Below, piece after piece: positions 1-42,428 of a stretch of 42,428 bases of DNA. The notes under the pieces were generated by a model. The model did not search any database, was not told where the DNA came from, and was given only the letters and a program-made list of their open reading frames with translations. This DNA is from an uncultured bacterium. GTDB lineage: Bacteria > Verrucomicrobiota > Kiritimatiellia > RFP12 > UBA1067. Position numbers and translations under genes: made by a program. The DNA lies in the NCBI GenBank assembly GCA_902770045.1, contig CACXRO010000013.1:1-42428 (forward strand), given 5' to 3'. The stretch's first letter is position 1, and every line of letters starts with the position of its first letter.

Positions 1-344
1 GGGTCGAGTATGGCGTTTGCGTTGTTGTCGAAGACGAGCTGCCCGCCGCCGCCGGTGTTGGACCAGGCGGTGAGTCCGATTCCGCGCCATTTGCTGCCAG
101 CTACGGCGCTCGAGCCCATGAGCCGGGTGCCGGAGGAGCCGACGGTGCCGAGGTAGGTGAAGTCGAGGAAGAAGCCGAAGCTGCCCGAGGTCGGCGTGTA
201 GCCGGTGTCGACGTAGGCGGAGTTGACGCTGCCGCCGGCAGACTGGATGTATTCGACGCTGGTGTAGCCGGCGGGCAGCTCCACTGCGCCGGCGAGGGAC
301 GCCAGCGCGGCGGCGGCGGCGAGGGCGATTGGCTTGTTCGTCAT
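1..344 (-). CDS. Secreted surface protein, N-terminal part (cut by window edge)
   Basis: The ATG is at 344 on the minus strand, with a strong AGGAGG Shine-Dalgarno site about six bases upstream. The visible 114 residues begin with a signal peptide (MTNKPIALAAAAALASLAGA), then LPAGYTSVEYIQSAGG and YVDTGYTPTSGSF. This opening, an LPxGYxxVEYI block followed by YxDTGYTP, is the start of a LamG/concanavalin-like beta-sandwich module common in gut surface proteins. The same module type recurs in the proteins at 31932-33800 and 35974-37923. The protein is presumably exported and displayed on the cell surface; no catalytic residues are visible. It diverges from the XylR-type regulator gene at 464, which may control it. 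The rest lies outside the window, so length and C-terminal anchoring are unknown. Confidence 0.8.
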   Translation of the reverse strand, partial: MTNKPIALAAAAALASLAGAVELPAGYTSVEYIQSAGGSVNSAYVDTGYTPTSGSFGFFLDFTYLGTVGSSGTRLMGSSAVAGSKWRGIGLTAWSNTGGGGQLVFDNNANAILD

Positions 345-376
345 TGGATGCCTCCTTGGATCTGGTGGATGATGGT

Positions 377-385
377 ATTCTACCA
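377..385 (-). promoter_or_regulatory. Extended -10 promoter for the minus-strand surface-protein gene
   Basis: On the minus strand the sequence reads TGGTAGAAT, an extended -10 box about 33 bases upstream of the ATG at 344. The leader has room for the AGGAGG site. No convincing -35 is seen. Confidence 0.5.
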
Positions 386-404
386 TAATGCGCACGCGGT
401 TCCG

Positions 405-419
405 TTGCGCTTCCCGCAA
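405..419. promoter_or_regulatory. Inverted repeat between divergent promoters, candidate operator
   Basis: TTGCG-CTTCC-CGCAA is a perfect 5-bp inverted repeat lying between the divergent -10 boxes of the surface-protein gene and the XylR-type regulator gene. A regulator site here could control both genes. This rests on symmetry and position only. Confidence 0.3.
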
Positions 420-444
420 TGGTTATGTTGCGTAACGCGAAATA

Positions 445-453
445 TGGTATAAT
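445..453 (+). promoter_or_regulatory. Extended -10 promoter of the XylR-type regulator
   Basis: TGGTATAAT ends 10 bases before the ATG at 464, so the expected transcription start lies within a few bases of the start codon. No Shine-Dalgarno site fits between them. Confidence 0.7.
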
Positions 454-463
454 TCACCCCGCC

Positions 464-1609
464 ATGAAGAACGTACTGGTAGTAACGCACACGACGCTGC
501 CCCACGCGGTGGAGAAGTTCACCGGCATCTTCACCTGCGCCGACGCGCTCGGGTGGAGGTGCAGCATCCTCGAGACGGCGCCGATCGGGAAGGCGTCGCT
601 CGTCGACGCGATCCTCGCGTTTCGTCCGGACGGAATCATCCATGAGGGTCCGGTAGTCGACGGCGGGGTGCCGGCGGAGATCCGGCGGCGGCTGCCGGTG
701 GTGTGGCTGGATCCCGACGGCGGAGGTCGGAGCAAGGAGTGCCGCGTCGCGGCAGACAATGGTCGCATTGCGGAACTTGCCCTCGAGGAGCTGAAGTTGG
801 CGGGTGCGCGTAGCTACCTCTTCGTCAGCCTCTTTGCGGGCGCGCGCTGGTCGCAGGAGCGCGAGCGCCGGTTTCTGCAGCTCGCGGAGGGGGCGCCGTC
901 GGGCAGGGTGGCAATGGCCGGCGGCGGCATGGTGAAGGCATTCGAGCGCCGCCTCGGAAGCGCACTCGGGCGGCTCAAGGCTCCGGTCGGCGTCTTTGCC
1001 GTCAACGACAGGACGGCAGTCATGGCCCTTGACTGCGCGCGGCGAGCCGGGCGCGTCTGTGGGCGCGACTACCTGCTGGTGTCAGTCGACAACGACCGGC
1101 ACCTGTGCGAGAACGCCGCGCCGCCGCTGACGAGCGTCGCCCAGGACTTCCTGCAGGTCGGGAGAATCGCAGCGCGGATGCTCGACCGGCTGATGCGCGG
1201 CGCCCTGGTCGGCGGAGGCGAGGAGCTCTCGCCGCCGCTCGGGGTTGTTAGGCGGGCGAGCAGCGTTCCGTCGTCCGACAAGGGCGTCTCGCCGCTTTCG
1301 CACAAGGTATACACGGAGATCTGCCTCAATGCGCTGTCCGGCGGCAGCGTCGGGAGCGTCTGCGCGGCGGCCGGGGCGTCGCGGCGGCTGTGCGAGATGC
1401 GGTTCAAGTCGGAATACGGCAAGACCATCCGCAGCGCGATCCTCGACCAGCGCTTTGCGGAGGTGGAGCGGCTCCTCGGCAATCCCAGCCAGCTCCTTGA
1501 GCCGATTGCCAACCTCTGCGGCTGGTCGTCGTCCGCGCACCTCAAGCGGATGTTCAAGGCCCGCTACGGCATGACGATGTCCGCCTGGCGCGCCAAGCGC
1601 CTTGGGTAG
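464..1609 (+). CDS. XylR-type AraC-family transcriptional regulator
   Basis: This 381-residue regulator has a LacI/periplasmic-binding-protein-like sensor domain (about residues 1-275) followed by an AraC-type double helix-turn-helix (about 285-381). The sensor shows the typical ending VGVFAVNDRTAV, then LLVSVDNDRHLCENAAPPLTSV. The DNA-binding part ends with PIANLCGWSSSAHLKRMFKA and a YGMTMSAWR tail, the AraC signature. The same architecture occurs in E. coli XylR, which binds xylose, but the ligand here cannot be read from sequence. ATG 464 was chosen because the -10 box at 445-453 would sit inside a longer gene. It diverges from a secreted surface-protein gene, a likely target. Confidence 0.88.
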   Translation: MKNVLVVTHTTLPHAVEKFTGIFTCADALGWRCSILETAPIGKASLVDAILAFRPDGIIHEGPVVDGGVPAEIRRRLPVVWLDPDGGGRSKECRVAADNGRIAELALEELKLAGARSYLFVSLFAGARWSQERERRFLQLAEGAPSGRVAMAGGGMVKAFERRLGSALGRLKAPVGVFAVNDRTAVMALDCARRAGRVCGRDYLLVSVDNDRHLCENAAPPLTSVAQDFLQVGRIAARMLDRLMRGALVGGGEELSPPLGVVRRASSVPSSDKGVSPLSHKVYTEICLNALSGGSVGSVCAAAGASRRLCEMRFKSEYGKTIRSAILDQRFAEVERLLGNPSQLLEPIANLCGWSSSAHLKRMFKARYGMTMSAWRAKRLG

Positions 1610-1664
1610 ACCGCATTTACTCATATCCCGATGCTCGTCTGCCGCGCCAGCTGCCTTGACCTAT

Positions 1665-1694
1665 TTGACAGATTCGGCCGAAATTTGGTATACT
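1665..1694 (+). promoter_or_regulatory. Promoter for tRNA-Val and probably rpoBC
   Basis: TTGACA (1665-1670), an 18-base spacer and TGG-TATACT (1689-1694) form the most canonical housekeeping promoter in the window, with both hexamers and the extended -10. It lies about 20 bases upstream of tRNA-Val and is the only obvious promoter before rpoB. Confidence 0.75.
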
Positions 1695-1714
1695 TCACAC
1701 TTAACGCATCCCCA

Positions 1715-1791
1715 GGGCGATTAGCTCAGTTGGTTAGAGCACTACCTTCACACGGTAGGGGTCACTGGTCCGAGTCCAGTATCGCCCACCA
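1715..1791 (+). tRNA. tRNA-Val (anticodon CAC), CCA encoded
   Basis: Acceptor stem GGGCGAT pairs with ATCGCCC. The anticodon stem CTACC/GGTAG holds the loop TTCACAC with anticodon CAC, reading GTG codons. The T arm contains GTCCGAGTCC. Discriminator A is at 1788 and the CCA end (1789-1791) is encoded. The gene lies about 100 bases upstream of rpoB with no terminator between, so it is probably cut from the rpoBC primary transcript. Confidence 0.96.
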
Positions 1792-1892
1792 GACGTACAG
1801 TTAACAAAGTGGCCGCTTACCACACTTCAGGCGCCTGTTCGGGGTGGAGAACAGCTTCAGAAACACAGCAACAACAAAACAAGGTAAGCTAC

Positions 1893-9867
<7,975 letters not shown>

Positions 9868-9892
9868 TCCGCGGCAAATCGAAGGGAATGAG

Positions 9893-10525
9893 ATGGAAAT
9901 CGTAATCCTGCTCGGCGCGCCCGGATCCGGAAAGGGGACCATCGCCTCGCGTCTCGCGGGCGAGGACCCCGCCGTCCGCCACGTCTCCTCCGGCGACCTC
10001 CTCCGCGGCGCCATCGCCGCCGGCACGCCCGCCGGCGTCGAGGCCAAGGCGTACATGGACAAGGGCCAGCTCGTCCCCGACGCGCTCGTCGTCGCGATGA
10101 TCGGCGACGTGATCGCCGCCGAGAAGACCGCCGAGACGATGCTGCTCGACGGCTTCCCGCGCAACGTCGCCCAGGCCGAGGCGCTCGAGCGCTCCGGCGC
10201 GAAGGTGCGTTCCGCCGTGCTGGTGGACGTCCCCGACGAGATCATCGCCGACCGCATCGCCGGCCGCCGTACCTGCCCGAAGTGCAAGGCCGGCTACCAT
10301 GTCAAGGCGCTCCCTCCGAAGGTGGAGGGCATCTGCGACAAGTGCGGCGCGGCGCTCACGGTGCGCAAGGACGACAACCCCGAGACCGTCAGGGACCGGC
10401 TCGTCGTCTACCACCGCGAGACCGAGCCGCTCGTCGCCTACTACGAGGCGAAGGGTCTCCTCCGCCGCATCGACGGCGACCAGGGCCCGGTGCGCAACGC
10501 CGCGGCGTTCAAGGCCGCGATGTAG
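9893..10525 (+). CDS. adk: Adenylate kinase with zinc-type lid
   Basis: Converts ATP + AMP to two ADP in the cytoplasm. The 210-residue protein has the P-loop GAPGSGKG at residues 8-15, the AMP-binding SSGDLLRG block, LLDGFPRN and the DRIAGRR lid entry. The lid carries four cysteines (CPKC and CDKC), so it is the zinc-binding long form. Length is normal. GAAGGGA lies about eight bases before the ATG. It starts 25 bases after rpoC and ends four bases before map. The adk-map pair is common, but its usual neighbour is secY in the ribosomal-protein operon; here it is attached to rpoBC. Confidence 0.96.
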   Translation: MEIVILLGAPGSGKGTIASRLAGEDPAVRHVSSGDLLRGAIAAGTPAGVEAKAYMDKGQLVPDALVVAMIGDVIAAEKTAETMLLDGFPRNVAQAEALERSGAKVRSAVLVDVPDEIIADRIAGRRTCPKCKAGYHVKALPPKVEGICDKCGAALTVRKDDNPETVRDRLVVYHRETEPLVAYYEAKGLLRRIDGDQGPVRNAAAFKAAM

Positions 10526-10529
10526 CGAG

Positions 10530-11300
10530 ATGAAGGTCGACGTCAAGTCGCGGGCGGAAATCGACCGGATGCGCGAGGCGTGCCGGATGAGCGCGGAGAT
10601 CCGCGACATCTGCGCCGCCGCCGTCGCGCCCGGCGTCACCACCGGCGAGATCGACGCGCTCGTCGTCGACTACTGCGAGAAGCACCACGTCAGGGCCGGC
10701 TTCTACGACTACCACGGCTACCCCGGCCACCTCTGCGTCTCGATCAACGACGAGGTGATCCACGGCATCCCCTCGCCGCACCGCGTCATCGTGCCCGGCG
10801 ACCTCGTCAAGACCGACGTCGGCATCTTCAAGAACGGCTTCAACGGCGACACCTCGCGCACCGTCGCGGTCGGCGTCACCGACCCCGAGGTGCTGCGCCT
10901 CGTCGAGACCACCAAGGCCTGCCTCAAGGCCGGCATCGCCGCCTGCGGACCCGGCGTCCACCTCGGCGACGTCGGCTACGCCATCGAGCAGGTCGCCGTG
11001 GCAGCAGGCTTCGGCGTCGTCCGCAACTGGATCGGCCACGGCGTCGGCCGCACCATCCACGAGGACCCGGAAGTGCCCAACTACGGCAAGCCCGGCACCA
11101 AGCTCGTCCTCCGCCCCGGCATGACCATCGCCATCGAGCCGATGATCACCATGACCAAGGCCGGCGAGGCGACCGACGTCCTCTCCGACGGCTGGACCGT
11201 CGTCACCCGCGACCGCTCGCTTTCCGCCCATTTCGAGCATACCGTGGCCATCACCGACGACGGCTGCGAAATCCTTACTTTGCCGGCGGACTATCCCTGA
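10530..11300 (+). CDS. map: Methionine aminopeptidase, type I
   Basis: Removes the initiator methionine from nascent proteins. The 256-residue enzyme is a compact type Ia form without an N-terminal zinc domain. All metal ligands are present: D96, D107, H170, E203 and E236, with the catalytic His at H78 (NDEVIHGIP). The start at 10530 lies five bases after the adk stop, so the two are translationally close. The transcript probably continues from rpoBC-adk. A short GCCGG/CCGGC hairpin lies in the 133-base gap before the next gene. Confidence 0.96.
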   Translation: MKVDVKSRAEIDRMREACRMSAEIRDICAAAVAPGVTTGEIDALVVDYCEKHHVRAGFYDYHGYPGHLCVSINDEVIHGIPSPHRVIVPGDLVKTDVGIFKNGFNGDTSRTVAVGVTDPEVLRLVETTKACLKAGIAACGPGVHLGDVGYAIEQVAVAAGFGVVRNWIGHGVGRTIHEDPEVPNYGKPGTKLVLRPGMTIAIEPMITMTKAGEATDVLSDGWTVVTRDRSLSAHFEHTVAITDDGCEILTLPADYP

Positions 11301-11382
11301 AGTCCCTAGGCCCGAAGGCGCCCTGGTCGAATGGCGGCTGATTGCCTGGGGGCGGATGGTCCGCCGGCTTCTAACCGGCCAA

Positions 11383-11413
11383 CGAGCCACGAACCGCGAA
11401 CCGCGAACCGCGA
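11383..11413 (+). repeat. 7-bp tandem repeat (CGAACCG type) upstream of promoter
   Basis: Several consecutive copies of a heptad, CGAGCCA then CGAACCG three times, end about five bases before the extended -10 of the antiporter gene. Related arrays occur at 20739-20758 and 22162-22188, also directly before -10 boxes. Confidence 0.6.
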
Positions 11414-11417
11414 AATA

Positions 11418-11426
11418 TGCTATAAT
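11418..11426 (+). promoter_or_regulatory. Extended -10 promoter of the NhaC-type antiporter
   Basis: TGCTATAAT followed by ACGC; seven bases separate it from the ATG at 11434, implying a leaderless transcript. Confidence 0.7.
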
Positions 11427-11433
11427 ACGCGCC

Positions 11434-13467
11434 ATGAAGACCTCACTCCTCTCGCTTGCGGCCGCGGCCGCGCTCGTGTTCGGCGCTTTCGCCGACGGTT
11501 CCAGCACCGTGTCGGTGGTCGTCGATGACTCCACCAACACGTACAACCTCGCCGCGCTTGCCGACGACGGAGACGTGAAGGGCGCCAAGTCCTACGTCGA
11601 CGCCTACGCCGACAATGTCCGCTACGACGCGGACTTCAAGGCCAACGAGTCCGCGGCGCTCGCGACGATCAGGTCCGACAAGGAGAGCGGCGTCTCCTTC
11701 TACGGCACCTGGTGGGCGATCTTCCCGCCGATCCTCGCGATCCTCCTCGCGCTGGTGACCAAGGAGGTCTACTCCTCGCTCTTCGTCGGCATCGTCGCCG
11801 GCGGTGTCCTCTACTCCGGCTTCTCCTTCGAGGGGACGCTCGTCCACGTGGCCCAGAAGGGCTTCATCGGCTCGGTGGCCGACCCGTACAACGTGGGCAT
11901 CCTCCTCTTCCTCGTCCTCCTCGGCGCGCTCGTCGCGATGATGAACAAGACCGGCGCCTCGGCGGCGTTCGGCCGCTGGGCCCAGACCCACATCAAGAGC
12001 CGCGTCGGCGCCCAGGTCGCGACGATCGTGCTCGGCATGCTCATCTTCGTCGACGACTACTTCAACTGCCTTACCGTCGGCAGCGTGATGCGCCCGGTGA
12101 CCGACGCCAAGAAGGTGTCGCGCGCCAAGCTCTCCTACCTCATCGACGCCACCGCCGCGCCGATCTGCATCATCGCGCCGATCTCCAGCTGGGCCGCCGC
12201 GGTCGCCGGCTTCGCCAAGGGCGCTGGCGCCGAAAGCGGCTTCTCGCTCTTCATCAACGCCATTCCCTACAACTACTACGCCATCCTCACCATCCTGGCG
12301 ATGTTCTTCTTCGCGCTCACCAAGTTCGACTTCGGCCCCATGAAGCGCCACGAGGCCGCGGTCTCGGAGGGGCTTCCCGACCTCGGGGCGATCGAGGACA
12401 TGACCGAGCAGCTCGCCAGGAACGACCGCGGCAGGGTGATCGACCTGGTCGTGCCGGTCGTGGTGCTCATCGCCTCCTGCATGGTCGGGATGATCTACTC
12501 GGGCGGCTACTTCGGCGACGGCAACCCCGGCTTCGTCCAGGCGTTCTCCGACTCCGACGCGTCCGTCGGCCTCGTCTTCGGCTCCATCGTCGCGATCGTC
12601 TTCTCGGTCTTCTTCTTCCTCTGCCGCCGCGTCATTTCGTTCCGCGACTGCATGGAGGCCTTCCCCGAGGGCTTCAAGGCGATGGTTCCGGCGATCATGA
12701 TCCTCTGCTGCGCCTGGGCGCTCAAGACCATGACCGATTCGCTCGGCGCCAAGATCTTCATCTCCGACCTCATCAACGGGCCGGCCGCCGGGCTCTGGAA
12801 CTTCCTGCCCGCGATCATCTTCGTGATCGCCATCGTGCTCGCGTTCTCGACCGGCACCAGCTGGGGCACCTTCGGCATCCTCATCCCGATCGTGCTCGCC
12901 GCCGTCCCCGGCTCCTCGATGACGATCGTCGCCGTATCCGCCTGCATGGCCGGCGCGGTCTGCGGCGACCACTGCTCGCCGATCTCCGACACGACCATCA
13001 TGGCCTCCGCCGGCGCCCAGTGCAACCACATCGTGCACGTCGGCACCCAGCTCCCGTACGCGCTCGCCGTCGCGGCGGTTTCGTTCGTCGCCTACGTGCT
13101 CGCGCCGTTCATCGGCAACGTCTGGCTGTCGCTTGGCGTCGCCGTGGCGCTGCTCTTCGCGGCGCTCTTCGCGATGAAGGCCGTCCTGCGCGGCCGCGCC
13201 GACCTCGGTCCGGTCATGCGCGCCCTCGTCTCCGGCGCGTCGGAGAAGGCGTTTGCCAAGGTCATGCGCACGATGGGCAAGGAGATCCTCGCCGACGGCA
13301 AGGTCGACTTCGAGGATACCGGCACGCTGCTCTCCTTCTTCAAGGGCATCGACGGCGCGGCGGCGGCGGAGTTCCGCTCCGCGCTCCTCAAGGTCCGCGA
13401 GGACGGCGAGATCTCCGCCGAGGAGTCCGCCAAGCTTGAGGAGATGATCCGCAAGTTCGTGAAGTAG
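11434..13467 (+). CDS. NhaC-family Na+/H+ antiporter with periplasmic and C-terminal extensions
   Basis: This 677-residue membrane protein should exchange sodium for protons and help pH and sodium balance. It begins with a cleavable-looking signal (MKTSLLSLAAAAALVFGAFA) and a short polar region of about 70 residues. About eleven hydrophobic segments follow, with the family motifs MLIFVDDYFNCLTVG, ISSWAAAVAGFAKGA, FSTGTSWGTFG and GDHCSPISDTT. These match NhaC-type antiporters. The last 75-80 residues form a soluble tail (KEILADGKVDFEDTG, REDGEISAEESAKLEE) resembling TerB/DUF533-type helical domains, an unusual addition. The extended -10 box lies seven bases before the ATG. The GH99-like gene starts 10 bases after the stop, so the two may be co-transcribed. 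The exact ion specificity is not determined by sequence. Confidence 0.88.
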   Translation: MKTSLLSLAAAAALVFGAFADGSSTVSVVVDDSTNTYNLAALADDGDVKGAKSYVDAYADNVRYDADFKANESAALATIRSDKESGVSFYGTWWAIFPPILAILLALVTKEVYSSLFVGIVAGGVLYSGFSFEGTLVHVAQKGFIGSVADPYNVGILLFLVLLGALVAMMNKTGASAAFGRWAQTHIKSRVGAQVATIVLGMLIFVDDYFNCLTVGSVMRPVTDAKKVSRAKLSYLIDATAAPICIIAPISSWAAAVAGFAKGAGAESGFSLFINAIPYNYYAILTILAMFFFALTKFDFGPMKRHEAAVSEGLPDLGAIEDMTEQLARNDRGRVIDLVVPVVVLIASCMVGMIYSGGYFGDGNPGFVQAFSDSDASVGLVFGSIVAIVFSVFFFLCRRVISFRDCMEAFPEGFKAMVPAIMILCCAWALKTMTDSLGAKIFISDLINGPAAGLWNFLPAIIFVIAIVLAFSTGTSWGTFGILIPIVLAAVPGSSMTIVAVSACMAGAVCGDHCSPISDTTIMASAGAQCNHIVHVGTQLPYALAVAAVSFVAYVLAPFIGNVWLSLGVAVALLFAALFAMKAVLRGRADLGPVMRALVSGASEKAFAKVMRTMGKEILADGKVDFEDTGTLLSFFKGIDGAAAAEFRSALLKVREDGEISAEESAKLEEMIRKFVK

Positions 13468-13477
13468 GTCGCCGCCG

Positions 13478-15820
13478 ATGCCAGCGCATCCATGCACGAA
13501 GCGGCTGGCGGCGATGGCCGCCGGCGCGCTTCTGGTGGCATCTGCCGCGGCCGCCCAGTACGACGTCGCCGCCTACGTCTGGCCCGCCTACCAGCCCGAG
13601 CCCAGGTGGGCGGAGCTGGACATCTTCCCGGAGGGCATCGGCGAGTGGCAGAACGTGAAGGAGGCGGTGCCGAAGTGGAAGGGCCACGTCCAGCCGCTCA
13701 AGCCGCGCTGGGGCTACGAGAACGAGGCCGACCCGGCGGTGGTGGCGAGGAAGATCGACGCCGCGGTCGCCCACGGCGTCAACGTCTTCATCTACGACTG
13801 GTACTGGTACGGCCACCGTCCGTTCCTTGAAAGCGCCCTCGACGACGGCTTCCTCGGCGCGCCGAACAACGGCCGGATGCGCTTCTTCCTCATGTGGGCA
13901 AACCACCACGTCAACAAGCTCTGGGACAACCGCGTCGCCGACAAGCACTGGTCGTCGCCGACCTGGCGCGGCTGGGTGTCGCAGGAGGAGTTCAAGGAGC
14001 TCGCTTGGCGCTGGATCGAGAAGTACTTCCGCCGCGGCAACTACTACCGCATCGGCGGCCGGCCGGTGCTGATGATCTACGAGCTCAAGACCTTCGTCGA
14101 CGGCGTGGGCGGGCTCGCCAACGCGATGGAGTCCGTCGCCTACCTGCGCGACGCCTGCCGCGCCGCCGGCCTCGGGGGCGTCCACCTGATGACCTGCGAC
14201 TTCGGCGTCAAGCAGGAGTGGGTGCGGGCGCTGGGGGTGGAGTCCGCCTCGATCTACAACTTCGTCCACTGGTCCAGCCCGTACGGCAACCCCGACTACT
14301 CGGTCTGGGCCGAGCGCGGCGCCCAGCGCTTCGTCCACGCCAAGGCGCAGCTCGGGGTGCAGTGCTACTTCTCCCACGCCTCGGTCGGGTGGGACACCAA
14401 CCCGCGCTACCCCGCCGGCTCGGTGCAGCCGACTGTCCTCGGATCCTCCCCGGAGAAGTTCGAGGTCGCCCTCCGCCGCGCCAAGGACTGGTGCGACCGC
14501 AACACCCCGCCCGGCTGGCCGCACCTTGTCACCATAAACGCCTGGAACGAGTGGACCGAGGGCTCCTACCTCGAGCCCGACGAGCAGTTCGGCTACGGCT
14601 ACCTGGAGGCCGTGCGTCGCGTCTTCGGCCCCGGCTCGCCGCCCGCCGCCGTGCCCGGCATCGTGACGGTGGAGTCGCTGATCGACGAGACCCTCGACCG
14701 CGAGGCGGTGACGCGCATGCCGGTGCCCGCGTACGCGCGCAGCCACTGGGGCGGCGCCGCGGGCGCGTCCGGCGCAAGGCGCGCGCTCACCAACTCCGCC
14801 GGCAGGGTGGAGTACATCGTCGCCGAGGCGAGCGGACCCGGCGCCGTGGTCGGCGGCTGGTGCGATGGCACCGGCTTCGAGAAGGCGAGGCTGTACGTTG
14901 ACGGCTCAGAGCGTCCCGTAGTCGAGGGCTGGGCGTCGAGCGTCCTCTGCGGCCGCCCGCCGTCCGCGCCGCGGCGCGACGAGGCGCTCTTCGTCCCCAT
15001 CCCGTTCGCCCGGAGCTTCCGCGCCACCGTCGAGGCGTCCGACATCGGCGAGTTCAAGTACGGGATCGAGGCGCGGGTGTACGCGTGTGGGACGAAGGTG
15101 GAGAGCGCGTCCAGGACGGTGCTTGACCGAGCCGCGCGCGCCGTCGCCTACGCGAAGTCGGTCCTGCCGGCGCGTCCCGGCGGCCACATCGAGAAGTCGC
15201 TCGTCTTCGACGGCCGCCTCGAGCCCCAGGCGTCGCGGACGCTGCGGTTCGACGGACCCGGGGCGGTCAAGAACATCTCGGCCAAGGCGGTGTTCGCGGG
15301 GGGCGCCGCCGGACCGGAGACTGCCGCCGGCGCGTTCGACGCCGTCGAGGCGACGATCAGGTTCGACGGCCACGAGACCGTGCGCGCGCCGCTCTCCGCG
15401 CTCTTCGCGCCGGCCGGGCTGCCGTCGGAGCGGTTCCGCTCCTGGTATGCGCTTTCGGGCGGCGACGGCTACATGGAGTCGTTCTGGGTGATGCCGTTCT
15501 CCAACTCCTGCGAAGTCGTCCTCGCCAACCGCTCGTCGGTCCCGGTCGACGTCTCCCGCTCGCAGATAGCCGTCGACCGCTACGCCTTCGAGCCCGGGAG
15601 GAGCATGTACTTCGCGGTCTCGTCGTCGCCGGTCGCGTCGGGTCCGGTCAGGGTGGCGGGGGTGGCGTCGGCCGGAGGCCCCGCCGGCGCGCCGGTCTTC
15701 TGCGGACGCAACCTCGACGCCGCGCTCTTCACTTCGTTTGCGGCGTCCGACCTCGGCGAGTTCAGCCAGTTCGTGCCCCGCCGCGTCGGCACCACCGTCT
15801 TCAACTACTTCCTGCCATAG
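13478..15820 (+). CDS. Secreted GH99/WbsX-like protein with C-terminal DUF2961-like region
   Basis: The 780-residue protein starts with a signal peptide (basic residues, then MAAGALLVASAAAA). Residues about 28-385 form a WbsX/GH99-like TIM barrel: VAAYVWPAYQPEPRW, NVFIYDWYWYGHRPFL (about 103-118) and NAWNEWTEGSYLEPDE (about 354), with the acidic residues typical of this group. Characterised GH99 enzymes are endo-alpha-mannosidases/mannanases, and WbsX-like proteins are tied to O-antigen polysaccharide, so a role on an exported or dietary polysaccharide is inferred. From about residue 600, FDGHETVRAPLSALF and YMESFWVMPFSNSCEV recall the beta-sandwich of DUF2961/GH172 proteins. The middle section may be a carbohydrate-binding module. 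It follows the antiporter by 10 bases. The substrate is unknown. Confidence 0.8.
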   Translation: MPAHPCTKRLAAMAAGALLVASAAAAQYDVAAYVWPAYQPEPRWAELDIFPEGIGEWQNVKEAVPKWKGHVQPLKPRWGYENEADPAVVARKIDAAVAHGVNVFIYDWYWYGHRPFLESALDDGFLGAPNNGRMRFFLMWANHHVNKLWDNRVADKHWSSPTWRGWVSQEEFKELAWRWIEKYFRRGNYYRIGGRPVLMIYELKTFVDGVGGLANAMESVAYLRDACRAAGLGGVHLMTCDFGVKQEWVRALGVESASIYNFVHWSSPYGNPDYSVWAERGAQRFVHAKAQLGVQCYFSHASVGWDTNPRYPAGSVQPTVLGSSPEKFEVALRRAKDWCDRNTPPGWPHLVTINAWNEWTEGSYLEPDEQFGYGYLEAVRRVFGPGSPPAAVPGIVTVESLIDETLDREAVTRMPVPAYARSHWGGAAGASGARRALTNSAGRVEYIVAEASGPGAVVGGWCDGTGFEKARLYVDGSERPVVEGWASSVLCGRPPSAPRRDEALFVPIPFARSFRATVEASDIGEFKYGIEARVYACGTKVESASRTVLDRAARAVAYAKSVLPARPGGHIEKSLVFDGRLEPQASRTLRFDGPGAVKNISAKAVFAGGAAGPETAAGAFDAVEATIRFDGHETVRAPLSALFAPAGLPSERFRSWYALSGGDGYMESFWVMPFSNSCEVVLANRSSVPVDVSRSQIAVDRYAFEPGRSMYFAVSSSPVASGPVRVAGVASAGGPAGAPVFCGRNLDAALFTSFAASDLGEFSQFVPRRVGTTVFNYFLP

Positions 15821-15838
15821 CCGGCGAACCGCGAAATT

Positions 15839-15847
15839 TGGTATAAT
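15839..15847 (+). promoter_or_regulatory. Extended -10 promoter of the lytic-transglycosylase-like gene
   Basis: TGGTATAAT followed by ACGC, preceded by one and a half CGAACCG-type heptads (15826-15835). Seven bases separate it from the ATG, again implying a leaderless mRNA. Confidence 0.7.
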
Positions 15848-15854
15848 ACGCGGC

Positions 15855-16838
15855 ATGAGGACCGGTCTAACCATGCTTGCAGCCCTGGCTTTTGCCGCGC
15901 AGAATCTCTTCGCGGCGGACCAGCACGTTGAAATCGACGCGGCGGCGTTCAAGGAAATCATGCCGCTTGCCGTCGAGGCTTTCGCCATCCAGCAGCGCGC
16001 CGCCGCGCGCGAGGCCGAGCACACTGCGAAGCTGCGCGCGAAGGGCATCGCCGAGGAACCGGCGAGCTTCGGCGACCGGCACGTCATCGACGTGGACATC
16101 ACCGGCGTCGCCGCGCAGTTCGGCCTCGGGCAGATCGAGTTCAACGACTTCGGCCAGCTCTATGTCGACCGCCGCTTCGTCACCGACGAGGAGATGAAGG
16201 TAATCTACGCGATCGAGGACTGGATCCGCCGCCACTTCGCCAAGGAGGTCCGTCCGCGCCAGCAGAAGATCAAGACCTCATTGGTGCCGGTCTTCCGCGG
16301 CTTCGAGGCATCGCGCTACCAGGTGCACGACGAGCTGATCGTCCGCCTGGTGGAAGAGTTCAACGCCGACAAGGCGAAGGCATGCGGCGGCACGGCGGAG
16401 CAGGCGGCGAAGATCGAGGACTTGACCCCGGCGATCGTCAAGGCGCACATGATCGAGGAGTCGGGCGGCAACGGCCCGCGCTCCAAGGCGGCGTGGGCGG
16501 TCGACCCGCTCCAGGTCAACGTGCCCGGCGACTGGGGCGAGGAGAAGACCCTGGTGGGGCTTAAGAAGCCGTCGAAGCGCAACGAGGGGACGCCCGAGGA
16601 GAACGTGCGTGCCGCGATCAGATACCTTTCGCGCAAGGGCTTCTCTTCCTCCGCCAAGCCAGCCTCGGCGCGCCCCAAGGGCTTCTTCGACGGTTGGCTC
16701 AAGGCGCTGCAGCGCTACAACGGCCGCCGCGACCGCACCGACACCGACCGCTACTATTCCGACGAGTACGCCGACAAGATCGTGCGCCGCGCGAAGAACC
16801 CCGACCTTTTCGTGCCCATCGAGATCAAGCTGAAGTAA
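15855..16838 (+). CDS. Secreted lytic-transglycosylase/lysozyme-like protein
   Basis: The 327-residue protein has a signal peptide (MRTGLTMLAALAFAAQNLFA). Its C-terminal half carries a transglycosylase-like core: IVKAHMIEESGGNG with candidate catalytic Glu at 201 or 202, then DPLQVNVPGDWG, a row of helices with ENVRAAIRYLSRKGF, and a closing YNGRRDRTDTDRYYSDEYADK. This order (E-S, product-binding loop, repeated helix, YNG) matches SLT/lysozyme-fold enzymes that cut peptidoglycan glycan strands in the periplasm. The N-terminal 150 residues have no family I recognise. The Tat-type metallohydrolase gene starts five bases after the stop, suggesting co-transcription. Confidence 0.72.
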   Translation: MRTGLTMLAALAFAAQNLFAADQHVEIDAAAFKEIMPLAVEAFAIQQRAAAREAEHTAKLRAKGIAEEPASFGDRHVIDVDITGVAAQFGLGQIEFNDFGQLYVDRRFVTDEEMKVIYAIEDWIRRHFAKEVRPRQQKIKTSLVPVFRGFEASRYQVHDELIVRLVEEFNADKAKACGGTAEQAAKIEDLTPAIVKAHMIEESGGNGPRSKAAWAVDPLQVNVPGDWGEEKTLVGLKKPSKRNEGTPEENVRAAIRYLSRKGFSSSAKPASARPKGFFDGWLKALQRYNGRRDRTDTDRYYSDEYADKIVRRAKNPDLFVPIEIKLK

Positions 16839-16843
16839 GGCGG

Positions 16844-17776
16844 ATGCAGCCAGCCATGACGAGCAGAAGGGAATTCATCGTCGCCGGGACGTCCGCGGCG
16901 GCGGCCGCCGCCATCCCGCGCGCCGCTGCGGCCGCGGCGGACGACGCCGCGCTCGACCGCTGGCAGCGCGAGACCGACCTGGTGACGGCGGAGGCCTACC
17001 GCGCCTACCTCGCTGACGGCGACACGCGCGGCCTTGCCGCGCTCGAGCGGCTGGAGCGCGCCTTCGACCAGGTCAAGGCCGAGGCCGCCGCCGCGAAGGT
17101 CGGCGCGGAGCCGGCCGTCTGGTGCGTCTACAACATGGGCTTCGTCGTCAAGACCGCGAAGTCGCTCTTCTCGATCGACCTCGTCCACCGCCGCGCCGCC
17201 GAGCTCGCCCCGATGCTCGACTTCGCGCTCGTCACCCACAACCACGGCGACCACTGGCGGCAGGACTTCTACAACGCGATGAACGGCGCCGGCAAGACCG
17301 TCGTCTCCAACTTCCTCGACAACTACGGCGCGGCGGACTGGCGCAAGGGCGGGCCCGACTGGGCGAAGAGAGGCGGCTATGCGCGCGGCGAGAGGGAGCT
17401 CGGACTCGGGGACGTGGAGATCAGGACCTCGCTCACCGACCACAACGGCTACCTCGTCGACTTCACCACCGCCTTCGAGATCAGGATCGGCGGCTTCGTC
17501 CTCTACCATACCGGCGACAGCGGCTGGGGCACGGAGCCGAAGCTCGCGACGAAGTGGGGTCGCCCCGACCTCTGGCTGTTTTTCCCCGGCTGCGGAGTGG
17601 ACGTCGCCAAGGCCGTCGCGCGCGTGAAGCCGCGCCGCATCGCCTTCGGCCACCTCTGGGAGCTCGGGCACTCGGTGGGACGCCTCAACGCCAGGATGGT
17701 GCGCGCCGCGCGCACGAGCGCCGCCGCCGCCGGCTGCGCCGACGTCTCGGTTCCGCTCTGGGGCGAGCGGGTCTGA
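16844..17776 (+). CDS. Exported metallo-beta-lactamase-fold hydrolase
   Basis: The 310-residue protein has a twin-arginine-type leader (TSRREFIVAGTSAAAAAA), suggesting folded export by Tat. The MBL metal motif is THNHGDHW (H132, H134, D136, H137), followed by LYHTGDSGWG and a late FGHLWELGH, a UlaG/YcbX-like arrangement often found in lactonases and phosphodiesterases of unknown substrate. An internal ATG at 16856 (MTSRREFIV) is an equally good start and puts the Tat motif nearer the N terminus. AAGG lies just upstream of the first ATG. Gaps of 5 and 20 bases link it to the lytic enzyme before it and tagaturonate reductase after it. Confidence 0.78.
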   Translation: MQPAMTSRREFIVAGTSAAAAAAIPRAAAAAADDAALDRWQRETDLVTAEAYRAYLADGDTRGLAALERLERAFDQVKAEAAAAKVGAEPAVWCVYNMGFVVKTAKSLFSIDLVHRRAAELAPMLDFALVTHNHGDHWRQDFYNAMNGAGKTVVSNFLDNYGAADWRKGGPDWAKRGGYARGERELGLGDVEIRTSLTDHNGYLVDFTTAFEIRIGGFVLYHTGDSGWGTEPKLATKWGRPDLWLFFPGCGVDVAKAVARVKPRRIAFGHLWELGHSVGRLNARMVRAARTSAAAAGCADVSVPLWGERV

Positions 17777-17796
17777 AATCTGAAAGGAGAACGCAA

Positions 17797-18939
17797 ATGG
17801 AAACCAAGATACTCCAGTTCGGGGAAGGCAACTTCCTCCGGTGCTTCATCGACTGGATGGTCCAGAAGATGAACGACAAGGCCGGCTTCAACGGCCAGGT
17901 GCAGATCATCCAGCCGATCGGCGAGGAGCTCTCGCCGCCGTCGAGGATCCTCAACGAGCGCGGCGGCAGGTACCACACCTGCCTCAGGGGCGTCATCGGC
18001 GGCAAGACCGTCGAGGAGATCGAGGAGATCTCGTCCGTGAAGGGCGTGGACCTCGCCGCCAACCTCGAGCAGTACGCCGCGGTTCCGTCGCTCCGGTTCG
18101 TCGTCTCGAACACGACCGAGGCGGGCATCCAGTACGTAAAGGGCGCGGACACCTTCCCGGCCAAGGTGCTGCGGCTCATGCGTTCGCGCTTCGCCGCGAA
18201 GCTTCCCGGCCTCGTCTTCATCCCCTGCGAGCTCATCGAGCACAACGGCGACAACCTCAAGAAGTGCGTCCTCCGTCATCTCGCCGACGCCCCTGACGCC
18301 GCGCTCCAGAAGTACATCGAGAACGAGTGCGTATTCTGCTCGACTCTGGTCGACCGCATCGTCGCCGGCCGGCCCGACCCCGAGTCCGCCGCGCGCTACG
18401 CCGAGCGTCTGGGCGAGAAGGACGAGGTGCTCGTCTGCGGCGAGCCGTTCCACTTCTTCGTCGTCGAGACCCCGGCCGGCTTCGACCTCGAGAGGGAGCT
18501 GCCGCTCAAGGCGGCCGGCGTCAACGTCGTCTACACGCCGGACATGCAGCCCTACCGCACCCGCAAGGTGCGCTTTCTCAACGCGACGCACACCACGATG
18601 GTCTACCGTGGGCTCGAGAAGGGCTTCACCGAGGTCGCCCAGTGCATCGCCGACCCGGAGTTCAACCGGTTCGTCCGCAAGGTAGTCTTCGACGAGATCT
18701 ACCCGACCGTGAACCTGCCCGACGCCGAGAAGAAGGAATACGCCGAGAGCGTCCTCGAGCGCTTCGCCAATCCCTTTGCCCACCACCAGCTCAAGTCGAT
18801 CGCGCTCAACACGATCGCCAAGTGGAAGACGCGGTGCCTCCCGGTCGTCTGCGACTACTACAAGCTCTACGGCAAGCTCCCGCCGGCGATGATCGAGGGC
18901 TACGAGGCCATCGCCCGCCACTACGACGCCGCGAAATAG
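17797..18939 (+). CDS. uxaB: Tagaturonate reductase / mannitol-dehydrogenase-family oxidoreductase
   Basis: Tagaturonate reductase converts tagaturonate to altronate with NADH in galacturonate (pectin) breakdown. The 380-residue protein opens with ILQFGEGNFLRCFIDW, the nucleotide-binding start of UxaB, and contains the family catalytic pattern K257-VRFL-N262-AT-H265. Other recognisable blocks are VVSNTTEAGI and FIPCELIEHNG. It is about 100 residues shorter than E. coli UxaB, the difference falling mainly in the C-terminal half. AAGGAGA lies seven bases before the ATG. No uxaA or uxaC lies nearby, so the rest of the pathway must be elsewhere. A related polyol or altronate-type reductase is the alternative. 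Confidence 0.82.
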   Translation: METKILQFGEGNFLRCFIDWMVQKMNDKAGFNGQVQIIQPIGEELSPPSRILNERGGRYHTCLRGVIGGKTVEEIEEISSVKGVDLAANLEQYAAVPSLRFVVSNTTEAGIQYVKGADTFPAKVLRLMRSRFAAKLPGLVFIPCELIEHNGDNLKKCVLRHLADAPDAALQKYIENECVFCSTLVDRIVAGRPDPESAARYAERLGEKDEVLVCGEPFHFFVVETPAGFDLERELPLKAAGVNVVYTPDMQPYRTRKVRFLNATHTTMVYRGLEKGFTEVAQCIADPEFNRFVRKVVFDEIYPTVNLPDAEKKEYAESVLERFANPFAHHQLKSIALNTIAKWKTRCLPVVCDYYKLYGKLPPAMIEGYEAIARHYDAAK

Positions 18940-18951
18940 CGAAGCGGTTTT

Positions 18952-18960
18952 TGGTATAAT
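18952..18960 (+). promoter_or_regulatory. Extended -10 promoter of plsY
   Basis: TGGTATAAT followed by ACGG; six bases separate it from the ATG at 18967, the shortest gap in the window. A leaderless plsY mRNA is expected. Confidence 0.7.
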
Positions 18961-18966
18961 ACGGCC

Positions 18967-19596
18967 ATGAGCGAAAATACTATCGTGTGGGCGGCGTGGA
19001 TCCTCGGCGCGTATCTCGTAGGCGGGATTCCGTTCGGGTACCTCATCGGCAGGATGCGCGGCGTGGACGTGCGCACCGTCGGCTCGAAGAACATCGGGGC
19101 GACGAACGTGTTCCGCACCGTCGGCAAGAAGTGGGGGCTCGTTGCCTTCGCGTGCGACGTCCTCAAGGGTTTCCTCCCGACCCTGGCGGCGCGGCGCTTC
19201 CTGCCCGAGGCGGCGCTCTGGGTCGGCGTCGCCTGCGTGGTCGGCCACATGCTCACGCCCTACATGAAGTTCAAGGGCGGCAAGGGCGTGGCGACGGCTT
19301 TCGGCATGCTGCTCGGCCTCGCGCCCGCGCTCGTCGGCTGCGCGTTCGCTGTCTTCTCGCTCGTCTTCGCGCTTACCCACTACATCTCGCTTGGCAGCTG
19401 TCTCGCGGCGGCATTCCTCGCGGTCATGGTCTGGTTCCCTGTCCTGGGCGTGCGCGGCGCGGCGGACCTGCCGCAGTGCGTGCTCGTCACCCTGGTCGCG
19501 CTCTTCGTCATCTGGAAGCACCGGTCGAACATCAAGCGCCTCGCCACCGGGTGCGAAAGCAAGATATACCTCTTCGGCCGGCGCAAGGACGGCTGA
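18967..19596 (+). CDS. plsY: Acyl-phosphate:glycerol-3-phosphate acyltransferase
   Basis: PlsY is an inner-membrane enzyme that makes lysophosphatidate from acyl-phosphate and glycerol-3-phosphate, the first step of phospholipid synthesis. The 209-residue protein has the family's hydrophobic segments and all three loop motifs: GSKNIGATNVFRTVGKK, KFKGGKGVATAFG and WKHRSNIKRL. Length is normal. It heads a short operon with a DjlA-like J protein (GTG start three bases after the stop) and coaB. Confidence 0.96.
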   Translation: MSENTIVWAAWILGAYLVGGIPFGYLIGRMRGVDVRTVGSKNIGATNVFRTVGKKWGLVAFACDVLKGFLPTLAARRFLPEAALWVGVACVVGHMLTPYMKFKGGKGVATAFGMLLGLAPALVGCAFAVFSLVFALTHYISLGSCLAAAFLAVMVWFPVLGVRGAADLPQCVLVTLVALFVIWKHRSNIKRLATGCESKIYLFGRRKDG

Positions 19597-19599
19597 GCA

Positions 19600-19980
19600 G
19601 TGGGCTGGAAGGGGTTCGTCATCGGATCGATCGCGGGCGGCGCCCGCGGGAGCTGGGTCGGCGCCATCATCGGAGCCCTCGCCGGCGACTGGGTGGAGCG
19701 CCGGTGGTTCTCCGCCCGCCGCGGGCCTGCGCCCCGCCGCGCATCTCCGTTTCCGGCCGACGACGACACGCTCCTCAGGGCTTACGCCGAGCTTGGCGTC
19801 GCCCCGGAGGCCGAGAACGAGGTGGTGCGCGCCGCCTACCGGGAGCTCGCGAAGAAGCACCATCCGGACGCGATACGCGCCGCGGGTGGCGACGACGCGG
19901 CGGTTGCCGCGGCAGACGCGAAGATGGTGCGGGTCAACGCCGCCTGGAGGGAGATCCGCGACGCAAGGGGGCTCAGATGA
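19600..19980 (+). CDS. DjlA-like membrane-anchored J-domain protein
   Basis: Starts with GTG three bases after plsY. The 126-residue protein begins with a glycine-rich hydrophobic hairpin (GFVIGSIAGGARG, GAIIGALAGDWVERR) resembling the membrane segment of DjlA. It ends with a J domain: AYAELGVAPEAENEVVRAAY, the HPD motif at residues 88-90, and VNAAWREIRDAR. J proteins stimulate DnaK ATPase. The central TerB-like domain of full DjlA is missing, so this is a short version. Its stop overlaps the coaB start (ATGA). Confidence 0.82.
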   Translation: MGWKGFVIGSIAGGARGSWVGAIIGALAGDWVERRWFSARRGPAPRRASPFPADDDTLLRAYAELGVAPEAENEVVRAAYRELAKKHHPDAIRAAGGDDAAVAAADAKMVRVNAAWREIRDARGLR

Positions 19981-20657
19981 GCGCGGCGCGCATGAGACTG
20001 GTGGTGACGGCTGGCCCCACCCGAGAATATCTCGACCCGGTGAGGTTCCTCTCCAACCCCTCCACCGGCAAGATGGGCTTCGCCGTCGCCGCCGAGGCCG
20101 CGCGGCGCGGGCACGAGGTGGTGCTGGTGGCGGGGCCCGTCGCGCTGAAGACGCCGCGCGGAGTCAAGCGCGTGGACGTTGTCTCCGCCCGCGAGATGCT
20201 CGCCGCGGCCGCCGCGGCGGTCGATTCCGCGCCGCGCTCCGCTCCGCTTGCGTTCGTGGGTGTCGCCGCAGTGGCCGACTGGCGTCCGCGCCGCCGCGCC
20301 GCGAAGAAGCTCAAGAAGCGCGAGATGTCCGGCACGCTGGAGCTCGTGCGCAACCCGGACGTCCTCAAGTCCGTCGGCGCACGGCTGCGGCGGGCGGGGC
20401 GGAAGGACGCGGTGCTGGTGGGCTTTGCCGCCGAGACCGGCTCGCCGATTGCCGAGGCGGCGCGCAAGTGCCGCGAGAAGCGTCTTGCCTTCACGGTGGC
20501 GAACGACGTCGCCGAGAAGGGCAGCGGCTTCGGCTCGGACTCGAACCGGGTCGCGTTCGTCCGCGCCGACGGATCCTCTGTCCGCCTGCCGCTGATGTCG
20601 AAGCAGGCGGTTGCCGTCCGGATTGTAAAGGAGCTAGAAAATCTTGCTGGGGTTTGA
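19977..20657 (+). CDS. coaB: Stand-alone phosphopantothenoylcysteine synthetase (CoaB)
   Basis: CoaB joins cysteine to 4'-phosphopantothenate in coenzyme A synthesis. The 226-residue protein has VTAGPTREYLDPVRFLSN, STGKMGFAVAAEA, AAVADWRP, LVGFAAETG and a closing NDV...GSGFGSDSNRV block, the normal CoaB core. In most bacteria CoaB is fused to CoaC as Dfp; here there is no N-terminal decarboxylase and none next to it. The start overlaps the preceding stop by four bases (ATGA), implying coupling; a second ATG lies 15 bases downstream. Confidence 0.9.
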   Translation: MSAARMRLVVTAGPTREYLDPVRFLSNPSTGKMGFAVAAEAARRGHEVVLVAGPVALKTPRGVKRVDVVSAREMLAAAAAAVDSAPRSAPLAFVGVAAVADWRPRRRAAKKLKKREMSGTLELVRNPDVLKSVGARLRRAGRKDAVLVGFAAETGSPIAEAARKCREKRLAFTVANDVAEKGSGFGSDSNRVAFVRADGSSVRLPLMSKQAVAVRIVKELENLAGV

Positions 20658-22091
<1,434 letters not shown>

Positions 22092-22119
22092 GGGCCAGCC
22101 ACGGCATTACGCCAACAAC

Positions 22120-22149
22120 GAGCCGCGCGGTCATCCGTCCGCGCGGCTC
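22120..22149 (+). terminator. GC-rich hairpin after eno
   Basis: GAGCCGCGCGG pairs perfectly with CCGCGCGGCTC across an 8-base loop. Only a weak T stretch (GCTTGT) follows. Position between eno and the next promoter supports a terminator role. Confidence 0.6.
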
Positions 22150-22161
22150 GCTTGTACCGTC

Positions 22162-22188
22162 CACGAACTCCGAACCACGAACCACGAA
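22162..22188 (+). repeat. 7-bp tandem repeat (CGAACCA type) upstream of the Mrp promoter
   Basis: Heptads CGAACTC, CGAACCA, CGAACCA and CGAA end two to three bases before the TGGTATAAT box. Confidence 0.6.
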
Positions 22189-22190
22189 TA

Positions 22191-22199
22191 TGGTATAAT
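22191..22199 (+). promoter_or_regulatory. Extended -10 promoter of the Mrp gene
   Basis: TGGTATAAT followed by ACGC; 11 bases to the ATG with no Shine-Dalgarno site in between. Confidence 0.7.
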
Positions 22200-22210
22200 A
22201 CGCCTCAACT

Positions 22211-23038
22211 ATGAGCGAAGAATGCAACCACGACTGCGCTAACTGCGCGAAGAAGAAGGACGGCGGCTGCTCCGACCCGAAGAGCTTCCAGGTAGCCGCC
22301 AACTCGAAGAGCCGCATCGGCAAGGTCATCGCCGTCATGAGCGGCAAGGGCGGCGTCGGCAAGTCGCTTGTCACCGAGCTGCTGGCGGTGGCGGCGTCCC
22401 AACGCGGACTCAAAACCGCCATCCTCGACGCCGACGTCACCGGACCGTCCATCCCGACCGCCTTCGGCCTCGCCGAGCGTGCCGTCGCCGACGGCGAGGG
22501 CGGCATCCTGCCCTGCCGTACCCAGGGCGGAATCGGGGTGATGTCGCTGAACCTGCTCGTCGACGACCCGAAGTCGCCCGTGGTCTGGCGCGGACCGGTG
22601 ATCGCCGGCGCGGTGAAGCAGTTCTGGAGCGAGGTCGTCTGGGGCGACGTCGACGTGATGTTCGTGGACATGCCGCCTGGCACCGGCGACGTGCCGCTCA
22701 CGGTGTTCCAGTCGCTGCCGGTCGCCGGCGCGGTGGTGGTCACCTCGCCGCAGGACCTGGTGCAGCTCGTGGTCGAGAAGGCGGTGCGGATGGCGGACAT
22801 GATGAAGGTGCCGGTCCTCGGGCTTGTCGAGAACATGAGCTCCTTCAAGTGCCCCGACTGCGGCAAGGTGCACGAGGTGTTCGGTCCCTCCAAGGCCACG
22901 GAAATGGCGGCCGCACACGGCATCAAGGCCGTCGCGTCGGTGCCGATCGACCCCGCGCTCGCCGCGGCGGTTGACGCAGGGACGGTCGAACTTGCCGACG
23001 TCTCGTTCATGAAGCCGATCCTCGATGCGCTCGTCTGA
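22211..23038 (+). CDS. mrp: Mrp/ApbC/NBP35-type iron-sulfur carrier ATPase
   Basis: Mrp-type P-loop ATPases carry and insert 4Fe-4S clusters. The 275-residue protein has the deviant Walker A GKGGVGKS at about residues 45-52, LDADVTGPSIPTAFG, VDMPPGTGD and TSPQDLVQLVV. The C-terminal CPDC (FKCPDCGKVHE) is the bridging cluster site. Four cysteines near the N terminus (C5, C9, C12, C20) form an NBP35-like second cluster motif, also seen in other anaerobes. The gene overlaps the hemolysin-III gene by 14 bases, indicating co-transcription. Confidence 0.92.
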   Translation: MSEECNHDCANCAKKKDGGCSDPKSFQVAANSKSRIGKVIAVMSGKGGVGKSLVTELLAVAASQRGLKTAILDADVTGPSIPTAFGLAERAVADGEGGILPCRTQGGIGVMSLNLLVDDPKSPVVWRGPVIAGAVKQFWSEVVWGDVDVMFVDMPPGTGDVPLTVFQSLPVAGAVVVTSPQDLVQLVVEKAVRMADMMKVPVLGLVENMSSFKCPDCGKVHEVFGPSKATEMAAAHGIKAVASVPIDPALAAAVDAGTVELADVSFMKPILDALV

Positions 23039-23681
23039 ACGCCAGACCTCGGGCGAGGAGGTCGCCAACGCCGTCACCCACGTCGTCGGCTCCCACCTCG
23101 GCGCGGCGATGCTGGCGCTGCTCGTCTGGCAGGGCGCGGTGAGCGGCGTGGACGTGGCGTGGAAGGCGACTTCCGGCGCCATCTTCGGCGTGTCGGCGAT
23201 CTTCCTCTACGCGATTTCGTCCGCCTACCACGCCGTCTCCTACGAGCCGGCGAAGCAGGTGCTGCACAAGATGGACCACATGGCGATCTTCTTCCTCATC
23301 GCCGGCAGCTACACCCCGTTCTGCCTGGTGACGCTGCGCCAGACGCATCCCGCCCTCGCCTGGACGATCTTCGGGGTGGAATGGGGCGCGGCGGTGGTGG
23401 GCACGGTCTTCAAGGCCTTCACCACCGGACGCTTCCGCTACATCTCCACCTCGGCCTACGTGGTGATGGGCTGGGCGGCGCTCGCGGCAATTGCGCCGCT
23501 GATAAGGTCGCTCACCGGCCTCGGCGCGATGTGGCTCGTGCTCGGCGGTGCGCTCTACACCGCCGGCTGCGGCTTCTACCTCTGGAAGCGGCTTCCCTAC
23601 TCGCACATGGTGTGGCACCTCTTCGTGCTCGCCGGCACGGTCTGCCACTTCTTCTGCATCCTCTGGTACGTGATGGCGTGA
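23025..23681 (+). CDS. Hemolysin III / TrhA-family (PAQR) membrane protein
   Basis: This 218-residue protein has seven predicted membrane segments and the family motifs SSAYHAVS, HKMDHMAIFFLIAGSYTPFCL and the C-terminal YSHMVWHLFVLAG with conserved histidines, placing it in the bacterial PAQR/HlyIII group. Relatives have been linked to membrane fluidity control and hydrolase-like activity; true hemolysis is doubtful. The ATG lies inside the end of mrp (14-base overlap). The GH20-like gene follows after 11 bases. Confidence 0.88.
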   Translation: MRSSERQTSGEEVANAVTHVVGSHLGAAMLALLVWQGAVSGVDVAWKATSGAIFGVSAIFLYAISSAYHAVSYEPAKQVLHKMDHMAIFFLIAGSYTPFCLVTLRQTHPALAWTIFGVEWGAAVVGTVFKAFTTGRFRYISTSAYVVMGWAALAAIAPLIRSLTGLGAMWLVLGGALYTAGCGFYLWKRLPYSHMVWHLFVLAGTVCHFFCILWYVMA

Positions 23682-23692
23682 GGAGCCTTGCC

Positions 23693-24589
23693 ATGTCCTT
23701 CGAGAAGCGAGCGTACCTGATCGACATCACCCGCCGCGCGCCGACGACGCGGGCGATGCGGTTCGTCGTCGACCTCCTCGCCGGCTGCGGCTACAACGAG
23801 CTCTTCGTCCACCGCGGCGAATTCAGCTCCGGCTTCGAGGACGACCCTCCCGCGCTCGAGGATCCGCGGCGGCTGGCGGCCTACTGCGAGATGCAGGGGA
23901 TCAAGCTCGTCGAGATCGATCCCGACGGCTACGACCGCCTCCTGCTCGCCGGCGACACGGTGGCGGTCTCCACCGAGTCGCCGCGCTCGCTCGCTGGCCG
24001 CGTGGAGGAAATGCGCGAGCGCATGGGCCGCGCCGAGGAGGCTGCCCGTCTCCGCAAGGCGCGGCGGTTCCTCGTCACTGACTTCGCCGACGAGTGCGCC
24101 TGGCAGCCGCTCGCCGCCTCGCTCCCCGGGATCATCCTCGGCGGCAACTTCGCGAGCGACGGACGCAAGGCGGCGAAGATGGACCTCGAGCGCGAGCTCG
24201 ACCGGGTGCTGGACGCGCCGCTCGGAGGACTCCTCCTCAAGCTCGGCACCCTGTATCTGCGCGGCGGCGCGGTGCGGGACGACTCCTCCGAGTTCTTCAA
24301 CATCCTCGCGAACGAAATCGGCTACTCGCGCCATCCCGGCATCACCGAGACGGTGCTCGAGGACGTAGGCGGAGTCGCGCGCGGCGTGCGCGTCGCAGCG
24401 GAGCGCTGGACCGACCGCAGCGACTGGGCCAAGGAGATCGTCCACATGGCGAACCTCCTCGACGCTGCCTGCCACCGCCGCGACGAGCGGCGACTCCGCG
24501 CGCTCCGCGACGAGCACGGCCGCGTCTGGGCGCTCAGGTTTCGGCCCGAAGGCCGCGTCGAGTCGCTCTCCCGCCTCCCCCGCTTCTAG
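23693..24589 (+). CDS. GH20-like TIM-barrel protein, cytoplasmic
   Basis: The 298-residue protein has no signal peptide. The opening RAYLIDITRRAPTTRAMRFVVDLLAGCGYNELFVH resembles the first strands of family-20 glycosidases, and the closing WALRFRPEGRVESLSRL resembles the end of such proteins (RNRPGGLxDS). A clear catalytic Asp-Glu pair of hexosaminidases is not obvious; FADECAW near residue 130 contains an acidic pair out of the usual context. It could be a sugar-binding or degenerate hydrolase. GAGGAG lies about eight bases upstream of the ATG. It is the last gene of the mrp-hlyIII unit. Confidence 0.55.
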   Translation: MSFEKRAYLIDITRRAPTTRAMRFVVDLLAGCGYNELFVHRGEFSSGFEDDPPALEDPRRLAAYCEMQGIKLVEIDPDGYDRLLLAGDTVAVSTESPRSLAGRVEEMRERMGRAEEAARLRKARRFLVTDFADECAWQPLAASLPGIILGGNFASDGRKAAKMDLERELDRVLDAPLGGLLLKLGTLYLRGGAVRDDSSEFFNILANEIGYSRHPGITETVLEDVGGVARGVRVAAERWTDRSDWAKEIVHMANLLDAACHRRDERRLRALRDEHGRVWALRFRPEGRVESLSRLPRF

Positions 24590-24622
24590 GCACAGACCGC
24601 GGCCGTCAGTTCACTTTGTAGA

Positions 24623-24883
24623 AACTCCGATGGTTTGGGCTCCCGCTACCGCTCCGCAGCTTCGCACCTGCCAACCATGAACCAGTTCCAGGCAGTTTTT
24701 GCTCACACAGAGGCGCAGAGACGCAGAGGTTTCTTAACTGGGGCTACGCCCCAGACCCCGTTTCATCCCTGCGGCGAAGCCGCAGATACAACCCATAGTC
24801 AACATGGCTGTGGTAGATGAATGAATTTTGCGAAGCATATATCATTCTGCGGAGCGGTAGCGAGAGCCCCACAGATCGGAGTT
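24623..24883. mobile_element. MITE-like element with 37-bp terminal inverted repeats
   Basis: The left arm 24623-24659 (AACTCCGAT...CGCTACCGCTCCGCAG) and right arm 24847-24883 are inverted copies matching at about 32 of 37 positions. The interior (about 187 bases) encodes nothing, holds the small hairpins GGGGCTACGCCCC and CTGCGGCGAAGCCGCAG, and includes a short-period repeat (GAGGCGCAGAGACGCAGAG). It fills most of the 353-base gap between the GH20-like and MATE genes. No target-site duplication is evident, so a folded RNA or bidirectional terminator is an alternative. Confidence 0.6.
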
Positions 24884-24916
24884 AATACCTCGCCCCCAAC
24901 CAACTAACATAGAATA

Positions 24917-24925
24917 TGATATAAT
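24917..24925 (+). promoter_or_regulatory. Extended -10 promoter of the five-gene MATE operon
   Basis: TGATATAAT, 17 bases before the ATG at 24943. It is the only recognisable promoter before the operon 24943-30446. Confidence 0.65.
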
Positions 24926-24942
24926 TAACACCAATTAGTCGT

Positions 24943-26424
24943 ATGCGTGAAATGAAGAGAATCGGCAATGGCCTCGATGAGCTGGCGGGCGGAAGCCTCG
25001 GGCGGCTGCTCGCGAAGTACTCGTGGCCGGCGCTGGTCTCGATGAGCCTCAACGCGCTCTACGCCGTGGTCGACCGCATCTTCATCGGCCAGGGCTGCGG
25101 CGTGGACGCGATGGCCGGGCTCCAGCTCGCGATGCCGGTGATGATGTTGCTGACGGCTTTCGGTCCGCTGATCGGCGTCGGCCACGGCTCGGTGCTTTCG
25201 ATCAAGCTTGGCGCGCGCGACCGCGTCGCCTGCGAGAAGCTCGTCGGCGAGACGGTGGCGCTCAAGCTCCTATTCTACGCGGTGCTCATTCCGCTCATGT
25301 ATCTCTTTCTGGACGAAATCCTCGTCTGCTGCGGCGCCGACCGCATGACCCCCGGCGCATACGCCGCGGCGAAAGGATACCTTGAGATCGTCCTCTGCTC
25401 GCATCTCTTCTCGCACCTCGCCTTCGGGCTTTCCGCGCTCCAGCGCGCCGAGGGCGGCGCCATCCGCTCGATGATGTGCATGATCGTCGGCTTCGGTGCC
25501 AACCTGGTCCTCGACCCGCTCCTCATCTTCGGCGTCAGAATGCCGTTCGCCGCGGACGGGTGGCTCGTAGCTCCGATGGGTGTCGCCGGCGCGGCATGGG
25601 CGACGAACATCGCGATGCTCGCCTCCTGCCTCTGGGCTTTTGGCTACTACTGGCGCGGACGGACCGTGGTGCGCCTCCGCCTCAGGCGCGTGTGGATATA
25701 TCCCTCGCTCCTGCGCCGCACCCTTGCGATCGGGCTTGCGCCGTTCCTGCAGCAGCTGATGGGCTCGGTAATCGTCGCCTCGCTCCAGTACGCCTTCGCC
25801 CGCTGGATGCCGGACGAGGCCTCGCGCACCGCCGAAGTCGCCTCGCTCGGCGTCTTCAACGGCGCGCTTATCCTCGTGTTCATGCCCATGCTCGGCTGCC
25901 AGCAGGGCTTGCAGCCGATCTTCGGCTTCAACTGGGGCGCGCGCAACTACCGCCGGGTGCTGGACACGCTCAAGCTCGGGTTCTGGGCGACGACTGCACT
26001 CACGGTGCTCGCCTTCGTCGTCCAGGTGGTGCCGCCGTTCCCCGGGCTCATTGCGCGGATGTTCGTCTCCGCCGACAACCCGGAGATCATCGCCCTCTCC
26101 GCCCACGACCTGATGGTCTCCAACTCGATGATCTGGTGCATTTCCGTCAATGTCCTCGCCACCACCTATTTCCAGTCCATCGGCCACCCCGGCGTCGCCA
26201 TCGCGCTCTCGATGCTGCGCCAGGGGGTGATCCTGCTGCCGATCGTGTGGCTGCTGCCGCATTTCATGGCGGACAAGGCGCTGGCGATATGGCTCTCGAT
26301 GCCGGTTTCGGACGTCCTCTGCAACGCGGTGACGCTCGTCCCGCTCTTCCTTCATGTCCGTTTCCTCGCCCGCGTCCGCTCCCGCGACGCTGTGGTGAAC
26401 CAATCCGCCCCCGGAGGCGTTTAA
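24943..26424 (+). CDS. MATE-family efflux transporter
   Basis: The 493-residue protein has about twelve hydrophobic segments and the MATE hallmarks SWPALVSMSLNALYAVVDRIFIGQ, GVGHGSVLSIKLGARD and, in the second half, QQGLQPIFGFNWGARNYRRV. It should export organic compounds driven by Na+ or H+. It is closest in style to the MepA/DinF-like group. ATG 24952 (MKRIGNG) is an alternative start. It heads a tight operon with a toroid protein, UbiA-like, phosphodiesterase-like and U32-like genes, so it may export that operon's product. Confidence 0.9.
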   Translation: MREMKRIGNGLDELAGGSLGRLLAKYSWPALVSMSLNALYAVVDRIFIGQGCGVDAMAGLQLAMPVMMLLTAFGPLIGVGHGSVLSIKLGARDRVACEKLVGETVALKLLFYAVLIPLMYLFLDEILVCCGADRMTPGAYAAAKGYLEIVLCSHLFSHLAFGLSALQRAEGGAIRSMMCMIVGFGANLVLDPLLIFGVRMPFAADGWLVAPMGVAGAAWATNIAMLASCLWAFGYYWRGRTVVRLRLRRVWIYPSLLRRTLAIGLAPFLQQLMGSVIVASLQYAFARWMPDEASRTAEVASLGVFNGALILVFMPMLGCQQGLQPIFGFNWGARNYRRVLDTLKLGFWATTALTVLAFVVQVVPPFPGLIARMFVSADNPEIIALSAHDLMVSNSMIWCISVNVLATTYFQSIGHPGVAIALSMLRQGVILLPIVWLLPHFMADKALAIWLSMPVSDVLCNAVTLVPLFLHVRFLARVRSRDAVVNQSAPGGV

Positions 26425-26430
26425 ATTATT

Positions 26431-27525
26431 ATGAAGAACACCGCCAGAACCGCACTCTTCCTCGCCGCTGCGCTCGCCGCGGCCGCATCCCCCGCCGCCT
26501 CGCCGCTTGACGACGCCGTCGCGCGCGGGGCGAAGTTCCTCCTTTCGCGCCAGTCGGAGGACGGGCACTTCTCCGATCCGCACATGCCCGCCCTGACCGC
26601 ACTGCCGCTCTGGGCGCTCGTTGGCGCCGGCGCGGAGCGCGCCCCGCTCGAGAAAGCAGCGAAGTTCGTCCTTTCCACCCAGCGTTCGGACGGCGGCTTC
26701 TACGTGCCCAAGCCGGGCCGCGGCGGCTCTGGTCTCGGCAACTACAATACCTCCGTCTGCCTCAGCGCGCTTTTCGAAAGCGGACTCGCCCCCAAGGACG
26801 CGATGCTCCGGGCGCGCGAGTACATTGCCTCGTCGCAGCTCACCGGCGACGACACGCTCGCCGGCGGCTTCGGCTACGACAAGGTCTCGCGTCGCCGCTA
26901 CGCCGACCTCTCCAACACCTCCTACGCGATGAGCGCGATGGCGAAGACCGCATCGCTGGAGGAGTTCCGCACCGGCGGGAAGCGGGTGGACATCGACTGG
27001 GACCGTGCGCTTGCATACGTGGAGGGACTGATGGAGAAGGAAGGGCCCAACGCCGGCGGCGCGGCCTACAACGACCGCACTCCGCAGGCCGGCGCGTCCA
27101 CCAACGCGCAGGGACGCGTCGCGCTCCGCGCCTACGGTTCGATGACCTACGCCGCCGTCCTCTCGATGTGCGCGGCGAAGCTCGACCGCGGCGATCCGCG
27201 CGTGAGGCAGTCGCTGGAGTACATGGAGCGGAACTGGTCGGTGGACGAGAATCCCGGCATGGGCAGCCAGGGGCTGTACTACTTCTACGACATCATGGCC
27301 CGCGCGCTCTCGGCGGCGGGGGTGGACGATGTCGGCGGCCACCGCTGGCGCAGCGAGCTTGCGTCCCGTCTCCTCGCCCTGCAGAAGCCGGACGGCAGCT
27401 GGGCGAACGACAACAACCGCTTCTGGGAGGCGGACCCGGTGCTCTGCACCTCGTTCGCGATGATTGTCCTCGAGCTCTGCCGTGAGCCGGCCGCGGCGCC
27501 GGCGCCGAAGGAGATGCCGAAATGA
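26431..27525 (+). CDS. Secreted alpha/alpha-toroid protein (prenyltransferase/squalene-oxidase repeat)
   Basis: The 364-residue protein has a signal peptide (MKNTARTALFLAAALAAAASPAA). It then repeats QW-like motifs: FLLSRQSEDGHFSD, FVLSTQRSDGGFYV and LLALQKPDGSWANDNNRFWE, each followed by helices such as NTSVCLSALFESG. These are the repeats of the squalene-hopene-cyclase/prenyltransferase-beta toroid. It lacks a DXDD catalytic motif and is half the length of true cyclases, so cyclisation is not supported. A binding or processing role in the periplasm is possible. It starts six bases after the MATE stop and overlaps the UbiA-like gene by four bases. Confidence 0.8.
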   Translation: MKNTARTALFLAAALAAAASPAASPLDDAVARGAKFLLSRQSEDGHFSDPHMPALTALPLWALVGAGAERAPLEKAAKFVLSTQRSDGGFYVPKPGRGGSGLGNYNTSVCLSALFESGLAPKDAMLRAREYIASSQLTGDDTLAGGFGYDKVSRRRYADLSNTSYAMSAMAKTASLEEFRTGGKRVDIDWDRALAYVEGLMEKEGPNAGGAAYNDRTPQAGASTNAQGRVALRAYGSMTYAAVLSMCAAKLDRGDPRVRQSLEYMERNWSVDENPGMGSQGLYYFYDIMARALSAAGVDDVGGHRWRSELASRLLALQKPDGSWANDNNRFWEADPVLCTSFAMIVLELCREPAAAPAPKEMPK

Positions 27526-28310
27526 AGGCGTGGCTTAGGCTCTTCCGCGTCGTCAATCTGCCGACGGTTCCTGGCGACGTTCTCGTCGGCGCGGCGGCGG
27601 CGCTGACGGTAGGGAGGCATTCGGAATTTTCGGGCTTGGACTATGTTTGGTGCGCGAGACTGCTTGCGCCGGTCTGGTGGGCGGCGGGTGCCAGCGTGTT
27701 GCTCTATATGTTCGGGCTTGTGCAGAACGACATCATGGGGGCGAAGACGGATAAGGACCGCCCGATCCCTAACGGGGAGATTTCGATGGATTCGGCATGG
27801 GCGGCGGCGACTGTCTGCATAGCCGCTGCCTTTGGCTGTGCGTACATTGGCGGGCTTTTCGATGGCGACTGGACGGGAAGGTTCTGCTGGCCATGGTGCG
27901 CGATTGCTCTCGTTGTGGCGATTACGGTCTACAACCGCTCGAAAGCGTGGTGGATGATGGGGTTCTGCCGTGCGATGAACGTCCTGCTCGGCGCGGCGGC
28001 GGTTGTCGGCGGCGGATTGAAGCAGGCGGAATGTATCGGACTACGGCCAATGTGCGTTGCTGTTCTTTGGTGGCTTTACATCTCGCTCGTGACTCTCTAT
28101 TCTGAGGGCGAGGAGAACGACCCCGTGAAGAAGCGCCGCGTCGGGCTGCTCGTCGGCGGCATCGTGTACCTTCAGCTGACGGCGCTGATTGTGCTGACGC
28201 TTGAGTTTCCGCAGGTGGCGGCGATGAGACCGCTTCTCGTGGCGGGCGCGGTGCTGCTGGTCTTGCTGAGGCTGTTCAAGAAGGCGTTCCCGGAGGTGAG
28301 CGCGTCGTGA
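27522..28310 (+). CDS. UbiA-family prenyltransferase, EboC-like
   Basis: The 262-residue integral membrane protein has about eight hydrophobic segments. The first acidic motif is NDIMGAKTDKDRPIPNGEI (from residue 69), the prenyl-diphosphate/magnesium site of UbiA enzymes. The usual second DxxxD motif is replaced by YNRSKAWWMMGFCRAMNVLLG. From memory, this MGxCRxxNxLLG pattern is like EboC, the UbiA-like member of the ebo cluster. UbiA enzymes move isoprenoid chains onto aromatic or sugar acceptors. It overlaps both neighbours by four bases (ATGA and GTGA). The acceptor and prenyl chain are unknown. Confidence 0.8.
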   Translation: MKAWLRLFRVVNLPTVPGDVLVGAAAALTVGRHSEFSGLDYVWCARLLAPVWWAAGASVLLYMFGLVQNDIMGAKTDKDRPIPNGEISMDSAWAAATVCIAAAFGCAYIGGLFDGDWTGRFCWPWCAIALVVAITVYNRSKAWWMMGFCRAMNVLLGAAAVVGGGLKQAECIGLRPMCVAVLWWLYISLVTLYSEGEENDPVKKRRVGLLVGGIVYLQLTALIVLTLEFPQVAAMRPLLVAGAVLLVLLRLFKKAFPEVSAS

Positions 28311-29446
28311 AGAGCCTTACTGTAGTTGCGGCGGGCCTTGGCTACCGGTTGCTTGAGCGCAACGGGATGCTCGAGATGGCGGGGCTCCGTTTCCATTCCG
28401 CGCCGAGCGTGTTCCCGGCGGTCACCTGCGTCGCGCAGGCGTCGCTCCGGACGGGGCTGACGCCCGCCGAGCACGGCATGGTCTCGAACGGCTGGTGGTC
28501 GGAGGAGCTGAGGCGGCCGCTCTTCTGGGAGCAGAGCGCGCGGCTCGTGAAGGGACGGCGCGTGTGGGCGGAGCGCCGCGCGCATGGCGGAACGGTGGGG
28601 ATGTTCTTCTTCCAGCAGTCGCTTGGCGAGGAAGCGGACGTCATTGTCTCGCCTGCGCCGATCCACAAGCACGGCGGCGGGATGCTGATGAGCTGCTACG
28701 CCAAGCCGACCGGCATGGCGCCGATTCTGAGGAAGCTCTGCGGCAGGTTCCCGCTCTGGCGCTACTGGGGGCCGCTCGCCTCGCCCAAGGTCGGACGGAA
28801 GTGCATCGACTGGTTCGAGGCGATGACCGATGCGCACGACGTCGACGAGGCGTACCTCTATCTGCCGACCCTGGACTACGCGGCGCAGGCGCAGGGGCCG
28901 GAGTCGTCCGCGGCGACCGCGGCGCTCAAGGAGTTCCGTCGTCAGCTCGAGCGACTCGCGGACATCTCAATGCACCGCGGCTGCGCGCTCAGGGTAGTGG
29001 GCGACTACGAGATCACGCCGGTCACGGAAGAGCCTCTCCGCCCCAATGTCGTCCTGCGCCGCAACGACCTCTTCCGCACGCGCACCGTCGCGGGCATGGC
29101 GTATCCCGACTTCTACCAGTCGACGGCATTCGCGATGTGCGACCACGAGTTCTGCGTCGTCTACGGCGAGGAGCGCGAAAAGGCGGCGGAGCTGCTGCTC
29201 GCCACCGGCGGCTACGAGCGCCCGACGGAAGGGGACGCGGGGAACGGCATTGTGCTCCTGGCGAGGCCGGGCTCGTGGTGCGAATACAAGTGGTGGACCG
29301 ACCGCCGCGAGGCGCCGGACTTCGCCAGCCACGTCGACATTCACAACAAGCCGGGCTACGACCCGACCGAGCTCTTCTTCTTCGGACGCGGGGTGGTGAA
29401 GGGGACCCACGGCAGGAAATGCGAGGTGGCTCATGCAGAGGCGTAG
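28307..29446 (+). CDS. Alkaline-phosphatase-fold / type I phosphodiesterase-like protein, EboF-like
   Basis: Start GTG overlaps the UbiA-like stop. The 379-residue protein has the nucleotide-pyrophosphatase opening FPAVTCVAQASLRTGLTPAEHGMVSNGWW with a candidate nucleophile Thr. The metal region reads LPTLDYAAQAQGP, where active enzymes have DxxGHxxGP, so the conserved His is lost. Likewise VGDYEITPV replaces the normal SDHGM. A later histidine (ASHVDIHNKPGYDPTELFF) is kept. I recall similar substitutions in EboF-type proteins. No signal peptide, so it appears cytoplasmic. A phosphate-binding rather than hydrolytic role is possible. Coupled to both neighbours (4- and 14-base overlaps). Confidence 0.72.
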   Translation: MKSLTVVAAGLGYRLLERNGMLEMAGLRFHSAPSVFPAVTCVAQASLRTGLTPAEHGMVSNGWWSEELRRPLFWEQSARLVKGRRVWAERRAHGGTVGMFFFQQSLGEEADVIVSPAPIHKHGGGMLMSCYAKPTGMAPILRKLCGRFPLWRYWGPLASPKVGRKCIDWFEAMTDAHDVDEAYLYLPTLDYAAQAQGPESSAATAALKEFRRQLERLADISMHRGCALRVVGDYEITPVTEEPLRPNVVLRRNDLFRTRTVAGMAYPDFYQSTAFAMCDHEFCVVYGEEREKAAELLLATGGYERPTEGDAGNGIVLLARPGSWCEYKWWTDRREAPDFASHVDIHNKPGYDPTELFFFGRGVVKGTHGRKCEVAHAEA

Positions 29447-30446
29447 TCTGGCGGTAGGGCATTTCTTCAACGGCGACTTCAAGGCGACCGTCGCGCGCAA
29501 CCTAAAGCGGGTGCGCGAGGTGTTCTTCGCCTGGCCGGGGGTGGTCTCGTGCCGTCCGGCGCCGGAGTTCACGCCGGAGCTCAGGGAGCGGATGGCGGAC
29601 GACCTCAGGTGGGCGCGCGCGAACGGGGTGGAGCTCGACACGCTCTTCAACGCCAACTGCTACGGCGACATCGCGATCTCCACCGAGCTGGCGGACTTCG
29701 TTGTCCGCAGCCTGGACGAGATGGACGCGGCGGGACTGTTCCCGGACACGCTCACCACCACCTCGCCGTTCATTGCCGCGGTGCTGCGCAGGCGGCGTCC
29801 GGGGCTGAAGATCCGCTGGAGCGTCAACCTGCGCGTCCACGGCTCGGTGGGGCTGGAGAGCGTCGAGGAGCTCTTCGACTCGTTCTACGTCTCGCGCGAG
29901 CGCCACCGCGACCTCGCCTTCCTCGCGCAGACGCGCGAATGGGCCGACCGCCACGGCAAGACGGTGGGGATGCAGGCGAACAGCGGCTGCATCCGGCAGT
30001 GTCCGTTCCAGACCTTCCACGACAACCTGCACGGGCATGGCGACGGGCGGCGGCCGCAGGACCTCGCCGCGGCGCGCGAGTACGGCTTCGGCTTCTTCCG
30101 CTGCCGCGACGACTACGAGGTCAAGCACCGGTACGAGGACTTCCTCCGGTCCACCTGGCTGCGGCCAGAGGATCTGCCGGAGTACGAGAGCTTCGTCGAC
30201 GTCGTCAAGCTCGCGACCCGCCGTCATCCCTGTCCCGAGAAGGTGGTGGACGCATACGCCGCGTATTCCTACGACGGCAACCTCGCCGAGCTGATGGATC
30301 CAGCGCACGCTTTCCCGAAGTCGTTCGACAACCGGGCTTTCGACCAGTCCGGGGACCTCTGGCAACAGGTGCGCAGTTGCCCCCGCGCCGACGACTGCGC
30401 CCACTGTGGCCGCTGCGCCGCGCTGCTCGCTGCCGTCTTCAGGTAA
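29433..30446 (+). CDS. U32-like TIM-barrel protein with two cysteine clusters
   Basis: The 337-residue protein shows TIM-barrel strand motifs resembling peptidase-U32-type proteins: LDTLFNANCYGD, IRWSVNLRVHGS, FDSFYVSRERHRD, then MQANSGCIRQCPFQTFHDN. U32 relatives such as UbiU/UbiV bind a 4Fe-4S cluster and hydroxylate without oxygen. Here C in NANCYG and CIRQC could form such a site. The tail CPRADDCAHCGRC adds four more cysteines. LRSTWLRPEDLPEYESFVDVVKLATRRHPCP and YSYDGNLAELMDPAHAFPKSFDNRAF look highly conserved family blocks. A protease role is not supported. It is the last gene of the operon and overlaps the phosphodiesterase-like gene by 14 bases. Confidence 0.62.
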   Translation: MQRRSLAVGHFFNGDFKATVARNLKRVREVFFAWPGVVSCRPAPEFTPELRERMADDLRWARANGVELDTLFNANCYGDIAISTELADFVVRSLDEMDAAGLFPDTLTTTSPFIAAVLRRRRPGLKIRWSVNLRVHGSVGLESVEELFDSFYVSRERHRDLAFLAQTREWADRHGKTVGMQANSGCIRQCPFQTFHDNLHGHGDGRRPQDLAAAREYGFGFFRCRDDYEVKHRYEDFLRSTWLRPEDLPEYESFVDVVKLATRRHPCPEKVVDAYAAYSYDGNLAELMDPAHAFPKSFDNRAFDQSGDLWQQVRSCPRADDCAHCGRCAALLAAVFR

Positions 30447-30461
30447 AGACCGGATTCGACA

Positions 30462-30480
30462 CCGCGGCACTTTGCGCGGC
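30462..30480. repeat. REP-like palindrome, copy 1
   Basis: CCGCGGCACTTTGCGCGGC, a GC-rich imperfect hairpin found again at 30523, 35645 and 41851. It lies just after the end of the five-gene operon. Confidence 0.55.
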
Positions 30481-30487
30481 ACCTGAG

Positions 30488-30522
30488 AGGTTGAAAGGTT
30501 GAAAGGTTGAAAAGTTGAAAGG
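30488..30522. repeat. Tandem GTTGAAAG repeat
   Basis: Four units of GGTTGAAA/AGTTGAAA lead directly into a REP-like hairpin. The same composite (tandem units then hairpin) occurs at 41810-41869. Confidence 0.75.
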
Positions 30523-30541
30523 CCGCGGCAATTTCCGCGGC
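30523..30541. repeat. REP-like palindrome, copy 2
   Basis: CCGCGGCAATTTCCGCGGC; GCCGCGG at 30522-30528 pairs perfectly with CCGCGGC at 30535-30541. Confidence 0.6.
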
Positions 30542-30546
30542 AAAAG

Positions 30547-30572
30547 GGCGCGGGGGACGAATCCCCCGCGCC
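30547..30572. terminator. Perfect 10-bp hairpin after the five-gene operon
   Basis: GGCGCGGGGG pairs with CCCCCGCGCC across the loop ACGAAT. An AAAA run (30542-30545) precedes it, which would be a T-run for minus-strand transcription; no T-run follows on the + strand. It may end transcription by stem strength or serve the minus strand. A degenerate ACGTCYAACGTC short repeat follows at 30585-30619. Confidence 0.45.
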
Positions 30573-30622
30573 GCGCGTGCCACGCCTAACGTCTAACGTC
30601 CCACGTCCCCGCGTCCCCGCGG

Positions 30623-30706
30623 CTACTCCGCCACCACGGTGATCCGCGGCAGTTCGAGCGTGACCATATCCGTCGGGTCGTTCGGATAAAGCTTGGCGGG
30701 GACTGT
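30623..30706 (-). pseudogene. Possible C-terminal remnant of a lost gene
   Basis: On the minus strand a 27-codon stretch reads TVPAKLYPNDPTDMVTLELP then RITVVAE and stop. The composition looks like the natural end of a protein, with alternating beta-type residues. A stop codon lies a few codons upstream, next to the palindrome GGGGACTGTCCCC (30698-30710), so nothing longer is readable. It may be scar sequence in the 390-base gap 30447-30836. Low confidence. Confidence 0.25.
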
Positions 30707-30781
30707 CCCCTTGCTTCCTTATGCATTTTAGACGACTGCAAGTGGTTGTGCCGTGCCGTGCTGAACAGTGTAAGTGGAAAG

Positions 30782-30825
30782 TTGTGCGCACAAGTTAGAT
30801 TTCGGGGCGGCGGATGTGTTATAAT
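30782..30825 (+). promoter_or_regulatory. Operator palindrome plus extended -10 promoter of the GntR/LacI gene
   Basis: TTGTGCGCACAA (30782-30793) is a perfect 12-bp palindrome inside the repeat GAAAGTTGTGCGCACAAGT. After 26 bases comes TATAAT (30820-30825) with TGT before it; the ATG is 11 bases further. The same palindrome with the same 26-base gap precedes the gene at 35974. Confidence 0.75.
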
Positions 30826-30836
30826 TCGCACCAGAA

Positions 30837-31925
30837 ATGGAGACAAAGTATACCGCAGTCCTCAACTCGCTCCTCAAGGACATCCGCGACGGAAAGTACA
30901 AGGATCGGTCTTTCCCGAGCGAGAACATGTCCGCGCGGCGGTTTGCCGTCGGGCGCAAGACGATCGGCAGGGTCTATGAGGAGCTTGCCCGCCGCGGGCT
31001 GATCGCCCGTCGCCGCGGCGCCGGCACGGTGCTGACGCGCAAGGCAATCGGTGAGTTCGGGCGCATCGGCCTCATCGTCCACGGCAGCGACTACTGTGAG
31101 CTGTTCGCCCCGATCGCGCGCCGCGTCTCCCACCTCTGCCAGCTGAACGGGCTCGCGCTGCTCTTCGCGGACCTCTCTGGCGACGCCGTCGCGCGCCGCA
31201 TCGACCGGGTCTGCGCCGCGGCGGAGGAGTTCGTCGAGACCGGCGTGAACGGCGTAATCTTCCAGCCGGTCGAGCTCGTAAGGAACGCCGAGGCGATCAA
31301 CCGCCGGATCCTCGCGGTCTTCGACGCCGCGGGCGTGCCGGTGGTGCTCCTCGACAGCGACATCGTCCGTTCGCCGGAGCGCAGCCGCTACGACCTCGCC
31401 GCCGTGAACCACATCGAGGCGGGGCGGCGCATCGGCGAGCATCTCGTCCGCTGCGGCGCGAAGCGCATCGCCTACCTGATGGAGCGCGAGCACGCGCCCT
31501 GCGTGCAGGACCGCTACCTCGGCGTCAAGGTCGGCGCGGAGGGGAAGACGGTGAAGGGCGCGGCGGTCTACGCGCGGCCGGACGACGCCGCGGCGATCCG
31601 CCGGGTCCTGAGGACGCTCCGCCCCGACGCCTTCGCGTGCTACAACGACCGCGAGGCGCGGCTCCTCATCACCACGCTCGCGCAGCTCGGCCGCCGCGTG
31701 CCCGAAGACATCCAGGTGGCCGGCTTCGACGACGTCAACTACGCCACCATCTCCGCGCCGGCGCTCACCACCGCCCACCAGCCCTGCAACGAGCTCGCCG
31801 ACCTCGCCTTCGGCATGCTCATGTCGCGCATCGACGACCCCGACGCGCCGCCGCGCGAGACGTTCCTCAGCGCCCCGCTGGTGGTGCGGGATAGCACGGC
31901 GAGCAAGGTTAGACCATTGTGCTGA
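30837..31925 (+). CDS. GntR-type regulator with LacI-like sugar sensor
   Basis: The 362-residue protein joins an N-terminal GntR winged helix (about 1-70: FPSENMSARRFAVGRKTIGRVYEELARRGLIARRRGAGTVL) to a LacI-type periplasmic-binding-like sensor (about 75-362: GRIGLIVHGSDY, GVIFQPVE, AYLMEREHAPCVQDRYLGVK, PEDIQVAGFDDVNYATISAP, LTTAHQPCNELADLAF). AraR of Bacillus has this layout and responds to arabinose. The ligand here is unknown. The palindrome TTGTGCGCACAA upstream of its own promoter and of the surface-protein gene at 35974 is a plausible binding site, implying autoregulation and control of that gene. It converges with the surface-protein gene 31932-33800, six bases apart. Confidence 0.9.
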   Translation: METKYTAVLNSLLKDIRDGKYKDRSFPSENMSARRFAVGRKTIGRVYEELARRGLIARRRGAGTVLTRKAIGEFGRIGLIVHGSDYCELFAPIARRVSHLCQLNGLALLFADLSGDAVARRIDRVCAAAEEFVETGVNGVIFQPVELVRNAEAINRRILAVFDAAGVPVVLLDSDIVRSPERSRYDLAAVNHIEAGRRIGEHLVRCGAKRIAYLMEREHAPCVQDRYLGVKVGAEGKTVKGAAVYARPDDAAAIRRVLRTLRPDAFACYNDREARLLITTLAQLGRRVPEDIQVAGFDDVNYATISAPALTTAHQPCNELADLAFGMLMSRIDDPDAPPRETFLSAPLVVRDSTASKVRPLC

Positions 31926-31931
31926 AGGGGT

Positions 31932-33800
31932 CTACTTTACGATCACTAAGAACCCTCCGTCCGTCAGCGGCAGAACCACGGTGCTGGCCGTGACCGCGTA
32001 GCCGTTGTCGGCAACCGCCGCGCCATCCGGCGAAATCGCCGCGCTTGGATGCAGGTAGGTCTTGCTGACTCTGTCGTAGAGGCAGACTTCGCCGTTCACG
32101 CTGCACGGCAGCAGGTCGAGCGCGAGGTTGGACTGCGCGTCCCAGGCGCGGAAATGATAGAACCGCCCCGTGAAGTTGTTGCCATACGAGGTGTTGCCGT
32201 AGTGCGACGCAAAGAGCGCCAGGCGCCCCAAGGCCGTGAACTGTCCCGCAGTCGCCGAGATAACCTGGTTGCCGTCAACCGACAGGCCCGAGGAATCCGT
32301 CTCGATGAGGTAGGCGCGGTCCGCCTCCGCCTTGACCGCGGACGAGTTCTGGCTTGTGCCGAAGTCGAACCGCCAGCCCGCGTTCGCGATGTAGAACATG
32401 GTATAGGTATTGGCCGACGTGGCCGTTCCGCGCGCGCAGAACGGAGTCTGGCTCGCGGACACGTCGGTGAACGCCAGCCTCATCTCGGTTTTCGTGTCCC
32501 TGGTCGGAATGAATTGGGTCTCGACGTATTTCGACGCGCCGACCGTCACGTACTCGTATCTCACGTCGCAGGGAATCACGTCGTGCTCAAGGAGGAAGAA
32601 CCTGATCTGCCCGTTCCACTCCGCCGGAACATTGAAGACCAGATTTGTCGTTGATGTCGCCTCGGGGATCTCGGCGACTTCGTCGCAGGCGCTCCAGCTG
32701 GCCGGATTGCCGGCGTCGCCTGCGCAGTTCCCATGGGCCACGTAGAGCCAGCGGGTGGCGGCGCCGGCGGTAATTGAGAGGCTGACTTCAGTGAGGCGGT
32801 TGTTCTCGTCGCGCGTAGTCGATGTCACGCACACATTCCGCTCGGCGCCGAAGTTGCCGGTCACCGCCCCGGTCTGGTCCTGAACGACATTGACATCGGT
32901 GCCGCCGGCGGACGCCGTAAGCCCAACGCCTTCGCGGTCGGTGAGGAACGTGCCGTCTATCCGGTTGTAGAGGCCAGCGACGCCGTTCGAGGAAGCCGGA
33001 ACGAGATCCAGCGCCAGCGTCTCGTCCACCCAGTGCTGCGACCATGCCTTGAGACTTCGAAAACGGCCCTTGGCCTCGTACTTGGTGGTGCCGTAGCGAA
33101 GCCCGAAGAGCGTCAGGAGATCTCCGCTGGAGAAGTTTTTCCCCGTGTGGTTCGCCACCGTCGTCCCGTTCACCGTCGCCTGTCCGTTCGACGTCACGAT
33201 ATGGCAGTCTATCCCGGGCTCGGACAGAGGCGTATTGGCGGAGCCGTTACCGCTGTAGTCGAAGCGCCAGCCACTGCCCGAAATGTAGAACAGCGTGTAC
33301 GTCGATTCAGGACCGGCCAATGCATTGCGGCATGAAAAGACGCAGGCCGTGTCGAGCGCGGTCGGTTCGTAGTCCATCTCGATCCTGGCAAGACCTGTTG
33401 CCACGAACGGCGTCTCGACGGTCTGGCGTCCGTCAACTTCGACGTAGTCTAGCCATCTGTCGATGGGCATGGATATGGATCCTCCGCTCAGGAGGAAAAA
33501 CCTGGCGGTGCCGCTCCACTTGGACAAGAACTCATGCGTGTGGCGCGTCGTGCCGCCGGGGATGACGGCGACCTTTTCCACGCCGCTCCAGTTGTGCCAG
33601 TCCGTCCCCTTGTCCTCCGTATCGGACACGAGATACAGGAACGACGGCTCGTCGGCGGCGGTGAAGCCCAGTGTCACCGACTCGATGCCTCCACCGGCGC
33701 TGCGGTTGACCGATTCGATCGAAATATCCCGCCCCCATGCCGCAAAGGCCGCGAACAGCGCGATTGCGCCCATGATGTGCTTGACTGGCCGCGTGTACAT
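31932..33800 (-). CDS. Secreted modular surface protein with duplicated LamG-like modules
   Basis: The 622-residue protein has a signal peptide (KHIMGAIALFAAFAAWG) and AAGGAAGGGA before the ATG. Two copies of one two-domain unit follow. Each has a small beta domain ending in a WSGTARFFLL/WNGQIRFFLL strand, then a LamG-like sandwich. Paired blocks are YTLFYISGSGWRFDYS with YTMFYIANAGWRFDFG, and LALDLVPASSNGVAGLYNRI with LALDLLPCSVNGEVCLYDRV. It ends in GGFLVIVK, close to the GFMVIVH end of the protein at 35974. The modules suggest glycan or surface binding; no catalytic site is visible. It diverges from the AraC gene at 33929. Confidence 0.78.
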   Translation of the reverse strand: MYTRPVKHIMGAIALFAAFAAWGRDISIESVNRSAGGGIESVTLGFTAADEPSFLYLVSDTEDKGTDWHNWSGVEKVAVIPGGTTRHTHEFLSKWSGTARFFLLSGGSISMPIDRWLDYVEVDGRQTVETPFVATGLARIEMDYEPTALDTACVFSCRNALAGPESTYTLFYISGSGWRFDYSGNGSANTPLSEPGIDCHIVTSNGQATVNGTTVANHTGKNFSSGDLLTLFGLRYGTTKYEAKGRFRSLKAWSQHWVDETLALDLVPASSNGVAGLYNRIDGTFLTDREGVGLTASAGGTDVNVVQDQTGAVTGNFGAERNVCVTSTTRDENNRLTEVSLSITAGAATRWLYVAHGNCAGDAGNPASWSACDEVAEIPEATSTTNLVFNVPAEWNGQIRFFLLEHDVIPCDVRYEYVTVGASKYVETQFIPTRDTKTEMRLAFTDVSASQTPFCARGTATSANTYTMFYIANAGWRFDFGTSQNSSAVKAEADRAYLIETDSSGLSVDGNQVISATAGQFTALGRLALFASHYGNTSYGNNFTGRFYHFRAWDAQSNLALDLLPCSVNGEVCLYDRVSKTYLHPSAAISPDGAAVADNGYAVTASTVVLPLTDGGFLVIVK

Positions 33801-33844
33801 CCTGGCAATCCCTTCCTTTGGTAACTTGTAGTTTATGGTCAGGT

Positions 33845-33850
33845 ATTATA
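33845..33850 (-). promoter_or_regulatory. -10 box of the minus-strand surface-protein gene
   Basis: The minus strand reads TATAAT, about 45 bases upstream of the ATG at 33800. Unlike most promoters here it lacks the TG extension. Confidence 0.5.
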
Positions 33851-33861
33851 ATCCATTATGC

Positions 33862-33909
33862 GGCGACTTTTCAATATGAAATATTGGCGACTTGCATATT
33901 TTGGCGATT
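33862..33909. promoter_or_regulatory. Candidate AraC-type operator region
   Basis: Three direct copies of GGCGAYT start at 33862, 33886 and 33903, and a perfect palindrome CAATAT-GAA-ATATTG spans 33872-33886. All lie between the divergent promoters of the surface-protein gene (-) and the AraC gene (+). AraC proteins typically bind direct repeats in such positions. Confidence 0.4.
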
Positions 33910-33910
33910 A

Positions 33911-33919
33911 TGGTATACT
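33911..33919 (+). promoter_or_regulatory. Extended -10 promoter of the AraC gene
   Basis: TGGTATACT, nine bases before the ATG at 33929; near-leaderless. Confidence 0.65.
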
Positions 33920-33928
33920 ACCTTCTCC

Positions 33929-34810
33929 ATGAGCACGCAGTTTAGGTACTTTCCGCTGGACAAGGTCTCCATGGGCTGGGGCCTTTGCATCTACGACGTT
34001 GGCTGGCAGAGGGTGTCGCCGCACGAAGACTACCCTATACGGCAGCATCCGGACGGCTACTACTACACCTGGGAGACAGGGCGCCGCCTTTCGGAATACC
34101 AGCTGTGCTTTGTCTTTTCGGGCGAAGGGGTTGTTGAATTCGCGCCGCACAAACCAGTTGCGCTGACCGGTGGCAAGTTGCTTCTGCTTGCCCCGGGGGA
34201 ATGGCATCGGTGCCGTCCCGACCCCAAGACGGGATGGGGAACGCTTTGGATCGGGTTCGGCGGGAAGATGGCGCGTTCCATCGTTCGCAGCGTCTTTCAC
34301 CGGGAGGGGAGCTTTGTCTCGTCGGTGGCGAGGGCGAAGGAGTTCGAGGCATCGGCCATGCGGCTGGTGAACCAGATGCTGAAGTTCGGCGAACGCAGGC
34401 CGTTGTCGTCGGCCGGCGACCTCATGAGCCTTTTGGGGCGGATCGCCGATGAGGATTTCGACAGCGAGGCGGTCATGGCGACATCTGCCGCGATCAGACA
34501 GGCACAGGCCGCGATTGTCCGCCGGGCCTGCGAGACGATAGACTTCGCGGAGCTTGCGAAATCGGTGGGGATGACCTACGACAGGTTCAGGCACCATTTT
34601 GCCGGCATGACGGGGTTCTCGCCGCTTCAGTTCCAGTTGGCAGAGCGCATGCGGGTTGCGAAAAACCTCATTTCCAACACGAACCTGTCGATATCGGACA
34701 TCGCGCGGCGCACAGGCTTCTCCTCGGCGGCCTACTTCGCCAGATCATTCAAGGCGGCGACAAAGCTATCGCCAATTGGCTACCGCAGAACATCTTCCCG
34801 TCTTTCATAA
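33929..34810 (+). CDS. AraC-family transcriptional regulator
   Basis: The 293-residue protein has an N-terminal cupin-like sensor (about 1-165: YQLCFVFSGEGVVEF, GGKLLLLAPGEWHRCRPD) and a C-terminal AraC double helix-turn-helix (about 190-293: FAELAKSVGMTYDRFRHHF, LSISDIARRTGFSSAAYFAR, FKAATKLSPIGYRR). This is the RhaS/MelR-like layout for sugar response. Start 33929 follows from the promoter position; upstream in-frame codons would include the promoter. It diverges from a surface-protein gene with repeated candidate operator sites between them. Base composition is lower in GC than the housekeeping genes, suggesting acquisition. Confidence 0.88.
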   Translation: MSTQFRYFPLDKVSMGWGLCIYDVGWQRVSPHEDYPIRQHPDGYYYTWETGRRLSEYQLCFVFSGEGVVEFAPHKPVALTGGKLLLLAPGEWHRCRPDPKTGWGTLWIGFGGKMARSIVRSVFHREGSFVSSVARAKEFEASAMRLVNQMLKFGERRPLSSAGDLMSLLGRIADEDFDSEAVMATSAAIRQAQAAIVRRACETIDFAELAKSVGMTYDRFRHHFAGMTGFSPLQFQLAERMRVAKNLISNTNLSISDIARRTGFSSAAYFARSFKAATKLSPIGYRRTSSRLS

Positions 34811-34878
34811 GGATTTCGTCCGCACCGTAATCTCAGGCAGTGGGATTGTGTCGGCTGTACTGCGTTTCAAACCTGCCA

Positions 34879-34907
34879 TTGAGTTTTCCGACAGGATTTT
34901 GTATAAT
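34879..34907 (+). promoter_or_regulatory. Promoter of the toxin-antitoxin pair
   Basis: TTGAGT (34879-34884), 17 bases, then TATAAT (34902-34907). This is a normal -35/-10 promoter in an AT-richer stretch. Confidence 0.6.
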
Positions 34908-34958
34908 ACAAATAACTTTTTGGGGCGCTATGCCCTTGAACAAGGAACGAGGACAAAA

Positions 34959-35210
34959 ATGCCTTACGCGGTGCTAGAAAAAGAGATTGAAAGACTTGAC
35001 GAAACGCAGCAGAACGCGGTCGTCCTGTTCGTTCGCTTTCTGTTGTCGCAGAAAGCCGCCGCGCCTGTCGGTGGCGGGGGCTCGAGGCCACGAAGCCCGG
35101 CAAGGAAAGACGGCGAGGGCAATCCTCTGTCCGAGTTGGTTGGATGCATCGGCGGTTCGCGTCGCACGGACGATGTGGTGTCCGAAATGCGAGGTTACGA
35201 TCAATGGTAA
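34959..35210 (+). CDS. VapB-like antitoxin of a PIN toxin pair
   Basis: The 83-residue protein begins MPYAVLEKEIERLDETQQNAV, a helix resembling DUF2281-type antitoxins, and ends with VSEMRGYDQW, a toxin-contacting tail typical of VapB-like partners. The middle is glycine- and proline-rich linker. CGAGGA lies a few bases before the ATG. Its stop lies inside the start of the PIN gene (seven-base overlap), the usual antitoxin-first order. The family call rests mainly on the toxin next to it. Confidence 0.68.
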   Translation: MPYAVLEKEIERLDETQQNAVVLFVRFLLSQKAAAPVGGGGSRPRSPARKDGEGNPLSELVGCIGGSRRTDDVVSEMRGYDQW

Positions 35211-35608
35211 CTGCTGTCGATACAAATGTGTTTCTTGACGTGTTCCTGAACGATCCCCAATACGGGAGCGCATCGTTTGCGGCATTGACAAAGGCGTTTT
35301 CGTCCGGTGATGTTGTCGTTGGCGAAGTCGTCTGGTCGGAAACGGGAGCAGTTTTCCAGGACGAGCAATCATTTCTGGCGGCTATGGACAAACTTGGCGT
35401 AAGGTTCGTGCCGATGTCCAAAGAGGCGGCGACAAGGGCGTCTGACATGTGGCGTCTCGCCAAGGCGAATCGCACTCCGCCACCTCGCCGTGTCATTGCC
35501 GATTTCCTTGTCGGCGCACATGCCGAGTCGTGTGCTGATTGTCTGCTGACTCGCGACAAGGGCTTCTATCGTAGCTATTTCAACAATCTGAAAGTGGTTG
35601 CGCCATAG
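35204..35608 (+). CDS. PIN-domain ribonuclease toxin (VapC-like)
   Basis: The 134-residue protein has the PIN acidic residues: D6 in VDTNVFLD, Glu in VVWSETGA, Asp in RRVIADFLVGAHAE and Asp in LLTRDKGFYR. VapC toxins cut tRNA or rRNA when freed from antitoxin. The start overlaps the antitoxin end by seven bases. An upstream in-frame ATG at 35144 would add 20 residues not fitting the family. GC is lower than the core genes, as expected for a mobile module. Confidence 0.88.
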   Translation: MVTAVDTNVFLDVFLNDPQYGSASFAALTKAFSSGDVVVGEVVWSETGAVFQDEQSFLAAMDKLGVRFVPMSKEAATRASDMWRLAKANRTPPPRRVIADFLVGAHAESCADCLLTRDKGFYRSYFNNLKVVAP

Positions 35609-35904
35609 GGCATGGCATAATCTCGGTAATCGTGGGTATAGGCCCCGCGGCAGTTTGCGCGCCCGCATCTTCGTCCCTGCCGTGGTGCTGTCTGATTTCT
35701 CCCGGAGCCATACAAGCGGCGAAGAGGGGAGGGGGGTGAGTGAGGAAGGCGGGTGCGACTCGCCGTGTGAGTGATTTTGAGCGCAACCAGCGATAGGATT
35801 CAGGCTGCCAGGGTAAACCAGTCCGGTTGTCCTAAGCGCGGAAGGCGACAAAGTCACCCGCGACGAGACCGAACCCCCGCTCTCCTCTGAGCCGCGGCAG
35901 AAAG
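35609..35904. other. Gene-poor spacer downstream of the toxin gene
   Basis: No gene, RNA or terminator is recognisable here. It holds one REP-like palindrome (35645-35663) and a purine-rich tract (about 35715-35755). The gap continues into the promoter of the gene at 35974. Confidence 0.5.
35645..35663. repeat. REP-like palindrome, copy 3
   Basis: CCGCGGCAGTTTGCGCGCC, differing at one base from the copy at 41851. Confidence 0.5.
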
Positions 35905-35948
35905 TTGTGCGCACAAGTCGTGCAAGCGTGGTGCTGATGTGGTAAAAT
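35905..35948 (+). promoter_or_regulatory. Operator palindrome plus extended -10 promoter of the surface-protein gene
   Basis: TTGTGCGCACAA (35905-35916), 26 bases, then TGG-TAAAAT (35943-35948). The palindrome, its flanks and its spacing match those before the GntR/LacI gene at 30837. AAAGGAGGA precedes the ATG at 35974. Confidence 0.72.
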
Positions 35949-35973
35949 ATGCGTACCACAAAAGGAGGACAAG

Positions 35974-37923
35974 ATGAATAGACCCCTCATTGCCATGTTC
36001 GCCTGCTGCGCCGCCATTGCGCTGGCCTCGTCCGCCGCTGCGAGGACGGTCACCGTCGACTCGCTCGCCGGCACCAACGCCACCGTCACCGTCGGACCCG
36101 GCGAGGCGACCGAATACCTGGGACTCGCCTACGGCAATACGGACGGCTACGCCAATCCCGGCGTCGGCTGGGACGCCATCGCCAGCCTCGCCGCCGTCCC
36201 CGCCGCCGGCGGCACCTACGCGGTGACGCTGCCGTTCGACCCGCTGACGAACGCCACCTACCGCTACTCGCGCTTTGTCCTCGCCGAGCATCCCTTCGAC
36301 ACCCGCCTCGACTACCTGCCCGGCAACGGCAAGACCTATTTCGACACCGGCATCACCAACGCCTCGACCGACTCCGTGGAACTTGCCATCAGGGTCTCGT
36401 CGTATGGATCCAGTTACAGCGGAATCTTCGGTGCGAGGGCAGGCGCGTCGGAAAAGAACATTTCGACTTTCTGCAACCAAGCTGGGGAGGTATATGTCGA
36501 TTTCAACTCCTCGAACGCTTCAACCTATCGCGCCGTTCCGACTTTCCCCGGTGGCAGCGGCTATGCCGCGCTTGACATGACGATTGCGATTTCGGCGGCG
36601 GAGCGGCATGTCGATGCGTTCCGCAATGGAGTCGCCGTTTCTTCTACCCGCAACAGTTCAACCAACCGCACCGTTTGCGCCGATGAGTTTGTCTGCGCTG
36701 GCTCCGCCTATATTTTCAGAGTCAACGGGCAACCCTCGGACTGGGTTACGGCCGGCGGTGCCGACGGCGGATTCGGATTTGTCTCGTGCCGCATTGCCCG
36801 CGGCGAAGAGGTGGTCGCCGACATGGTTCCGGTGTCGCTTTTCGTCGACGGCGTTCGGGTTGGCCGCATCTACGACCTCGTCCGCGGCAAGTTGCTCGAC
36901 CGCGGCGGCGAGCTCGCCGAATTCGACATAACCGGCGTTTCGAGCGTCAAGACGCGCGTGACCGCTTCGGCGGCGCAGGGCTACGAGAGCAGCAGCAGCT
37001 TCAGCGCTATCACGGTAACCGGCATCGACGGCGGGTACATCTCCGTCACGGTGCGCGCCGCCGCCGCCGACCCGCGCCTTGTCTTAGCCTACGGGGCAAG
37101 CGACGCCGGCACTGCCATCTCGGACTGGAACAGCGTCATCGCGGTGGCCGCGCTCGAGCAGGGCGAAACGAAGCTCAAGGTGCCGCTGCCGGACGGATGG
37201 GGCACCAGCGTCAACGCCTTCCGCCTCTTTGCCGTTTCGGACTACGAGGCATGGATCGACAGCAGCGGGACGCAGTATATCGACACCGACTGGGTGAACG
37301 GAAATTCGAACATCGTCGAGCTGTCCTTCCAGCCCCTTGCGCTGCCGAGCAACGCCCGCGCCTTCTATGGCTGCCGCAACGCCGCCGGCTCCAGAAACAT
37401 TTCGATGTTCGTGGATGGCTCCTACTTCTACTACGACTTCAACAACAGTAACTATGGTGACTACAGGGTTAAAGCAGACAGAAGCACAGCTCACCGCTAC
37501 CGTATGGTCAATTCGGCGGCAAGGCGCGTCGCGGAGCGATTGCAGGATGGCGCGGTTGTAGACACCTATTCCAACACCAAGGCCTGCGCCGATGTCTTCA
37601 CCTGCGCTGGTAGCGCCTACCTCTTTGCCGCGAACGACATGTCGAGCGGCTCGCCGGCGGTGCTGTGGTCGTCGAACGGCTTGCCTTCGATTCGCTTCTA
37701 CTCGCTCGACGTGACGACGACGGACGGGGCGGCCTGCTGCAGTATCCGGCCCTGCAAGCGCGGCGGAGCCGGCGAGGTCTTCGACTCCGTCCGAAACCGC
37801 TACTTCCAGAACATTGGCACCGGCTCCTTCGCCTTCGGCTGTAAGGGAACGGCGCTTGCCGTCAGCGACCTCGTCACGCCCCAGACGAAGTTCTACACGG
37901 GCTTTATGGTAATAGTACACTGA
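35974..37923 (+). CDS. Secreted modular surface protein with two LamG-like modules
   Basis: The 649-residue protein has a signal peptide (MNRPLIAMFACCAAIALASSAAA). Two units follow, each a small beta domain then a LamG-like sandwich: YLPGNGKTYFDTGITNASTD and, in the second, IDSSGTQYIDTDWVNGNSN. Each unit closes with a VPxxxxG...YD/FDSVRxRYF signature. Two shared motifs are SEKNISTF with SRNISMF, and VCAGSAYIFRVNG with TCAGSAYLFAAND. The C terminus is TGFMVIVH, like the GGFLVIVK of the protein at 31932. No catalytic site is seen; glycan binding or adhesion is inferred. A strong AGGAGGA site and the shared operator suggest control by the GntR/LacI regulator. A barrel-like gene follows six bases after the stop. 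Confidence 0.78.
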   Translation: MNRPLIAMFACCAAIALASSAAARTVTVDSLAGTNATVTVGPGEATEYLGLAYGNTDGYANPGVGWDAIASLAAVPAAGGTYAVTLPFDPLTNATYRYSRFVLAEHPFDTRLDYLPGNGKTYFDTGITNASTDSVELAIRVSSYGSSYSGIFGARAGASEKNISTFCNQAGEVYVDFNSSNASTYRAVPTFPGGSGYAALDMTIAISAAERHVDAFRNGVAVSSTRNSSTNRTVCADEFVCAGSAYIFRVNGQPSDWVTAGGADGGFGFVSCRIARGEEVVADMVPVSLFVDGVRVGRIYDLVRGKLLDRGGELAEFDITGVSSVKTRVTASAAQGYESSSSFSAITVTGIDGGYISVTVRAAAADPRLVLAYGASDAGTAISDWNSVIAVAALEQGETKLKVPLPDGWGTSVNAFRLFAVSDYEAWIDSSGTQYIDTDWVNGNSNIVELSFQPLALPSNARAFYGCRNAAGSRNISMFVDGSYFYYDFNNSNYGDYRVKADRSTAHRYRMVNSAARRVAERLQDGAVVDTYSNTKACADVFTCAGSAYLFAANDMSSGSPAVLWSSNGLPSIRFYSLDVTTTDGAACCSIRPCKRGGAGEVFDSVRNRYFQNIGTGSFAFGCKGTALAVSDLVTPQTKFYTGFMVIVH

Positions 37924-37928
37924 AGAAG

Positions 37929-38771
37929 ATGAAACATCGTCACAACAGCATATTAGCCGCGGCTGCGGCAGCTCTCGCGTTCGCGGCGAGCGGAGAGACG
38001 AACCTTGTTTCGGAAGCGGTGCGGCGGACGCATGTGAGCGCGTATGCCGACATCGAGACCGCCTACTGGGCGCGCGGCGCGATCGTGGACCGCAAGCCGT
38101 ACTCCGCGCAGTTCGCGGACCTCTCGTTCGACTTCGACCCGTTCGGCGTCGTCGGCGGCTACGCCTGGAGCGTCAGCTCGCTCGCGACGAGCGGACAGTC
38201 CGCCACGCGCCGCAACGCCTACAACGAGGTCGACTACGGCGTCTACTACGGCTACTCGCTCGGCATCGCCGAGGACTGGTCGCTCGACACCGCCGTCGCG
38301 AAGAAGTGGGTGACGCTGCCCGGCTACCATCCCCACGCGCACTCGATCTCGGAGTGGAACATCTCGCAGTCGCTCTCGAACCCGTACGTGACGCCGTACT
38401 ACCTGCTGCGCCGCGCCTACCACGGCCAGCAGTGGTGCTACTGGGAAGTCGGCCTCACCCGCTCGTGGAAGTTCCTCGACGACTTCACCTTCACCGCCAC
38501 GGTCTTCGGCGAGCTCGGCGACTCGCGCCACTTCGCCGCGCAGTACGGCGAGAACCCGAATGGCGACGGGCGCTACTCCAACGGGCTGATGGCGCTCAAC
38601 CTGCGGCTGCGGCTCGACTACGCCATGACCAAGTACGTCGGCCTCTTCGTGTATGTCCACCAGTTCGACGTCGTCTCGTCCGACGCGCGCGACGCGCTGG
38701 ACGCCTCCTCCGCGCCCGAGGCGCTCAAGGATCTCACAATGGGCGGCGTCGGCATCACAGTTAAGTTCTGA
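37929..38771 (+). CDS. Outer-membrane beta-barrel-like protein
   Basis: The 280-residue protein has a signal peptide (HNSILAAAAAALAFAASG). Alternating strands rich in aromatic residues follow, such as VSAYADIETAYWARG, DYGVYYGYSLGIAEDWSLD and YVGLFVYVHQFDVVSS. It ends in GGVGITVKF, the terminal aromatic preferred by outer-membrane barrels. Strand count suggests about 10-12 strands. I do not recognise a family. It starts six bases after the surface-protein stop, so the two are almost certainly co-transcribed, and it may insert, secrete or anchor that protein. Confidence 0.62.
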   Translation: MKHRHNSILAAAAAALAFAASGETNLVSEAVRRTHVSAYADIETAYWARGAIVDRKPYSAQFADLSFDFDPFGVVGGYAWSVSSLATSGQSATRRNAYNEVDYGVYYGYSLGIAEDWSLDTAVAKKWVTLPGYHPHAHSISEWNISQSLSNPYVTPYYLLRRAYHGQQWCYWEVGLTRSWKFLDDFTFTATVFGELGDSRHFAAQYGENPNGDGRYSNGLMALNLRLRLDYAMTKYVGLFVYVHQFDVVSSDARDALDASSAPEALKDLTMGGVGITVKF

Positions 38772-38778
38772 GGTGCGG

Positions 38779-38808
38779 TTGCGGACTGCGCATTGTTATT
38801 GGTATAAT
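38779..38808 (+). promoter_or_regulatory. Promoter of the FAD oxidoreductase gene
   Basis: TTGCGG (38779-38784), 18 bases, then TGG-TATAAT (38803-38808) and TCGC. The leader is about 40 bases and contains AGGAAAGG 11 bases before the ATG. Confidence 0.65.
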
Positions 38809-38856
38809 TCGCACTGCTAAAAACAGCTCGGCAAGTTAGGAAAGGTTTTCAACCGC

Positions 38857-41643
38857 ATGACATTCATACCTGCAATGCTGGCGGCGACGGTGTTCGTCGA
38901 GTGCGAGAACTTCAAAGATCTCGGCGGTTGGGCCGTCGAGACGCAGTCCATGCGCCAGCTCGGCTCAAGCTACGTGATGGCCCACGGCTACGGCAAACGA
39001 GTCGCCGACGCGTGGACGACGTTTGTCTTCCCAGAGGACGGCGACTACACCGTCTGGGCGCGGACGCGCAACTGGAACGCCGTCTGGACCAAGGGCGCCG
39101 CAGGGCGTTTCCGCGTGGAGGTAGAAGCGCCTTTGATGAGGCGGAATCGTCTGTGGTGCTCTGACGAACTCGGGGCAGACGCGGACTCGGCCTGGCATTG
39201 GCAGAAGGCGGGTGTAGTGCGTCTTAAGAAGGGGACCGGGTACGCCATCCGCCTTCATGACTTGACCGGCTTCAACGGACGCTGCGATGCGCTCTACTTT
39301 ACGACCGAGGGTGACACGCCCCCGTCTGCGGCGGCGGAGATGGATGCTTGGCGGCATAGGCAAACTGGCATTGCGGTGAAGGACGATCCGGACGAATACG
39401 ACTTCATCGTCGTCGGCGGCGGCATGGCGGGCTGCTGCGCCGCGCTGACGGCTGCGCGCCTGGGCGTGAAGACGCTGCTATTGCAGGATCGCGACGTCCT
39501 CGGCGGGTGCAACTCGTCGGAAGTGCGCGTGGGGCTTGGCGGACGCATGCACACCGGCCCCTATCCGGCGCTCGGCGAGGTGGTGAAGGACATCCAGCCG
39601 CTCGTGAGCAACAATTCGCCGCTCGACGGCAAGTACTACGAGGACGAGCGCAAGGCGACGGCGTTTGAGCTTAAGGACATCCGCACCTGGCAGATGCCGG
39701 GCGTGAAGCCGTTCCTGAAGTTCCGCCAGTACGTCTACGCGGTGGAGACGGTCTCGAACCGGATGACGGCGGTAGTCGCGCGCGACACGCACACGGGCGC
39801 GGAGACGCGGTACCGCGCCAGGCTCTTCTGCGACGCGACGGGCGACGCGGTTCTGGCGCGGCTCGCCGGCTGCGAGACGATGTACGGCTGCGAGGCGCGG
39901 AGCCGCTTCCACGAGGCGTGCGCCCCCGAAGAGGCGTCGCGCCAGGTGATGGGCCATTCCGTCCAGTGGCTCAGCGAGCGACGCGAAACGGCCGCGCCGT
40001 TCCCCGACATCTCGGAGTGGGCGCTCCCGATCGACGAGAATACGGGGCGCTACCAGCGGCTGGGGTCGTGGGAGCAGGAGACGGGGTTCTTCCGCGACAT
40101 GGCCGACGACACCGAGCGCATCCGCGACTACGGGCTTCTCGCGGTCTTCTCGAACTGGCACTGGATCAAGAACCGCTCCGCGAAGCGCGGCGAATACGCC
40201 AACGACGCGTTTTCGTGGATATCGCCGATCGGCGGCAAGCGCGAGAGCTACCGCGTGGTCGGCGACTACATCCTCACCCAGAACGACCTCGAGAACCACG
40301 TGGAGACGCCTGACGCCACCGCGGCGATTACCTGGGGCATCGACTTCCACTTCCCCGACCCCGAAAACGCCAAGGCGTTTGCCGAGCCGTTCCGCGCCGT
40401 CGCCTACCACCGCGGCACAGGCTCCGACCATCCCGTTCCCTACCGCTGCCTCTATGCGCGCGACTGCGCGAACCTCTTCCTCGCGGGGCGCGACATTTCC
40501 GTTTCGCACTGCGCCTTCGCCGCCGTGCGGGTGATGCGTACGCTGGGGATGCTCGGCGAGGTCGTGGGCATGGCCGCGGCGATATGCCGCGAGGAAGAGT
40601 GCCTGCCGCGCGACGTGTACGAGAAGCACTTGGACAAGCTCAAGGAGCGCATGGCCGCCGGCGCGCCAAAGCTGCCGGACTTCCACGGCTACGACGCCGG
40701 CATGGCCGAGAGCTACGACCTCAACCGCCGCGGCTGGCGGCAGATCTATCCGCGTGGAAAGCGCGGGGAGCTTGACGAGAAGATGAAGGAGGAGATCCGA
40801 GGCTATGGCTACGCCCACCGCAACGAGCATCCCGACCTTCAGTCTGCGCACCGCCGGCTGGTGCTGGCGGACGAGTCGCGCGCGAAGGTACACTACTACG
40901 ACTCGTTCGATCCGTCGAAGGGCATTGCCGTCCCGGTCAAGAAGCCGGTCTGGGACCTGAAGCGCGTTGGCGAGGACCGCTACCGCATCGTCTGCCACGG
41001 CGGCTTCCAGGTCGTTGACCTCAAGGAGCGCAAGGTGGTGGACGAATTCCGCTGGCCGGACTTCAAGGACTGGATGGCGACGGCGGCCTGCGACCTCGCT
41101 GACGGCGGGTTCGTCTTCTCCGTGAATCCCGTCGGCGCGGACGCGGGCAAGGCGATCCACTTCTACGAATTCGGCCCCGACCGCAAGCTCCGCCGCGTCA
41201 TGAAGCTCGCGGGGCTCTTCAACGCGCGCTCGATGGGGCCGGGACGCGACGGCGAGTGGCTGGTCGCGCACGAGAAGGGCTTTGCGCGCATCCGCCTGCC
41301 GGAGCAGGGCGAGGCGGTGGAGCTCGTCAAGAACTATCCGCAGCCGGCCGGCCGCAACCTCTTCGCGGTCATCCCGGCGGCGAAGGACGGCGAGTACCTT
41401 GCGGGCTGCGGCTACGGCGGCGGGCTCGTTCGTTTCGACGCCGCGGGCGAGGCTCTGTCGCAGTGGTTTGTCCCGACCGACACCGGCAAGGAGAGCCGCT
41501 TCTACGGCCAGGTCGAGGAGCGGCCGAACGGCAACGTCTACCTCGCGCACTGGACCGGCCACGGCGAAAACGACAGCTTCAAGGGCTGGCAGGTGGTGGA
41601 GTTCGATCCCTCCATCTCGGGCGTAATCGTGCTCGAGGACTAA
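38857..41643 (+). CDS. FAD-dependent oxidoreductase with N-terminal CBM-like and C-terminal propeller-like domains
   Basis: The 928-residue protein has three parts. Residues 12-155 resemble the carbohydrate-binding-like domain found before such oxidoreductases (VFVECENFKDLGGWAVE, HDLTGFNGRCDALYF). Residues about 180-620 are a FAD_oxidored domain with the dinucleotide motif VVGGGMAGCCAALTAARLG and a later FLAGRDISVSHCAFAAVRVM flavin block. The last 240 residues repeat four-strand units (GGFQVVDLKERKVVDEFRW, GGLVRFDAAGEALSQWFV) like a beta-propeller, unusual for this family. The N terminus (MTFIPAMLAAT) is short for a signal peptide; export is uncertain. Substrate unknown, perhaps a sugar. No partner gene; tRNA-Lys follows on the other strand. 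Confidence 0.85.
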   Translation: MTFIPAMLAATVFVECENFKDLGGWAVETQSMRQLGSSYVMAHGYGKRVADAWTTFVFPEDGDYTVWARTRNWNAVWTKGAAGRFRVEVEAPLMRRNRLWCSDELGADADSAWHWQKAGVVRLKKGTGYAIRLHDLTGFNGRCDALYFTTEGDTPPSAAAEMDAWRHRQTGIAVKDDPDEYDFIVVGGGMAGCCAALTAARLGVKTLLLQDRDVLGGCNSSEVRVGLGGRMHTGPYPALGEVVKDIQPLVSNNSPLDGKYYEDERKATAFELKDIRTWQMPGVKPFLKFRQYVYAVETVSNRMTAVVARDTHTGAETRYRARLFCDATGDAVLARLAGCETMYGCEARSRFHEACAPEEASRQVMGHSVQWLSERRETAAPFPDISEWALPIDENTGRYQRLGSWEQETGFFRDMADDTERIRDYGLLAVFSNWHWIKNRSAKRGEYANDAFSWISPIGGKRESYRVVGDYILTQNDLENHVETPDATAAITWGIDFHFPDPENAKAFAEPFRAVAYHRGTGSDHPVPYRCLYARDCANLFLAGRDISVSHCAFAAVRVMRTLGMLGEVVGMAAAICREEECLPRDVYEKHLDKLKERMAAGAPKLPDFHGYDAGMAESYDLNRRGWRQIYPRGKRGELDEKMKEEIRGYGYAHRNEHPDLQSAHRRLVLADESRAKVHYYDSFDPSKGIAVPVKKPVWDLKRVGEDRYRIVCHGGFQVVDLKERKVVDEFRWPDFKDWMATAACDLADGGFVFSVNPVGADAGKAIHFYEFGPDRKLRRVMKLAGLFNARSMGPGRDGEWLVAHEKGFARIRLPEQGEAVELVKNYPQPAGRNLFAVIPAAKDGEYLAGCGYGGGLVRFDAAGEALSQWFVPTDTGKESRFYGQVEERPNGNVYLAHWTGHGENDSFKGWQVVEFDPSISGVIVLED

Positions 41644-41660
41644 GCGCACTTTCGAGACGG

Positions 41661-41736
41661 TGGTCGGACTGGCGGGGATCGGACCCGCGACCCCAACATT
41701 AAAAGTGTCGTGCTCTACCAACTGAGCTACAGTCCG
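41661..41736 (-). tRNA. tRNA-Lys (anticodon TTT), CCA encoded
   Basis: On the minus strand CGGACTG pairs with CAGTCCG; the D arm is GCTCAGTTGGTAGAGC. The anticodon stem CGACA/TGTTG holds CTTTTAA with anticodon TTT, reading AAA/AAG. The T arm is GCGGG-TTCGATC-CCCGC. Discriminator A (41664) and CCA (41661-41663 on the complement) are encoded. It points toward the FAD oxidoreductase gene, 17 bases from its stop. Confidence 0.96.
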
Positions 41737-41754
41737 AGATCGTGATTGGGTAAA

Positions 41755-41792
41755 AAGGGTCAGACCCTTCTGTATATGTTTTACTGTATATG
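41755..41792. repeat. Small palindrome and direct repeat beside tRNA-Lys
   Basis: AAGGGTC-A-GACCCTT (41755-41769) is a perfect 7-bp inverted repeat. It is followed by two copies of CTGTATATG (41770-41778 and 41784-41792). Position next to a tRNA and an acquired-looking gene suggests a mobile-element edge, but no integrase is present. Confidence 0.4.
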
Positions 41793-41809
41793 CTTGAAAG
41801 GCGGAGCCG

Positions 41810-41850
41810 GTTGAGAAGTTGAAAAGTTGAAAGGTTGAAAAGTTGAAAGG
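41810..41850. repeat. Tandem GTTGAAAG repeat, second locus
   Basis: About five units of AGTTGAAA/GGTTGAAA, leading into a REP-like hairpin as at 30488-30541. A GGTTGGGTGGTTGGGTG direct repeat follows at about 41878. Confidence 0.75.
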
Positions 41851-41869
41851 CCGCGGCAGTTTGCGCGGC
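41851..41869. repeat. REP-like palindrome, copy 4
   Basis: CCGCGGCAGTTTGCGCGGC, immediately after the tandem units. Confidence 0.55.
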
Positions 41870-41913
41870 GGATTGATGGTTGGGTGGTTGGGTGACACTT
41901 CGCGTCAAGTTTA

Positions 41914-41922
41914 TGGTATAAT
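41914..41922 (+). promoter_or_regulatory. Extended -10 promoter of the structured leader and ORF6N gene
   Basis: TGGTATAAT followed by ACAC. The transcript should begin near 41929, exactly where the structured-looking region starts. Confidence 0.65.
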
Positions 41923-41928
41923 ACACAT

Positions 41929-42140
41929 GTTCACCTGAAGGTAGAGGGGCCTAAGAAGCCCAGTAGGGGAACCATCGGAAATGATGCTGATTACTTGCGG
42001 GCAACTTGCGCTGGAGTTAAGGCGATGAAGGCGTGAATCCGCTTGGCCGTCGGGCAGACGTGGCAGGGTCAATTCAACCAGCGGGGTGGAACCGCGTGGG
42101 GTTACTGCTGAAGACAGTAAGACTGTACCCGAAGGTCAAC
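41929..42140 (+). ncRNA. Structured RNA leader, possibly HEARO/omega-RNA-like
   Basis: This 212-base non-coding stretch ends at the base before the ORF6N start codon. Hairpins visible include ACC-TGAA-GGT near the start, GGGC-CTAAGAA-GCCC, CGTC-GGGCA-GACG, TTACTG-CTGAAGA-CAGTAA and ACC-CGAA-GGT at the end. The two ACCnGAAGGT hairpins bracket the element. From memory, its size, purine-rich joins, GGGCAGACGTGGCAGGGTCAA segment and placement directly before a mobile-type ORF resemble HEARO RNAs, the omega guides of IscB/IsrB. The ORF here is not an HNH nuclease. Being an RNA is well supported; the class is tentative. Confidence 0.5.
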
Positions 42141-42428
42141 ATGAAGAATCAGCAATCAAACATCGTCAACATCGACATCAACGTCGTCAAGTCGCGCATG
42201 TTGCAAGTTCGTGGCCAGCAAGTTCTGCTGGACCGCGACGTCGCGGCGCTGTATGGCGTTGAGACGCGCATCATCAACCAGGCAGTCAAAAACAATCCTG
42301 GGAAGTTTCCGGCAGGATATGTCGTGGAACTGACGCAGGAAGAGATCAAGGTTCTAAGATCAAAAATTTTGACCTTAGAGACCAATCCTGGTAAAGGACA
42401 TCATTCCAAACACGGCTACAAGGTCTTC
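42141..42428 (+). CDS. ORF6N-domain protein, N-terminal part (cut by window edge)
   Basis: The visible 96 residues carry the ORF6N domain: NVVKSRMLQVRGQQVLLDRD, AALYGVETRIINQAVKNNP, KFPAGYVVELTQEE and HSKHGYKVF. ORF6N is a DNA-binding domain of phage and mobile-element regulators, often followed by KilA-N-like or antirepressor-type C-terminal domains. GC content is clearly lower than the core genes. There is no standard Shine-Dalgarno site; the structured leader runs straight into the ATG, with GAAGGT eight bases upstream. The C-terminal domain is outside the window. Confidence 0.87.
   Translation, partial: MKNQQSNIVNIDINVVKSRMLQVRGQQVLLDRDVAALYGVETRIINQAVKNNPGKFPAGYVVELTQEEIKVLRSKILTLETNPGKGHHSKHGYKVF

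Follow-up and report, generated by a model that had tools for sequence, protein, structure and literature searches.

An operon of five genes in the 42,428-nucleotide stretch analysed here (the window) is probably derived from the ebo system, with a single protein of U32-like fold in place of EboB, EboD and EboE, and we lean slightly towards the fuller reading in which this replacement goes together with the chemistry proposed below. The ebo cluster is widespread, and to our knowledge neither a product nor a mechanism is known for any ebo system. In Nostoc the cluster is needed for export of the scytonemin precursor (PMC6282210). Like the ebo cluster (eboA-F; PMC5133447, PMC6282210), the window encodes an EboC-like UbiA protein next to an EboF homologue; unlike it, EboB, EboD and EboE were not found in the genome and the U32-like protein stands in their place, the EboC protein carries an NDxxGAxxD motif, and genes for a MATE transporter and a toroid protein have been added.

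Gene content and the EboC and EboF homologues

The open reading frames of the window confirm an operon of five genes at 24943-30446, all on the + strand (Table 1). In gene order the junctions are a gap of 6 bases followed by overlaps of 4, 4 and 14 bases, in agreement throughout with an earlier reading of the sequence alone (the sequence-only reading). The single promoter assumed in that reading is at most hinted at: a TATAAT is visible upstream, inside a block common to the window and genome G033, but a scan upstream of the operon for the sigma-70 consensus found no site.

Table 1. Features of the operon and its upstream region
Positions	Strand	Feature	Basis
24917..24942	+	AT-rich leader with TATAAT (24920-24925)	sequence; start of block common to G033
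24943..26424	+	MATE-family transporter, 493 aa, accessory	MatE 2.7e-28 (Pfam)
26431..27525	+	alpha-alpha toroid protein, signal-peptide-like N-terminus, squalene-cyclase-like repeats	SQHop_cyclase_C 3.4e-10 (Pfam)
27522..28310	+	EboC-like UbiA-superfamily membrane protein	UbiA 1.4e-8 (Pfam); NF035940 EboC 9.2e-20
28307..29446	+	EboF homologue, alkaline-phosphatase fold, GTG start	Phosphodiest PF01663 2e-27
29433..30446	+	U32-like TIM-barrel protein	structure match 5d88; profile-profile link to PF01136 hits

In a profile-HMM comparison the top NCBIfam match of the UbiA-like protein is EboC (NF035940) at 71 bits, ahead of SCO3242 at 57.5 bits and of generic prenyltransferases at no more than 20.6 bits. 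The score lies below the curated EboC cut-off of 250, a value that none of 289 genomes sampled across the phylum reaches, though 113 of them have EboE above its own cut-off. Synteny agrees with the assignment: the UbiA-like gene adjoins EboF, and relatives add EboB, EboD and EboE. The Asp motif of the window protein reads NDIMGAKTD, i.e. NDxxGAxxD instead of NDxxDxxxD, with loss of the central Asp. This type of motif recurs in the U32-linked loci that have the motif in view, whereas ebo-linked proteins mostly display NDxxDxxxD; as genome G042 possesses EboE and its EboC has nevertheless lost the middle Asp, the loss is not strictly tied to the U32-like gene. The window protein is also about 4 residues shorter after the motif than ebo-linked proteins. 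Ubi-297, an EboC homologue that farnesylates 8-hydroxyquinoline-2-carboxylic acid (a quinoline) in vitro (PMC9235831), resembles the window protein in being an EboC-type member of the UbiA superfamily with an ebo setting, but the window protein departs from it in lacking the middle Asp of DXXDXXXD. Thus a prenylated product, as the sequence-only reading had it, is plausible, but the altered motif tells against it, and the lost central Asp could mean that EboC of the window clade performs no prenyl transfer.

The phosphodiesterase-like protein shares 42-48% identity over its full length with EboF of EboE-containing genomes from the same phylum, and in one tree the EboF sequences of U32-type and ebo genomes interleave. 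Its fold is of the alkaline-phosphatase type, with structure matches to phosphonoacetate hydrolase and NPP. We take the canonical two-metal site to be that of the NPP family, in which six Asp/His residues bind the metals and a Thr serves as nucleophile. By this measure EboF keeps the nucleophile (Thr40), while three of the six metal ligands are replaced (Asp by Ala9, His by Gln194 and His by Tyr234), and in a survey of 60 sequences the same replacements occur in all that cover these sites, including the ebo-linked ones. With half of the ligands gone, ordinary two-metal phosphodiesterase activity is unlikely for EboF, and the family name should not be taken to imply it. The EboC and EboF identities themselves are well supported by these comparisons, that of EboC with a score below its curated cut-off.

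The U32-like family and its distribution

The fifth protein matches no Pfam family at E 0.1, PF01136 included, so its assignment required structure. The evidence for a U32 fold is as follows: 1) in a Foldseek search its AlphaFold model (pLDDT 89) has the U32 peptidase 5d88 as its top PDB match (E 3.8e-8). 2) The VIA comparison with 5d88 gives a Z of 16.8 over 229 residues, the next chain scoring 12.7. 3) Profile-profile comparison links the protein to PF01136 hits with a probability of 92.7. The U32-like TIM barrel named in the sequence-only reading is thereby borne out, and homology to EboE appears unlikely, since no EboE-family match is found in the protein at E 0.1 and its best fold match is to U32. 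Four cysteines are invariant in the family, namely C76, C186 and C190 (83/83) and C224 (82/82), in the spacing C76-X109-C186-X3-C190-X33-C224, and a C-terminal CX5CX2CX2C is mostly kept across the 83 sequences surveyed. The usual U32 cysteine motif, CX6CX15CX3/4C, occurs in none of the 83; UbiV also departs from it, with CXnCX12CX3C (PMC6747719). The four invariant cysteines are compatible with a [4Fe-4S] cluster, which the protein probably carries. The missing U32 motif weakens the proposal of the sequence-only reading that the protein acts as an oxygen-independent iron-sulfur enzyme. The protein represents a U32-like family that has no name so far, with a cysteine arrangement peculiar to it and a clear place in a pathway.

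Throughout, we call U32-like proteins close if they score above 500 bits and loose if they reach at least 200 bits. A whole-genome search of the window genome, a draft that is 85% complete, recovered none of EboB (TatD-like), EboD (PRK06203 above cut-off) and EboE, in keeping with the absence of EboB and EboD noted from the window alone, and no EboE (NF035939) was found in any of 35 genomes from its genus, which are drafts of 56-92% completeness. In the phylum sample the close U32-like gene is present in 14 of the 289 genomes; all 14 have EboF and 13 have EboC, and EboB, EboD and EboE are found in none of them. Sorted by these markers, the genomes with EboF comprise 14 with the close U32-like gene and no EboE, none with both, 111 with EboE only and 10 with neither, a mutual exclusion with a Fisher p of 5e-13, uncorrected for relatedness. 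In 112 genomes EboB, EboD and EboE co-occur; hence they are rarely lost singly. Within the window genus, the U32-like, EboC and EboF genes come and go together: 16 genomes have all three and 10 have none of them (U32 with EboC, p = 1e-5; U32 with EboF, p = 5e-4; both uncorrected for relatedness), and the association holds even where the genes lie on different contigs. EboF lies within 4 kb of the U32-like gene in 21 of 80 loci, 12 of which also have EboC, with a probability of chance adjacency of ~4e-32 that treats the loci as independent and is indicative only. These conclusions derive from profile matches, and some of the ORF picks in the neighbourhood tables are antisense.

The sequence-only reading had described the operon as a stripped-down or divergent ebo cluster and had named two tests, closer kinship to EboC and EboF than to generic UbiA and phosphodiesterase families and conserved co-occurrence in related genomes; both are found. 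The association is a property of the close clade. Across the phylum, loose U32-like proteins show no tie to EboF (p 0.58), and 39 of the 69 members at or above 200 bits occur in genomes without it, which suggests that the wider family has other roles and means that any claim of replacement extends no further than the close clade. Of 254 U32-like relatives, the best 80 carry titles of Kiritimatiellae, of other Verrucomicrobiota/Lentisphaerota or of "uncultured bacterium", and no other phyla appear among them; the nearest named records are MAGs of Kiritimatiellae and other Verrucomicrobiota/Lentisphaerota, many of them from the ruminant gut.

Genuine clusters in the order EboB-EboC-EboF-EboD-EboE are present in the same class (loci L180, L198 and L258), with EboE scoring 422-428 bits against the TIM_EboE cut-off of 250. 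In the EboF tree the genomes without EboE fall in several places, and at least 6 changes between loss and retention of EboE lie on well-supported branches; two of the EboE-less genomes, G210 and G296, also lack the U32-like gene. A test on phylogenetically independent pairs counts 3.7 for the exchange and none against it, numbers too small to reach significance (median p 0.125). The clearest separate case is in family f15, where G141 and G154, with the U32-like gene and without EboE, are sister to G120 and G146, which show the reverse. This pattern suggests that the U32-like gene took the place of EboB, EboD and EboE more than once.

Proposed chemistry and competing explanations

Hydroxylation that needs no O2 is known from U32 oxidases, among them UbiU/UbiV of ubiquinone synthesis (PMC6747719, PMC11574389). 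The window protein resembles UbiU/UbiV and the U32 oxidases in its U32 TIM-barrel fold, its four invariant cysteines and its UbiA-superfamily partner, but it differs in escaping PF01136, in its cysteine spacing, in the additional C-terminal CX5CX2CX2C, and in being a single protein rather than a UbiU-UbiV pair. In the mechanism that we propose, EboC would prenylate a small acceptor in the cytoplasm. The U32-like enzyme would modify this acceptor, the most likely reaction being an O2-independent hydroxylation like that of the prenylated ubiquinone ring by UbiU/UbiV; the hydroxyl so formed could be capped by the O-methyltransferase of sister loci. For EboF we envisage a role in binding or scaffolding and not two-metal phosphodiesterase activity. 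The product, a lipid-like carrier or a prenylated metabolite, would cross the inner membrane, in this operon with the help of the MATE pump. Since all 83 sequences depart from the U32 cysteine motif and PF01136 gives no match, extending the hydroxylase activity to this family is a leap, and we regard the hydroxylation step as possible rather than probable.

The same parts could instead make and export a stand-alone prenylated secondary metabolite that retains no ebo role in metabolite traffic, which is the pathway envisaged by the sequence-only reading. The farnesylation of 8-hydroxyquinoline-2-carboxylic acid by Ubi-297 in vitro, the MATE exporter in the operon and the O-methyltransferase of sister loci all accord with this; but by Pfam the operon includes no scaffold-building enzyme, a MATE gene is missing beside most U32-like loci (3 of 80 have one at a distance of up to 7 kb), and the EboC Asp motif is altered, so that we consider such a pathway unlikely. 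EboC and EboF might also work without EboB, EboD and EboE, the U32-like gene being a passenger of the operon with an unrelated job. Operons of this kind do carry local passengers, and the more distant U32-like homologues also turn up where EboF is missing; yet the close U32-like gene accompanies EboC and EboF even when unlinked and is found in no genome with EboE, and the joint occurrence of EboB, EboD and EboE speaks against their piecemeal loss, making a mere passenger quite improbable. The pairing of UbiA with a U32 protein further recalls UbiA with UbiU/UbiV (PMC6747719), which would fit a generic modification of lipids or quinones: the UbiA prenyltransferase, the phosphodiesterase and the U32 hydroxylase would then belong to a quinone pathway and have no particular tie to ebo. 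This we hold to be very improbable in view of the EboC score set against those of generic prenyltransferases, the full-length identity of EboF to that of ebo genomes and the dispersal of the two kinds of EboF in one tree; the scores and the phyletic pattern speak against generic UbiA and phosphodiesterase assignments.

We therefore retain the derivation from ebo with a U32-like replacement, and more tentatively propose a wider generalization, namely that anaerobes may repeatedly have replaced EboB, EboD and EboE with one U32-like Fe-S hydroxylase, giving an O2-independent minimal EboC-EboF-U32 system whose prenylated carrier would arise through another chemistry. If true, the core of ebo function would be EboC together with a catalytically degenerate EboF. 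A natural version consisting of EboC, EboF and one new enzyme would show which ebo parts form the core and would offer a three-gene system to reconstitute, besides the gain of a new U32-like family and of the evidence on the EboF metal site.

Mobility of the unit and local additions

The window and G033 have 24917-30480 in common and nothing on either flank, which marks the five genes as a single unit. Its nucleotide identity is 90-96% except in the UbiA-like gene, at 72%. Against G012, about 10 kb are 95-99% identical through EboF, after which the U32-like gene falls to 75%. These drops indicate replacement of the UbiA-like gene in the comparison with G033 and of the U32-like gene in that with G012. 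Hence the five genes move together, with individual exchange of two members of the unit, the UbiA-like and the U32-like gene.

The sequence-only reading had counted the secreted toroid protein as a component of the operon and the MATE protein as part of the pathway; neither belongs to the conserved core, and both are local additions. Among the loci examined, the toroid gene stands beside the U32-like gene in the window, in G012 and in G033 and nowhere else, which rules it out as a core gene, and a DxDD motif was not found in its product. In most loci no MATE gene immediately precedes the UbiA-like gene, although one does so in G135, where the two form a separate pair (locus L272). The O-methyltransferase follows the U32-like gene in several sister (rumen) loci and follows EboE in L180. 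A coiled-coil-like gene, c8, is another local passenger of such operons, like the toroid and MATE genes.

Metal site of EboF

Three of the six canonical metal ligands of the alkaline-phosphatase superfamily are missing in all EboF homologues examined, including those from complete ebo clusters. This casts doubt on the hydrolase function that annotations commonly assign to EboF.

Coordinates and basis of the features
Feature	Location	Basis
EboF of window	28307-29446	alignment A3 and 60-sequence survey
LegC-type sugar aminotransferase gene	L109:742-1851; also L111, L112, L114	
~256 aa protein gene	L109:2992-3759; also L111, L112, L114, L107	
Tandem array of distant U32-like genes	G172 contig C6 66309-72224	
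GTTGAAAG tandem repeats	window 30486-30520	

Gene neighborhoods and repeats

In L109, L111, L112 and L114 the aminotransferase gene lies immediately 5' of EboF, and no UbiA-like gene was found near this pair in those loci. The ~256 aa protein, encoded between EboF and the U32-like gene in several loci (L109, L111, L112, L114 and L107), has a hydrophobic N-terminus and a charged, coiled-coil-like sequence, and gave no informative family match. More distant U32-like genes occur in tandem, 3-5 per array, in the genomes G172, G150, G153 and G218, in which the survey found no EboF match. The repeats, which are short, lie immediately 3' of the window operon.
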